The position numbers and the translations under genes were made by a program. From Methanolobus sp. (GTDB lineage Archaea; Halobacteriota; Methanosarcinia; Methanosarcinales; Methanosarcinaceae), in the NCBI RefSeq assembly GCF_016278365.1, contig NZ_JADQBZ010000008.1, positions 372,001 to 436,000 on the forward strand: 64,000 nt of DNA. Reading direction: 5' to 3'. Positions within the stretch are counted from its first letter, which is position 1. Each line of letters opens with the position of its first letter. The notes under the pieces were generated by a model. It was not told the DNA's origin, did no database searches, and worked only from the letters and a program-made list of their open reading frames with translations. This document shows, piece by piece, positions 1 through 64,000 of this stretch.

Positions 1-821
1 GTGTATGTTTCCATTTCCGCCCTTATCTTTTGTATCGCCTCATAGAGTATTCCTGTATGAGTGGTATTGAAATTCTCCGGGAAAATGGAAACCAGGTCTT
101 TTACAGTGAGATTTATACCGTTGAGCCTGAACAGTTCATCTGCAGCAGGATTTATTGCTTTGGTCGCAGGAGTGTACACAGTAACCCTGTCTGCATAGGA
201 TTTCGGCGAGACGCCAAACTTCTTGAAGGCTTCCGGGTCTTCGGGCGCCTCATTCTTAAGCGATGCATATTCGCTATGCGGATCTATAATCAGAAGTGGA
301 ATATCACGGTCAAGAAGCTCCTCCAGCAGCACTGCGGCGGTATAAGACTTTCCGCTCCCGGTCTTGGCAAGGATGCTGCAGTGCTTCTGCACAAGACTGT
401 TGATACTTAGCTGAACCTTGATGCCGGTACCCTCCAGCAGGCCAATGTTCATGTCCTCACCGGAAAGCCCCAGTACGGAACGTATTAGTCCCTCGTCAGC
501 CACATATATAAGGTCCCCGGGACTGAAAGGAATAACAGGGGACCTGAGCATCCCATCACCATCGCGGGTGCCGATCACTATGGCCTCGGCCACAATCCTG
601 TCATCACTTTTGTCCTTTCGCTGTCCGCTCTTTGCTTCCTCCAGTGTGAAGGAATCGCTTGAGCGTGTAATAGATAATACCTGTGCGAGTACCCAGCCGT
701 CGGTCTCATGCCAGGCTTTTATATATGCGCCTCTATGGACTGCTGTACTGTCTGAGACAAGTAACTTGAATTCCAGAGTTCCTGTCTCTCCAAAGATAAC
801 GCCTACTGAACCTCGAACCAT
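1..821 (-). CDS. HerA-like/DUF87 ATPase, partial (C-terminus beyond window start)
   Basis: Reverse-strand translation from ATG at 819-821: MVRGSVGVIFGETGTLEFKLLVSD...GIKVQLSINSLVQKHCSILAKTGSGKSYTAAVLLEELLDRDIPLLIIDPHSEYASL; Walker A (AKTGSGKS) and IDPH motifs. The ORF track missed it because it runs off the window edge. Confidence 0.85.
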   Translation of the reverse strand, partial: MVRGSVGVIFGETGTLEFKLLVSDSTAVHRGAYIKAWHETDGWVLAQVLSITRSSDSFTLEEAKSGQRKDKSDDRIVAEAIVIGTRDGDGMLRSPVIPFSPGDLIYVADEGLIRSVLGLSGEDMNIGLLEGTGIKVQLSINSLVQKHCSILAKTGSGKSYTAAVLLEELLDRDIPLLIIDPHSEYASLKNEAPEDPEAFKKFGVSPKSYADRVTVYTPATKAINPAADELFRLNGINLTVKDLVSIFPENFNTTHTGILYEAIQKIRAEMETY

Positions 822-924
822 TTTTCATCCCTCTATTCTTGGTCTTTATTATATGTTTGCCACGTATTATTATATTTTCCCCGGCTGGCAAGTTCCTTTT
901 TAGAATGTTCCAATACAATTTCCT

Positions 925-1728
925 TCAATCTTCAATATCTTCAATGATGGAAGAAGGTCCCCCGGCAAGCTTTACGAGGGCTTCGGCTTCGACAAAGTGC
1001 AATGATGCAGGGATGACCAGGATGTGCAGTGGGGCGCCAAAATCGCTGTCCTTGAGAAGGTGCGCGTAGCCTGCCTTTACTATGGGCGTCGGTGAGCCGG
1101 CCCTGGAAATGCCGACAGCAAGCGTATTATCCATGATTCCTTCGCCTCTTTTTTTTTCCACTTCCATTAGAAGAGCAAGCGCATGGTTCACTGTCATGTA
1201 CCCTTTCTCCCGGTCTATGTCCAGGAACATCAATGTGTGCATGTTGTGCTGCCTGTTGAGCTTTATTGTGTCATAGGGAGTTTCGGAAACGACAGTGACG
1301 CCTCTGCTGCTGGTGTATGGATGAGGTATGGTGGTGGCCTTCCCAAAACGGTAATTCTGCAGGCCGGAAAGTCCGCAGATGGCTGATGCAATGGAAGCAC
1401 CGTGAATGAGCCGGGTCGTGATGCCCGCATCCTGTGCCCGCAGGCGAAGGTCGACATGGGTAGTGGAAACCATGGTGTCCCCGCCTGTCAGAAAAACAAG
1501 GTCCTTGTCTGTTGCCTGGTCCAGCCAGCAGGGGTTCTGCTCCACATCTTCCCTGGAAAGGATATGAACCTTCTTTCCATATAGTTCCTCCAGCTTTTCA
1601 ATGGTCGTGCCCATGAGCACCGAAGTATAGAACTCCGCAAAGACCATGTCTGCCTGCTGTATGGCTTCAAGCCCTTTTAGAGAGATATCTTTTTCATCGA
1701 AAAGACCCAGTCCTATGAAAGTAAGCAT
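925..1728 (-). CDS. dph5: Diphthine synthase
   Basis: MLTFIGLGLFDEKDISLKGLEAIQQADMVFAEFYTS...; SAM-dependent tetrapyrrole-methylase-type diphthine synthase signature. ORF track start at 1776 is probably 16 codons too far upstream. Confidence 0.93.
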   Translation of the reverse strand: MLTFIGLGLFDEKDISLKGLEAIQQADMVFAEFYTSVLMGTTIEKLEELYGKKVHILSREDVEQNPCWLDQATDKDLVFLTGGDTMVSTTHVDLRLRAQDAGITTRLIHGASIASAICGLSGLQNYRFGKATTIPHPYTSSRGVTVVSETPYDTIKLNRQHNMHTLMFLDIDREKGYMTVNHALALLMEVEKKRGEGIMDNTLAVGISRAGSPTPIVKAGYAHLLKDSDFGAPLHILVIPASLHFVEAEALVKLAGGPSSIIEDIED

Positions 1729-2065
1729 GGTCTGGATAATGACAGACGTAAATAAACAATTGTCGCATAAGACCACTAATTAATTGCATAAATACTAATT
1801 CAATTTTTTGATTAATATCCAAATAAAGTAATTTACGCTTTTGATATCATACTGTTAACACATCAGTTATACATTTATCTTATCCCTTCTTAACTTTAAA
1901 GATAATACCTACTTTCATTCAAAAAGAATAGAGTTTCTGTTATAATGGTCATTCGGGAAACCCCACGAAGTCCAATCTTTAATCTGAGAAGGAAACTGGA
2001 AATTTAATACGTTGCGAGTGTTTCGATAAACTCTTTGGAAAATATGCGTGTAAAATGTTGAGGTC

Positions 2066-2099
2066 AAGTCGGTCTGCGTGGTGACGAACAGACCGGCTT
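2066..2099. other. Strong inverted repeat/hairpin at left edge of the accessory region
   Basis: AAGTCGGTCTG (2066-2076) pairs with CAGACCGGCTT (2089-2099), 11 bp with one G-U, 12-nt loop. Confidence 0.6.
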
Positions 2100-2237
2100 A
2101 CATGCTGGCTTCTGATTCTCTTTGTTCAATGAATAAATTATTTTGAATATATATAAATATTATTGCAATTTACTTGTATTCTCACTTTCTCCCCACTCGG
2201 CATATGCGAATATAGTTGCCGTATCAAACATCTAACC

Positions 2238-2468
2238 ATGAACCCACCCATTGAACCAGAAATATACAACAGGGTTAATACCTACCGCCAACAAATCCGT
2301 ACATCCGCATTGACGACTTTCGACATTCCAAGAATCATTGATACATATCGTGACCTCGACACAGAGAAGGTGTTCAGGCACATTATCGTAGGTAATGCAT
2401 GTTCATGGAATACATACGAAATAGCATGCGTACACTATGAAAAGTATCAAAGGCTCTTCAAGTTCTGA
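2238..2468 (+). CDS. Small hypothetical protein
   Basis: MNPPIEPEIYNRVNTYRQQIRTSALTTFDIPRIIDTYRDLD...; internal ATG preferred to the ORF-track start at 2163. Confidence 0.4.
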   Translation: MNPPIEPEIYNRVNTYRQQIRTSALTTFDIPRIIDTYRDLDTEKVFRHIIVGNACSWNTYEIACVHYEKYQRLFKF

Positions 2469-2656
2469 TAATTGAATATGGCATGGATGATGGTCGGTTG
2501 GTTGGATTTTAATTTGTATCCATGCCATAAGTACAATCATATTTACAACCTGTATAAATTATTTGAAATGAATCTGGATAATTAAGAGTATGTCATCCAG
2601 ATATTAAGAAGCCATAAATATTTTAATGGACCTATTGCCTGCATAGAGGGGCATAC

Positions 2657-3607
2657 ATGAAACTAAAAACGATTACGATTCTCATCCTTATATCACTCAC
2701 ATTTGGTTGCATTTCAGACAGCAGCGAATTCATCAATGAATCAACACCCAGTACTGAAGTATCCACAACCAATGTGACACAGTTTATCGAAGCACCAATC
2801 ACTAATGAAACTACAGATGCACAAGTTGAGACTGCTCTTGAAACTATAAGAGTCGGTGCCTTTAACGTACAGGTATTCGGAGTCACCAAAGCCTCAAAAC
2901 CCGATGTCATGACCGTCCTTGCAGACATCATCCGCACATACGATGTCATTGCCATACAGGAAATTCGTGACTCCTCTCAGACTGCCCTTCCTGCACTCGT
3001 GAATCTCGTTAACTCAGATGGTTCACAATATGACTATGTGGTCAGTGAAAGGCTCGGGCGCACGAGCAGCAAAGAACAGTACGCATACATTTACAATACC
3101 CACACAGTTTCAATCAGCAATGCCCACACTTACCCTGAGCCCGATGGGACAGACCCATTCCACAGGCAACCCTATATTGCCTCTATAGAAGCCCTACAGG
3201 GCAATTACGATGCGGTCCTGATGGTAATCCATACTGACCCAGATGAAGCCACAGAGGAGATTAATGCACTCGGTGATGTACTTGCATACGCTCAGTCACA
3301 GAACCCTGATGAAGGGGATTTCATCATCATGGGTGACCTGAATGCAGATGGAAGTTACTTTGATGAAGATGGAACATCTGACCTTGATGCATACTACTGG
3401 GTGATTGATGATAGTCAGGATACAACTACAAAGTCAACCGATTACACATATGACCGCATTATACTCACTGACACATCTGATTTACATCGTGAATATGGTG
3501 TACACAGGTACGACCTTGTATACAATCTGACACAAGAACAGACGGTTGCCGTATCAGACCACTATCCGGTGTTTGCGGAGTTTGTGATTGACTTTGATGC
3601 CGATTAA
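2657..3607 (+). CDS. Endonuclease/exonuclease/phosphatase (DNase I-like) family lipoprotein
   Basis: Signal with lipobox-like SLTFGC; EEP motifs IRVGAFNVQVFG, AIQEIRD, IIMGDLNADG, VSDHYPVFAEF. Confidence 0.8.
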   Translation: MKLKTITILILISLTFGCISDSSEFINESTPSTEVSTTNVTQFIEAPITNETTDAQVETALETIRVGAFNVQVFGVTKASKPDVMTVLADIIRTYDVIAIQEIRDSSQTALPALVNLVNSDGSQYDYVVSERLGRTSSKEQYAYIYNTHTVSISNAHTYPEPDGTDPFHRQPYIASIEALQGNYDAVLMVIHTDPDEATEEINALGDVLAYAQSQNPDEGDFIIMGDLNADGSYFDEDGTSDLDAYYWVIDDSQDTTTKSTDYTYDRIILTDTSDLHREYGVHRYDLVYNLTQEQTVAVSDHYPVFAEFVIDFDAD

Positions 3608-3824
3608 ATGTATTTTATCTTTAATATTTTAAATCATATTCTCCAGCATAGAATACTTTCATAGTGCTTGATTAATCCATATATATAACGAGATATAACA
3701 TTGTAAATAGACATCAATTGAGGAAATTGAATGTTAAAATGAAAGATAAAACTATATATGAACATTCAGTATCATTAAAAAACCTTTTTATAATTACCCC
3801 ATTAATCTCAAGGAAACCAACAAT

Positions 3825-4577
3825 ATGACATCCATTATTTATGAGCCGAGAGGTAGAGCAAGAGAATATTGCGAGCTTGCCGCAAACCTTTACAGAGGTT
3901 GTAGTCATGGATGCACTTATTGTTATGCCCCTTCAGCAACATTCCGGAAAAAAGAGGATTTTTCTATTCCTACTGTCCGAAAAGATGCATTAGAGCAATT
4001 AAAAAGAGATGCAGTGAAACTTGCCAGTGAGGAAGAAACAAGAGCTATATTGCTATCTTTCACCACAGACCCTTACATACCTTTAGATGTTAAGGAAGGG
4101 TTGACAAGAGAAGCAATTAAAATATTACATGGCAATAATCTAAAAATTGAAATTTTAACAAAGGGTGGAAAGAGGTCCGAAAGGGACTTTGATTTGTTAG
4201 CATCACGACCAGAGTTGAGTCGATACGGTGTTACATTGGTTTTCACAGATGAAAAACAAAGACGTGAAATAGAACCCTTTGCCGCTCCAACTAAAGAGCG
4301 CATAAAATCCCTTAAAAAAGCACATAAAATGGGTATTCCTACGTTTGTTTCACTTGAGCCAGTCTGGACTGCTGAACAATCTTTGGAATTAATAGATTTA
4401 ACGCACGACTTTGTGGATTTATTCAAAGTCGGTAAATTGAACTATAATAAGCAACAAAAGGAAGTTGATTGGTGCCAATTTAGGCATGATGTTATTGATA
4501 AACTCAAAATGTATGGTAGTGATTTTTATATAAAAAGAGATTTGATGAAGTGTGCCCCTTCACTAGAAATCAAATAA
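3825..4577 (+). CDS. Radical SAM protein (SplB-like)
   Basis: LYRGCSHGCTYCYAP carries the CX3CX2C cluster motif; YEPRGRAREYCELAANLYRGC typical N-terminus of the family. Confidence 0.85.
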   Translation: MTSIIYEPRGRAREYCELAANLYRGCSHGCTYCYAPSATFRKKEDFSIPTVRKDALEQLKRDAVKLASEEETRAILLSFTTDPYIPLDVKEGLTREAIKILHGNNLKIEILTKGGKRSERDFDLLASRPELSRYGVTLVFTDEKQRREIEPFAAPTKERIKSLKKAHKMGIPTFVSLEPVWTAEQSLELIDLTHDFVDLFKVGKLNYNKQQKEVDWCQFRHDVIDKLKMYGSDFYIKRDLMKCAPSLEIK

Positions 4578-5744
4578 TGAAGATTGACTGTGTTCCTCCA
4601 TGTCTTCAACTTCCAGAGGTTTGACTTCCTCTGCAGCGTCTTCAATCGTTACAGGAGTGAAATGTACCATACATGAGTCGGACATTCCACCCCTTTTACC
4701 CTTTCCTTCAATCGAAATTTTTGATTTACTTTCTAATTGAAGCAATGCAGTTTTGTAGTCGCCGGTCACATATGGCAAATCATTAGCAGTTTGCATTCTT
4801 ACGGCTTCGTATGTCAAAGACTGTCCATTGAAAATGTCAGCAAGATATTCCTGTAGGGATTCCAAATTATCGAAATTACCTATCGCCATTTGTCCTTCTG
4901 CCGGACCAAGATAACCAAATTGCTTTTTTGTTCCAGCGTTGTACATCACGTTTTTCATTACTTCGCAACCCTTAAAATTATTAGTGGCGTGAATAAGGTA
5001 ATATGTAGTCCTCAGTTTTCCATCTGAATTCACTTTGAATGGAAATGTGAATTTTACATTTGCACCTTGGTGCAACTGGTCTCTATATATCTTTAAAAGA
5101 GCTGCTTCTAAATCCAAATATTCGTACTCCTCTTCGGTTAATGCCTTTACGTTGGGAATACCATACAGTTCTTCTATGCTCCGTGCATGCCCCTCACTAG
5201 GTAAAAATCGATAGACGTATTCAATCATGAAATTTATGAAGACTTCTGTTCTTGGAAGAGCTAATATTTTCTTGATACTATCAAATGGAATCCCACTAAA
5301 GCCAAAGGGGTCGATGAAATAAAATGATGGGTGACTACAGTCTTGGACAATTGTATCAGCGATGTCAGCAAATTCATCATTTATTATATTTTTAATGGTT
5401 ATGCCTGAATAACCGGATGAGTCTTGATTTAGTTCATCTTGTATTACCTTTACTAAATTCTCATGGTTATTTTTGTTTTTTTCAATAAAGGTTAGCTCTA
5501 CGTGTTTAAGGAAATCAAATTTTCGTATGACATCCTTTACTGCACGCATAATAATCAAAGGAGAGCCTAGTTCTCCATTCGTATAAAGACCCCTGCCTGC
5601 AAAACAATCAAAAAAGCAAACAGTGTTATGATATCTACCAAGGATTTTTATCCACGCTTCCAAGTACTTTCTTAGAATTTCATGTTTGACTTCGGTATGT
5701 TCTTTGTAAATCCATTTTTTCGGGTCATCATCAGCAAGGGGCAT
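4563..5744 (-). CDS. tcmP: Three-Cys-motif partner protein TcmP-like
   Basis: KHEILRKYLEAWIKILGRYHNTVCFFDCFAGRGLYTNGELGSPLI and SFYFIDPFGFSGIPFDSIKKIL, characteristic of TcmP family. Confidence 0.8.
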   Translation of the reverse strand: MPLADDDPKKWIYKEHTEVKHEILRKYLEAWIKILGRYHNTVCFFDCFAGRGLYTNGELGSPLIIMRAVKDVIRKFDFLKHVELTFIEKNKNNHENLVKVIQDELNQDSSGYSGITIKNIINDEFADIADTIVQDCSHPSFYFIDPFGFSGIPFDSIKKILALPRTEVFINFMIEYVYRFLPSEGHARSIEELYGIPNVKALTEEEYEYLDLEAALLKIYRDQLHQGANVKFTFPFKVNSDGKLRTTYYLIHATNNFKGCEVMKNVMYNAGTKKQFGYLGPAEGQMAIGNFDNLESLQEYLADIFNGQSLTYEAVRMQTANDLPYVTGDYKTALLQLESKSKISIEGKGKRGGMSDSCMVHFTPVTIEDAAEEVKPLEVEDMEEHSQSSLFDF

Positions 5745-5934
5745 GTTTTCACCAAGAGTATCTGTTTCATTGCATTTAGGGGGTATTACAAAATATGTGA
5801 AACTTGCATAAATAACTTAGTATGGCATGGTGAAACTATTCAATAGATATTGATGTAAAAACATATGTTAGATACTCATTTTGCTGCAACATTACTTTGC
5901 CAGCACATTCATTGAACAACGTCCGCACCATCAG

Positions 5935-6200
5935 CACATGCGGACCATATAGATGTTATCCTCAAGGTCAACCCTAGTCCTCAGTATCCACAACATTTCA
6001 GTATCCATGACTGATGCAGTTGCATACTTTACTTTGAATTTTTTGATGAACTCATATTTCAACGTAGACTCACCAAATGTGTTGGACTGGTCTTGGTATG
6101 GGTTGGGGCATTATCTCCAAATGTCGTCCGTCATTTTCAATCTCTTTTGAATCAAAGACATTGGACAGTTTGACTTGAACAATAGGAAAACTGCACAAAC
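5935..6200 (-). pseudogene. Frameshifted coding remnant of an unknown protein
   Basis: Reverse strand reads VQVKLSNVFDSKEIENDGRHLEIMPQPIPRPVQHIW* and, after a one-base shift, TFGESTLKYEFIKKFKVKYATASVMDTEMLWILRTRVDLEDNIYMVRMC*. Confidence 0.4.
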
Positions 6201-6333
6201 TGATTATCTTTTATTATACAGGCACATAAGGTTCAACACTCATACAGAATATGTTTCACTTATCAACTTATTTATAGGACAACAGTAAATATACAATAAA
6301 CTTTGGATATTCACTTTTTAAAGAGGTTTTCCA

Positions 6334-9177
6334 GTGATTAACCTTTCCGAGCATCAAACACGTCTCCAAAAAATAGATATCCTGCTGAAAGAGCAAGGGT
6401 GGGATGTTCGTAACAGGTCACAGGTAATTGTTGAAGTTGACACCAAACAATCGGATTTCACGAAGCATATCTATAAACAAATACATGAAACTTTCAGGAA
6501 TGACGCTGAGAGTAAATATGTTGATTATCTCTTGCTCGACAGAATAGGCGACCCTGTTGCCATCATCGAAGCAAAGAGAACAACAAAAGACCCGCTCCTG
6601 GGTCAGAAACAGGCTGAAGAGTATGCTGATGATATCAAAGCTCAAACCGGGAAAGATGTGTTTATATTTCTGTCAAATGGATATGAAATATGGTTTTGGG
6701 ACAGAGAGCGATATCCTCGAAGACCCGTAAAAGGTTTTTACGCTCAAAAAGACCTGGAACGACTGGACTTCCAAATAAAGAATAGTAAAATCAATCATGC
6801 TACATCTGTCAACCCTTCGATTATTGACCGGGACAAGAATGTGGAGGTAGTACATCGAGTAATTGAACACATCCACAACGGTCATAGAAAAGGGCTTATT
6901 GTCATGGCAACAGGGACAGGTAAGACGAGGGTTGCAATGGCAATCATTGACCAACTCATGAGGGAGATGCGTGTTCAAAAAGTATTATTCCTGACTGACC
7001 GACAGGCACTGAGGAAACAGGCATACGATAAAGGTTTCATGCGTTTTTTCCAAGATGAACCAAAAGAAATAATTCTTTCCGGTAACTACGATTCTACCAA
7101 AAGCCTGTATGTTTCCACAATACAAACGTTTCAGGAAATATATACACAGAAAGACAGTAAGGGCAGATACAAAATATCTCCCGGTGAATTTGACCTGATA
7201 TTCTCAGATGAAGCCCACAGGTCCATCTATGTAAAATGGAAAGACATTTTCACATATCTGGATACTATCCAGATTGGACTTACAGCCACCCCTGCAGACC
7301 TCATGGACAGAGATACTTTCCGATTCTTTGAATGTGATGATAATGCTCCAACTGCTTTATACTCTTATGAAGAGGCTGTAAAAGATGGAGTTCTGTGCGA
7401 TTTCCGAAAGAATGTATCGGGTGCACGGACGTACTTCCAGATGGAAGGACTGAAACCAACTGATTTAACTGATAGTGAACGTGAAGAACTACTGAGTAAA
7501 GGCATAGACCCTGATTCCATAAACTTTGAAGGTACCGATATTGAGAAGAAAGTTGCACTAAAGGGAACATCGGAAGCCATTGTCAGGGAGTTTATGGAAA
7601 ACTGCATTACTGATGAATCGGGCAGTCTTCCTGCAAAAACAATCTTTTTCGCAATCTCAAAAACACATGCTTCGAGACTGGAAGAAGCATTTAATCGCCT
7701 TTATCCAGAATATAAAGGTCAACTCGCCAAAAGAATCATTTCAGAAGACCCGCGGGCACAACACCTTATCAATGACTTTGCAACTAAGGCATATCCAAGA
7801 GTTGCAATCTCGGTTGATATGATGGATACTGGAATTGATGTCCCCGAAATATGCAATCTTGTGTTCGCAAAACCGGTATTTTCAAAAATAAAGTTTTGGC
7901 AGATGCTCGGTAGGGGAACCCGTGCAGATGGTGCCTGTGAATATCGAGAATGGTTACCTAACGGTAAAAAAGAGTATTTCAAAGTATTCGATTTTTGGAA
8001 CAATTTCGATTACTGGAACATGAACCCGGAAGGTGTTAAAAACGAATCACCCGAATCCATTACAAATCGTATTTTCCTGTTAAGGCTCAAGCAGTTAGGA
8101 GAGTTGATGTCAAGGGGTGACTCTGCCCATGCAGAGAAGGTGAAAGCGGAGGTACTTGCAGACATTGAATCATTACCAAAGGATTCAGTCAGTGTGAGGG
8201 AACAACTGCAGGACGTGGAGAAAGCCCTGTCTCCGAAACTATGGGACAATATTGCGATAAACCCAGTAGAGTTCCTTCAGAAGAAAATAATGCCTCTGAT
8301 GAAGTACAAACCGAATGTCAACTTGAAAGAGTCAACATTTATTCTTCGATGTGAAAAACTGGCATACGCCATTCTGATGAATGATACCTTGGAAATTGAA
8401 CGTCAGAAAAAATCCATTGCCGAGATGGTGGACTGTTTACCAAGGACTCTGGATAAGGTCAAAGATAAAGAAGAGTTCATTGACAGAGTGTTATCAAGCT
8501 CTTTCTGGAATGATATTGGTTTTGATGACGCAAAGATGATTATGGATGAACTGTCTGCCCTGATGCCCAATATGATGAAGGAGCCGAGAGATACCATTGT
8601 CATCAATATGAGTGATACGATACAGGAACGGAAGCAGTGGATTCTCAGTGACGATAATGAACCAGAATATGCCGTTCAATACAGGAAAAAGATTGAGGAT
8701 TGGATACGGGAGCTTGCAGAAACTCATCCAGTTATCAGGAAAATAAAAAATGATGAGGTTTTGACTGAAGCTGACCTGCAGTCATTGGAAAACACATTGC
8801 ATAACTCTCAGTTTGCTGTGAGCGAATCCAAATTCAATGAGATGTATCACATCCAGAATACCACTTTGGTAGAGTTTATACGGCATATATTGGGTTTGTA
8901 TGACTATCCCTCCCCTGATGAAAAGATAAAGGATGCTTTTAACACCTATATCATTGAAAACAATAAACAATACAATGCAGACCAGCTGAATTTCATCAGG
9001 ACACTGCAGACAATGTTCCTGAGAAAGAAACATATTGAATTCTCGAATCTGTGGAATGCACCTTTCACCAATTTCGGTACAAACGCACCTATGCCAATGT
9101 TCAGTCAGGAAGAGTTAAATGCCTTTGTCGGTATTTGTAATGGAATCGAGAGGGATTTGTTTACAGCAGAGGCATAA
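6334..9177 (+). CDS. hsdR: Type I restriction enzyme R subunit
   Basis: N-terminal nuclease (PVAIIEAKRT), Walker A MATGTGKTRVA, SDEAHRS, LTATPAD, LGRGTRAD helicase motifs. Confidence 0.95.
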   Translation: MINLSEHQTRLQKIDILLKEQGWDVRNRSQVIVEVDTKQSDFTKHIYKQIHETFRNDAESKYVDYLLLDRIGDPVAIIEAKRTTKDPLLGQKQAEEYADDIKAQTGKDVFIFLSNGYEIWFWDRERYPRRPVKGFYAQKDLERLDFQIKNSKINHATSVNPSIIDRDKNVEVVHRVIEHIHNGHRKGLIVMATGTGKTRVAMAIIDQLMREMRVQKVLFLTDRQALRKQAYDKGFMRFFQDEPKEIILSGNYDSTKSLYVSTIQTFQEIYTQKDSKGRYKISPGEFDLIFSDEAHRSIYVKWKDIFTYLDTIQIGLTATPADLMDRDTFRFFECDDNAPTALYSYEEAVKDGVLCDFRKNVSGARTYFQMEGLKPTDLTDSEREELLSKGIDPDSINFEGTDIEKKVALKGTSEAIVREFMENCITDESGSLPAKTIFFAISKTHASRLEEAFNRLYPEYKGQLAKRIISEDPRAQHLINDFATKAYPRVAISVDMMDTGIDVPEICNLVFAKPVFSKIKFWQMLGRGTRADGACEYREWLPNGKKEYFKVFDFWNNFDYWNMNPEGVKNESPESITNRIFLLRLKQLGELMSRGDSAHAEKVKAEVLADIESLPKDSVSVREQLQDVEKALSPKLWDNIAINPVEFLQKKIMPLMKYKPNVNLKESTFILRCEKLAYAILMNDTLEIERQKKSIAEMVDCLPRTLDKVKDKEEFIDRVLSSSFWNDIGFDDAKMIMDELSALMPNMMKEPRDTIVINMSDTIQERKQWILSDDNEPEYAVQYRKKIEDWIRELAETHPVIRKIKNDEVLTEADLQSLENTLHNSQFAVSESKFNEMYHIQNTTLVEFIRHILGLYDYPSPDEKIKDAFNTYIIENNKQYNADQLNFIRTLQTMFLRKKHIEFSNLWNAPFTNFGTNAPMPMFSQEELNAFVGICNGIERDLFTAEA

Positions 9178-9180
9178 CGG

Positions 9181-10299
9181 ATGGAAAATGAGTTACCGGA
9201 TGGATGGGAATGGAAGAAGCTTGGAGACATTATTGAATTAAAGTATGGAAAAGGGCTAAAGGGAGAAAATAGAAACCCGAAAGGGAGTATTCCTGTATAT
9301 GGTTCTAATGGGATTGTTGGATACCACGATGAATCAATGGTTCCAAATCCATGCTTGATTCTTGGAAGAAAGGGGTCAATAGGTTCTGTACACTTGTCTA
9401 ATACATACTGTTGGCCAATTGATACTACTTATTACATAAATCCACCGGCAAATGCTGCTCTCAAGTACCTATACTATTTCTTATCAACATTAAATCTCAA
9501 ATCACTAAACAAATCTACTGCAATTCCAGGACTCAATAGAAACGATGTTTATTCGAAAGATATTCCACTCCCACCTCTCGAAACCCAACATAAAATTGTC
9601 GCTATACTTGAAAAAGCCGAAGAAACTAAAAAACTGCGGGCACAGGCTGATGAACTGACACAGCAGTTCCTGAAGAGTGTGTTTGTGGAGATGTTTGGGG
9701 ACCCAATTGCGAACCCAAAAAGATGGAATAAAAGGAAACTAGGGGAGTTGTGCAGAATAAGAAGAGGTGCTTCTCCACGACCCATTGAAAACTATGTAGG
9801 TGGTACAGTTCCTTGGGTCAAAATAGGAGATGGAACCAAGGGGAACGACATATATATCGAAAATACAGCTGAAAAAATAATAGAAGAAGGTGTCAAAAAA
9901 AGTGTTTTATTGAAAAAAGGCTCTTTAATATTTGCAAATTGTGGAGTTAGTTTAGGTTTTGCACGAATACTCAATATTGATGGTTGTATTCACGACGGCT
10001 GGCTTTCATTGGAAGATATTAGTATCGAATTAAATATAATTTACCTTTTAAAGTTGATAAACAGCATCAGTAACTATTTTAGATTAACTGCTCCTGATGG
10101 AACTCAACCTAACTTGAATACAACAATAATGAAGAACTTTGAAATTCCTGTCCCTCCGTTGTCGATGCAAAACAAATTTGCAGACTTTGTTGAAAATATA
10201 GAAAAAAGTAAACAGACTCAGCAACAATGTCATCAAGAAATTGATATGCTTTTCAATGTACTTATGCAAAAAGCCTTCACCGGAGAACTGGTATCATGA
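9181..10299 (+). CDS. hsdS: Type I restriction enzyme S (specificity) subunit
   Basis: Two target recognition domains each followed by conserved coiled-coil (IPLPPLETQHKIVAILEKAEE; IPVPPLSMQNKFADFVENIEKSKQ); 3 bp after hsdR. Confidence 0.93.
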   Translation: MENELPDGWEWKKLGDIIELKYGKGLKGENRNPKGSIPVYGSNGIVGYHDESMVPNPCLILGRKGSIGSVHLSNTYCWPIDTTYYINPPANAALKYLYYFLSTLNLKSLNKSTAIPGLNRNDVYSKDIPLPPLETQHKIVAILEKAEETKKLRAQADELTQQFLKSVFVEMFGDPIANPKRWNKRKLGELCRIRRGASPRPIENYVGGTVPWVKIGDGTKGNDIYIENTAEKIIEEGVKKSVLLKKGSLIFANCGVSLGFARILNIDGCIHDGWLSLEDISIELNIIYLLKLINSISNYFRLTAPDGTQPNLNTTIMKNFEIPVPPLSMQNKFADFVENIEKSKQTQQQCHQEIDMLFNVLMQKAFTGELVS

Positions 10300-11807
10300 G
10301 ACTTTCACCTGACAAGAAATCACAGATAGACTCCCTCTGGGATAAATTTTGGAGTGGTGGTCTATCCAATCCTCTATCATCCATTGAACAGATGTCATAC
10401 CTTATCTTCATGAAAAGGCTTGAAGATATGGACATATTGGAACAACGGCGAGCCACTGCAATGGGAAAGGAGTATAAATCCATCTTCGTGGGAAATGAAA
10501 GTTGCAGGTGGTCACACTGGAAACACATGTCAGCTGTGGAGATGCTTCCCCATGTAAGAGATGTGGTTTTCCCCTTCATCAAAAGCATTCACGATGGGGA
10601 GAAAACATTATTCTCCAAACATATGAAAGATGCAGTGTTCATTATTCCGAAGCCTGCGCTGCTAAAAGAAGCTGTTGGGATAATTGATGAACTGGATATC
10701 TCCGCACAATCATCCGATGTACAGGGAGACCTCTATGAGTACCTACTCAGTCAATTATCCACTGCCGGAAAGAATGGTCAATTCAGGACACCAAGACACA
10801 TAATCCGGATGATTGTGGAACTTGTTGACCCGGATGTCAATGACAGAGTTTGTGACCCTGCTTGTGGTACGGGTGGTTTTATCTTCAGTGCCTTCAGGTA
10901 TATTTTGAAGAAGTATACAAGTCCTGACATGGTTGAAATTGATGAAGAAGGAGATTACCATAATCTCATCGGTGACCATATAACCGAGCAAAGTCATTGG
11001 GACAAACTGTACAATGACACTTTTTATGGGTTTGACTTCGATTCAACGATGGTACGCATCGGACTTATGAACATGGTTCTTCATGGTATCAAATCCGCTC
11101 ATCTCGAACTTGTTGATACCCTGTCAAATCAGTATGAAGAAGCGGAAAAATATACAGTCATCCTTGCAAATCCACCGTTCAAGGGTAGTATCGATAAAAC
11201 TGATATCAATGACAAGCTCACTCTTGGAACAACAAAGACCGAGTTGTTGTTTGTAGAGCAGATGATACGCCTGCTTGAGGTCGGCGGCAAATGTGGTGTT
11301 ATTGTTCCCGATGGGGTGCTATTTGGCAGTTCAGGTGCTCATAGAAGCCTTCGGAAGATGCTCCTTGATACATGCCAGCTTGAAGGTATTGTTTCCATGC
11401 CATCGGGCGTATTCAAACCTTATGCCGGGGTTTCCACAGCTGTATTGATATTCACCAAAGGTGATAGTACAGAGAAGGTCTGGTTCTATGATATGGATGC
11501 AGACGGTTATTCACTGGATGATAAGAGAAATCCGATTGACAGGAAGGGAGATATTCCTGATATCATTGCAAGATTCAGGAACCGGAAAACTGAAAACCCC
11601 ACAGACCGAAAGGGCAAGTGCTTTTTTGTACCTGTGAAAGAGATAAAGGATAACAATTATGACCTTTCCATATCCCGATATAAAGAAATCGAATATGAAG
11701 ATGTAAAGTATGAGAAGCCTGAGGTCATTATTGATAAGATTGAAGATTTGGAAAGGCAGATACTGGAAAATATTTCAGAGTTGAGGCAGCTGGTGGGAGA
11801 AAAATAA
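10296..11807 (+). CDS. hsdM: Type I restriction enzyme M subunit
   Basis: N6-adenine MTase motifs VCDPACGTGGF and ILANPPF; ATGA overlap with hsdS. Confidence 0.95.
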   Translation: MRLSPDKKSQIDSLWDKFWSGGLSNPLSSIEQMSYLIFMKRLEDMDILEQRRATAMGKEYKSIFVGNESCRWSHWKHMSAVEMLPHVRDVVFPFIKSIHDGEKTLFSKHMKDAVFIIPKPALLKEAVGIIDELDISAQSSDVQGDLYEYLLSQLSTAGKNGQFRTPRHIIRMIVELVDPDVNDRVCDPACGTGGFIFSAFRYILKKYTSPDMVEIDEEGDYHNLIGDHITEQSHWDKLYNDTFYGFDFDSTMVRIGLMNMVLHGIKSAHLELVDTLSNQYEEAEKYTVILANPPFKGSIDKTDINDKLTLGTTKTELLFVEQMIRLLEVGGKCGVIVPDGVLFGSSGAHRSLRKMLLDTCQLEGIVSMPSGVFKPYAGVSTAVLIFTKGDSTEKVWFYDMDADGYSLDDKRNPIDRKGDIPDIIARFRNRKTENPTDRKGKCFFVPVKEIKDNNYDLSISRYKEIEYEDVKYEKPEVIIDKIEDLERQILENISELRQLVGEK

Positions 11808-11926
11808 GATATGCATACCAAACACCAAGCCGTGTTTGGACACATTTATGATTCATACCAGGGTTTAGGTCAGAGCGTTTATGCCTGACCATACCTTTCC
11901 GATGTGTATTTCATATACAGTAAATG

Positions 11927-12364
11927 TTATAATAACTGATATCCGGCATTAATCTTGTAATACCTAATATCCTCTGTAAGCACATACGTATCATCAAGAG
12001 TAAAATTAAATGTTTGCTGAGGCTTTAGTTGGATAAATGTGACTGATTTAGTAGTATCCTTATGAGAAAAAGGTAAATTTTTATTTCGATTGTAGAAGGA
12101 TACATTGACTTCAGAAAGGAATATAGTCTTGTCACCTATATTCGTAATGTTCCCTTTGACGATGTATTTGTCTCTCAAATTAAGGTTGACCTTTTCCTTT
12201 TCACATGTATGGAAAACTACTATGTTTGAATCATTAATAACAGAAAATGTATTTGCTCCAGTTGGAGTAAAATCCGAGGATAGGTGGTTAGACTCCAAAC
12301 AACCCAAGGTACTTACTAAAACAAAGAGCAACACATAGAAGGCGGCAATTGATTTCATTTTCAT
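11927..12364 (-). CDS. Small putative lipoprotein, hypothetical
   Basis: MKMKSIAAFYVLLFVLVSTLGCLES signal/lipobox followed by beta-rich domain. Confidence 0.55.
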   Translation of the reverse strand: MKMKSIAAFYVLLFVLVSTLGCLESNHLSSDFTPTGANTFSVINDSNIVVFHTCEKEKVNLNLRDKYIVKGNITNIGDKTIFLSEVNVSFYNRNKNLPFSHKDTTKSVTFIQLKPQQTFNFTLDDTYVLTEDIRYYKINAGYQLL

Positions 12365-12431
12365 ACAACCACACTTACTGCAGATAAAAATATATAATGA
12401 AATATTGATTCATGAGTTAAAAAACTTATTA

Positions 12432-13073
12432 TTACATCAAACTCACAACATGCTGCTTAATTATATTCCTCTCAATATCCGGCGTTATCCTGGCATAGAA
12501 CTTCGCTGTGGTCAACGTACTGCTATGATTCAGCCTGTACGATATAACCTCTAAAGGAACTCCCTGTGAGAGCAGATAGGTCGCCAATCCGTGTCTGAAG
12601 AGATGAGGATGGGTTTTCCTTATCCCTGCAATCTCACTGTACTCCTCGAGCATCTGGTTGACGTACTGTCGGGTGATAATACTCTCGTCCTTTCCGAACC
12701 CTATGAACAACGGACCTTCGACCTTCCATGTTCGAATGTAATTTGAAATAAGCAGTGCAATGTCAGAGTCTATGCTCAGGGTGTGCCATACACTTCTTTT
12801 TTTCACGTAAAATTTGATTGTCAGGCCACGGAAGTCAATGTTTTCGGTCCTGATGCTCAACACATCACTAATCCTTCCGGCAGTTATCCACATCATCTGA
12901 AGGAGGAGTTTGTTTCGTTCCTTTATCTGCAGATTGCGTATAGATTTACGTTTGAGGTTATTATATTTGATTTCAACAGCTTCGAGCAATGAATGATATT
13001 CATTAATAGTCAGGTAATCTGTTGCTTCCTGCAATACTAAGTCTCTTGTTTGAAATGGAATTATTCCTGTCAT
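12432..13073 (-). CDS. Tyrosine recombinase/integrase
   Basis: TAGRISDVLSI, HPHLFRHGLATYLLSQGVPLEVISYRLNHSSTLTTAKFYARI: R...HxxR...H/Y catalytic pattern. Confidence 0.9.
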   Translation of the reverse strand: MTGIIPFQTRDLVLQEATDYLTINEYHSLLEAVEIKYNNLKRKSIRNLQIKERNKLLLQMMWITAGRISDVLSIRTENIDFRGLTIKFYVKKRSVWHTLSIDSDIALLISNYIRTWKVEGPLFIGFGKDESIITRQYVNQMLEEYSEIAGIRKTHPHLFRHGLATYLLSQGVPLEVISYRLNHSSTLTTAKFYARITPDIERNIIKQHVVSLM

Positions 13074-13336
13074 TTTTCCTGCACTCCTTTTTGTTTACAA
13101 TAAAAGGAAATGTAGGAGAATATAAACATTTTGTATACTTTAGTTGGATAATTTATGCAAGAAAACAGATGTAATCGAACCCTAATGTTTACATTTTATC
13201 TAATTTTGTAAAAGACTATTTTGTTAAACATGTAGATTATTGTTTTTCATATTTTTATATACAAAAAATCTATATATTAATTTGTTAATTATACTCTTAA
13301 CTTTTACACTATGTGCTAAAAACTTGGAGAATTTCA

Positions 13337-13798
13337 ATGGTAAGTATTGTAAGAATTCAAGAGCTAATAAAGAATGCAGGTTGTCCCAAGTGCGGGAAGC
13401 CTATAGACCACGTATGGTTCTGTCGAAACGATTACATGCCATGTGAACCCATTTTCATGAAGCACCTTGCCCCAAGAATATGTAAATTGAAGCCTGTCTA
13501 CGGTACATATCGTATCTGCGTTTCTGATAGTGAACGTCATAAAGAATGCAAGCTTTTGAACCCCGATTTCAAGATTTTTAAGAACCTAAATCTCAAAGAA
13601 ATTCAAAATTTCATGCAAGAACATACCTGTCCAAAATGTGGCGATTCCATAGATATCCTTGAAATAAACATTGGCGATAAATCAAGAAAAGAGAATGTCA
13701 AATTAATCCATGTCAGTTCAAGGCACTCAGACGGCAGTATTTATTCTTATAGTGAATGTTTTTTAAATAATAACCAATTCTACGACATGATGATTTAA
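13337..13798 (+). CDS. Hypothetical protein with two zinc-ribbon-like CxxC clusters
   Basis: CPKCGKPIDHVWFC and CPKCGDSIDILEI; ATG at 13337 preceded by GGAG. Confidence 0.55.
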   Translation: MVSIVRIQELIKNAGCPKCGKPIDHVWFCRNDYMPCEPIFMKHLAPRICKLKPVYGTYRICVSDSERHKECKLLNPDFKIFKNLNLKEIQNFMQEHTCPKCGDSIDILEINIGDKSRKENVKLIHVSSRHSDGSIYSYSECFLNNNQFYDMMI

Positions 13799-13893
13799 AA
13801 AATATTCTACTGCATGTTGTATAAAAAAGGTCCTACCATTTGGCACCTTTGATTTTTAATTTTAATAATGAAATGTCCCTTCAAAATTAACAT

Positions 13894-15018
13894 TCAAAAC
13901 CATCTATCAAGAGTTGCTACACTTGGGTCTGTAATAATAATAGGACGGTTGAAATAAAAAGGGTTATCATGATTAAAATCAGCTTTATCACCATAAATTG
14001 TTAGACATGACATTATATCGCCTCTCGGAATTTCTCTTTTTGGAAAGAATGAGACTTGATAAGCTCTCTTAAAATGGTTAAACTCACGATAATAACTTCC
14101 AATCCAACCAGGACCATCTGGATTTCTTTTTCTATCAACCAAGACTTCCATTACAGGTTTAAATTTGAATCCAATCGCTTTTTTATTTGAATTGGTATTC
14201 CCATGAAGGCAAACATATGTGGCTCCCAGTATGATATCCATAAGTTGAATTAAATGAGATTCTTCGGAGTTACTTTTTCGATGGTCAGAATCAATAAATT
14301 GAATCTCATCATTGATTATGTTAACTCTTTCGATTTCATCGCAAACTTTACTTATTGCATGCCAAGGAAATAAGTCATGTGATTGTTGGTTCCCTGCATC
14401 GTGATATATAGTATTAATGACGACTTCAAAATCCTTGAAAAAGTAGTTCAGTCCTCCTTTCAAGACTGTACGATAAAAGCGATTGTAGAGATTATAATCC
14501 ACATCTGAGCCAGTACCAAATTGTCGAAGGTCCATCTTTGTGAGATTTAATCCCAGAATATTGAAGTACAAAATCTTACGGTGATTGATGCAAGCTTTTT
14601 TCTGAATGAAGTTAATCCATTTTTCTGCAACCCTGAATTTCGCATCTGTTCCTAATTCATTATAATGGATTTCGGTATTATTTTTTGTATGGAACCTACA
14701 CTGTTGAGAACATTCAGATTCAGAATGATGCCAGTTATTGTGTTGTATGCATCTACAGTTGTTCAGGATAGTCAGGAGTTCTTCCTTGTATTGGAGTGGA
14801 ACAAAAAGAGCGCCAATATACATCCATTTCGACCCATCAGAGGGGTCTTCAACCTCATATATTTCATCACAATAAATATTGAGCTCAATTTTGTTTTTAA
14901 CATGTACCAAATTAATAAAAACCCCTTCAGCAATTTTATGTTTACTATGTGAAGTGCTTACAAAATAAAAATGTTTTGATTTGTATTCATAGGTTGGCTT
15001 AAGCAGAAAACACTTCAC
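13894..15018 (-). CDS. DUF3800-like protein
   Basis: IYCDEIYEVEDPSDGSKWMYIGALFVP and C-terminal SHLIQLMDIILGATYVCLHG resemble DUF3800 motifs. Confidence 0.6.
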   Translation of the reverse strand: MKCFLLKPTYEYKSKHFYFVSTSHSKHKIAEGVFINLVHVKNKIELNIYCDEIYEVEDPSDGSKWMYIGALFVPLQYKEELLTILNNCRCIQHNNWHHSESECSQQCRFHTKNNTEIHYNELGTDAKFRVAEKWINFIQKKACINHRKILYFNILGLNLTKMDLRQFGTGSDVDYNLYNRFYRTVLKGGLNYFFKDFEVVINTIYHDAGNQQSHDLFPWHAISKVCDEIERVNIINDEIQFIDSDHRKSNSEESHLIQLMDIILGATYVCLHGNTNSNKKAIGFKFKPVMEVLVDRKRNPDGPGWIGSYYREFNHFKRAYQVSFFPKREIPRGDIMSCLTIYGDKADFNHDNPFYFNRPIIITDPSVATLDRWF

Positions 15019-15084
15019 TATGTATTCAACATTTTCAAATCATGCCGCTGCATATTTTTTGGACTCCTATATGTGATGCTAGTT

Positions 15085-15245
15085 CGGTGAACTTTGGCAC
15101 TTGTGCCAAGTCACCGGACGAAACGAATAACGTGAGTGGGCATGAATCGAAGGGTGTGACCCCCCTTCATATATGCCCACATCCGGCCACAAATGGTGTT
15201 CGTAATATATGCCCAAAAGCCGGACAAATATGCGCTCACTCGTTT
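15085..15245. ncRNA. Candidate multi-branched structured RNA element (strand unresolved)
   Basis: Hairpin CGGTGA..TTGGCA/TGCCAA..TCACCG (15085-15116); then outer stem AAACGA+GTGAG (15121-15136) with CTCAC+TCGTTT (15235-15245) enclosing GTGGGCAT..GAAGGG/CCCTTC..ATGCCCAC (15136-15180) and TCCGGC/GCCGGA (15182-15224). Confidence 0.45.
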
Positions 15246-15259
15246 GACCACATCGGAGG

Positions 15260-15754
15260 TCACATGTATGTTTTTCCGATATAATTCCTACAGGCGAAGA
15301 ATACAGCAATACTCTTACATGTGAGAATTTCATCATACATTTTATGTAGGTCTGCAATCTTCATGAGACTCAGTTTTGCCGGGTTCAAGCCCATATACTC
15401 ACCAAGTTCCATCAACTCAGTCCGTGAAAGAGACCGGATAATTTCCATTGACTGCTGATAGTTTGACTTCTTCCTTTCGTTAATACGTTGTTTCTCCGTC
15501 AATGCGAACTTGAATTTCGATTGTTTGTCAATATGGTTAGATGATTTCAGAGCTGTGACCTGTTCACGCATTTTTCCAATGTGTGTACTGGCGATAACAG
15601 AAGATGCATCTGTTTCTCCAAGTAACTCCTCAACCGTATCAATGGATTGGTCCCGCTCCCAGCAACTCAGCGAGTCCCAATAGTGAATTAAATTTTTTAG
15701 CTCATCACTTGCCATATCGATTTTCAATTCTTCTGGTACGTTTTTTTCCGTCAT
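15260..15754 (-). CDS. Hypothetical protein
   Basis: Open frame MTEKNVPEELKIDMASDELKNLIHYWDSLSCWERDQ..., charged and coherent. Confidence 0.5.
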   Translation of the reverse strand: MTEKNVPEELKIDMASDELKNLIHYWDSLSCWERDQSIDTVEELLGETDASSVIASTHIGKMREQVTALKSSNHIDKQSKFKFALTEKQRINERKKSNYQQSMEIIRSLSRTELMELGEYMGLNPAKLSLMKIADLHKMYDEILTCKSIAVFFACRNYIGKTYM

Positions 15755-16124
15755 ATATATTCCTCAGAATGTAATTAGATGATATTTGCAATCAGGTCCT
15801 GTATTTTTGCATTTCGCGTTGAATGTCACTGACTGAAACTTTTTCAATATTTCATGCACAATAATAAAATACATCAGAGAGAATATAAACGTTGTGTGGT
15901 GGGTTTAATCACTTTTCATATGGCAGAGCCACATGCAAGTTTCGGATTACAGTAAAACAGTGATGCAGAGTAGACGTTCCAATTGATACAAAATGATGTG
16001 TTGAAAAAACATTATTTAGAGAACTCAGATTATCATGTTTATTTATAACAAGTGCATGCATATTGAACGCTTGTGCAGACATCATCTCAATAAAAATCCA
16101 TTTAATGATTTATAGGACAGTAAG

Positions 16125-16526
16125 ATGAGAATCAGAGTTGTAAGCTCAAAGGATGAGATAAATACTCTTGAATATAATGAGCAGATAGTTCATTTTACCT
16201 TCAGACCTTCAAACGAGGATATATTATCACTGGTGACACAGTGTCCAGACGTGAAAGCAATCCACATATCACAGTCTCACAAGAAAACTATCTCAAAATC
16301 CACAGAGATGTTACTAGAGATGCAAGATATTATCCTCATTGTGGGTAATATATGGGGGCACAGGAAAGACATCAATCAATATGTGGATGTTTCAAAGGGT
16401 ATGTATCACCGTATCAACCATTATAGGGCGAATGGATTTTCAGATGTGGAAATAGAAGCAAGGCTCATTGAAGAAATGTATGTGAGTGCTGACATTATTC
16501 AATTTTTCCTCAAAAACGGCGAGTAG
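16125..16526 (+). CDS. DUF1699 family protein (paralogue A)
   Basis: MRIRVVSSKDEINTLEYNEQIVHFTFRPSNEDILSLVTQCPDVKAI...WGHRKDIN; paralogous to 17865..18266. Confidence 0.8.
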   Translation: MRIRVVSSKDEINTLEYNEQIVHFTFRPSNEDILSLVTQCPDVKAIHISQSHKKTISKSTEMLLEMQDIILIVGNIWGHRKDINQYVDVSKGMYHRINHYRANGFSDVEIEARLIEEMYVSADIIQFFLKNGE

Positions 16527-16843
16527 TATCTAACTCACTTGGTTTTCTAAGACCATAATCATTTTTCTATGTTGTCCGTGTAGCTCAAGACTATCAGATA
16601 GGATGAGTACAATGTCAAAAGGTAAATCACACTCGTTTCGTATAAATCACTATAAATATACGCATTGAATAATTGAATGTCTGCAGCATTCTCTGAATTC
16701 GAAAGAGGAATTGAAATGCTCCTGTTTTAAATAAAATACGTTAGGCATTATATGAAATCATAATGTCCTTATACTCTGTGGAATTTGTCATACTTTTTTG
16801 ATACTGAATACTTTATTCGGGAGCCAGAAAATCTTCAGATTTA

Positions 16844-17251
16844 CTACTTCCGTTTCCATATATTTGTATGTGAGTTTCCATTTTCATCAGTTTCAGATTC
16901 AAAAATACAGGCAGTACCGTCAAGGCGAGAGAACTTTGGAGACAATGCAAAGTAATATACAACTCCTTGAAAACGGTCTGCAGGACCATTATCTTTGAGC
17001 TTTCCCATTCTAGAAGTTATGTATTTAAGAGCGTCTCCTTCTTCAGTCATGTTGATTCCTCGACCTTTACCGTAAAGTATGCCCTCTTCCGTGGTAACAG
17101 TTGAGTATGTAAATATATCGGAAACCTCAAATCCCAGCAGTTTACCATGTCCCTGTCCAATAGTTTCAATTATGGGTCCGTAGCTCCTCGATGGAAGCAC
17201 CCTGCTAGCGACCTTTTTACTATCGGACTCACCTATCATTTCACCTAACAT
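16844..17251 (-). CDS. Hypothetical protein
   Basis: Coherent ORF MLGEMIGESDSKKVASRVLPSRSYGPIIETIGQGHGKLLGFEVSDIFTYS... Confidence 0.5.
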   Translation of the reverse strand: MLGEMIGESDSKKVASRVLPSRSYGPIIETIGQGHGKLLGFEVSDIFTYSTVTTEEGILYGKGRGINMTEEGDALKYITSRMGKLKDNGPADRFQGVVYYFALSPKFSRLDGTACIFESETDENGNSHTNIWKRK

Positions 17252-17400
17252 AAAAGTACTCTCATTTATTAATTGAAGAAAATAAGATTTAAAGTATCAC
17301 GAAACAAAAATCATTACATAAAAACCACTCAGGATTTATCAGTCACCAGAGACATATTTAATTAAGTGGTGGGACATTACTTACTGGGTCGAATAGGTGA

Positions 17401-17697
17401 AATTGGGGAAAAAAGACAGATGGTTCTACAGTTGGTAAGATAGGATTCTACTTTTCTAGGTACGGAATTTTACATCTATACAATGTTAAAGACATTATTG
17501 ATTTTGAAACACTACACGATGTCGTAAAACAGCTGGACATCATGGTAAAAGAACGATTTGAGCCATTGCCTCTTGCAACATCACCTGAAGTCATGAGACA
17601 TTCAGATGTTGTTACAGTAGAAGACCGAATAGAACCATTGCCAAAATCGGCTAAAAACAGGTCTATATTACTCTTATATCCGAAAAACTGCGTATGA
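17401..17697 (+). pseudogene. Start-less coding remnant, unknown protein
   Basis: Plus-strand frame NWGKKTDGSTVGKIGFYFSRYGILHLYNVKDIIDFETLHDVVKQLDIMVKERFEPLPLATSPEVMRHSDVVTVEDRIEPLPKSAKNRSILLLYPKNCV* lacks a plausible start after TGA at 17398. Confidence 0.35.
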
Positions 17698-17864
17698 TGA
17701 TTTTGAAGTTTCAACGTTGAAACTTACATTGCAACTATCTTTAATATCAATAAATCATTTGTGTGAAAAAATGACTTTGACAGACTACTGTATATACAGT
17801 CGTTTTTAAATAACTTGTAAGCGTAACGCCGTGAAAATCAATTTATGCACATGGTGAAGATAAA

Positions 17865-18266
17865 ATGAAAATCCGAGTAGTAAGTTCAAAAGATGAAATT
17901 AATTCCCTTGGTCCAAACGAACAAATGATACACTTTGCATTCCGACCATCAAATACGGATATCTTTACGCTTATAACCAAGTGTCCAGATGTTAAAGCCC
18001 TACACATCCCGCAATCATACATCAAAACTGTTTCCAAATCAATTCGCATGTTCCTTGAGATGAAAGGTATCGCTCTCCTGGAAGGCGATGTATGGGGTCA
18101 CAGGAAGGATATCAACGAGTATTCCGAGATTTCGCAGGGTGTTTATGACCGTATAGACGAATACAGGATAGATGGTCTATCGGATGAAGAGATTGAGGGC
18201 AAGATGAGTAGGGATTTACATATGGGGACAGACCTAATCAGATTCCTGTTGAAAAATAAGAAATGA
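17865..18266 (+). CDS. DUF1699 family protein (paralogue B)
   Basis: MKIRVVSSKDEINSLGPNEQMIHFAFRPSNTDIFTLITKCPDVKALHIPQSYIKTVSKSIRMFLEMKGIALLEGDVWGHRKDINEY. Confidence 0.85.
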   Translation: MKIRVVSSKDEINSLGPNEQMIHFAFRPSNTDIFTLITKCPDVKALHIPQSYIKTVSKSIRMFLEMKGIALLEGDVWGHRKDINEYSEISQGVYDRIDEYRIDGLSDEEIEGKMSRDLHMGTDLIRFLLKNKK

Positions 18267-18347
18267 TTGGTATTCTTTCAGTTTTTAAATACCTTTCATA
18301 ATTTCATTTTTGCAGGGTTAATCATAAACACCTAAACCTGTAATTAT

Positions 18348-18854
18348 TCACTTTTTACCCATTTTACTACCTACAATCAATAATAAGGCAAAAACAATCA
18401 GAACGAAAATGAATGTCTGCAACGAATTTGAATCCGTTGTTGTGGTTTCAGGGGTTTCATTCATGAGTCCTGCATCTTTGATTGTGTAAGAGAATGTGTA
18501 TCTATCTTCAAGTCCTGTACCACCCATTGCTTGAAGTGTAGCTCTACCTTCATAATCACCTTTTACGTCCGTGGGGATGATTGTAAAGGACACGGTTTGT
18601 GTTTCACCAGCTTGCATATAGATTGCTTTTGTAGATGGTGAAAGACTAAAGTATTGTGATTCACCAGAAATTTGTGAAAGAAGTTGAAGATTTACCGGGC
18701 CTTCACCACCATTATTTTTAATAGTGAACTCAATCGTAGCAGTGTCAGTGTCAAGAATTGTACCTTTAATAGAGTGGGAAATTATTTCGGCAGAAGCGGT
18801 ATTTGAGCAAGCAAGCAAAATAATTAAACAGATAATGGCATATTTTAATTTCAT
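18348..18854 (-). CDS. Secreted/membrane-anchored protein with immunoglobulin-like domain
   Basis: MKLKYAIICLIILLACSNTASA signal peptide and C-terminal TM LQTFIFVLIVFALLLIVGSKMGKK. Confidence 0.6.
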   Translation of the reverse strand: MKLKYAIICLIILLACSNTASAEIISHSIKGTILDTDTATIEFTIKNNGGEGPVNLQLLSQISGESQYFSLSPSTKAIYMQAGETQTVSFTIIPTDVKGDYEGRATLQAMGGTGLEDRYTFSYTIKDAGLMNETPETTTTDSNSLQTFIFVLIVFALLLIVGSKMGKK

Positions 18855-18973
18855 ATAAATCTCTCCGAATATTATAAAATACTTTATTACAATCCAATTT
18901 TGTTTATCCCCCAATTAATTTCGAATGAAAGAAGCATGAGATATTTCATCTATGAGGTGTGTAGATGTCAATT

Positions 18974-19264
18974 TCAACATCCTGAAGCTTCCTTTACTAG
19001 GGCATCAATGTAGACTTCTAGGTCATGCATCTCGAATCTGGAGTGACATAAAAGGAAATTCACCGCATGAGTAACGGTTGGCAGGTTGTGAGACCTGCCA
19101 CGTTTCACAGGTATCCCAAGCAAGTTGCATTTCTGCATAAAAAGAGATTGCAACTCGTTATGTACCTTCGATATTTTCTCATAGTCAGGACTCGCCACCT
19201 TGACGGAAGAAATATCCTTTTTGGAGATAGCAAGAGCTATCTGTTTACCTGTACCTTTTACCAT
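18974..19264 (-). CDS. Hypothetical protein
   Basis: MVKGTGKQIALAISKKDISSVKVASPDYEKISKVHNELQSLFMQ... Confidence 0.45.
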   Translation of the reverse strand: MVKGTGKQIALAISKKDISSVKVASPDYEKISKVHNELQSLFMQKCNLLGIPVKRGRSHNLPTVTHAVNFLLCHSRFEMHDLEVYIDALVKEASGC

Positions 19265-19400
19265 AATACATTCTCCATTAAATTAGAGTCACGCTGTAAC
19301 GTGACTAAAAACTGTATAATCTAAATACTATTTAAATTTTCTGTTTTTTGGAAATATGATAGCAAGAGAAAGGTTAAATAGAATACTGATTAAGAACTGA

Positions 19401-19515
19401 GGGAGGTGCGGTAGTATGTGCTGTAACACATGCTTTTGGCACAATCACTTACATCCTGGACTTACCATCCAGGGTGCATTCTCCAGATTGTGCACGCACC
19501 TTACCTAATTATTCG
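19401..19515 (+). ncRNA. Candidate structured small RNA or leader (three-way junction) with promoter and T-rich end
   Basis: Closing stem AGGTGCG/CGCACCT (19404-19410/19495-19501); hairpin GTATGTG/CACATGC (19414-19420/19427-19433); arm GCACAATC/GATTGTGC (19439-19446/19486-19493) capped by CATCCTGGA/TCCAGGGTG (19452-19460/19468-19476). TATA-like TTAAATA at 19374-19380 about 25 nt upstream; CCTTTTTA just downstream. Confidence 0.55.
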
Positions 19516-19604
19516 CCTTTTTAGAGCATAAATAATTTACATTGAGTGGAAATAAAACTGCACTTTCTGTTTCATATTGCAGAATGTTTATTTTGAGAGT
19601 TCGT

Positions 19605-19892
19605 ATGTTATTGAAATCGAAAGTAACATATATAATAAATACTTTATGTTTGAACGGTGATTTCATAAAACTAAGAAGGCCTCGAGGAAGACCACCAACA
19701 GATATTATATCTTCCATTTTTTATTGGATTCACGTTGTAGTTGGAACTATACTAATGAATCCTACATTGTTGATGGGTATAGTTGGTGGTATTGGTGGAT
19801 ATTACATTGGCCATAGTTTTGAAATGATAATAGTGGGATTTGTAATAGGTTCTGCTCTTGGTTTTGTTATTTTTGAGGGAAGAAGATGGTAA
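19605..19892 (+). CDS. Small membrane protein with AT-hook-like RRPRGRPP motif
   Basis: MLLKSKVTYIINTLCLNGDFIKLRRPRGRPPTDIISSIFYWIHVVVGTILMNPTLLMGIVGGIGGYYIGHSFEMIIVGFVIG. Confidence 0.5.
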   Translation: MLLKSKVTYIINTLCLNGDFIKLRRPRGRPPTDIISSIFYWIHVVVGTILMNPTLLMGIVGGIGGYYIGHSFEMIIVGFVIGSALGFVIFEGRRW

Positions 19893-20197
19893 ATATTTAC
19901 GTTCCCGTTCTTCTCACACTTTTATTATATCTGTTATTTATACGGGATTCAAAATTAAAAAAATACAATTTATCAGAATGCCATGTTGAAGTTTTTTTGT
20001 ATTCTTTTGGATTATCTACAAGCATTTTACTGTCACTGTCTTTGATATTATATGCCTTAAATGGCAAAGTCATTTTAGGATTGTCGGAAGAAATGCTTCA
20101 TCTTGGAATTTTCATTGGCGGAGTCACTTTATTAATTTCAACTCTGAAAGGAATAAACTCTAAGTTGAAAAAGAATCATAGCAAGAACAATGACTGA
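19886..20197 (+). CDS. Small membrane protein, hypothetical
   Basis: Three hydrophobic segments; overlaps upstream gene by 7 bp. Confidence 0.5.
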   Translation: MVNIYVPVLLTLLLYLLFIRDSKLKKYNLSECHVEVFLYSFGLSTSILLSLSLILYALNGKVILGLSEEMLHLGIFIGGVTLLISTLKGINSKLKKNHSKNND

Positions 20198-20274
20198 TGT
20201 ATTCTGTTCTGCAACTACCTCTTTTATTGTGGTTTGTAAGTGAAATTAGTTGGATAAATAAGCGTTTACACTGC

Positions 20275-21354
20275 TCATCTACTAATATTTTGAATTAATT
20301 TGAAGAAGTTAATATCAATCACTATCAAGACTTCACCGATAAACACAATAATCAATATAAATAAAATGTAACCACCAATGAGTTTATTCGATGTATTCCA
20401 TTCATCTAAGGTTATTTCTGTGATACCTGTGTCTGCACCTAATAAAATGTTACTTCTAAATGTGTAATCCTTGGTTTCGGGCTCAATCACTCCTATTGTA
20501 TATGTAACTCCATCGTACACTCCAAGAGTTACTTCAGCCATTCCAGATTCGTTTGTTTTATAGGGCATTCCCATCAATAATGATGAGCCATTGTAATGAA
20601 GGTTGACATAAATAAGTCCACCTGTAATGTCCTTTCCATTTCTTAATGCATGAATTATAACTTTTTGTGTATTTGGAATATATGATTCCATATTGTTAAA
20701 GTGCGTTTCATTTTCAACATAAAATATTGGTCCCATTAAAAAGTGATATTGTGAATAAAATATTGACTGATTAATAGGAGGAAAGGCATTGAACCCTACA
20801 TCAGCAATTACCCATTCTCCACTTTCTAATTGAACTTCAGACCATGCGTGGTTATTTACAGTCATTCTGTATGGGTCTATAAATCCAGTAGTATAGACAG
20901 GTCGGTAAGTAAGCCCAGTTCGGGTTACCAGGTCTCCAAAAACACATGCTAGTTCCCCACATGACGCCTTTTTGAGATAAATACTCCATAAAGGGTCCGG
21001 TGTATTTGGTCTAAGGTAACGGTTTTCAAATGCAGAATCAAATGTATCAAAACTATTGGTCTTAGGAGATATGAAGTAATCCCTTTGCCATAAAATAATA
21101 TTGGATATCAATTCAGTATTGTTTGAAGATTGTTCAATTAATTCTTTGCCTATTCCATCCAAATAGATATTAATTTGGTCTTTTTGAACAAAATGATAGT
21201 CCACATAAAGGTTTCCTAAATAGGCAACATAAACGACTAATGATATTGTGATTATCGCTATCAAGACTCTACGAAGCTTCTTTAATACCAATTGTCTGTC
21301 ATTAACAAATTTACCGAATAATTTAGTTAAAACAGAATTTTTCATATAGTTCAT
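20275..21354 (-). CDS. Membrane-anchored transglutaminase-like protein
   Basis: KKASCGELACVFGDLVTRTGLTYRPVYTTG...NNHAWSEVQLESGEWVIADVGFNAF: Cys-His-Asp triad; N- and C-terminal TM segments. Confidence 0.75.
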   Translation of the reverse strand: MNYMKNSVLTKLFGKFVNDRQLVLKKLRRVLIAIITISLVVYVAYLGNLYVDYHFVQKDQINIYLDGIGKELIEQSSNNTELISNIILWQRDYFISPKTNSFDTFDSAFENRYLRPNTPDPLWSIYLKKASCGELACVFGDLVTRTGLTYRPVYTTGFIDPYRMTVNNHAWSEVQLESGEWVIADVGFNAFPPINQSIFYSQYHFLMGPIFYVENETHFNNMESYIPNTQKVIIHALRNGKDITGGLIYVNLHYNGSSLLMGMPYKTNESGMAEVTLGVYDGVTYTIGVIEPETKDYTFRSNILLGADTGITEITLDEWNTSNKLIGGYILFILIIVFIGEVLIVIDINFFKLIQNISR

Positions 21355-21394
21355 TTATTTTGAAAAGTAGATATACATTTTGATTGTTTCACCA

Positions 21395-22240
21395 TCACCA
21401 TCTCAACAACTTGTCTTCAGCCATGCCCTTACCACTTACGACAATTCCATCCTTTCGCATTTGCTTAATGAAGAAAACTGCACCAATAATCCCACCCTCA
21501 TCAAGCATCCCCCGTGTGTGACCTCGACCATGTTCCGGATTTGACATACCTAAAATTTCCACACTTCCATTTTTATAAAGTTGGAGATGCTTCATTTTGT
21601 ATGGCCACATATCTCCCCAAGACTTGAAGAATCGAAAATCTAACATGTGGCGACGGGAAGCGTATGCCCGGGCGAGTTTCTGTCTACGCAACACGCGCTC
21701 TTGCTCCTGTTTTTCTTCTTGTGGGCTTTTGGTTGGAGGTAGGCGTGGTTTACCTGTTGCAGTTTGTTTTTGCATTAATTCCAGAATGCGATTCAAGCGC
21801 ATAATCTCGCTCTCTTTCGATTTTAGTTCGGCCATCAAGTGTGCAGTCTCTACATGCGGGTTTACATTTTGAGATGAAGGGGAATTCCCAAATGGTGAGG
21901 TTATGCTAGGGAAGCGGTTTTTGACTTCATTTGCGACAGCTTCCTGGAACATTTCATTGTCGTTGAGGATTTGAGATACTCTTCTTTGCAGGTTGGCATA
22001 CTTGATTTCTTTGTATTTGAGCGGATTTTCAGCATGCTCTTTGCCTAACTTTGTCAGGCTGTAAATGCGTGGATTAACATCCTTGTCGATGGAAATGTAA
22101 CCCCTCCTTTTAAGTTGAAAGAGAGCTGACCTATATGCACCATAGTTCGGGTGTCCTACCTGCTCATAAATTTCTCTTGATGATTTGTTCCCCTGCAAAA
22201 GTGTCCGTAAAACCTTTGATTTAAATTCATATTTTTTCAT
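21395..22240 (-). CDS. Winged-helix N-terminal domain protein with central coiled coil
   Basis: KSKVLRTLLQGNKSSREIYEQVGHPNYGAYRSALFQLKRRGYISIDKDVNPRIYSLTKLGKEHAE winged helix; coiled coil ELKSKESEIMRLNRILELMQ. Confidence 0.55.
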   Translation of the reverse strand: MKKYEFKSKVLRTLLQGNKSSREIYEQVGHPNYGAYRSALFQLKRRGYISIDKDVNPRIYSLTKLGKEHAENPLKYKEIKYANLQRRVSQILNDNEMFQEAVANEVKNRFPSITSPFGNSPSSQNVNPHVETAHLMAELKSKESEIMRLNRILELMQKQTATGKPRLPPTKSPQEEKQEQERVLRRQKLARAYASRRHMLDFRFFKSWGDMWPYKMKHLQLYKNGSVEILGMSNPEHGRGHTRGMLDEGGIIGAVFFIKQMRKDGIVVSGKGMAEDKLLRW

Positions 22241-22443
22241 GAGTAAACATTATTATCGTTTACTTAATTAAATACTTTATCTATTGATCAAATAATATAG
22301 TTATGTGGGAGTGGAGGGCAAAGTGACAGGTCGATATGTATAAACTTGTAGATGTGGCACGAATCAAGAAATGAACGATATTAATTGCAGATACATAATG
22401 AAAGGTTTTTATCTGTAGACAATTTCTTAATAATGGTGAAAGC

Positions 22444-22854
22444 ATGACCTCGAATAACAGTCCCAAATTGCAGTATGATAAGGTATACGACTATCTGTTA
22501 GAAATCGCATCGAATGGTTGTTCAGCATCACTTGTGAATATTGGTGACAAGGCATATAGACGGCAACTTAATCAGCAAAAAATAATTGTTACCTATGGGG
22601 ATGTGCTCAAGAAGTTTGAGATGATACCTAATAAGATTGAGCACCAGCAGGAGTTGTACCCCATACTGGATAAAATCAATGAGGATACTTTCCCCATATT
22701 GCTATCTGTACTCGTCGTAAACGGCAGTGATTTCATTCCCAGTAAGCCATTCTTCAAAAAGTGGTTGAAAATGGATGACCCTACCGATAAAGAGCGTGTT
22801 GAAGCATTTAAGAAGGAGTTAATGAAGGTACGGGAACATTTTTGTGATGAATAG
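22444..22854 (+). CDS. Hypothetical protein
   Basis: MTSNNSPKLQYDKVYDYLLEIASNGCSASLVNIGDKAYRRQLNQQKIIVTYGDVLKKFEMI... Confidence 0.5.
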   Translation: MTSNNSPKLQYDKVYDYLLEIASNGCSASLVNIGDKAYRRQLNQQKIIVTYGDVLKKFEMIPNKIEHQQELYPILDKINEDTFPILLSVLVVNGSDFIPSKPFFKKWLKMDDPTDKERVEAFKKELMKVREHFCDE

Positions 22855-22919
22855 ATGGGAGTCTCTGAAAGGAAATGAAGTAAAACCGGTTTGAATATTA
22901 AAACGTTGAAGATGAGAGT

Positions 22920-23270
22920 ATGAACGAAACTAAAAACTTCACTAATGTTGAAATGTCGTGGGCAACACTCTTGAAACAACTCGGTCCGCAAGGCAATGAC
23001 TTCAAGATGTTTGGCATAAGACCCCGGGCAGATGCCAAATACTTCAATGCAAGAACTGCAGGGGAACAAATAGTCATAGATATCGCCAAAGTGCACTCAA
23101 ACTCATCCGAAATTAACGTTGATAGACATATCAGTTTCAAGGAGTTCAAGTGCGTTGCGGGGAAGTATAATGATTATGTCTCAGGTGTTAAAGGCACCCG
23201 AGAACAGATGCGGGATGAATGCGGACAGAATACATCCTATTTGATATCGTTGATTCATTATTTATTGTGA
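22920..23270 (+). CDS. Hypothetical protein
   Basis: MNETKNFTNVEMSWATLLKQLGPQGNDFKMFGIRPRADAKYFNARTAGEQIVIDIAKV... Confidence 0.5.
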   Translation: MNETKNFTNVEMSWATLLKQLGPQGNDFKMFGIRPRADAKYFNARTAGEQIVIDIAKVHSNSSEINVDRHISFKEFKCVAGKYNDYVSGVKGTREQMRDECGQNTSYLISLIHYLL

Positions 23271-23442
23271 GCATTCATCAGGACAGGTTACATATTTCTT
23301 AAATAAATTTAAGAGTTATAGGGAAGCAGAGTGACATGTTTTTGAGAGTAATTGAATCCTTTATATTGAGGATAAAGGCACTTTATCTTCAATTAACCCA
23401 ATTACGCAGATGTTTATCATGTAGCTTTCCAAGAGTTACGTT

Positions 23443-24426
23443 TTAAGTCACCTTTGTAGTTGGCGACGATTTGTGAGGATATGAAATTTGGATGAGATGA
23501 ATAAACCAGGGAGTGAGTATCCCAATACAATATCCCAAGTAGTGTCCCACAATGTTTACTGTATTTCCTGTTTCGGTTCGTATGTTATCTGGAAACATAA
23601 CAAGCCATAATTTAACCATCAAAAGTGTGCCTAAACTAATCAATAAAATCACTAGAGTGAAGAGCACATACTCTACGTATATATTTTTGGAATGGGTATT
23701 ATTAATGTAGGACGATATAAATGAGAAGATATGTGTTACATCTTCTCTAGCAGATAACACACAAAGAAGAATCAGGAAAATAAGTGGTGCAGTATATCCG
23801 TCAACACCTACGTACTTGAAATTTACCAAAACAAGTAGGTTGAAAAATATCACTGAACATAAAATGTAATTGAGCTTAGTTAGTTTCAAACCAGCTTTTG
23901 TATAGATATATACGAAAATCAATGCCACTAAATAACCACTTAAAGCTGAAACAATTCCGGAAAATCCTAAAAAAGCGTTAGTGTCGTTGCCTGGGTACTT
24001 CATTATGTTATAAGCAGAAACAACAAAAGGCACTATCAAGTAGATAAGGACTGTGTCGTAATAAAACTCTTTCCGTGTGCGAATTTTTAATATTTTATGC
24101 AATACCAAGATGAGAGAAATGAGGAATAAATAAAATGTCAGGTTGTTGGTAAAGTGAGACACTCCAGCATGGGCAAAGTTTGAGAAATATATTGTATAAA
24201 TAGTCGGATTCGCAGTATATAAGGCAAAACTCTTGTTTAGTGGAGTAATGAAAACTGTCGTGAGGAATAAAGGAATTAGGATGCAAAATAGATATATGTC
24301 AAATAGAGTTCCATACGAAAAAGTATATTTTTCCAATTTAATGTTGGCATTGTTCAGGATTTTTGAAAACATTTTTGACCAACTATGATGCAGTGTGACT
24401 TCATTACAATCTATACATGAGTTCAT
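23443..24426 (-). CDS. Rhomboid-like intramembrane protease
   Basis: VSHFTNNLTFYLFL, GFSGIVSALSGYL (GxSG) and TVNIVGHYLGYCIGI (catalytic His), multiple TM segments. Confidence 0.7.
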   Translation of the reverse strand: MNSCIDCNEVTLHHSWSKMFSKILNNANIKLEKYTFSYGTLFDIYLFCILIPLFLTTVFITPLNKSFALYTANPTIYTIYFSNFAHAGVSHFTNNLTFYLFLISLILVLHKILKIRTRKEFYYDTVLIYLIVPFVVSAYNIMKYPGNDTNAFLGFSGIVSALSGYLVALIFVYIYTKAGLKLTKLNYILCSVIFFNLLVLVNFKYVGVDGYTAPLIFLILLCVLSAREDVTHIFSFISSYINNTHSKNIYVEYVLFTLVILLISLGTLLMVKLWLVMFPDNIRTETGNTVNIVGHYLGYCIGILTPWFIHLIQISYPHKSSPTTKVT

Positions 24427-24533
24427 CAGTTATAATTATTTATCCTGTATGTTAACGGGTGTATAAGGGTAGTTAATGCGTACACAATACATCGCATGTA
24501 ATATCGTTAACTAATTATCAATAGGATATTCAT

Positions 24534-24935
24534 TCACTCTTCTTTCTCACACTCAGGGCAGGGCAGTCCATATCCTTCTTCGATAAATTCCCACTTACCA
24601 TCTTTCAATTGTGTGTATTCTCGACTGGTTTCGGAGTGACCATGTTTGCAGACAAGGTCTACTGTTATGTAGGGAATGTCATCACCATCCAGATTCTGAT
24701 AAGAGTTTTCTGCGACGACAGGTTCAAAACCTTCCGCACGTATGGATTCGAGAATTTGTTCCTTGGAATCGAATATGTAATTGTCTTGACCGGAAAGACC
24801 GGCAGATACACTGACTGTTTTCATGTTTTGCATAAAGGCTTTCTTTTCTTGGTTGTCCTTATCCATGCAGCATTTTTTGTACTTTTTGCCACTGCCACAT
24901 GGACATGAGTCATTTCTTCCGGTTTTGACTGGCAT
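24534..24935 (-). CDS. SEC-C motif protein
   Basis: N-terminal [18 protein letters not shown]; second Cys cluster CKHGHSET...[10 protein letters not shown]. Confidence 0.85.
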
Positions 24936-25285
24936 ATTACCACGCTACATAGTGTGCAATTAATCTTATATTTATCACGTTGGTGAAACAATGAACTTCA
25001 AGGTGAAAATGTCGTTTGGTTTCTGTTACTAATGAAGGGATATTCAGCTATGATTATATGTGTATGGTAAGACGGTAACAAAAACTGACACACGTCAAGG
25101 TGATTGAACGAATGACACATGGCGAGGGTGACAGGATACCAGGGGTTCAAGCTGTTCGTATTTTATTACAGGTGCTTTGACATGTGTATGTATAACCGGT
25201 AATAAGGTAGCAGTGATTGCAAAGGATAAAATATAGAATAATAGATTATAGAGCATGCTGTTGCTGGTTATTAAACTATTCCATA

Positions 25286-25693
25286 TTTGTAATCATTTCT
25301 GCAGTAGGGTGTAATCGATATGATAAGACAGTTTGTAATCATTATACTAAGTTTGTAATCATTTCTGTATCATTTTTGTATCATTTTTTTCAGCATGCAT
25401 CGGCACTTGTTATCAAAATAAGATATATTTTAGAAAAAGAGTATAATATAAAACTACTTCTCTTACATTATTTCTCAATGGTAGTTATAACGATTTTAAA
25501 GAAGAAAGTTTTCCTAAATTCTATAGGTCATTTTTTCTAAAAATAGCCTTAAAATGATAACAAGTGACAACTGCTATCGAAAAAAATGATACAAAAATGA
25601 TACAAGATTTATCTCAATTGATAAAAATGCCATATACATACCAGAATTTCTCTTGTATCATTTTTTGCTAGCAAGAATAGGAAATTGATACAA
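25286..25693. repeat. Iteron-like repeat array
   Basis: TTTGTAATCATT at 25286, 25332, 25352; TGTATCATTTTT at 25366, 25377; inverted AAAAATGATACA at 25582, 25593; CTTGTATCATTTTTT at 25652; TTGATACAA at 25685. Confidence 0.6.
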
Positions 25694-25694
25694 C

Positions 25695-28169
25695 TCAATC
25701 ATAGAATTGAAGCTTTTCATTGATGCTCGATGCAGATTCTTTTTGAGCAGGTGATTTCGATAATGGACTAACAGCCGTTTTGCCTATTACTCCATTGAAT
25801 CCAGCACCACCATTTTGTATGTACAATCCGCCCGCATTGGTGACTGAGTATTTCTTAAGGGCTCCACTCTTAGAAGTATCAAAGCCTGCGATTGTGTTAG
25901 TACTGGTAGTTTTGGTATGTGTTTCTGCATCCTTAGCAGCTGCATCAAATGCAAAGTCCATACCGATAGCTTCCTTGATTTTCTTGATGTCCAGAGTTAT
26001 ACCAGTCACCAGTTTATCGTTAATCCGATTGGTTGAAGTATATCCTGACCTTTTGCCTTGAATAACCAATATACCGTTCGCTTTAAAGTCTTCCATCATT
26101 TTAGTGTAGTATCCATGTGGTTTCTTATTTTTTGGGTCACTGACTCCAAGTGCGTCCTTCATCTGCTTTGAAAACAAACAAATGTATGTATTGTCCCAAT
26201 GTCCAGGCATTCTTTTATTGGATATATTGCCATGAGGATTATAATCCGTGATTCCTTGGGGTTCTGCATCATTAAAGTACATTTTCTCTGCCTGTGCATA
26301 TTGGAAGATATCATTAAGCGCTTTATGCCACGTAGGACAGTCGTCCAGTTTCTCAACATATTCCCCATATACTTCTTTGACGACATCTATTGGATTCATT
26401 GCAGGGATACCAATGTCCTTGAATACTTCTTCAAGTATGACTCCGGCAAGTGTGAGAACTGCAAGACTAGCACCCATACGGTTTTTCATCATACTATCTT
26501 TGTTCTGATACAGTGCAAGGCATTTCTCATATTCAGCCTGCAAACCATCCAACATACTGAAAACTTTTTGTAGGTATAGTTCTATGATGTGGCCATAGTT
26601 TCCGGAGCGTATCTGTGTCGGTATTACTGTGTCTTCAAAGTGCTTCACACCCTCTACATTCACCTTCATCATTTTCCTGACTTCAAGCACCCTGACCTTT
26701 TGACCACTGTTGGCATTGTCATCAAGTATGGGGTTCTCACCATTGATTGATATGATATTGCTCCATTCAACAGGCTTGTTAATTATATGCCCGCCATCCT
26801 GTTGTTTCATCTTGAACCTGTCATGTCCTTGTGCAAAACGATAGATGAGCTTGCCAAAATGGTCACTTTCACCTGCTAGTGTCGATTCATCAAAACATAC
26901 AAGATGGTTATTAAGAATGTAAAGCAACTGCGGATTTGATGCTGCTGTTGAATCTGCGGGAATAATCAATTCGGCAGGATTACCGTAGAGACCGATTGCT
27001 CCTTTATCTTTTAATGATTTACCTTTAGACGTGTCAAAATTAGAGTTTATTACAAAGGTTGCAATCCCCAGTGGTTTAAGCAGTGGTGCTGCCATTGCAG
27101 CATAACAATGAGCTCTCAATACTGGGTCACATATGATATCCTTTATTCCATCAATCCATCCTTCAAGAGTACCTGCCTTACTTAGTTTTGGAGATATTGT
27201 CTTTTCAATATTGACTATGGTTATGTTACCTTTTGGAGAAAACGTCCTATCACCAACTTGGAAAGCTTCTTCATGCCATCCGTTCCTATCGGTAACTATA
27301 AAGTTATGTAGATGAACTGATTCCATAGTTTTCCTAAAATATTCTTGAAGCATACCAGACTTATTTTCAGTAATATTGACTTTCGCTGACAATGTTTCTA
27401 TGATGCCTTTCTTTGACAGTATTTGTCTCGTAATGAAGATGTCTTGATACTCCTCACCGTCGTTAGATAACCATTTAATCAAACCATATTGGTCACCACC
27501 ATCCTTGGATTTCCCCATACCGACCAATATACAAAAATCACAGATGGGAGTGAAAAACAGAAATCCATCTATTCCTTCAATTTGGTATAAGGTCTTCCCA
27601 CCATTGGAATTATCTTTTATCGCATAGCCATTAGGCAAGACGTATTCTTTCCACGCATATTGATAATTGTTGTTCCCATGGTTTCCAGAGCTGATGCCCT
27701 TTAGCTCCGTGAACAGTTCCATTGATTTAGTGTAATTATCCTTTATATCTTCAATACCATTCAATTCTTTTAGTAAATAGTCTAAAAATTTTGATATCTG
27801 GCTTGTGGTATATTCTTCAGAGATTATCTTAATCATTGATGCGAGTTCTCTTCTACATGCTATTGTTGCTTTACCTGTAGGGGTCCTAAAAATATCGTCA
27901 TATGAAAAGACAACAGGGTCATAATTGTTTTCGACTTCTTTATGAGAAACTCGAACTTCGATAACATATTTATATGCTATAATATCAATAGCATCATTCA
28001 CAGTAAATACAATATCATTCTCAGGAATTGGTATAATCCTGTCATTGATAAGACAGTTTTCAATTTCCTGATATAAGGTTTGGATTTCATCTTCGCTGGA
28101 AACGTCTTGAATCAGTACGTTTTCCCCATCATCGGAACTATCTTTAAATACTTTAATGTCATCTTGCAT
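25695..28169 (-). CDS. DUF927 domain protein (helicase/primase-like replication protein of an integrated element)
   Basis: RNGWHEEAFQVGDRTFSPKG, NSNFDTSKGKSLKDKGAIGLYGNP, LLYILNNHLVCFDESTLAGESDHFGKLIYRFAQGHDRFKM typical of DUF927. ORF track start at 28220; MQDDIKVF at 28169 preferred. Confidence 0.7.
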   Translation of the reverse strand: MQDDIKVFKDSSDDGENVLIQDVSSEDEIQTLYQEIENCLINDRIIPIPENDIVFTVNDAIDIIAYKYVIEVRVSHKEVENNYDPVVFSYDDIFRTPTGKATIACRRELASMIKIISEEYTTSQISKFLDYLLKELNGIEDIKDNYTKSMELFTELKGISSGNHGNNNYQYAWKEYVLPNGYAIKDNSNGGKTLYQIEGIDGFLFFTPICDFCILVGMGKSKDGGDQYGLIKWLSNDGEEYQDIFITRQILSKKGIIETLSAKVNITENKSGMLQEYFRKTMESVHLHNFIVTDRNGWHEEAFQVGDRTFSPKGNITIVNIEKTISPKLSKAGTLEGWIDGIKDIICDPVLRAHCYAAMAAPLLKPLGIATFVINSNFDTSKGKSLKDKGAIGLYGNPAELIIPADSTAASNPQLLYILNNHLVCFDESTLAGESDHFGKLIYRFAQGHDRFKMKQQDGGHIINKPVEWSNIISINGENPILDDNANSGQKVRVLEVRKMMKVNVEGVKHFEDTVIPTQIRSGNYGHIIELYLQKVFSMLDGLQAEYEKCLALYQNKDSMMKNRMGASLAVLTLAGVILEEVFKDIGIPAMNPIDVVKEVYGEYVEKLDDCPTWHKALNDIFQYAQAEKMYFNDAEPQGITDYNPHGNISNKRMPGHWDNTYICLFSKQMKDALGVSDPKNKKPHGYYTKMMEDFKANGILVIQGKRSGYTSTNRINDKLVTGITLDIKKIKEAIGMDFAFDAAAKDAETHTKTTSTNTIAGFDTSKSGALKKYSVTNAGGLYIQNGGAGFNGVIGKTAVSPLSKSPAQKESASSINEKLQFYD

Positions 28170-28266
28170 TATAATCACCGTTTTAATAAAAGAGAAGTGC
28201 ATTGCCTGGCAGCAATTCACTTCGATTGTTTATTTATTTCAGGTCGATTTTCCAACTTGACCTTTT

Positions 28267-28644
28267 TTATTCATCCTCATTCTCAATCCAGAGGATTGTG
28301 TCATATGGTCCATACATTATGTTTTTCTCCCGAGACCAACCTTGCATATTTCCCCGCAGACATTCAGAGATTTTCCATTCACAATGACCGCATACTCTAG
28401 CTTGTAACATTGGACTCAAAATTTCGGGATTGCTGATATACATATTGTGCGTGGTTATGCAATCGAATATGATTTTCTTTGCTATCACATCTCGTTGGAT
28501 ATACATACCTGCGTCTCTCATATCATAGAAATATTGCATAATCCATGTAATGTATTCACTCTTGCTTGTGGTGCCTCTCTCGGCCTGCATTCTGTCTGCT
28601 ATCTCTTTTGGGATTGTTATATAGTACTCGTTTTTTCTAGTCAT
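28267..28644 (-). CDS. Putative ribbon-helix-helix N-terminal regulator with C-terminal Cys cluster
   Basis: MTRKNEYYITIPKEIADRMQAERGTTSKSEYITWIMQYFYD RHH-like; CGHCEWKISEC. Confidence 0.5.
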   Translation of the reverse strand: MTRKNEYYITIPKEIADRMQAERGTTSKSEYITWIMQYFYDMRDAGMYIQRDVIAKKIIFDCITTHNMYISNPEILSPMLQARVCGHCEWKISECLRGNMQGWSREKNIMYGPYDTILWIENEDE

Positions 28645-28710
28645 TTTATACGCCTCATCGACTTAAATTTTCAAAGTTAATCATAATACTTCATTTCTGT
28701 ATAGTGGTTG

Positions 28711-28784
28711 AATCACTCAAAGTGATTAGCCGGAAAAGACATCAATAGCCACAGCTATTTTGTCTTATGATAAGCAATGCTTAT
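28711..28784. repeat. Cluster of three adjacent perfect short hairpins
   Basis: AATCACT-caa-AGTGATT (28711-28727); AAGACA-tc-AATAGC-caca-GCTATT-t-TGTCTT (28736-28766); ATAAGC-aat-GCTTAT (28770-28784? centre 28777). Confidence 0.55.
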
Positions 28785-28800
28785 ATATCAAAAAAAGATA

Positions 28801-28911
28801 TTATCTCATATACTCACCTCTGTGTGAGTCGAGGTATCTGAGAGCGTCATTGGCATTCCCGACCAAGGTAGAACCGATGGCATTCTCATTGATTTTTATC
28901 GTCTTCATCAT
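28801..28911 (-). CDS. 36-aa putative microprotein
   Basis: MMKTIKINENAIGSTLVGNANDALRYLDSHRGEYMR* with GGTGA RBS a few nt upstream; below ORF-track length cutoff. Confidence 0.4.
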   Translation of the reverse strand: MMKTIKINENAIGSTLVGNANDALRYLDSHRGEYMR

Positions 28912-29526
28912 TTTCACCAATCAATATTTTTATTTAAATGAGTGTCAAACAGAAAGTGCTCTCTGGTCAACTGTTATATAGTGCTGATGAAGTAGATATG
29001 CTATATAAGCCGACCGATTAACCGGACCTCTTTCGCTATCTATTCGATTCATCAAGTTTTCATCCAAACTGATACCTGTTTTTCTTACTGTCATCTTATC
29101 ACCACGTACTTTGGGTACTTACTTCGCTGGTAAGTTCCATGGTACGCTAAGTACAACTAATGCGAACGTGTATATAAACATTACCCACTCGTTACACCTT
29201 TAAAACGATATGCTTTGACATCATCTCAAAAAACTGCATAATATATTAAGCTGCATAGCAACCAGCATCGAGAGGGGCTCTAAATTTCTTGCGAAGTTTA
29301 AACCATGCTTACAATGAGACTGCAGAACAAAATAGATTAAGTACGCTGCTTCATCATCATTCTTTTAAGTCTACGACGTATCCAGATTATTCACTGCAGG
29401 TATCGCGGTTGAGATTGATGCCTGTGTCATGAGTGAAACACTTCCATGATAATGGTAACTCATTGGCCTTCAAAAACGCGTCATCAACATCCCTTCCTGA
29501 TAGAAAGAGGGCATCTATAAGGACAC

Positions 29527-29557
29527 CCTTCCAAATGCTTCAGGACTATTTGGAAGG
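29527..29557. terminator. Perfect 10-bp hairpin downstream of integrase gene
   Basis: CCTTCCAAAT (29527-29536) / ATTTGGAAGG (29548-29557), 11-nt loop. Confidence 0.45.
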
Positions 29558-29602
29558 TTACCCCTTGCCTGCCTGTCAATCGTTCAACCAAGGGCTTCTG
29601 TG

Positions 29603-31117
29603 TCATTCCTTAGACTCGCCCTCAATCAATTCAGGGTCGATGTAAGGTTCATATTCACGTGGCTTTTTGACCTTTTGGAGTTTCTGTAACATCCTGATTG
29701 CGTTTGTGTCACCATCAATTACCTTCTGAATCAACTTCTGAGTGTCTTCACTCAGCTTACTATCAATTTCTACATCATTTGCAATATGTTTTTCAAGTTG
29801 AGCAATCCTTTCGTTTTGCTTCATGTGCTCGTATCTTTCTACTTTATAGGTGGCATTTTCTGCTTTCAACTGTTCGACTTCTCCCACTTTTTCAATAAAT
29901 TGTGGATTATCCGCAATTGCAACATTCTTATCGATGGTTAAATACACTTCATATTTTTTGTATATCTGTAGCATTTCTGTATCATTGGGAATATAATACG
30001 ATTTCTCGACACCTAAATCATGTCCTAACCAATATTCAATGAGCATATTATTACAATTTGCATTGACTAGCGATGTCTTAAACAAATCACGCATGTTATG
30101 TGCTCTTACAGGATTGTATACGAATTTTCCATTACTTAATCCAGATGCTTGTGATATTTTCCTGTATCTGTCAGCAATAGCATATGGTGTCATGATACGT
30201 CTTGATTCATTCATATCAGCAAGATATGCATCACTAATCCTGTCAGAAATGAATAAAGGTGATGTAGGTGTTGTTTTTGTTTTTATATATTTTTTTTTAT
30301 AAAAATTGATATCAATCCTATCAGGAATTGCATCACGTAATTTTAAATATTCGATTACAGATTGACTTGCTTCAGGTGTAAGGAATGTGGTATACTCTAC
30401 ATCGGTTTTTAATCGCCTTATATGCAGGACTGTAAATCTTTTTGTAACATCTTCCATTTTTTCAGGGTTGTAACCACCAATGAAGTCTTGAACTGTCAAT
30501 GACGATAATTCGGAGGCACCCATTCCTCCTGCAAAACCACACATTAGTAATGCTCTATCTTTTACTTCCGCAAATTTTAAAAATATTCTCAACTCATCTT
30601 TTGTTGGCATTTTTTCATTATCTTTGAGCGTTTTGGGCTTCTTATTCTTTTTTGGGGAACGTGGTATTGGGATACTTCTAAATCGATAGAATGAAGCAGT
30701 GCATGTCATATACATAGCAATAGCATTTTCTGATAGTTTTTTCCTGTTGTTTCGAGTTTTCGAAATTATTTTACCATCTGCATCCCTTATAACTCTGTAT
30801 AGATTATCATCATTATCCGTTTCGTAGGTTGTCACGTTGCCGCATTCATCAGTTTCTTTAATATGTAGATGTTGCCCTTCATCTAAAAATCTTTTAAAGC
30901 GAGGTAATAAGAAATACAATTCTTTTTCATCATCAAATAGACCTGCTTTAATATCCTGTTTTGCATTTTTTATCAATTCTTCAGGAGTTTTCCCCGTATA
31001 ACATGTGTAATAATGCATTGCTGTAACACATTTATTCCAATAAGAATCAGATGGTTCTAATACGTCGTACCAGTCTTTCATAATGTCGTTGTTAAGCAAG
31101 TCTCTCTTATTCATCAC
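29603..31117 (-). CDS. Tyrosine recombinase/integrase family protein
   Basis: MCGFAGGMGASELSSLTVQDF, RAHNMRDLFKTSLVNANCNNMLIEYWLGHDLGVEKSYYIPN (HxxR...GH...Y). Confidence 0.8.
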   Translation of the reverse strand: MMNKRDLLNNDIMKDWYDVLEPSDSYWNKCVTAMHYYTCYTGKTPEELIKNAKQDIKAGLFDDEKELYFLLPRFKRFLDEGQHLHIKETDECGNVTTYETDNDDNLYRVIRDADGKIISKTRNNRKKLSENAIAMYMTCTASFYRFRSIPIPRSPKKNKKPKTLKDNEKMPTKDELRIFLKFAEVKDRALLMCGFAGGMGASELSSLTVQDFIGGYNPEKMEDVTKRFTVLHIRRLKTDVEYTTFLTPEASQSVIEYLKLRDAIPDRIDINFYKKKYIKTKTTPTSPLFISDRISDAYLADMNESRRIMTPYAIADRYRKISQASGLSNGKFVYNPVRAHNMRDLFKTSLVNANCNNMLIEYWLGHDLGVEKSYYIPNDTEMLQIYKKYEVYLTIDKNVAIADNPQFIEKVGEVEQLKAENATYKVERYEHMKQNERIAQLEKHIANDVEIDSKLSEDTQKLIQKVIDGDTNAIRMLQKLQKVKKPREYEPYIDPELIEGESKE

Positions 31118-31346
31118 ATCACCTTTGTATATGACTATAAATATATTATTTATTTTATGTATTTAAAAGTCAGACAATTGCTTATATACATATGTCAGGA
31201 TAATGACCATTTATATGTTAAAGGTTTTGAATTCCCCATGCTCACATTTGCAGTCGCAACATTTTTATAGAACCACATACAGTTAGTTTCATTCATACAT
31301 AACGGAATTATGATCATTCAATTTCATTGATTGGAGGTTTGGAATC

Positions 31347-32981
31347 ATGGCAGGACAATATGGCGGTCAGCCCATAATCATTATAGATCCAAGTAAAGAG
31401 CACACAACCGGAAGAGATGCATTATCAGTCAACATTGCTTCTGCAAAGGCAGTTGCCAATATAGTTAAGTCTACCCTGGGCCCGAAAGGCATGGATAAGA
31501 TGCTTGTTAACGTGATAGGTGACATCACTCTCACGAATGACGGAGCGACGATCCTCCAGGAAATGGACATCGAGCACCCTACCGCAAAGATGATCGTAGA
31601 GATTGCCAGCACCCAGGAAAAGGCAGCTGGCGATGGTACGACCAGTGCAGTAGTTATGGCAGGTGCGATGCTTGAGAAGGCTCAGGAACTGTTCCTGCTG
31701 GGAGTACACCCGACAGTCATCGTCAAAGGTTTCAGCATGGCAACCGAAAAAGCCCTGCAGGTCCTTAATGATTACGCCATCAAGGTCGACAGGAATGATC
31801 GGGAAGCACTTAAGCAGATAGCCATGACCTCTATAACCGGGAAGGCTTCTGAAATGGCAAACGAGCACCTTGCAGGAATCTGCGTGGATGCCATACTTGC
31901 CATACAGCAGGATGGCAAGGTCAATGTTGATGACGATATCGTGATCGCAAAGGAGGTCGGTGGTTCTATTGATGACACTGAACTCATAAACGGAATTTCC
32001 ATCAGGCAGGAGGCGCTTCACCCTGAGATGCCACACCGCATAGAGAACGCAAAGATCGCGCTCATAGACACCGAACTTACATTCGGCAAGACTGCGACCA
32101 AATCCAAGCTCCATGTAGACAGGGCTGAACAGCTCCAGGAATTCAAGGAAAAGGAGAGAGCTAATTTCAGGATCACCATCCAGAAGATCATTGATACCGG
32201 TGCTAATGTCGTTATCTGTTCCAAGGCCATGGATGACTATGCATTGCATTTCTTCAAGGAAGCAGGTGTATATGCCACCAGGCGTGTCAGGGAAGAGGAT
32301 ATGATGATGCTGACCCGTTCTACCGGTGCATCTCTGGTGAGGAACATTCCGGAAATGACAGCCAACGATCTGGGATATGCGGAACTTGTGGAGCAGGAAG
32401 ACATCCATGAGGAGAAGACCTTTATCAAGGGATTCAGGGATGCCAAGACCATGACCATTCTGGTAAAAGGCGGTACCGAGCATGTCACTGACAATATCGA
32501 GCGTGTCTTTGACGACGCACTGCGCGTCGTAAAGTGCGTGTTCGAGGATGGAACAATAGTTCCGGGCGGAGGAGCATCCGAGATAGAAGTCGCACAAAAA
32601 CTACGTGCATACGCTGCCAGTGTGCAGGGACGCGAACAGATGGCCATTGAAGCATTCGCATCAGCCATCGAGGAAATCCCAAAAGCCATCGCAGAGAACT
32701 GTGGTTTTGACGCTATCGACATGCTTCTGAATCTGCGTGCCAGCCACGGCACCATGAAATATGCAGGTATCGACATAAAGACCGGCGGCGTCTCAAATAT
32801 GTATGATATGGGTATCATCGACCCCCTCAGGGTAAAGACCCAGGCCATCAAGTCAGCCGCAGAAGTTGCCAGTATGGTGCTGCGTGTTGACGACATGCTC
32901 CGCGCCAGAGAAAAGGACATGATGGATGTAGCTCCCGAGCACAACATCCACAATTATGATATGAGCGGAATGGGAATGTAA
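31347..32981 (+). CDS. thsA: Thermosome (group II chaperonin) subunit
   Basis: [66 protein letters not shown]. Confidence 0.97.
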
Positions 32982-33399
32982 GAGGCGTGGCCTCTTATCA
33001 TTTCCTGTATTTTCGATCTTTCTTCTATTTGAAAATTTTTTGCAGAAAAGCACACTTAATTGGTCATCTGTGTTCTCTGTGGTTGCCTTTCTACTTGCTG
33101 CTGCAATTCTTAGTGCATTTCTATATTATCATTAGTACATAGAATGATACAGACTTGCACCTTTTGCGATGTTGTTATCAATCACCTCAGACGCAACCTT
33201 CATATATTTAGTTTTTTATAAAAGCCACTGGTTTTAAATAAAGTCTGAGAGGGACGATCATTTTGAATGAGACATCAAATATTCACTCATTGCACTATAT
33301 GTTTGCAATCTTTTTTCTTTCCGGTGCCATGTCATGCACAGGAGTATCGAAGTTGACTGCACCACCAGTAAATCTGGTAAATCCCCAGGAGGGTTCAAT

Positions 33400-36300
33400 T
33401 TGAAGCATGTGATTCTTGCGTTTATGCTATTTTTAGCATTGTTTTCAGGAATAGGACAGGCGAACACGATTGAAGTAGAGAATCTTACGGACAGTCTAAA
33501 TGCTGGAAATCTAGTAAATATACTGCTTGGAGAAAATAGTTCCGTCGTTGTTTCTAACATCACTGTTACAGGCACTAATCTGGCAATTGGGAAATTCACG
33601 AATGGTGGCACTCTTGGATTTGATACGGGTGTCGTGATGACTACCGGTAATCTTTCACACGTTTCTTACGATATGTCTTTCTTCGCTGACACGAACAATA
33701 CCCTACCTGGGGACAGTGATTTAGATGTACTTGTTAACAACATTACATATGATGCAGTTGTTCTGGAATTTGATTTCATTCCTGAAAAAGGTAGCATTTC
33801 ATTCAACTACCGTTTAAGTTCAGAGGAGGATTTCTTAGATGTTTATGACGATGCTTTCGGCCTCTTTGTAAATGGTGCGAATGTTGCTCTGTTACCAAAC
33901 GGATATAATGTAAGTGTTACTAATATTGGGCATGGTCCATATTATGAGGCAAGTCCTCTCAACACTTGTTTTAACGGATCAAGTATAATACTAACAGCTA
34001 GCGCTGAAGTGATGCCAAACACTTTGAACCACATGAAATTTGCAATTGCCGATGCTAGAGATGGCATTTGGGATTCAGCGGTTTTCATAGAGGGCGGTTC
34101 CTTCGTGTCTAATACTCTTCCTAATGCACCAGTAGCCCCTCTTTGTGAAGGCGAAACAAATCCTACAAACGTATCTGACCTGACTCCGGAATTTAGCTGG
34201 ACTTTCTCCGATCCTGACGTTAATGACACGCAAGGTGCTTATCAAATTCTCGTAGGTACGAGTGCAGGTGACAGCGACATGTGGGAGAGTGGTAAAGTTA
34301 CAAGTTCTTCCTCAACGGACATATCTTATGCAGGTTCCGCTCTGGGCTGGAATACAACATACCATTGGAGAGTGAAGACATGGGATAACTACGATGATGA
34401 AGGTACTTACTGTGAAAACCAGACATTTGTAACATCAGCGTTACCAGTCGCCAACTTCACTGCTAACGTTACTTCCGGTGCTCTTCCGCTTTCAGTAAGC
34501 TTCACTGACCTGTCCAGCAATACTCCAACTTCCTGGTTCTGGGACTTCGGTGATGGTAATAATTCAACTGACCAGAATGCTGCTCATATCTATGCATCCG
34601 TGGGTATCTATACCGTCAGCCTGAATGCAACAAATGCCGGCGGCAGCAACGTTAGCACACAGACCGATTATATCACTGTTGCTATTGAACCAGTTGCCAG
34701 CTTCAGTTCAAATGTTACGTCAGGAGCTGTTCCACTGTCAGTTAACTTTACCGATGAGTCAGCCAACAGTCCAATCTCCTGGTTGTGGGATTTCGGTGAC
34801 GGTAACACTTCAACTGACCAGAACCCGGCACATACTTACGTCGCTGCAGGCACCTATAACGTCACTATGAATGCGACCAACGTAGGTGGCAGCAATGTCA
34901 CCACACAAACCAATTACATCACTGTTGCTATTGCTCCTGTTGCCAGCTTCACTGCCAACGTCACTTCTGGTGCTGTTCCACTATCAGTGAACTTCACCGA
35001 TACTTCCACCAATACTCCAACCTCTTGGTTATGGGACTTTGGTGACGGCAATACTTCAACAGACCAGAATCCGACATACACATATACTGCTGTAGGAACC
35101 TATAGCATCAACCTGAATGCAACAAATGCAGGTGGCAGTAATATCAGCACTCAGACCGAGTACATCACTGCTGCGTTTGCTCCAGTTTCTAATTTCAGTG
35201 CCAATGTGACTGAAGGCGCTGTTCCATTGTCTGTGAACTTCACTGATACTTCCACCAACAGTCCGACGTCATGGTTGTGGGATTTCGGTGACGGTAACAC
35301 CTCTACAGTTCAGAACCCGGCACATATTTACGTCGCTGCAGGCATCTATAACGTCAGCCTGAATGCGACCAACGTAGGCGGCAGTAACGTCAGCACTCAG
35401 TTGTCCTTCATCACAGCTGCCTATACCCCGGTTGCCGGTTTCACTTCCAACGTTACTTCCGGTGCAGTTCCGCTTTCAGTGAGTTTCACAGATCAGTCCA
35501 CTAATGCAACTGCATGGTACTGGGATTTTGGTGATGGGAATACATCCGCTCTCCAGAACCCTACCCACACATACATGGATGTAGGTACTTATAATGTCAA
35601 CCTGACTGCAATAAATTCAATAAGTGGCAATGATACCCTTACACGGACCGATTATATCACAGTTGCTATTGCTCCTGTTGCCAGCTTCACTGCCAACGTC
35701 ACCTCCGGTGCTGTTCCACTATCAGTGAACTTCACCGATGGGTCTGCCAATGCCCCAATTTCCTGGTCATGGGACTTTGGCGATGGAACTAACTCGACAG
35801 AACAGAACCCCACCCACACCTATGCTTCTGCGGGAACTTACACGGTCAGTCTCAACTCAACTAACGTGGCTGGCAGCAATACCAGCACACAGAATGATTA
35901 TATAACAGCAGCAGTGACTCCTGTTACCAGTTTCACTGCTAACGTCACCTTCGGTGCAATTCCGCTTTCAGTGAATTTCACCGATCTGTCTGGAAACAGT
36001 CCTACTTCCTGGTTCTGGGACTTCGGTGACGGGACAAATTCGACTGACAGGAATGTTACACATACCTACACAAGTGCAGGCACTTTTATTGTTAACCTGA
36101 CAGCAACAAATGCAGGTGGCAGTAACATCAATACACAGACTATTATCACTGATTCTGTTCCTGTTTCTAACTTCAGTGCAGATGTCACCTCAGGAGCTAT
36201 TCCTTTAGCTGTGAACTTCACCGATCAATCCGTCAACGCTACTGCATGGTATTGGGAGTTTGGCGATGGAAATGCATCTGCTCTCCAGAACCCAACCCAC

Positions 36301-37317
36301 ACATACATGGATGTAGGTACTTATAATGTCAACCTGACTGCAATAAATTCAATAAGTGGCAATGATACCCTTACACGGACCGGTCACATCACCGTTGCCA
36401 TTGCTCCTATTGCCAACTTCACAGCTTCTGCAACCTCAGGAACAGCGCCTTTTGCTGTCACTTTCACCGATTTGTCTACCAACAGCCCGACTGCATGGGC
36501 ATGGGATTTCGGTGACGGAGCAACTTCGACTGACCAGAATGCAACATACACCTATACAAGTGCAGGCACCTATGCAGTCAGTCTCAATGCATCCAATGTG
36601 GGTGGTAGTAATGTAAGCACCCAGATGAGCTACATCACCGTAAGCTCCGCAAATTCTGACTCCGGCCGCCGTGCATCCTTAAGTCCCGGCCAGCCACCTG
36701 AAAGTGTCACATCTACCTACACTTCTGTAAAACATGTCATGGGAGGCACCAGCGTGGAGTACGACCTTTCAAGTACCGGTAGTCCAGTGCTTGGAATCAG
36801 CTTTGATGCAAAGGACAACGAGGGGCTTGTGGTCGCAAAAGTGCAGGTTCTCTCGGACAGGCCGGAAGGCATTCCCAACCCGCCAGGAAACTCATACCAG
36901 CTTATGAGTATCGACGTTGGAAGCCAGGGAACTATCTCAAGCCACAATGCCGATAACATCAAGATCAACTTCAAAGTAAGCTGGGACTGGATAAGAGAGA
37001 ACAACATCGACCCCTCCACTATCCGCCTGACAAGATATTATGATGGAGAGTGGCAGAAATTGCCTACAGGCAAGGTAAGTGATGACGGCCAATTTATTCA
37101 CTTCGTTGCAGAAACTCCGGGATTCTCCATCTTCAGTGTTGTCGGCGACGAGTTAGGAACAACCGAGGGAGAGAAAACTGCCGATACAGCCCTCTTTGAA
37201 GAAGCAACAGAAGTTCCCATAGAAACAGAGGACAAAAACACTCCTGGATTCACCGGATTGATGGGACTGCTCTTTGTAGCGGTTGCATTCTTGGCAAGCA
37301 GAAGGTCCAGACTTTAA
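33400..37317 (+). CDS. Large surface protein: choice-of-anchor L-like N-terminus, PKD repeats, PGF-pre-PGF region, PGF-CTERM sorting signal
   Basis: Repeated [21 protein letters not shown]; C-terminus [25 protein letters not shown]. TTG start at 33400 preceded by AGGAGGG fits the signal peptide [21 protein letters not shown]. Confidence 0.88.
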   Translation: [1305 protein letters not shown]

Positions 37318-37328
37318 GGAAAGGGCAG

Positions 37329-37958
37329 TCACCTGTCCTTTTCAATTTCTTTTTTCATGAACATTTCCAGGCCATCCTGCAATCCGTAGAAGTTCCTGTA
37401 ATCCCGGATAACATTCTCTGCTTGCTTTGGATAACGCCTGAACATAAACCTGACAAATTCCTCTTTGGACGTACATTCCTTTACAATGCCTATAAGCTCC
37501 GTAGCGTATTTTTTTGACATTACGTTATCTTTCTGTATCTCGAATGTCAGGCACAGAGCCTGCGCCGGAAAATATTTCCTCCGGATGAACGGTCCAACCG
37601 AACCCAGCAACACGCCGTAGTTCAGCCTGCTGAACGCAGGTACACCTACACGCTGAAGCCTGTCCGGCTCGGTAAGGGCGGAGAGATTTTTTGCAGAGTA
37701 GGAGTGCAGCTCGATGTAAATATCAGGGTGCAACTCCTCCACTGCCTCAGTGATGGACTGGCCTATGGTTGTAAAATAACTGTCATCCAGCGTTGACACA
37801 TAATTGCCTGTGCTAACTACAGGAATAACTGCCAGAGTGCCTTTCTCCGGGGCCTGTACATTTTCAAGTATGTCTGAAGTATCCTTCCATTCGTTCCCGT
37901 GCAGGCCGGCAACAAAAAGCCTGACAGGGAGACCTTGTCCGAGTATCTTGTATGACAT
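37329..37958 (-). CDS. DUF2119-like protein
   Basis: LFVAGLHGNEWKDTSDILENV...DIYIELHSYSA, zinc-carboxypeptidase/aspartoacylase-like motifs. Confidence 0.65.
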   Translation of the reverse strand: MSYKILGQGLPVRLFVAGLHGNEWKDTSDILENVQAPEKGTLAVIPVVSTGNYVSTLDDSYFTTIGQSITEAVEELHPDIYIELHSYSAKNLSALTEPDRLQRVGVPAFSRLNYGVLLGSVGPFIRRKYFPAQALCLTFEIQKDNVMSKKYATELIGIVKECTSKEEFVRFMFRRYPKQAENVIRDYRNFYGLQDGLEMFMKKEIEKDR

Positions 37959-37966
37959 TTGAATAA

Positions 37967-38629
37967 TCAGCTGCTCTCTTTCTCGGCTATGACGTAGATC
38001 TCCATCTGTTCCGGATCTATCACATTCAGTATCCTGAACCCGCCGTCCTCTACCATTTCAATGAATGGATGGCTGTCTTCTATATTTGATATCTTGATGA
38101 CCAGCAGGAGCTTCCCACCGGTCTTTAGCAGAGGGGAGACTCTCTCCAGGGCCTGTATTGAATCAAGGGGTTCAAGTGTCATGTCAATAAGCAGCACGTC
38201 CACCTGCTCTGGTGAGAGTTCCCGAAGGGGAGCGTGGAATACATCTGCAAACACAATAGATACATTGTCTTTCTCGTGTTCTATCTTCTTAAGCTCGGCT
38301 CTGAAATCCCTGCTGAACTCAACTCCCCGGACCTTAGCGGCTATTTCCGATACATAGAGCACGAACCCTCCGGCACTCGACCCCAGGTCAAGCACACTGT
38401 CATTCTCAGTGATCATGCCGGTGGCTTCCTGTATCTTTTTAAGTTTAAAGTACCCCTTTGGCATATCCAGGCCTTCCTCCACCCGGACCTCTTCCCCGGC
38501 CATAATATCCTTTGAAGGTTTTCTCACAATAATCCCGCCTACGCTGACATTCCCTTCAAGTATCGCGGTCTTTGCCCGCGCCCGGGACTTGAAGTGGCCG
38601 GTCTCCACAAGATATGCGTCCAGTCTCAT
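37967..38629 (-). CDS. TlyA-like S4-domain rRNA methyltransferase
   Basis: MRLDAYLVETGHFKSRARAKTAILEGNVSVGGIIVRKPSK (S4) + VLDLGSSAGGFVLYV MTase motif. Confidence 0.85.
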   Translation of the reverse strand: MRLDAYLVETGHFKSRARAKTAILEGNVSVGGIIVRKPSKDIMAGEEVRVEEGLDMPKGYFKLKKIQEATGMITENDSVLDLGSSAGGFVLYVSEIAAKVRGVEFSRDFRAELKKIEHEKDNVSIVFADVFHAPLRELSPEQVDVLLIDMTLEPLDSIQALERVSPLLKTGGKLLLVIKISNIEDSHPFIEMVEDGGFRILNVIDPEQMEIYVIAEKESS

Positions 38630-38705
38630 AAGAAGGCTAATATAGGCTTTACTATTTTAGACTTTACCATGAACGGCTGCATGTAGAATCCATCACTGGA
38701 TATTA

Positions 38706-39953
38706 TTATTCCGGCACCCATCTTTCCATCACAGGCCTTGCCGACAGGCCGTGTATGAATATGGAAAGGATGATCACCGTGGTAACCAGGGCAAGGGCTT
38801 CCTTGCTTCCCTCAAAACCTGCATGAGAATAAGCATAGAGTAGATAATATATTGATCCTATCCCGCGGATACCATAAAATGAAATGATGTACTTTTTAGA
38901 TTTTCGCAAACGTGTTCCGGACAGAGCGAGAAGTCCGGTCAAAGGCCTGACAATCAGCACTATGAAAGCAGCTGCCGGGATCATATACCATTGAAAGTCC
39001 TCCATAAACCCGTGGCTGATGTAAACTCCCAGCATGGTGAATAAGATCACTACAAGAGTCCTTTCTATCTCTTCGGAAAAGTCATGCAGGAGATCCAGAT
39101 ACTCATGCATGATCTCCTGCTGTTTGAAGGTGCATGCTGCTACAAAGACTGTAATGAAGCCATATGAATTGGCCATCTGGGCCAGCCCATAAGGAAAGAG
39201 TGTGAGGCTAAGTGCCAGCAATCCCACGGATAGGACTGAACTGTTACACTGAGGTCGGGGACAGCTGAAAATTATTTTTGCCAGCAGCCAGCCGGTTCCT
39301 ATCCCCAGAAGCGTACCCACAATGATCTTATAGAGAACATCGATTACAAGCCAGTCGGCAAACCATAGTGAAGGATGAATACCCGCCAGGGCCATGGCAA
39401 TGGCCATATTGGTAAAAGGGAAGGCCAGTCCGTCATTCAACCCAGCCTCGGCGGTCAGCGCCAGCCGGGCACTTGATGTATCTTCCTCATGGGGAGGTGT
39501 TGTTTGTATATCTGAAGCCAGTACGGGGTCCGTAGGAGCTAGCACGGCTCCCAGCAGCATTGCTGTGGCAGGTGCAAATCCCAGGAACTTCCATCCGTAA
39601 AGTGCTATTAAGGCAATTGTCAGCGGCATGGTGATAGCCAGCGGTCGTACAGCATAACGCCAGGTTTCCCAGGCAAAAGGCCGCTTGAGTTTAAGTCCTG
39701 CAGCAGTAAGTGAAATGATAACACCTATCTCTGTAAGCCTTTCGCCCAGATAAGGTTCTTCTCCGATATGGGGTAGAGGGCTTTCCGGAAAAAAGAAGAA
39801 CACAACGGAAGATATCAACAGATACGCAATGGGCGCGGTTATCATATGACGTGACAGGAATCGTGGGGATACCACTGCGATCAAAACAGCAATCCCCAGG
39901 TAAAACAGGATCAGATTATAACTGCCAGGGGAAAACACATCGACCGGTTCCAT
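38706..39953 (-). CDS. Cation:proton antiporter (NhaP-type)
   Basis: LGAVLAPTDPVLASDIQ, LTAEAGLNDGLAFPFTN, multiple TM segments. Confidence 0.88.
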   Translation of the reverse strand: MEPVDVFSPGSYNLILFYLGIAVLIAVVSPRFLSRHMITAPIAYLLISSVVFFFFPESPLPHIGEEPYLGERLTEIGVIISLTAAGLKLKRPFAWETWRYAVRPLAITMPLTIALIALYGWKFLGFAPATAMLLGAVLAPTDPVLASDIQTTPPHEEDTSSARLALTAEAGLNDGLAFPFTNMAIAMALAGIHPSLWFADWLVIDVLYKIIVGTLLGIGTGWLLAKIIFSCPRPQCNSSVLSVGLLALSLTLFPYGLAQMANSYGFITVFVAACTFKQQEIMHEYLDLLHDFSEEIERTLVVILFTMLGVYISHGFMEDFQWYMIPAAAFIVLIVRPLTGLLALSGTRLRKSKKYIISFYGIRGIGSIYYLLYAYSHAGFEGSKEALALVTTVIILSIFIHGLSARPVMERWVPE

Positions 39954-40143
39954 GAGTTACCTGCTTAGCTCTTTAAAGGTTACAATAAATGCACTAAAAT
40001 AAAATGAGTCTCCATTATTAAAGTTTTTACTTCATAAAATATTAGATGAGTATTGAAAGTAAGGCCATGATATTATGGGAGTGGTCAGTATTTATACCAT
40101 AACACCCAGATTTCCCTGAAACATGGATAAAGGATGGAAATAA

Positions 40144-40806
40144 GTGTTAAAAGCAGTGATATTTGACATGGACGGCGTGCTGACAGATTCAATGCCTTAC
40201 CACGCACAGGCCATGAAGAAGGTGTTCAACAGGCGGGGGATCACCATCGACATACAGGACATCTATGAGAGAGAAGGGGAAAAGACCGTGGATGTCGTTG
40301 ACTTCCTGCTGAAGAAGGGGACAGGTGACACTTCAGAATATGACCGGAGCTCCATTGTTGAAGATTACATCGCAGAGTTCAGAGTTATTGCAGATATAAG
40401 GGTGTTCGAAGGGATGAAGGAGTGTTTGCAGGCGCTTAAAACGAAGTTCCTGCTTGCGGTGGTATCCGGTTCCGACAAACCCATAGTTTACGACATAATG
40501 GAGAAGAAGTTCCCAGGAATTTTTGACGTCATCGTTACAGGAGATGATGTAAAGCGCGGTAAGCCTGCCCCCGAGCCATACCTGAAAGCTGTCTCCATGT
40601 TAAAAATAGGTAAAAAGGAGTGCTTCGTTGTGGAGAACGCTCCCATGGGTGTGGATTCAGCTCTCAGTGCCGGACTCTGCTGTATTGCAGTGCCAACTTA
40701 CCTTGCACCTGAGAAACTAAGCAGTGCTAACCTTCTTATTCCTGACCACAAGGAACTGGTAAACTACCTCCTTGATCTTGAGCCCACAAGCAACACCTGC
40801 CTTTAG
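40144..40806 (+). CDS. HAD-superfamily hydrolase (beta-phosphoglucomutase-like)
   Basis: AVIFDMDGVLTDSMPYHAQAMK ... VVSGSDKP ... GKPAPEPYLKA. Confidence 0.92.
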   Translation: MLKAVIFDMDGVLTDSMPYHAQAMKKVFNRRGITIDIQDIYEREGEKTVDVVDFLLKKGTGDTSEYDRSSIVEDYIAEFRVIADIRVFEGMKECLQALKTKFLLAVVSGSDKPIVYDIMEKKFPGIFDVIVTGDDVKRGKPAPEPYLKAVSMLKIGKKECFVVENAPMGVDSALSAGLCCIAVPTYLAPEKLSSANLLIPDHKELVNYLLDLEPTSNTCL

Positions 40807-40817
40807 TTTTTAAAGGC

Positions 40818-41906
40818 TCAGTCTTTGAAATAATTGCATTTAATGCCGCTGCTGTCCGAGCACTGGTTGCAGGAAATGCATTTGACTGCATCAGCCTGCC
40901 CCGTCCTGAGTTTAGCCACCAGGTCCGGCTCGGCAATGAACGGCCTGCTCAGGGATATCATGTCAGTGTATCCATCCTCAAGCAGCATCTCCATAACTCC
41001 CTTTGACCTGATGCCGCCGACGAGTATTACAGGGATATCGATAGCTTCTTTCATCATCCTGGAATATTCCCTGTAGTAAGCTTCCTCTTCCGGCGAGCTT
41101 ATTTTTGTCCTGAACATCTCATCTCCTGCATCAGCGATCCCTCCGCTGACTTCGATTGCACAGACCCCGTTATCTGCCAGTATCTTTGCTATCTCTATTG
41201 ATTCCGGAGCATCAAGGGAATTCTTTTTGGAACCTTTAGGGAAACCATCCGTAACGTTCAGCTTGACCATTATTGGATAATCACCGACCATCTCCCGGGA
41301 TCTTTTAATTATGTCAAGAATTACCTGCGTGCGTTCTATTATGCTGCCTCCCCACATGTCCTTCCTGCGGTTGGTATAGGGCGAGATGAAGTTGCTTAGC
41401 AGGAAACCGTGGGCGCAATGCAACTGCACTGCATCAAAACCTGCTTCTTTGCATCTCCTGACAGCCTGTGCAAAGTCCTCTATGGTTTCCAGGATTTCCT
41501 GCTCGCTCATTTCTTCGGGGGTTGTTCCTGTACCCTTTAGAGTGATAGAAGAAGGAGCAAGTGCATATGGATTATCGGTGCTGATCATAGTTTGCCTGCC
41601 GCCGTGCACCACCTGGAGCACTATTCTCCCTCCTTGTGCATGAACTCTGGAAACGATTTCCCTGTAAGCTTCGATGAACCTGTCGTCATATATTCCCTGC
41701 TGCAGGTGGTCGCTCTTTCCTTTCGGGTTGACATATGCATAGCCCGTGATAATGAGCCCGACCTCGTTCATGGCAAGTTCCTCATACATGTCTCCAATCC
41801 TTGAGGTGGGCGTACCGTCGGCTTGCGCCATCCATTCGTGGGTCGCAGAGCGCACAAAGCGATTGCGGACATCAAATCCGCACAAGGTCATCGGTTCGAA
41901 CAACAT
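40818..41906 (-). CDS. NADH:flavin oxidoreductase (old yellow enzyme family)
   Basis: MLFEPMTLCGFDVRNRFVRSATHEWMA...FDAVQLHCAHGFLLSNFISPYTNRRKDMWGGS. Confidence 0.92.
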   Translation of the reverse strand: MLFEPMTLCGFDVRNRFVRSATHEWMAQADGTPTSRIGDMYEELAMNEVGLIITGYAYVNPKGKSDHLQQGIYDDRFIEAYREIVSRVHAQGGRIVLQVVHGGRQTMISTDNPYALAPSSITLKGTGTTPEEMSEQEILETIEDFAQAVRRCKEAGFDAVQLHCAHGFLLSNFISPYTNRRKDMWGGSIIERTQVILDIIKRSREMVGDYPIMVKLNVTDGFPKGSKKNSLDAPESIEIAKILADNGVCAIEVSGGIADAGDEMFRTKISSPEEEAYYREYSRMMKEAIDIPVILVGGIRSKGVMEMLLEDGYTDMISLSRPFIAEPDLVAKLRTGQADAVKCISCNQCSDSSGIKCNYFKD

Positions 41907-41979
41907 GAGGAGTTATTGATGCCAGTGGCTTATAATGCTTTTCTTAGACCGCCTTTTGGATACGAAATGAGCTTGCACA

Positions 41980-42681
41980 TCAATGATATGCTGAACGGAT
42001 CTTATCTCTCAGTTCCTCATTGCGGACCCTGTAGAGCAGCAGTGTGACAAAGAGCAGGAAGAATGCGGCCATATTGATGAGCAGTGTCAATTGAAGAGTA
42101 GTGCCTTCAAGCCCGCCGCCAGACCCTCCGTAGGCAGAAGAACCGAACATAAGCGGATGTGCAGAACGCCAGAGCCTGATAGACAGGAAGCTCAGGGGCA
42201 CAGAAACAAAGCCTACTATGCCAAAAACAGCAGCGAGCCGGGCTCTCTTTTCGGGTTCTTCGATAGCCTGGCGCAACATCAGGTATGCAAGATAGACGAG
42301 CATAAGCACCAATGACGTGGTAAGCCTGGGTTCCCATACCCAGTACCATCCCCAGGTAGCTTTTGCCCATATTGAGCCGGTGACAAGAACAAGGAAGGAG
42401 AATACAACACCAACCTCGGCAGCCGAGAGCGCAACAGTGTCCCATTTGCTGCTATTGAGCCTGAGATGCTGTACACTTGCAATAAGCACGACAATGAATG
42501 AGAAATAAGCCGTAAATGCAATCGGAAGATGGAAATAGAATATCTTGAAACTATTGTCCAGTATCTGCCCTGTGCCGCTTCTCATCTCCGGAAGGTAGAA
42601 GAACACTATCCATATGGCAAGTGACATAAGAGCGATAGTAGCGATTGCAAGTGCTTTCTCTGGATTCCATTTTAAGGACAT
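41980..42681 (-). CDS. ccmC: Cytochrome c biogenesis protein CcmC-like
   Basis: GSIWAKATWGWYWVWEPRLTTSLVLMLVYLAY (WWD-like) multi-TM protein downstream of ccmAB. Confidence 0.85.
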   Translation of the reverse strand: MSLKWNPEKALAIATIALMSLAIWIVFFYLPEMRSGTGQILDNSFKIFYFHLPIAFTAYFSFIVVLIASVQHLRLNSSKWDTVALSAAEVGVVFSFLVLVTGSIWAKATWGWYWVWEPRLTTSLVLMLVYLAYLMLRQAIEEPEKRARLAAVFGIVGFVSVPLSFLSIRLWRSAHPLMFGSSAYGGSGGGLEGTTLQLTLLINMAAFFLLFVTLLLYRVRNEELRDKIRSAYH

Positions 42682-42747
42682 GCTGTCTCCTGTGACATTA
42701 CCGATGCTTTACTTTTTATATAAAGGCTTTTGATATGCTCAGGCCAC

Positions 42748-43422
42748 TCAGTCCTGGATGATGAATTCGAAGACAAGATGCCCTACAGCAAAGAATATCA
42801 GGTCGTATACAAGCAGGAGTCGCATTTCTGTATATATGCCGCTGATGTCGCCGGTAGCCAGCACCTTGCCTGTTGCCATCACAGCCGGAATGAGGACAGG
42901 GATAATAAGAGGCAGTAGCAGTATAGGGAGCATTATCTCCCTTGCTCGTGTATTGACAGTGAGAGCCGATAACAATGTCCCGACAACGACAAAACCAAGA
43001 GTGCCAAGGATTATCACCAGTGACAGGCCTGCAAGACCGCTGATCTCATAATTGAACAGCACTACAAAAACCGGGATGGTCAGTGCCTCGACAAGGAACA
43101 TGATAATGGCGCTTGAGATTATTTTGCCTGTATAGATAGCTCCGCGGTCGACAGGACAGAGTTTCAATCCTTCAAGGCACCCATTGTCCATTTCAGAACC
43201 GAAGGCACGTGAGAGTCCCAACGTTCCCGCGAATATGAAAGATATCCAGAGCACTCCAGGAGCTAGTTTCTCAATGACATCGGGCTGGCCCAGCATCTCT
43301 CCAAATGCTATACTGAATATGATAATCACAAGAAGGGAAAAGATGAACATGGAGTTTATCATCTGCTTGGTCCTGAACTCTGACCTCAGATCCTTTATTG
43401 CTATATGGAAACTTCTGATCAT
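42748..43422 (-). CDS. ccmB: Heme exporter CcmB-like permease
   Basis: Multi-TM; LAPGVLWISFIFAGTLGLSRAFGSEMDNGCLEGLKLCPVDRGAIYTGK. Confidence 0.85.
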   Translation of the reverse strand: MIRSFHIAIKDLRSEFRTKQMINSMFIFSLLVIIIFSIAFGEMLGQPDVIEKLAPGVLWISFIFAGTLGLSRAFGSEMDNGCLEGLKLCPVDRGAIYTGKIISSAIIMFLVEALTIPVFVVLFNYEISGLAGLSLVIILGTLGFVVVGTLLSALTVNTRAREIMLPILLLPLIIPVLIPAVMATGKVLATGDISGIYTEMRLLLVYDLIFFAVGHLVFEFIIQD

Positions 43423-43438
43423 GTTCTGCTGCCTCCAG

Positions 43439-44188
43439 TCACTGAAAGTCAGAAACCTCTTTCAATTCCCTATCTCCGCACACGAGTGAACGGTAGATAA
43501 TTTTAAAATCTTCAACATCAGCGATTTCTGTCCTCAGGGAATCGTGCACTATTTTTCCGCTGTCCATAATAATAACCCGGTCACATAACTGCAGAGCTCT
43601 TTCGATATCATGGGACACCATAATTTTTGTTACCATATTTGTATTCAAATTCTTTAGTACATTCTCGAATGTCTCCGCAGCCTGGGGGTCAAGTCCGGTA
43701 TACGGTTCATCCATCAGTAATATGGAAGGTTTATGTACAAGCGCCCTTGCTATAGATAAACGTTGTTTCATTCCCCTGGAAAAAGAGCCCACCCTGTCAT
43801 TTCCACGTTTCAGCAGGTTGACCTGGGTCAGCAGTTCTTCAATGCGCTCCTCAAGAGCGACTTTTCCAATGCCATACATTTTTCCAAAGAAACGGAGGTT
43901 TTCCCTTGCAGTGAGTTCGTCGTATAGGTAAGTTTCATGAGAAACAACCCCTATTATCTGTCTTGCAGCCGCAGGGTCCTTTTTGGTATCAATACCGTTC
44001 ATTGTCAGAGATCCCCTTGTCGGCGTGATGACAGTTGCCAGCGCTTTCAGAAGAGTTGTTTTACCGGCTCCGTTGGGGCCGAAAATAACTATGAACTGAC
44101 CCTTCTCAACCAGAAGATCAATATCCTTTAGTGCCACCCGGTTTCCAAAACTCTTCCATACGCTTCTGGCTGATATGATAGGATCCAT
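43439..44188 (-). CDS. ccmA: ABC transporter ATP-binding protein CcmA-like
   Basis: GPNGAGKTTLLKALATV, SRGMKQRLSIARALVHKPSILLMDEPYTGLD. Confidence 0.88.
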   Translation of the reverse strand: MDPIISARSVWKSFGNRVALKDIDLLVEKGQFIVIFGPNGAGKTTLLKALATVITPTRGSLTMNGIDTKKDPAAARQIIGVVSHETYLYDELTARENLRFFGKMYGIGKVALEERIEELLTQVNLLKRGNDRVGSFSRGMKQRLSIARALVHKPSILLMDEPYTGLDPQAAETFENVLKNLNTNMVTKIMVSHDIERALQLCDRVIIMDSGKIVHDSLRTEIADVEDFKIIYRSLVCGDRELKEVSDFQ

Positions 44189-44318
44189 CGGAGGTATATT
44201 GATATTAGTATAAATTAACGTTTTGTTGCATCAAGCTATCTAAAATGTTAAAACGAATATAACCACATGAGATCATTGAAACTATGCAATTAAGCGCCAA
44301 AATCGATTTTGCGTCCTG

Positions 44319-44468
44319 ATGATTGTAAAAGGTGTTGAAATTACAAAGGCATTTAATTATTTGGTACTAAGAGAATATCAGTTAGTACCAATAATTAGAA
44401 CCATGATTGAAAAACAACTTCCTAATGCAGTTATCAACGGGGATGTTATTAAAGAGAGTTTAGGTTAA
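44319..44468 (+). CDS. 49-aa small ORF, hypothetical
   Basis: MIVKGVEITKAFNYLVLREYQLVPIIRTMIEKQLPNAVINGDVIKESLG*. Confidence 0.25.
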   Translation: MIVKGVEITKAFNYLVLREYQLVPIIRTMIEKQLPNAVINGDVIKESLG

Positions 44469-44507
44469 GTAATAACAAGACTTACTACATGTTGCGGGTC
44501 GTGGGGG

Positions 44508-44625
44508 AAAATGAGCCGCTATTTGAGAGTGGATTAGTCGAGAGATATTGGGGAATATCTCGGATTCGTAAGGAGAGAGGTGCTTCAAAGCGTGGTGGTT
44601 TCCAGGCACCTCGTCCTACATCTTA
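44508..44625 (+). ncRNA. Candidate structured RNA element (alternatively a 45-aa ORF)
   Basis: GAGATATT-GGGG-AATATCTC (44542-44561) and GAGGTGC...GCACCTC (44577-44612) in a 230-bp intergenic interval. Confidence 0.3.
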
Positions 44626-44698
44626 ACGAGGGAAAAAGGACTTTATCATATATAGTGTTCTCGTTATCGAAAATGTTTTCACGCGAGGAATATTTTGG

Positions 44699-45484
44699 TT
44701 AAAGTTCAGTTACTTTTGTTGAGTTTTTCAAGTAATAATCACGTAATTCAATGTTCCATTTAATTGCACTGGGTTTACAGCACATGAGTTGTTTATTATC
44801 ATATTCACCTGTTCTCAACAGTAGCCGGAAAAATGTGCAATAGTCATTATGGCCGAAAGACACAAAATCCATCTTATTATTATAAACAAAAAAATCAAAC
44901 TTCCCTGTATCGAGGTATTTTTTAAATTCACAACTGAAATTAAGCTTTATTCTTTCAAAGAGCTCTTTGCTCACGATAAAAGTTATGTGTTCTACATTGT
45001 TTATCCACTCACCGTAAATCTCCGGAAAGTTAGGGTAGAGGAATGTAAGGACAAGTGTTAAAGATTTTGATTTATTTGAGTTCTCAAAGAATTCTTTGTT
45101 GACATCATATATCTCCATAATAGAAGGAGTTATCACTTTACAGGAACAGAACTCATGCAACCGGGCAAGTAAATGAGGAGGGATAAAATCAAGCTTATGA
45201 GTTCCCCAATAGTCAATATCATTGTCCAGAACATCAAGAGTGCTTAAAAGAGGAACCATATCATCAACAATCAGTTTTCCGATCCTTGTCAGTTCATAAG
45301 CATCTCCACTGTGAGAAATGAGATGATAATCCTCTAAAACCTTCATCTGTGGAAGTAAAGCCTGTCTTGTTGTTTTTAATGAATTGAGAATGGTGACCAT
45401 CTCTTTAGATCCATCCTGCAATAAGAGAAGAGAATTTTTCCGTTTGTCGGATGCAAATATAACATCGAGTAAAGGCTTCTTCAT
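44699..45484 (-). CDS. Methanogen winged-helix transcriptional regulator (DUF1724/FilR1-like)
   Basis: N-terminal winged helix (SLLLLQDGSKEMVTILNSLKTTRQALLPQMKVLEDYHLISHSGDAYELTRIGKLI); C-terminus typical of methanogen DUF1724 regulators. Confidence 0.75.
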   Translation of the reverse strand: MKKPLLDVIFASDKRKNSLLLLQDGSKEMVTILNSLKTTRQALLPQMKVLEDYHLISHSGDAYELTRIGKLIVDDMVPLLSTLDVLDNDIDYWGTHKLDFIPPHLLARLHEFCSCKVITPSIMEIYDVNKEFFENSNKSKSLTLVLTFLYPNFPEIYGEWINNVEHITFIVSKELFERIKLNFSCEFKKYLDTGKFDFFVYNNKMDFVSFGHNDYCTFFRLLLRTGEYDNKQLMCCKPSAIKWNIELRDYYLKNSTKVTEL

Positions 45485-45852
45485 TATAGCACAACCCCGC
45501 CTTCAATGCACTAAAATAAGGTATGAGGTTGTGCTATTTAAAGTAAACTAATCACTGTTACTATTTATGCTGTCTATTATAATTACATTAATATACTAAT
45601 ATTTTAAAATTGTCTGGTGGAATAATTTCATTTCCGTATACTAAGTACATTGACTTTTCACAAATAAATAATCCAAAACCAGGGTTTACGATTATACTAT
45701 TAAACTAATATTAGCTTGGTAAACTATAAATAAAGAAACTTCTTTTTAGCACTAAAAGATTACATATATAAAATTTCCAGCTTTACCATATTTACAGTAA
45801 ACATGTTTCTTAAAAAAAGTTCATTCAGAGAATTATTCATTTAATTATAACT

Positions 45853-46224
45853 ATGAGGAAGTGCGTAATGACAAGTGTCCTTGTGGTCGAAGATAATGTC
45901 GAGAATATGGAACTGATCATTTGTCTCCTTGAAATGAAAGGTTACGAATTCGAGGTGGCTATGGATGGAGAAAAAGCATTGGAGCTTGCCAACAAATGCA
46001 TTTTCGATCTAATTATATTAGATATACAGCTTCCTAAAATTGACGGTTTTGAAGTTCTCAAAAGACTGATAAATACCCCGAATTCAAATACACCTGTTAT
46101 GACCGTTACAGCATGTGCTCTGAAAAAAGATGAAGAACATTTTCTTGCAGGAAAATGTGCACACTCCCTCACAAAACCATATAGTATGAATAAGTTTTTT
46201 GAGGTCGTTTCTATTTACCTTTAG
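45853..46224 (+). CDS. Stand-alone response regulator receiver protein
   Basis: VLVVEDNVENMELIICLLEMKGYEFEVAMDGEKALELANKCIFDLIILDIQLPKIDGFEVLKRL. Confidence 0.88.
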   Translation: MRKCVMTSVLVVEDNVENMELIICLLEMKGYEFEVAMDGEKALELANKCIFDLIILDIQLPKIDGFEVLKRLINTPNSNTPVMTVTACALKKDEEHFLAGKCAHSLTKPYSMNKFFEVVSIYL

Positions 46225-46334
46225 TAGAGGGAATATTATAAAACAATAGCTAATTAAGAAATCAGTTTATCGGATTATAATCTACAAAATATTCATAGTG
46301 ATAAGTCTTATATAAGGTAACCGTGTTAATTGAG

Positions 46335-46432
46335 TGTTATATGATTACAGAGGTGTGTGCCTCTTTTCCCCAACACCCCCCACTCCCAACACACACCTCA
46401 ATTATCAATTAATATTAAAAATCTATGTTTTT
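46335..46432 (+). ncRNA. Candidate small RNA: 10-bp hairpin with C-rich 30-nt loop
   Basis: GAGGTGTGTG (46350-46359) / CACACACCTC (46390-46399); TATA-like CTTATATAAGG at 46307-46317; T-run near 46428. Confidence 0.35.
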
Positions 46433-46638
46433 TGGAATTGTTAAATTATTATCAGGGCCTGCTACATAATTGGCGCTTTTTAAAGTCCAGAGTATTTTTG
46501 AATATGGCCAATATAAGGATATACCATTACAGGAGCCAGCCAGCAGCAATGCCGGAAAAAGAATGGCTTAAAGTAATATAAGAAAAAGGTACAATTATAG
46601 TTAAATCATAAATCGGTAAGATTCGGGGTGTGTAAATA

Positions 46639-46983
46639 TTGGCGACAATTGAGATCATGGGTAGTGGTGCAGAGGATAAAGGTTTTACGAAAGATCTGTT
46701 TGAGATTATGCAGTTTACTCCTGAAGGTGTATTCAGCACCGTACTTGCAAAATCAAAGACATACAATTATACACTTATGTGTCTTGCCAAAGGCACTGAC
46801 ATTGACACCCATACATCATCAAAGAACGGAGTCGTTCAGGTACTTAAAGGGAAAGGAATGTTCAGACTTTTTGATAGGGATATTGAAATGAAACCAGGCC
46901 TGTTCATCTTCATGCCGGCAAATGCGCCTCACTCACTGAAAGCAGACGAGGACCTGGCAATACTACTATGCCTGACAGTATAA
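46639..46983 (+). CDS. Cupin domain protein
   Basis: GTDIDTHTSSKNGVVQVLKGKGMFRLFDRDIEMKPGLFIFMPANAPHSLKA. Confidence 0.85.
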   Translation: MATIEIMGSGAEDKGFTKDLFEIMQFTPEGVFSTVLAKSKTYNYTLMCLAKGTDIDTHTSSKNGVVQVLKGKGMFRLFDRDIEMKPGLFIFMPANAPHSLKADEDLAILLCLTV

Positions 46984-47025
46984 GCAATAAAATATAGAAA
47001 GCTAAAAATAAAAAAATGACAGTTT

Positions 47026-48033
47026 TTATTTTTCGGTCATATCTTGTGTGACCAGCTCGAACATATATATAGCTGCTTCCTCATTACGCATATCCGTCCA
47101 GACTATCCTGTCACCATATACGGCAGGATATACCTGGTTTGACACGTTGGAACTTACCTGCAGTTCCTCACCTGTCGAGAGGTCCTGCATATAAATGTCC
47201 CAATTTCCGGGCATGTCCCCATCCTGGTTGCGGTCATCCATCCAGACAATACGGTTGCCGCTGATAGCCGGGCCCACCTGCCATGATTCATTTGTTGTCA
47301 CCTGTATTTCCTCACCAGTTGAGAGGTTATACATGTATATGTCCTGGTTGAAATTGCGGTAATCAGTCCATACCACCCTGTCATCATCTATTGTAGGAAG
47401 ATATTGCTCAGACTCGTTTTGCGTCAGTTTTGATTCATCACCGGACGATATATTGTACATATAAACACTGGAACTTCCATTGCGGGCATCCTCCCATACA
47501 ATTATGTCCCCGGAGATACCAGGATACCACTGATCCGCTTCATTGATTGTGATCTGTGTTTCTTCTCCTGAAGTGATATTGTACATGTAGATATCCATGT
47601 TGCCGTTGCGCATGTCACTCCAGACTACCCGGTCTTCGTTTATTGCCGGAACACGCTGGTCAGCAGGATGGACCGTTACCTGCTTCTCCTCACCGGAAGA
47701 AAGGTCATACATGTAGATATCCCAGTCACCATTACGATTATCCTCCCATACGATAATATCCCGGTATATATCAGGAGTCATCTGGATAAACGGAGTTGAT
47801 GTTATCTGGACTTCCTCTTCTGATGAGATATTGTACATATATATGTCAAAAGTCTCATTACGAGTATCGGTCCATACTATCCTGTCCTCATGAATAGCAG
47901 GATACCATTGCCCTGTCCCGTTAGGCCCTATCTGCATTTCAGTGCCTTCAGCCATAGTAGCCACTGAAGTGCTCATGGATAGAAGAGACAGAGCGATCAG
48001 GGAATAAATTACTATACTTTTTCTCATTTTCAC
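47026..48033 (-). CDS. Secreted TolB-like beta-propeller repeat protein
   Basis: Signal peptide and repeats of DRIVWTDxRNxxxDIYMYNISSGEExQVT. Confidence 0.85.
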   Translation of the reverse strand: MKMRKSIVIYSLIALSLLSMSTSVATMAEGTEMQIGPNGTGQWYPAIHEDRIVWTDTRNETFDIYMYNISSEEEVQITSTPFIQMTPDIYRDIIVWEDNRNGDWDIYMYDLSSGEEKQVTVHPADQRVPAINEDRVVWSDMRNGNMDIYMYNITSGEETQITINEADQWYPGISGDIIVWEDARNGSSSVYMYNISSGDESKLTQNESEQYLPTIDDDRVVWTDYRNFNQDIYMYNLSTGEEIQVTTNESWQVGPAISGNRIVWMDDRNQDGDMPGNWDIYMQDLSTGEELQVSSNVSNQVYPAVYGDRIVWTDMRNEEAAIYMFELVTQDMTEK

Positions 48034-48295
48034 TTATTTACACTCCCGGAGAATTCAGGTCTTCTCAGGGGACCCGAATTGGTAATTTAGATATTGTGCC
48101 TATAGGCTTTTGTTGCTTTGGAAATAATGTTTCTTAACTAAACTTGCTGGAACATACTTACCCATAAAAATTGATATGTATTTTTGAATGATACTCAGGC
48201 TTTATCAATCCCCAGAGTAAATATAAAGAAATAGCATAATGGATAAAGCCGAGTAATAGAAAAATAGATTATATGGCTGAAAGGGAAATGGTCCT

Positions 48296-49126
48296 ATGAC
48301 AATAAAAGATTCACTATCCAAAGAGCTGCCTGTGGAAGAGTATGTTATAGATCAGGAACCATACTACATTCCTGTTGGTAATGAAGTGGAAATATTCATG
48401 GCAGCTTACAAGAACCTGCTGCCTGTTAATCTCAAGGGACCTACAGGATGTGGGAAGACACGTTTCATGGAATATATGGCCTACAAATTAAAACGTCCCT
48501 TGATAACTGTTGCCTGCCATGAGGATCTGACTGCGACCGATCTTGTAGGCAGATTCCTTATAAAAGGAGATTCTGTGGAATGGAACGACGGCCCCCTGAC
48601 AAAAGCTGTAAAGAGTGGAGCTATATGTTATCTTGATGAAGTGGTAGAAGCCAGGAAGGACACCATAGTGGTCATACATCCACTCACAGATAACAGGCGC
48701 ATTATTCCTATCGACAAGTTGGGTGTCATTATGAAAGCATCACCCGAATTCATGCTTGCCATATCCTATAATCCGGGATACCAGAGTGCTGTAAAAGACC
48801 TTAAACAGAGCACCAGACAGCGGTTCGTGTCGATAGAATTCGATTATCCCCCGGCAGACCTTGAAAAGCAGATAGTTATCCATGAAAGCGGAGTAGACGA
48901 AAGAACGGCAGGGTTTCTGGTAGAAATAGGACACAGAATACGCAATTTCAAGCACCATGGCCTGGAAGAGGGAGTTAGTACACGTCTTCTCATTTACGCA
49001 GGCAAGCTGATACATGAAGGAATCGATCAGCGAGAAGCCTGCAGGACAGCGATGGCAAGGCCAATAACAGATAATCCAGATCTTCAAAAGAGTATCGACG
49101 AGATAATATCAGCCATAATGGAGTGA
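48296..49126 (+). CDS. MoxR-type AAA+ ATPase (CbbQ/NirQ/NorQ-like)
   Basis: [73 protein letters not shown]. Confidence 0.88.
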
Positions 49127-49135
49127 GAGGCGGCG

Positions 49136-52100
49136 TTGGAGAAGGATACAGGCACTTGGAATTATCTTACGGAAGAAGAGATTTCAGCTATGATAAGCTC
49201 TCGCTTCCCTAAACTGGACAATACCGATATTTTAAGGCTGACAGGAGGATTTGAGGGCTTTGAGAAGCAGGAGCTTGAGGCCATCCTTATTCCCGGGACC
49301 AGAGTGTTGAAGAGGGGCCTAAGGGTCCTCATGGCTTACCTGAAGGCATCGCCTGGAGTATACAGGCTTCTTAAAGAGGAAGATTTCAGCAAGTGGCTCC
49401 TTATTGCCCAGAAAGTGTCTGTCCTTAGTGTATCCTGTTGTGAAGGGTTCTTTGATTCCTCAGCAGGCATCATCAGTAAAGGGGGCCTGCCACTGCTTGA
49501 AAGATGGACCGATCGTGGAATATCTTATGCAGAAAAAAGTAAGTGGCTGGCAATCGCTTATTTCAAATATACAGGTGTCATCGTCGGTTCAATGGATTTT
49601 GGGAATTTCACGCAGTTAGTTACGATAGGCAGGGATTTTGCAGACTCTAATGTGAACGTTGCAGAGGAGTATTTCAAAAACCTGCCTCTTTTGCAGTCCC
49701 TATTATCCGCTGAAGACTTCATTCTGTGGTGCGGGATCATAGAACGCATGCTCAAAATATACTGGCTGGCTGCAGTCGACATCATTAATGCGACACCGGG
49801 AGTGCTTTCGGATGTACCGGCCCATAGAAGAAGAATAGTGCTGGAGGAACTGGATGCATTCATTATGCATGGAGGAAAGACTGCACTTTCATTGTTCAGG
49901 AACGCTCCTTATGCTGTCGGGAAACTGGATGACCGGAATCTGCACAGATGGGCAACCATAGCCTCCGAGATTTCAAAAAAAGATACAGAAGCTTCTGTAT
50001 CTTTTATGAACTGGAGCCCGGAGATACTCAGTTGCCTGGAAATGGACGAGATAGAGGATTGGGTGAATAAAGGAATAGATACACTCTCTGACAAGCATGC
50101 TTTCCGTGCGTATGTTTATGGTAGTTTTAAGGGGATGGGGAGGAATCCGGACCATATAAGCAGGGATGCAAGATCCTTTCTGCTGGATACAGGAATCAAA
50201 CTTGCACTCGTAAATCCGGAGTGTCTGGAACGATACTTTGAAAATGCCCCTGCAGCCATTAAACTGCTTGAAACGGAAAACTTCAGCGAATGGGTGAACA
50301 CAGGGATTGCAATCTCAGAGCAGAGTTCAACCTATGGATCCAGTTATTTCAAAAATTCGATTTCATCCCTGAGGAAAATAGCCCCGGCATCCCACAGGGA
50401 TATTTTCAGGACTTCACGCAATCTGCTCGAAAAGGACTGGCTGCTGGCAGGAGCATTTTTCGATAACCTTCCCCAGGTAGTTGAAAAAATAGGTCCCGAT
50501 GACATACGAAGATGGGCAGGTACCGGGATCAAAATATACGAGCATGCTCATAAACTGGCAGTGGACTACTTTACCCATTCCCCCATGCTCATGAAGGATC
50601 TCGGGGTCTGTGAACTGGAAGAATGGGCCCTGAACGGAATCAAGATAATGGAAGATAATCCACTTCTTGGAAGGCCGTATTTTTCCCTGAGGTCCAAAAG
50701 CTCAAGAGATTTCATAGAAGAACTAACAGGTTCCGTAGCTCTTAAAAAAGTAGCCGCCATTCTACGATACTATGCACTCGGGCTCTCGGGCGTCAACTTC
50801 AGCATCCTTTCACGTAAGGTCCTGCAACTTGAAGATGATGCGGATACGATCAACCCGGTTGTAGCTGGCCGGACTATCTACCTCGCTCCGCGGATTAAGA
50901 AATATCGTGGCTTTGATGACAACTTCAGGATATACAAGCTAAGCGTTATGCATGAAGTGGGACATGTGCAGTTCAGCTACATGGAGATCCCTTCCCGGGA
51001 ATCATCGGAACTTACTGGAGCTATCATTGAAAAATATGCCCGTGGGAAAGATGGTGCCTATATGGACCAGGTACACCTGGAGAAAGTCCGGGATGCCGCG
51101 GACACTGTAGACATATCGGACATCATTGCCCTTTTTCCCAATGAACCTCTGGCGGCAAGCATACTCGGAGTGCTGGAGGATGCAAGGGTCGAGTACATGA
51201 TCATGAATTCCTACAGAGGTGTCCGCTCAGATCTTGAAAGCATCAGGCATCAGATGCTTATGGAAAGACCGGTACCTGAGGATGGCCTTGAGAAGTTCAT
51301 GGAAGCACTGCTCTGGTTCTCAACCGGTCATGAACCTGCTTTTGCTCTTACAGGAATTACGACAGAGTTGACGGAAAATGTGCGCAATTCCCTGAATAAA
51401 AATATCTTAAGGCAAGATTCATCGATACTTGACTGTCTGGAAGTCACCTTTGACATATATAAGATTCTTGACAGCCAGTTTGGACCTCTTGAAGCAAGAG
51501 AGTATGAGATCCTGAAGAATATAGAGTACCGGGGTATGGGCCTCGGAGCCTATGGTAATAAAGAACCGCTTGCCAGCAGGGCATATGAGAATGTGATCAA
51601 GAGGTTTATCCCTGAAAGTGAGACAGACCTGACTGCAGAGAAGGAACGACCAAAAGAAGAAAAGGTCAAGAGCAAATCCAGCTATGCTAAAGACAAAGGA
51701 TGGAAGATACTTGGAAGCTACAGGTACGATGAATGGGATACTGCTATCAGTGACTACAAATCAGACTGGTGTACTGTGAATGAGATTGAGCCTGTTGGTG
51801 TATCTGCGGATTATTACAGGGATGCTTCGGAGCGTTACAGGAACGAGATAGCCCTTATAAAGCGCGTGTTCAGCAGGATGAAGCCAGAGTCATTTCACAG
51901 GATGCGCAAACAGATAGACGGTACGGAAATCGATATTGATGCATTTCTAGAAGCACTGATCGACAAAAAGGGCGGTATTAACCCGGAAGACAGGCTGTAT
52001 ATCAGGTGGGACAAGCACGAACGGGATGTAGCTACTCTTTTCCTGGTGGATGTCAGTGCTTCCACTCGCAAGGTGCTGGGTATGGATGGCAGAAGCATCG

Positions 52101-52618
52101 TGGATGTGGAAAAGGACGCACTCATTGTGATGATACAGGCACTTGAGAGTATAGGAGACAAATATGCAATATATGCTTTCTCAGGTAATACAAGAGAAGA
52201 TGTAGAATATTTTGTCATAAAAGAATTCGAAGAGGAACTTTCGGGAGATGTGGCACGCAGGATCAGTCTCCTGGAACCTGTAGCCAATACCAGGCTGGGA
52301 CCAGCCATCAGGCATTCTATCAAGAAACTGGACCAGGTTAACGCACAGACAAAAATAATGATGCTGCTCTCTGACGGGGAGCCTTATGACACATGTACGG
52401 GGGAAGGAGCCTATCAGGGCCAACTTGCAGAAGAGGACACAAGGATCGCTATCCAGGAAGCAAGGTCCCATGAAATGCATTTCTTCTGCATTACAGTCGA
52501 TAATAACCCAGGAGAGTATCTGGACAATATATTCTCTGATGTTGGATATACGATAATCGATGATGCACGGGTACTACCGGAAAGCCTTCCGTTGCTGTAT
52601 AAGAAGATAACCACATGA
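49136..52618 (+). CDS. Large NorD/CbbO-type protein with helical repeats and C-terminal VWA domain
   Basis: VWA MIDAS FLVDVSASTRKVLG, MLLSDGEPYDT; N-terminal ~40-aa repeats (SYFKNSISSLRKI / AFFDNLPQVVEKI / DYFTHSPMLMKDL); directly follows the AAA gene. Confidence 0.8.
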   Translation: MEKDTGTWNYLTEEEISAMISSRFPKLDNTDILRLTGGFEGFEKQELEAILIPGTRVLKRGLRVLMAYLKASPGVYRLLKEEDFSKWLLIAQKVSVLSVSCCEGFFDSSAGIISKGGLPLLERWTDRGISYAEKSKWLAIAYFKYTGVIVGSMDFGNFTQLVTIGRDFADSNVNVAEEYFKNLPLLQSLLSAEDFILWCGIIERMLKIYWLAAVDIINATPGVLSDVPAHRRRIVLEELDAFIMHGGKTALSLFRNAPYAVGKLDDRNLHRWATIASEISKKDTEASVSFMNWSPEILSCLEMDEIEDWVNKGIDTLSDKHAFRAYVYGSFKGMGRNPDHISRDARSFLLDTGIKLALVNPECLERYFENAPAAIKLLETENFSEWVNTGIAISEQSSTYGSSYFKNSISSLRKIAPASHRDIFRTSRNLLEKDWLLAGAFFDNLPQVVEKIGPDDIRRWAGTGIKIYEHAHKLAVDYFTHSPMLMKDLGVCELEEWALNGIKIMEDNPLLGRPYFSLRSKSSRDFIEELTGSVALKKVAAILRYYALGLSGVNFSILSRKVLQLEDDADTINPVVAGRTIYLAPRIKKYRGFDDNFRIYKLSVMHEVGHVQFSYMEIPSRESSELTGAIIEKYARGKDGAYMDQVHLEKVRDAADTVDISDIIALFPNEPLAASILGVLEDARVEYMIMNSYRGVRSDLESIRHQMLMERPVPEDGLEKFMEALLWFSTGHEPAFALTGITTELTENVRNSLNKNILRQDSSILDCLEVTFDIYKILDSQFGPLEAREYEILKNIEYRGMGLGAYGNKEPLASRAYENVIKRFIPESETDLTAEKERPKEEKVKSKSSYAKDKGWKILGSYRYDEWDTAISDYKSDWCTVNEIEPVGVSADYYRDASERYRNEIALIKRVFSRMKPESFHRMRKQIDGTEIDIDAFLEALIDKKGGINPEDRLYIRWDKHERDVATLFLVDVSASTRKVLGMDGRSIVDVEKDALIVMIQALESIGDKYAIYAFSGNTREDVEYFVIKEFEEELSGDVARRISLLEPVANTRLGPAIRHSIKKLDQVNAQTKIMMLLSDGEPYDTCTGEGAYQGQLAEEDTRIAIQEARSHEMHFFCITVDNNPGEYLDNIFSDVGYTIIDDARVLPESLPLLYKKITT

Positions 52619-52849
52619 AATAGCAGGTATGAGCAGCTTAAAGTATTTATAGCAGGGGCATATACTACTCCGACACTCGAATGTTTGTAGGATATCTATT
52701 ATTTTGAATACAAATTCTGCAGAGGAACTTTGATCTGACCTATAAGCCCTCTTTTCAACCACTAGGTTGATAAAATAGGCATATATAGAAAAGAATCAAA
52801 CTACACTTCATATTACGAGAAAACATTATATATATACAGAGTGATTGAC

Positions 52850-53392
52850 ATGGTACCTAAAAGAGCGTTTTTGACTAAAGGTTTCGGAGTTCACAAGGAC
52901 AGGCTGGCATCTTTCGAGCTGGCTTTAAGAGCTGCACATATCGAGAAATTCAATCTTGTAACTGTATCCAGTATACTTCCACCCAATTGCAAGATAGTGC
53001 CAAAAGAGGAAGGTCTCAGCGAGATAGCGGCCGGCGAGATTGTACACTGTGTCTTGGCGCGTAACGACACGAATGAGCCACACAGGCTGGTATCAGCTGC
53101 AGTAGGAACTGCAGTCCCAGTGAATGAGCAGAACTATGGCTACATATCCGAGCACCACTCATACGGCGAAGATGAGACAAAAGCCGGAGAATATGCAGAA
53201 GATCTGGCAGCAACAATGCTGGCAACAACTCTTGGTGTTGAGTTCGATGCTGATTCAGCCTGGCATGAGAGAGAACAGGTATACAAAGCAAGCGGACATA
53301 TCATCGATACAACGCACTACTGCCAGACAGCCCATGGCGATGCTGAAGGCAAGTGGACCACTGTGGTAGCTGCCATGGTGTTTATCGAATGA
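52850..53392 (+). CDS. pdaD: Pyruvoyl-dependent arginine decarboxylase
   Basis: MVPKRAFLTKGFGVHKDRLASFELALRAAHIEKFNLVTVSSILPPNCKI; SS-ILPP self-cleavage region. Confidence 0.95.
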   Translation: MVPKRAFLTKGFGVHKDRLASFELALRAAHIEKFNLVTVSSILPPNCKIVPKEEGLSEIAAGEIVHCVLARNDTNEPHRLVSAAVGTAVPVNEQNYGYISEHHSYGEDETKAGEYAEDLAATMLATTLGVEFDADSAWHEREQVYKASGHIIDTTHYCQTAHGDAEGKWTTVVAAMVFIE

Positions 53393-53729
53393 TTTTAAGA
53401 TTAAGCTTTTAGTGATAGGAAATAGCGTGTTGCAGTCTTAAAGTGCAACATACTACCCTTAATTTATTTTTAAAAATTGAGATTTGCTGGGAAGGCTGTA
53501 ACCTCTTTTTAGGAATTATCCATGCTCCTAGCAGAGCTTTATACAGTAGTAACTTATTAACATATTTAATGTATGCGCTAAAATATGAAAAAGTATATAT
53601 AAGATATCCCTTTTAATGAAGGTTTGTTAAATAACGATTATAGAACTCCTTTTGTCAAGAAAGACGATTATTGGTGTTTTTTTATCAGACAATAACAGAA
53701 GATTTATATAGAACATAATTACAACATTT

Positions 53730-53753
53730 GTTATGAGTTTACTATCTCATAAC
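53730..53753. promoter_or_regulatory. Perfect inverted repeat near the putative start of the opuA-like operon
   Basis: GTTATGAG-tttactat-CTCATAAC; TATA-like TTTATATA about 25 nt upstream. Confidence 0.45.
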
Positions 53754-53850
53754 AGGATATTAGTACTGAGGTATTGGCATTCAGGAAACAAAAATCGAAG
53801 TAAGGAATCTTGTTAAAGTTTTTGGAAAGAATCCTCAAAAAGCTCTTTCA

Positions 53851-54975
53851 TTGGTCAAGAGCGGATTAACAAAACAAGAGATATTTGAAAAGACCAGGCA
53901 GACCGTTGGTTTGTACAATTTGAATTTTGATGTTTACGCAGGAGAAACTTTCGTACTTATGGGACTCTCTGGATCAGGGAAGTCTACATTGCTGCGTTGC
54001 CTGAACAGGTTGATTTCTCCCACAAGCGGTAGCATTCTCATTGATGGAGATGACATAGCAGGCATGGATACTGAGGAACTAAGAGAAGTTCGCAGGAATA
54101 AAATGACGATGGTGTTCCAGGGTTTTGCTTTGCTGCCCCATAGAACGGTAATCGATAATGTGGCGTTCGGGCTGGAGATACAAGGAATCCCAAAAAATGA
54201 ACGCTACGAAAAAGCTGAGGAGGCCATTTACAAGGTAGGCCTGAAGGGACATGAGCAAAGCAATACGTCCCAACTTAGCGGAGGTATGCAGCAAAGAGTC
54301 GGGCTTGCAAGGGCTCTTGCAACCGACCCCGACGTGCTTCTGATGGATGAGGCTTTCAGTGCCCTTGATCCACTTATAAGGTCCGAGATGCAGGATGAGC
54401 TCATCGCTCTTCAGAGTAAGTTGAAAAAGACTATCGTCTTTGTGTCCCATGATCTTGACGAAGCGCTTAAACTGGGAGACAGGATAGCTATCATGAAGGA
54501 TGGTTACATCGCTCAGATAGGAACTCCGGAAGAGATACTTACATCCCCGGCAGACGATTATGTTTCAGAATTCGTAGCTGGTGTGGACAGAACAAAGATA
54601 CTGACCGCTGAGAATGTTATGAAACGAGCTGAGCCTTTCATTTCTATCAACTCCGGACTGACCGTTGCAATGCAGTTGATGAAAAAGCATGGTATCTCAT
54701 CCATATTTGTGGTAGACTCCAACAAAATACTACAAGGAATCTTACCGATAGAACATGCTGTGAATGCCTCCAAAGAGAAGAAAAAACTGGAAGAGGCATT
54801 TATTATTGATTTCCAGAAGGTTGAACTCCATACTCCCGTAAAGGACATAATCCCGGTAATAGCTGAGAGCAGATATCCACTTGCCGTTATTGATGATATT
54901 GGTAAGCTTAAAGGAGTCATTGTACGAGGAAGCGTACTCGGGGCACTTGCTATCACCAAAGAGGAGGAAAGTTAA
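53851..54975 (+). CDS. opuAA: Glycine betaine/proline ABC transporter ATP-binding protein with CBS domains (N-terminus apparently frameshifted)
   Basis: MGLSGSGKSTLLRCLNRLISPTSG, QLSGGMQQRVGLARALATDPDVLLMDEAFSALDP; N-terminal homology continues upstream in another frame. Confidence 0.92.
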   Translation: MVKSGLTKQEIFEKTRQTVGLYNLNFDVYAGETFVLMGLSGSGKSTLLRCLNRLISPTSGSILIDGDDIAGMDTEELREVRRNKMTMVFQGFALLPHRTVIDNVAFGLEIQGIPKNERYEKAEEAIYKVGLKGHEQSNTSQLSGGMQQRVGLARALATDPDVLLMDEAFSALDPLIRSEMQDELIALQSKLKKTIVFVSHDLDEALKLGDRIAIMKDGYIAQIGTPEEILTSPADDYVSEFVAGVDRTKILTAENVMKRAEPFISINSGLTVAMQLMKKHGISSIFVVDSNKILQGILPIEHAVNASKEKKKLEEAFIIDFQKVELHTPVKDIIPVIAESRYPLAVIDDIGKLKGVIVRGSVLGALAITKEEES

Positions 54976-55808
54976 TGGTCGTACCAAGTTTACCCATTGG
55001 AGATTATGTTGAGTTAGGTGTTTATTGGTTTGACGATAACTTTGGATTCCTTCTAGATTTGTTCAGTAGTTTTGTGAGTACACTTATTACAGGATTCAGA
55101 GACATGCTGATGTTCCTTCCCCCATTAGCATTTATCGTTCTTGTCTCGATGTTTGTGTATATAGTGTCAAGGCGCGACCATAAGCTCACTATTGGAACTG
55201 CAGCCGGATTCCTGCTTATTGAGATTATGGGCCTCTGGGGGCTTTCTATCGAAACCCTGGCACTGGTATTGTCTTCTGCATTCATGGCCCTCCTTATAGG
55301 GATACCTCTTGGTATCATAGCCGCAAAGAACAGATCATTGTTCAATGTAATAAAACCAGCATTGGATTTTATGCAGACGATGCCTTCCTTTGTATATCTG
55401 ATACCTGCAGTGATATTCTTTGGCCTGGGTAATGTACCCGGACTTGTTGCAACGGTAGTGTTTGCAATGCCCCCCACTATACGCCTCACAACCCTTGGTA
55501 TCCGACAGGTCCCTATCGAACTGATAGAAGTTGCCGACGCTTTTGGGTCAACACCTATACAGAAACTCTTTAAAGTTGAATTGCCTGTCGCCCTCCCGAC
55601 CATTATGGCCGGAGTCAACCAGTGCATAATGCTTTCCTTGTCAATGGTTGTTATCGCAGCCATGATTGGTGCCAGAGGGTTAGGATACCAGGTGCTTGTA
55701 GGTATTCAGCGAGTCGATATTGGCCAGGGTTTTGAGGCAGGACTGGCGATTGTTATCATAGCAATTGTCCTTGACAGGCTCACACAGAGCCTTACTCCCA
55801 GAAAATGA
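54975..55808 (+). CDS. opuAB: Glycine betaine/proline ABC transporter permease
   Basis: ProW-type: IPLGIIAAKNRSLFNVIKPALDFMQTMPSFVYLIPAVIFFGLGNVPG. Confidence 0.94.
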   Translation: MVVPSLPIGDYVELGVYWFDDNFGFLLDLFSSFVSTLITGFRDMLMFLPPLAFIVLVSMFVYIVSRRDHKLTIGTAAGFLLIEIMGLWGLSIETLALVLSSAFMALLIGIPLGIIAAKNRSLFNVIKPALDFMQTMPSFVYLIPAVIFFGLGNVPGLVATVVFAMPPTIRLTTLGIRQVPIELIEVADAFGSTPIQKLFKVELPVALPTIMAGVNQCIMLSLSMVVIAAMIGARGLGYQVLVGIQRVDIGQGFEAGLAIVIIAIVLDRLTQSLTPRK

Positions 55809-55854
55809 CATTCAAAGGGTATTTTGCCCTTTTATCCCCTAAATAAATAGTGTT

Positions 55855-56730
55855 GTGATAAAAATGAATAATAAGACAAAGATAGTTTCTATTGTTATTC
55901 TGACGGCTATGATCTTAATGGCTGCAGGATGCGTTGGAAACGAAGAACCGCTGGAGAATACAAAGCAAGCTACAATAGGCTATGTGCTTTGGGACGGCGA
56001 GATTGCAAGTACCAATGTTATGAAACAGGTACTTGAACAGGCAGGCTATGAGGTAGAGATCATATCCGTAGATGCAGGTCCTCTCTACCAGGGACTCGCA
56101 AATGGACAGTTTGACTTTACTACATCTGCATGGTTGCCACATACACATGGACATTACATGGAACAGTATGGCGATGATTTTGTAGAAGTATCAACTAATC
56201 TTGAAGGCTGCAAGATCGGACTGGTTGTACCTGAATACGTAACCATCGATTCAATTGAAGAAATGAATGATGTGAGAGATGAATTCAATGGCAGGATCAC
56301 AGGTATTGAGCCTGGTGCAGGTATAATGACTGCTACCGAAAACGCAATTGAGGTATACGATCTTGAATACGAACTTGTATCCAGCAGCAGCGCAGGCATG
56401 GCGACAGAGCTTAGAACTGCAATAGCCAATGATGAGTGGATTGCGGTTACCGGATGGAGTCCTCACTGGAAATTTGAGCGATGGGACCTGAAATACCTTG
56501 AAGATCCGGAAATGGTCTATGGTGGCGAAGAATATGTCGCAACCCTTGCACGTGCAGGACTTCAGGAAGACGATCCCGAACTATATGGTATCATATCAAG
56601 GTTCTACTGGACACAGGAAGATATCCAATCTGTAATGGTTGACCTTGAAAGCGGCATGAGTGAAGAAGAAGCAGCCCAGAAGTGGGTTGACAATAACCCC
56701 GACAAGGTAAATGAGTGGATAGGTGCATAA
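55855..56730 (+). CDS. opuAC: Glycine betaine-binding lipoprotein (OpuAC-type)
   Basis: Lipobox MAAGC; QATIGYVLWDGEIASTNVMKQVLEQAGYEVEI...FTTSAWLPHTHGHYMEQYGDDF. Confidence 0.92.
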   Translation: MIKMNNKTKIVSIVILTAMILMAAGCVGNEEPLENTKQATIGYVLWDGEIASTNVMKQVLEQAGYEVEIISVDAGPLYQGLANGQFDFTTSAWLPHTHGHYMEQYGDDFVEVSTNLEGCKIGLVVPEYVTIDSIEEMNDVRDEFNGRITGIEPGAGIMTATENAIEVYDLEYELVSSSSAGMATELRTAIANDEWIAVTGWSPHWKFERWDLKYLEDPEMVYGGEEYVATLARAGLQEDDPELYGIISRFYWTQEDIQSVMVDLESGMSEEEAAQKWVDNNPDKVNEWIGA

Positions 56731-57022
56731 GGGTTATACCCTTATACGCTATTTTTCGATATAGTTCCTTTTTCTTGTTACTTTTATTAGTTGTAAATAA
56801 TTAAATAACTACTTGGATTAATCTTATACTGCTGTAATAACTCTTTTTTCTTCCAAAATAAAATCTAGTAGAACATAATCGATCCGTACGTGAAAAATTG
56901 CTCAGCATTTAATCTAATTGCAAGAGTTAGTGAGTGCAGTTGTAACATCAAATAGAAAAACTTAAATAAAATATACCTTATGTTGATTGTCGTATCAACA
57001 TATTGAATACAGGTGAATTGTT

Positions 57023-57334
57023 ATGAAGAAAATATTAAGTATACTTTTGGTTTTCGTTATGATCGGACTGGTGGCAGTTTCCGGTTGTACGGACACAGCT
57101 GACGAAGGAACTGATGACGAGACAATTGTTGACGATGAAACTGTTGTTGACGAGACAACTGATGATGAAGATGCATCAGAAGACGCAATGAATGAGACGG
57201 TCGCTGACGTCAATGAGACTTCAGAGGACGATGTCGTTGATTCTGAAGAAGAAGTTGCTTCTGAAGATGAAAATGAGAATCCTGTTGAAGACGGGAATGC
57301 AACAGTACCTGAAGAAGATTCTGTTGTAGAATAA
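57023..57334 (+). CDS. Highly acidic small lipoprotein
   Basis: MKKILSILLVFVMIGLVAVSGC followed by an almost entirely D/E/T/V tail. Confidence 0.7.
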   Translation: MKKILSILLVFVMIGLVAVSGCTDTADEGTDDETIVDDETVVDETTDDEDASEDAMNETVADVNETSEDDVVDSEEEVASEDENENPVEDGNATVPEEDSVVE

Positions 57335-57579
57335 TATCATATATTCCCAATTATATCTTTTGAGGCAGTTTGACTTTAAAGTCAAACATTTTTTGTTTTT
57401 TAAATATTACTTATTAATTCTAAAGTCACCTATTAATTTTAAAGTGGCAGCATTTAATTAATCCGGATTCCCGTTTATGATCACCATTAATGGATTTAAT
57501 GTCTGGAGCAATATTTCGCAAAGAGAATAACGTGCCAGCAACAAACCTACTGACTAGAAGTAAAAGTAGGTGGTACAAT

Positions 57580-59265
57580 ATGAAGAATAGTCTGTTAAGA
57601 ATAGCATTGATTGCTGCTGTCATGGTACTCCTGTCAGTTGGATCTGCCAGTGCAGCCTGTTATCTGAATGATGTCCAGGAGGACAGCATTGAGTATGAGG
57701 GATATCTGAATGTGAGTTTGGACGTATCAACATCAGCCCCATATACAGCTGAGATGATGCTGACAGATGAAACACTGGGTTTTTTCCCTGATGCAACTAT
57801 CGAGACCATATTGCTCAATATTCCCGCTGATCAGATAGAAAGCGTAACTGATGCAGAGGGGAACGAGTGGGAAATAAATGAGGTCAGTGAAGAAGCAAAT
57901 GGATTTGGCGCTTTTAATATCAGTATTGAGCCAGCTGATGATTCAGAAATTAACTCCACGACTACAGTCACTATAAATCTGGTCGATTCCTGGGACCAGT
58001 CATTCCCAAGGAATGATGCAGGATATCTCATAGCAACTGATATTAGCAACATTGGAGAAAATGCAGGTGACAGTGCCTGGGTGACCCTTGGGTTCTGCGA
58101 AGCACCGGCACCTATAGTGGATGAGGAAGAACCTGTGGAAGAACCACCTGTAGAAGAACCACCTGTGGAAGAGCCACCTGTGGAAGAACCACCTGTGGAA
58201 GAAACTCCTGTTGAAGAACCACCGGTAGAAGAGCAGCCAGCGGCGGAAACTGTCTGTTATCTGAACGTTGTTCAGGAAGACAAGAGCGCATATGAAGGAC
58301 AGCTCAATGCAACCTTGGTCATCGATAATGAGACAGAGAACACTGCTGAAATAGAGCTGGCAAATGAAACCCTTGAAGATTTCCAGGACGCTCAGATTGG
58401 CAAGCTCTTGCTCAATGTACCTGCGGACCAGATCGAGAATGTAACTGATGCTGAAGGAAACGAGCTTGAGTTCACAGAGACCGGGGAAGAAACCGATGAT
58501 AATCCATTCGGGAACTTCATTACAATGATCACTGTAATGATGAGTGATGAAATGGAGCATGATTTTGGAGAGTTCACAACAGAGATCACAGTATCTGAAA
58601 CTGAGAATATGACCGGTCCAATCACTATTGCCTTCACAGAGGAATGGAATGGAGCACTTTCACCAAATGAGGAGGGTTATGTTATTGCAGCAGACGTCCA
58701 GAACATCGGGGAGATGGGCGACGATAATGCATGGATAACCCTTGGATTCTGTGAAGCATCTGAAGCCACAGAGCAAATGAATATTGTCGAAACGGCAACT
58801 GAGGCAGGTTCATTTTCAACTCTGGGAATGGCTCTGGATGAGGCAAACCTTACCGAAACGCTGAGTGGAGAGGGACCTTTCACCGTATTTGCTCCAACAG
58901 ATGAGGCTTTTGAAGCACTTCCCGAAGGTACACTGGATGAACTACTACAGGATGAAGATGCTCTGACTGCTGTCCTGACATACCATGTAGTTTCAGGAGA
59001 GTACAACGCCAGTGACATAGCGGACATGGAATCCTTGCCAACGGTACAGGGCGAAGATATCAATGTTACAGTCGAAAACGAGAATGTCATGGTGAATGAT
59101 GCTAATGTAACAACAGCAGATATTGAAGCCAGCAACGGCATCATACATGTAATTGACTCGGTGATGCTACCACCTTCAATGCTTGAAGGAACAAATGAGA
59201 CCGAAACAGAGGACATGAACGATACGATAACACCAGATGACGATAATGTTATAATCGTGAATTAA
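57580..59265 (+). CDS. Secreted protein: duplicated unknown domain, EEPPV linker, fasciclin domain
   Basis: CYLNDVQEDSIEYEGYLN... repeated as CYLNVVQEDKSAYEGQLN...; fasciclin GPFTVFAPTDEAFEALPEGTLDELLQDEDALTAVLTYHVV...NGIIHVIDSVMLPP. ATG at 57580 has AGGTGG RBS and precedes a signal peptide. Confidence 0.88.
   Translation: MKNSLLRIALIAAVMVLLSVGSASAACYLNDVQEDSIEYEGYLNVSLDVSTSAPYTAEMMLTDETLGFFPDATIETILLNIPADQIESVTDAEGNEWEINEVSEEANGFGAFNISIEPADDSEINSTTTVTINLVDSWDQSFPRNDAGYLIATDISNIGENAGDSAWVTLGFCEAPAPIVDEEEPVEEPPVEEPPVEEPPVEEPPVEETPVEEPPVEEQPAAETVCYLNVVQEDKSAYEGQLNATLVIDNETENTAEIELANETLEDFQDAQIGKLLLNVPADQIENVTDAEGNELEFTETGEETDDNPFGNFITMITVMMSDEMEHDFGEFTTEITVSETENMTGPITIAFTEEWNGALSPNEEGYVIAADVQNIGEMGDDNAWITLGFCEASEATEQMNIVETATEAGSFSTLGMALDEANLTETLSGEGPFTVFAPTDEAFEALPEGTLDELLQDEDALTAVLTYHVVSGEYNASDIADMESLPTVQGEDINVTVENENVMVNDANVTTADIEASNGIIHVIDSVMLPPSMLEGTNETETEDMNDTITPDDDNVIIVN
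58126..58235 (+). repeat. 15-bp tandem repeat coding for EEPPV
   Basis: gaagaaccacctgtg-type units repeated about six times. Confidence 0.85.
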
Positions 59266-59327
59266 CATTGATTATCTGTCGTTCCAACTGCACATCTGGA
59301 TGAAGCATTCCAAATTCGGTTAAAATG

Positions 59328-59348
59328 GGAGTGATACTCACTCCTTTT
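59328..59348 (+). terminator. Intrinsic terminator-like hairpin
   Basis: GGAGTGA-tac-TCACTCC followed by TTTTCT after the fasciclin gene. Confidence 0.5.
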
Positions 59349-59470
59349 CTACCTATTTTTCCGAATCACCCTTTTACATAGCAATTGAATTTAGTCAGGC
59401 ATAGCCTGCTTCCACAGGATTGTACCGACAATCCGTAATCGGTACTCTTAGTCTGTGGGTGCTATTAGTC

Positions 59471-59980
59471 TCATTCATCTGCAAGCTCAAACAAATCCAT
59501 GCCTTCCAGGCGATACATTATCCACTCTGTGTGAGCCTGTGCTCCCAGACGCTCATAGAACTTCCTTGCTGGATTCCAGTCCAGCGCATTCCAGTCCATC
59601 CTTACACAGTCTCTTTCTATAGCAACCTGAGCACAGTGTTTCATGAGTGCCTTGCCAACTCCGCTGTTCCTGTACTGAGGGCAAACATAGAGATCTTCGA
59701 TGTAAAGACCCGGTCTCCCTAAGAAAGACGAAAAATTATGGAAGAATAGTGCAAACCCAACAGGCTCATTTCCCAATTCAGCGATAACAGCTTCAGCATA
59801 AGGCTTTTTCCCGAAGAGGTTTTCTCGAAGGGAAGCTTCAGTTGAAACAACATGGTTGCCAAGGTTCTCAAAATCTGCGATCGCCTGCACAAATTGCATC
59901 AGCATTGTCACATCATCTTCATTGGCCGGTCTGACTATCAATTGCCTGTTTTCTTCTATCTCACTCATACTGACACCCAC
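59471..59980 (-). CDS. GNAT family N-acetyltransferase
   Basis: YIEDLYVCPQYRNSGVGKALMKHCAQVAIERDCVRMDWNALDWNPARKFYERLGA. Confidence 0.93.
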   Translation of the reverse strand: MGVSMSEIEENRQLIVRPANEDDVTMLMQFVQAIADFENLGNHVVSTEASLRENLFGKKPYAEAVIAELGNEPVGFALFFHNFSSFLGRPGLYIEDLYVCPQYRNSGVGKALMKHCAQVAIERDCVRMDWNALDWNPARKFYERLGAQAHTEWIMYRLEGMDLFELADE

Positions 59981-60156
59981 GAATAGAATCTAAAAAGTGG
60001 ATGCCCATATTTCATGCAGACATTGATGTTGAATTTTTTGCTGCATCAGGGACTTTGGGTCTAAAAGAATAAATCATCATTATCATTACTATCATATCCT
60101 GCAGTGTAATAATATTTATATAGGAAATGCCCACATGGAGAAAATGGTGATATGGT

Positions 60157-60255
60157 ATGAACAGAGTATCTATGAGAGGTAAATGGCTGGTTCTCGGCAT
60201 GGCTCTCGTATATCTGGTGGTCCTGATGTATGCAGGCATGAATCTTACAACATGA
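60157..60255 (+). CDS. 32-aa single-TM microprotein
   Basis: MNRVSMRGKWLVLGMALVYLVVLMYAGMNLTT* with GGTGA 6 nt upstream; below ORF-track cutoff. Confidence 0.45.
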   Translation: MNRVSMRGKWLVLGMALVYLVVLMYAGMNLTT

Positions 60256-60282
60256 TACAGTTGATTGTCCTCAACTAAAGAC

Positions 60283-60456
60283 ATGGATCTAGTAAGAAAG
60301 ATATTCCTGAGCACCATTGTATCCGCCCCAATGACAATATTTGTAACAGCAGCCTTAGAAGACAGGATGTTCTTTTCTGCTTTTGTAGGAATACCTGTAG
60401 GTATTGTAGCTGTTCCTGCGGTTTTTGCATGTATGAGTCTCAAAAGAGATAAATGA
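60283..60456 (+). CDS. Small two-TM membrane protein
   Basis: MDLVRKIFLSTIVSAPMTIFVTAALEDRMFFSAFVGIPVGIVAVPAVFACMSLKRDK. Confidence 0.5.
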   Translation: MDLVRKIFLSTIVSAPMTIFVTAALEDRMFFSAFVGIPVGIVAVPAVFACMSLKRDK

Positions 60457-60521
60457 GTGCACATAATAAAGTATAAGAAAAGGAAGTAACAGGAAATGAA
60501 TCCAGGGCAAGTGTATAAGGT

Positions 60522-61337
60522 ATGCCTGTAATGACAATACTTTCATGCAAGATACTGCAGGATGAGATCGTCCATCTGCTTGAAAATGATCATTCAGTCG
60601 ATGAAATAATTATTGTGAAGGACAAAGGAGAGCAAGACCTAATTGAAAAAATGGACGCATCCGGCCTCCAATATGCACTTTTGCCATTAGAGCAGCTTCC
60701 TCCTGTTTCCCAAAGAGAGAATCCGGGAAAGTTCACGATCGTTGTCTGTCTGGTGGAACTTGCACTTCATGAGTTCCCGAAGAGTCTTAAAGTTGAGGTA
60801 TATGAAAAAATCAGCCAGATGACAGGTTATTCTGATGGCATCCTCCTGTTCTATGGACTTTGCGGCAACGTGCTGGACAAAGTCGAGACAGACTTCAGTT
60901 ATCAGGAACCAACATGCCCGATCCGTATACTAAGGGACGGAAAAAGGATAGTTGATGACTGTATAGGTGCCACTCTCGGCGGCGGGGAGGAATACCTGAA
61001 AACTCTTAAAATGCTCGCAGACCAGGGAACCTTTCTCTTTACTCCAATGTATGCTCATTCCTGGAGAGAGATTATGAGAGTGGATTCAAAGAATCCTGAG
61101 AAGACAATTAAGATGCTCAGGAAAGTGAACGAGATCACAGGCTATAAACGGGTTGCAAAAATAGATACAGGACTGAAATATACTAAGAGATTCCACGAGA
61201 AAGTAGAGGAATTTGCACGGATATTTGACTTTGAGGTTCTCGAAATTAAGGGCAATCAGGAAATATTCAGAGCCTGCTATGCATCCATGAAAGAGATAAT
61301 GGGAATTCCCGATAGAACATGTGGGAAAAATATATAG
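60522..61337 (+). CDS. DUF1638 domain protein
   Basis: LPPVSQRENPGKFTIVVCLVELALHEFP...GILLFYGLCGNVLDKVE...DDCIGATLGGGEEYL, typical of DUF1638. Confidence 0.75.
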   Translation: MPVMTILSCKILQDEIVHLLENDHSVDEIIIVKDKGEQDLIEKMDASGLQYALLPLEQLPPVSQRENPGKFTIVVCLVELALHEFPKSLKVEVYEKISQMTGYSDGILLFYGLCGNVLDKVETDFSYQEPTCPIRILRDGKRIVDDCIGATLGGGEEYLKTLKMLADQGTFLFTPMYAHSWREIMRVDSKNPEKTIKMLRKVNEITGYKRVAKIDTGLKYTKRFHEKVEEFARIFDFEVLEIKGNQEIFRACYASMKEIMGIPDRTCGKNI

Positions 61338-61381
61338 GCGATAACGAATAGATTTATTTCTAGCCAGAAGTCGGAACCAAG

Positions 61382-62011
61382 ATGGGGAAAGTGGCAAAAA
61401 CAACAGGCAAGGTATTGATCATTTTATTGGTAGCTGCGTTTGCATATGCAGGCATGTCATGCGACCCGCCTAAGATAGTGCCTACCAGTTCAATAGGAGA
61501 TAATATGAAATCAAGGGAAGAACTACTCGAAGAAGGAAACGAGGTCGCAACTTTTGCGGCAGGATGTTTCTGGGGAGTTGAAGAGACTTTCAGGAAAGTA
61601 AAAGGTGTGAAGTATACGCAAGTCGGCTATACCGGCGGGGACTTTGCTGATCCTACATACAAAGATGTGTGCAGCGGTCAAACAGGCCATGCCGAGGCTG
61701 TTGAGGTCATCTTCGATCCTACCGTGGTTTCCTATGACAAACTGTTAGACCTTTTCTGGGCACTGCATGATCCTACAACACCCAACAGACAGGGACCTGA
61801 CGTCGGAAGCCAATACAGATCGGCAATATTCTATCATACCGATGAACAGGAGAATGCAGCTATTGCATCTAAGATCAACCTTCAGAAATCAGGCCAGTAT
61901 AAGAAAGGCATTGTTACCGAAATAGTTCCTGCAGGCAGGTTTTATCGTGCTGAGGAATATCACCAGCAATACATAGAGAAGTCCGGAGGGTCTGGCGGAT
62001 GCCCTATATAA
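61382..62011 (+). CDS. msrA: Peptide-methionine (S)-S-oxide reductase with N-terminal hydrophobic leader
   Basis: [54 protein letters not shown]. Confidence 0.95.
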
Positions 62012-62067
62012 TTTAAGGGTACCCAAAAGCCTATAAGCTAAAAAGAAAATGTGTAGGTGGTGAGGAT

Positions 62068-62304
62068 ATGGAAGAATTTACACTTGAAGAAGTTGCAAAA
62101 TATAACGGAAAAAATGGCCAGAAAGCTTACATTATCTACTCAGGTAAAGTGTATGATGTCACAGAGAGTGATTTCTGGGATAGTGGTGAACATATGGGAC
62201 TTCACGAAGCAGGTTTGGATCTGACGGAAGACCTTGATATGGAAGCTCCACACGAATCCGATTCACTTGAAAATTTCAAGATTGTAGGAGTCATTAAGAA
62301 ATAA
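62068..62304 (+). CDS. Cytochrome b5-like heme/steroid-binding domain protein
   Basis: FTLEEVAKYNGKNGQKAYIIYSGKVYDVTESDFWDSGEHMGLHEAGLDLTEDL. Confidence 0.85.
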   Translation: MEEFTLEEVAKYNGKNGQKAYIIYSGKVYDVTESDFWDSGEHMGLHEAGLDLTEDLDMEAPHESDSLENFKIVGVIKK

Positions 62305-62473
62305 TTTTTTGAATCAATTCTTTTTTAGTGCAATGTGGCTTTAGCACAGAGCTACAACCTTGGAACTGACATCCTGGAGATGCTTTCCTTGCGAACTGCT
62401 CTGGTACTACAGTATCAGCGAGTGTTTTTTATAAGTGACCGGCTTCATAGAGTGCATTTGAGAGGTGATACTT

Positions 62474-62902
62474 TTGGTAAAAGTACTTGCAACAGGAACT
62501 TTTGATATACTTCATCCGGGACACATCCTTTTCCTTAGCAAAGCACGTGAGCTGGGAGACGAACTATTTGTAATAGTTGCAAGGGAATCCATGGTCAGGC
62601 ACAAGCCAAAACCGATCATTCCGGAGGAGCAAAGACTGAAGATGGTAAATGCACTCAAGGTCGTTGACAACGCTGTGCTGGGGAGCGAAAAGAACATGTT
62701 CGAGCCGGTCATGGAGATAAGACCCGATATCATCGCACTCGGATATGATCAGACATTCGATATCCTGAAACTGGAAACTGAATTACGTGAACTAAAGATC
62801 AATGCCAAGGTCGTGCGTATCAGTGATTCAAAGACCTGCCCATTATGCAGTACAGGGAAAATAATTAAAAAGATACTGGAACGCTATGGGAAAATGTCCT
62901 GA
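62474..62902 (+). CDS. ribL: FAD synthase (archaeal cytidylyltransferase-like)
   Basis: KVLATGTFDILHPGHILFLSKARELGDELFVIVARE; TTG start probable. Confidence 0.88.
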   Translation: MVKVLATGTFDILHPGHILFLSKARELGDELFVIVARESMVRHKPKPIIPEEQRLKMVNALKVVDNAVLGSEKNMFEPVMEIRPDIIALGYDQTFDILKLETELRELKINAKVVRISDSKTCPLCSTGKIIKKILERYGKMS

Positions 62903-62956
62903 TGGCATTACAGTTATCTAATAGGACACATGATTTAAAAAAAAAGGAACAGAGGA

Positions 62957-64000
62957 TCAGATCAGCGCATCTTCAATTCTTGCAATTCCTTCTTTTATGC
63001 GATCCTGTGATGTCGCATAGGACATTCTTATGAAATTCCTGCCGCTTTCCCCGAAAGCTGAACCTGCAGTTACTGCAACATGTGCGTCCATAAGAAGTTT
63101 CTCAGCTACCTTATCACCGTCTCCGAACTCACTTACATCAGCAAATGCATAGAATGCTCCGTCAGGCATCTGACATTTGATCCCCATACCATAAAGCTCT
63201 TCTATCAGGAGATTGCGCCTGGCTTTGAACTTATTAACCATTTCTGCCAGTGGCTCCTGTGGGCCTTTTAGGGCAGCTACTCCCCCGTGCTGCACAAAAG
63301 TGGTCGTATTACTGACAGAGTGTGACTGGATCTTGAGCATGCCTTCGAATATATCAGGCCTGGCGCATACATAACCCAATCTCCAGCCAGTCATTGCATA
63401 GGCTTTGGAGAAACCATTGACTGTAATGGTCCGGTCATGCATGCCCTCCATTGAGCCGATGCTCAGATGTTCCTTATCATAGATGATTTTCTCGTATATC
63501 TCATCCGAAAGTACGAGAAGATCATGATCAATGGCCAGGTCCGCAATATTCTTCAGAGTCTGCCTGTCATATACGGCACCTGTAGGATTACCGGGGCTAT
63601 TGACAACTATTAAGCGGGTCTTGTCAGTAATATATTCTTCAAGGTCCTGAGGCTTAAAACGGTCATTGGCATCAGTGGGCACCCATACAGGATTCGCACC
63701 TGCGAACTTAACGGCAGAATCATAGGAAACCCAGGCGGGATCAAAAAGAATTGCCTCATCTCCATCATCGAGGACTGTCAGCATTACTTCAAAGATAGCC
63801 TGCTTCGCTCCCGGAGTTACAAGCACATCTGACCCTTTTACGTCAAGCTTGTTTTCAGTCCGGAGCTTTTCGGCGATAGCCTCCCGGAGTTCAGGAATAC
63901 CGGCAGGAGGTGTGTAATGGGTCTCACCCCGGTACATCGCCTGGCATGCAGCTTCACAGATGTGTTCAGGAGTATCAAAATCAGGCTCACCCAGACTGAA
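62957..64000 (-). CDS. Pyridoxal-phosphate aminotransferase class I/II, partial (N-terminus beyond window)
   Basis: NSPGNPTGAVYDRQTLKNIADLA, NGFSKAYAMTGWRLGYV; frame continues upstream through FSLGEPDFDTPEHICEAACQAMYRGETHYTPP to the window end. Confidence 0.95.
   Translation of the reverse strand, partial: FSLGEPDFDTPEHICEAACQAMYRGETHYTPPAGIPELREAIAEKLRTENKLDVKGSDVLVTPGAKQAIFEVMLTVLDDGDEAILFDPAWVSYDSAVKFAGANPVWVPTDANDRFKPQDLEEYITDKTRLIVVNSPGNPTGAVYDRQTLKNIADLAIDHDLLVLSDEIYEKIIYDKEHLSIGSMEGMHDRTITVNGFSKAYAMTGWRLGYVCARPDIFEGMLKIQSHSVSNTTTFVQHGGVAALKGPQEPLAEMVNKFKARRNLLIEELYGMGIKCQMPDGAFYAFADVSEFGDGDKVAEKLLMDAHVAVTAGSAFGESGRNFIRMSYATSQDRIKEGIARIEDALI

Follow-up and report, generated by a model that had tools for sequence, protein, structure and literature searches.

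The RNA gene and its divergent neighbour

The stretch of Methanolobus sp. DNA analyzed here (64,000 nucleotides, the window) carries a candidate gene for a structured regulatory RNA at 19400..19522 on the + strand, with a predicted transcript of ~105–120 nt. The fold places four helices, nested in one closed three-way junction, at 19404–19501. The closing stem is formed by 19404..19410 pairing with 19495–19501, and both strands are supported by the fold and by covariation. Hairpin 1 (19413..19434) presents the loop CTGTAA at 19421–19426. Arm 2 (19439..19493) consists of an asymmetric internal loop and an apical hairpin, and the element CATTCTCCA at 19477..19485 makes up exactly the 9-nt unpaired 3′ strand of this internal loop. 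A TATA box, TTAAATA, is located upstream at 19374..19380, and a T-rich, terminator-like end, CCTTTTTA, is located downstream at 19516..19523. Such a T-run follows the RNA in most, though not all, homologues.

The stretch 19395–19520 (+) folds with a minimum free energy of −46.9 kcal/mol and a z score of −4.41, and a tighter 114-nt stretch on the same strand reaches a z score of −5.51; none of 200 shuffled sequences folded as well in either case. The reverse strand also folds (z −3.35). The RNA was assigned to the + strand because conservation, the TATA box, and the match to the target described below fix it. In nearly all copies of the RNA groups A to C defined below, the TATA box lies 29–31 nt upstream of the stem start, which fits a transcription start just 5′ of the stem. 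The first-pass annotation had described the nested helices, the TTAAATA element, and the T-rich end, and each was found where claimed. Its view that the sequence is neither a tRNA nor a member of a recognized RNA family also held: ARAGORN and Rfam found no tRNA here, and searching Rfam 15 with the window and ten homologue loci gave no family above the gathering cutoff for the RNA (best subthreshold score 14.9 bits). A protein-coding role was considered for a 30-codon ATG ORF inside the RNA; this ORF is broken in the homologues of genomes G002 and G015, and the RNA is therefore treated as non-coding.

Divergently oriented from the RNA and 140 bp away lies an ORF of 96 amino acids (18974..19264, −). 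Its conservation beside the RNA marks it as the putative regulated partner. Its 5′ untranslated region (UTR) contains the hairpin AGTCACG-TTACAG-CGTGACT (19287..19306, −), whose loop at 19294–19299 is complementary to the loop of RNA hairpin 1, and the ribosome binding site (RBS) region TGGAGAATG (19269..19277, −), which is complementary to CATTCTCCA and ends 4 nt before the ATG. A TATA-like sequence, ATTTAAATAGT (19327..19337, −), is the likely divergent promoter; a similar stretch is present in the three-species alignment. The feature is best described by trimming the RNA to ~19400–19522 and adding the regulated partner at 18974–19310.

Comparison of the window with G002 and G015 showed that only ~530 bp are alike, comprising the RNA, the intergenic region, and the 96-aa gene, while the flanks are unrelated. 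The 96-aa protein encoded beside the RNA shares 59% identity with its counterpart in G002 and 75% with that in G015. With dN of ~0.18–0.30 and dS of ~1, the gene is under purifying selection. No family in Pfam, PHROG, NCBIfam, or PADLOC includes the protein, it shows no homology to known toxins, and searches of viral contigs, phages, and plasmids gave no match for it. Its predicted fold is helical (pLDDT 66) and gave no significant PDB match.

Two tyrosine integrases (12432–13073 and 29603–31117, both −) and a DUF927 gene (25695–28220, −) occur in the same window, which suggests mobile DNA nearby, in the form of at least one integrated element surrounding the cassette. The gene at 4563–5744 (−) matches the PADLOC candidate defence family PDC-M30A (E 3.6e-34), and the adjoining ORFs at 6334–11807 read like a type I restriction–modification system. 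The genes at 16125–16526 and 17865–18266 (both +) are paralogues of one small family, presumably related to DUF1699, which also has a member at L070:8937–9335. The presence of these paralogues near the RNA in two genera is probably a coincidence.

A conserved RNA family in Methanosarcinaceae

A BLAST search within the genus returned two full homologues of the RNA, in G002 (79%) and G015 (75%), and one partial homologue in G026. A covariance model built from the window, G002, and G015 sequences (R1; group A) found seven clear relatives in genus g14 (group B), with per-genome E values of 5e-8 to 3e-12. R1 also picked up weaker relatives in other Methanolobus genomes, several of which belong to a third group (group C) and scored at ~2e-4 to 6e-4. 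A model built from group C (R3) recovered in turn the window RNA and its two group A homologues (E 3e-5 to 1e-4). Covariance models thus recover relatives in two to three genera of Methanosarcinaceae. Judging by resemblance, g14 may be Methanomethylovorans, g3 Methanococcoides, and g17 Methanoperedens.

The structure was retained across 11 homologous sequences. In this set, 92.2% of the alignment cells pair, and 23 of the 34 base pairs have changed on both sides (53 such cells). The covariation score was 0.503, compared with 0.250 ± 0.019 for shuffled alignments, none of 500 of which reached it, and with at most 0.145 for slid controls; the score benefits from the alignment having been fitted to the structure. 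Compensatory change is visible by eye in the closing stem, where GGTGCG/CGCACC is replaced by GGCATG/CATGCC. Groups A, B, and C share the structure with covariation, models built from some members find the others, and a promoter is present at a fixed distance in all three groups. The window RNA is a conserved RNA whose structure lies far beyond chance, and its conserved structure and fixed TATA distance support the earlier suggestion that it is a stand-alone small RNA with a promoter of its own.

Group C retains the closing stem, a GGU junction, and hairpin 1; its second arm is different. R3 found one group C copy in each of 19 Methanolobus genomes, and G002 carries a group C copy together with a second, decayed one, bringing group C to 20 of 27 Methanolobus genomes. 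The window's own genome has a group C copy (G000:C11:106304–106446, −; locus L129), which is probably decayed because 4 of its 17 pairs are broken and the TATA box is absent. Group C members (L114–L133) share a conserved unpaired GGGAACUCGCAUACCAACCA. Searching for a target with the conserved 14-mer of group C returned only the RNA genes themselves and a few scattered one-mismatch matches. The group C arm is thus conserved without a visible RBS target, though the scaffold is kept, which suggests that not every family member works by RBS pairing.

Searches with R2 or R3 in other genera of the order gave no convincing relatives, and a sample of the phylum gave none except one marginal match. Pattern matches occur in viral contigs, none of them with a model match to the RNA. 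Six or more Methanolobus genomes gave 21-nt matches, which lie inside a ribosomal protein gene and were dismissed as chance. In the group A copies of G026 (L004:1461–1560) and G009 (L061), the 5′ half with the promoter and hairpin 1 has been swapped for unrelated DNA, and the 3′ half has been retained. A SIR2-domain gene precedes the family RNA of G143 (L069:3083–4683) by ~140 nt, and a likely methyltransferase lies farther along; this locus is possibly a defence island.

Complementarity to small-gene leaders

Each RNA was searched for exact complementarity to its own 96-aa 5′ UTR in the three Methanolobus genomes, and just two sites of at least 8 nt were found. At the first, the hairpin-1 loop (GCTGTAAC, TGCTGTAACA, or TGCTGGTACA) matches the loop of the UTR hairpin over 8, 10, and 10 nt, at 27–28 nt before the ATG. 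The UTR hairpin is predicted in all three genomes, and the two loops may form a kissing contact. At the second site, the 9-nt strand (CATTCTCCA, CTTGTTCCA, or CTGTTTCCG) matches the RBS and ends exactly 4 nt before the ATG. Five of its nine positions vary between species, and all 27 base pairs across the three genomes are retained, giving complementarity to the target RBS with covariation. In the fold predicted for the window RNA both sites are unpaired, the first being the 6-nt loop and the second making up the entire 3′ strand of the internal loop in arm 2. A search of the window for the two-part site gave a single occurrence, against none in 100 shuffled sequences. A single 9-nt match occurs in 3–4% of shuffled UTRs; as a lone match of this length means little, the weight of the argument lies in its repetition at the same place with different letters. 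The general duplex energy between the RNA and the 96-aa mRNA is not unusual in the window's genome or G002, and the sites emerged only from the search for exact stretches in the UTR. The first-pass annotation had overlooked this match between the RNA loops and the UTR.

If this contact geometry is general, group B RNAs, with their loop UUGGCG and bulge GUUUGCUCC, would need a target with a CGCCAA hairpin loop followed by GGAGCAAAC before the ATG. The pattern CGCCAA..GGAGCAAA was found in three g14 genomes, G152, G153, and, twice, G155. The leader there consists of a TCATG-CGCCAA-CATGA hairpin followed by AGGAGCAAAC-TATT-ATG, again with a spacing of 4 nt to the ATG. On contigs long enough to show it, the target gene is an ORF of 70 amino acids; of the two G155 copies, one is broken. 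The distance between target and RNA is 1.7 to 8 kb in G152, G153, and one of the G155 loci. The same rule of UTR hairpin loop plus RBS therefore correctly predicted the target of a sister RNA in another genus. A pattern match in G039 lacks both the hairpin and the spacing and is probably due to chance; G039 and G051, both of which carry a group B RNA, gave no exact target. For the G143 RNA, a loose 9-mer scan was uninformative. A relative of the 70-aa gene lies directly behind the 96-aa gene in G002 and directly behind a broken 96-aa relative in G143, which ties the two target types to each other.

Other relatives of the 70-aa gene, in G002, G007, G008, and G009, lie in operons whose first gene is a small ORF; upstream of these operons is a divergent three-way-junction RNA of roughly 80 nt (group D). 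The three intact cases (G002, G007, and G008) show loop and RBS complementarity of 6–9 nt, the matches in G008 being 6 nt only. No covariance-model link was found between groups A and D. When seven RNA/UTR pairs were permuted, the true assignment had the highest anti-RBS complementarity among all 5040 permutations; for the loops it ranked first together with one equivalent swap. The segments entered into both comparisons had been picked after the matches were known. One non-cognate RNA/UTR pair is more stable. In the four D RNAs, the anti-RBS letters differ strongly between conserved flanks.

The G007 operon goes on with a homologue of the Rep protein of the Methanosarcina plasmid pC2A (27%, E 1e-32), and the same G007 protein matches a pFTZ6-02 protein more closely (44%, E 2e-103). 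RepA of pC2A-derived vectors is a rolling-circle initiator (PMC9569500). Other target operons carry DUF7845, for which no plasmid match was found; one of these, a group B target operon (L072), lies ~6 kb from an integrase-like gene. No clear RNA of the same type was seen in pC2A or pFTZ6-02. Upstream of the pC2A rep gene, a hairpin and a long inverted repeat with a T-run are present (L187, 2447–2580), and a hairpin farther upstream on the same strand is complementary to the loop ACCTGAA. The pC2A hairpin is a possible analogue of the RNA control in the window. In genus g17, small genes distantly resembling the 96-aa gene occur at L039–L048, some of them followed by a gene of 51–59 aa and one (L044) by Prim-Pol; no RNA of the three-way-junction family was detected beside them.

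Proposed role and comparison with known systems

The match of both free loops to the leader of the divergent 96-aa gene gives the RNA a putative function in controlling that gene. Judged from this pairing, the RNA is highly likely to be a stand-alone antisense-type repressor, and it would very probably act as a translational brake on its neighbour. The three-way junction would hold two short segments unpaired, the 6-nt hairpin-1 loop and the 9-nt strand bulging from arm 2. In a kissing contact, the hairpin-1 loop would meet the loop of the 5′-proximal hairpin in the target mRNA, and the arm-2 bulge would pair with the RBS up to 4 nt before the ATG, thereby blocking 30S loading. This would turn off the small gene, plus anything translated after it. 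We infer transcription, RNA–RNA binding, the direction of repression, and the biological role from these features and, more weakly, that such RNAs originated as controllers of replication or maintenance operons in integrated plasmids. Control of such operons is the leading role for this family because target genes and their relatives occur in Rep, DUF7845, and Prim-Pol contexts.

One refinement of this explanation, on which we are evenly divided, is a copy-control module of integrated plasmids, in which the RNA limits translation of the leader genes of rep operons and the window cassette is a relic. It draws on the group D RNA upstream of the operon with the pC2A Rep and pFTZ6-02 homologue, on the rolling-circle function of pC2A-type RepA (PMC9569500), on the L072 operon with DUF7845 near an integrase-like gene, and on the single Methanoperedens-like locus where a relative of the 96-aa gene precedes Prim-Pol. 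However, coupling of the target to a replication initiator is indicated by homology in the G007 group D operon and was not seen in the window cassette, where the 96-aa gene has no replication gene behind it, and DUF7845 has neither a known function nor a plasmid match. The main rival to a replication or maintenance role uses the same contact mechanism in a type I toxin–antitoxin system, with the 96-aa protein and the related 70-aa protein as toxins and the RNA as antitoxin. A small mobile two-gene cassette with a divergent RNA, predicted RBS occlusion, a sporadic distribution among genomes, decayed copies, and restriction–modification or CRISPR-like genes close by in places would all suit such a system, and the RNA does lie beside a small ORF whose mRNA it matches by complementarity. 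Yet the proteins look soluble, unlike the usual hydrophobic type I toxins, and relatives of the target genes stand in operons ahead of Rep, DUF7845, or Prim-Pol; we regard a toxin–antitoxin role as rather unlikely.

A general trans-acting small RNA or host ribonucleoprotein scaffold, with real targets elsewhere and an incidental neighbour match, would agree with the single-copy, genus-wide presence of group C (20 of 27 Methanolobus genomes) and its conserved unpaired GGGAACUCGCAUACCAACCA. It is improbable, since the group A match lies at fixed positions with compensatory changes and its geometry recurs in group B. Functionless leftovers of a local duplication or inversion could account for the common loop sequence of the UTR hairpin and hairpin 1 in inverse orientation; such an origin is very improbable, as the match is confined to the loop and RBS letters while the stems differ, in each species the matching letters have changed jointly, and unlinked loci show the same pattern. 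Besides a stand-alone RNA, the first-pass annotation had offered a leader or riboswitch acting on the small membrane genes at 19605–20197, which lie on the same strand ~80 nt downstream of the RNA. Only the former survives. These genes fall outside the conserved block and stand beside the RNA in no other genome, several relatives have no same-strand gene behind the RNA, and a T-run intervenes; a leader function is therefore extremely improbable.

On the preferred reading, antisense control of the divergent gene, we tentatively propose, with somewhat less than even confidence, a new class of archaeal antisense RNA in which mobile-element operons are controlled through a conserved three-way-junction scaffold with two exchangeable loops, one for kissing and one for RBS pairing, and of which group C is a host-wide relative. 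Within such a class, group C may cross-regulate or buffer these elements. Occurring once per genome in most Methanolobus, it represents a previously unrecognized genus-wide RNA. Archaeal small RNAs with convincing targets are few, and RNA control of replication or addiction in archaeal plasmids is a largely open field. In the open literature, a scope outside which most subscription journals fall, we found no description of an RNA of this kind from methanogens, and the work on RepA describes its results as first insights into methanogen plasmid replication (PMC9569500). With the RNA, its putative mRNA partner, and each predicted base pair defined, the contact can be tested by two-sided mutations in a genetically tractable family, and the exchangeable-loop scaffold could serve as a regulator in methanogen genetics.

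Among known systems, sRNA162 of Methanosarcina mazei (RF02792) is likewise a small RNA of Methanosarcinaceae divergent from a neighbour gene of unknown function. It binds 5′ UTRs and masks an RBS, and it comprises 191 nt with a 65-nt linear overlap and a single-stranded linker (PMC3510493). Unlike for the window RNA, no two-loop contact held by a three-way junction has been described for sRNA162, and the two are unrelated by covariance score (14.7 bits, on the other strand, against 78 required). Bacterial CopA and Inc/RNAI (IncFII, IncB) use the loop of a structured RNA to meet a loop in the target leader and block leader or rep translation; they are transcribed from the opposite strand of that leader and are fully complementary to it. 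The window RNA resembles them in its predicted loop–loop contact and, through the group D set, in its link to rep operons, but it is encoded elsewhere, is archaeal, and makes two short matches in the loops of a three-way junction. Haloarchaeal CreTA is presumably comparable, being likewise a small-RNA module of archaea at a mobile or defence locus. In CreTA the toxin itself is an RNA, regulated by a CRISPR-like RNA with control by Cascade; we take the window cassette to contain no such parts. The pairs tisB/istR-1, dinQ/agrB, and zorO/orzO resemble the window cassette in that the RNA is encoded separately and is complementary, in discontinuous stretches, to the 5′ UTR of a small gene; they differ in that the window protein is not hydrophobic and its RNA is strongly structured. 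According to PMC12390103, type I systems had been discovered only in three bacterial phyla. By analogy, the nearest mechanisms to the one proposed here would be those of the bacterial CopA/Inc RNAs and of antitoxins such as IstR-1.
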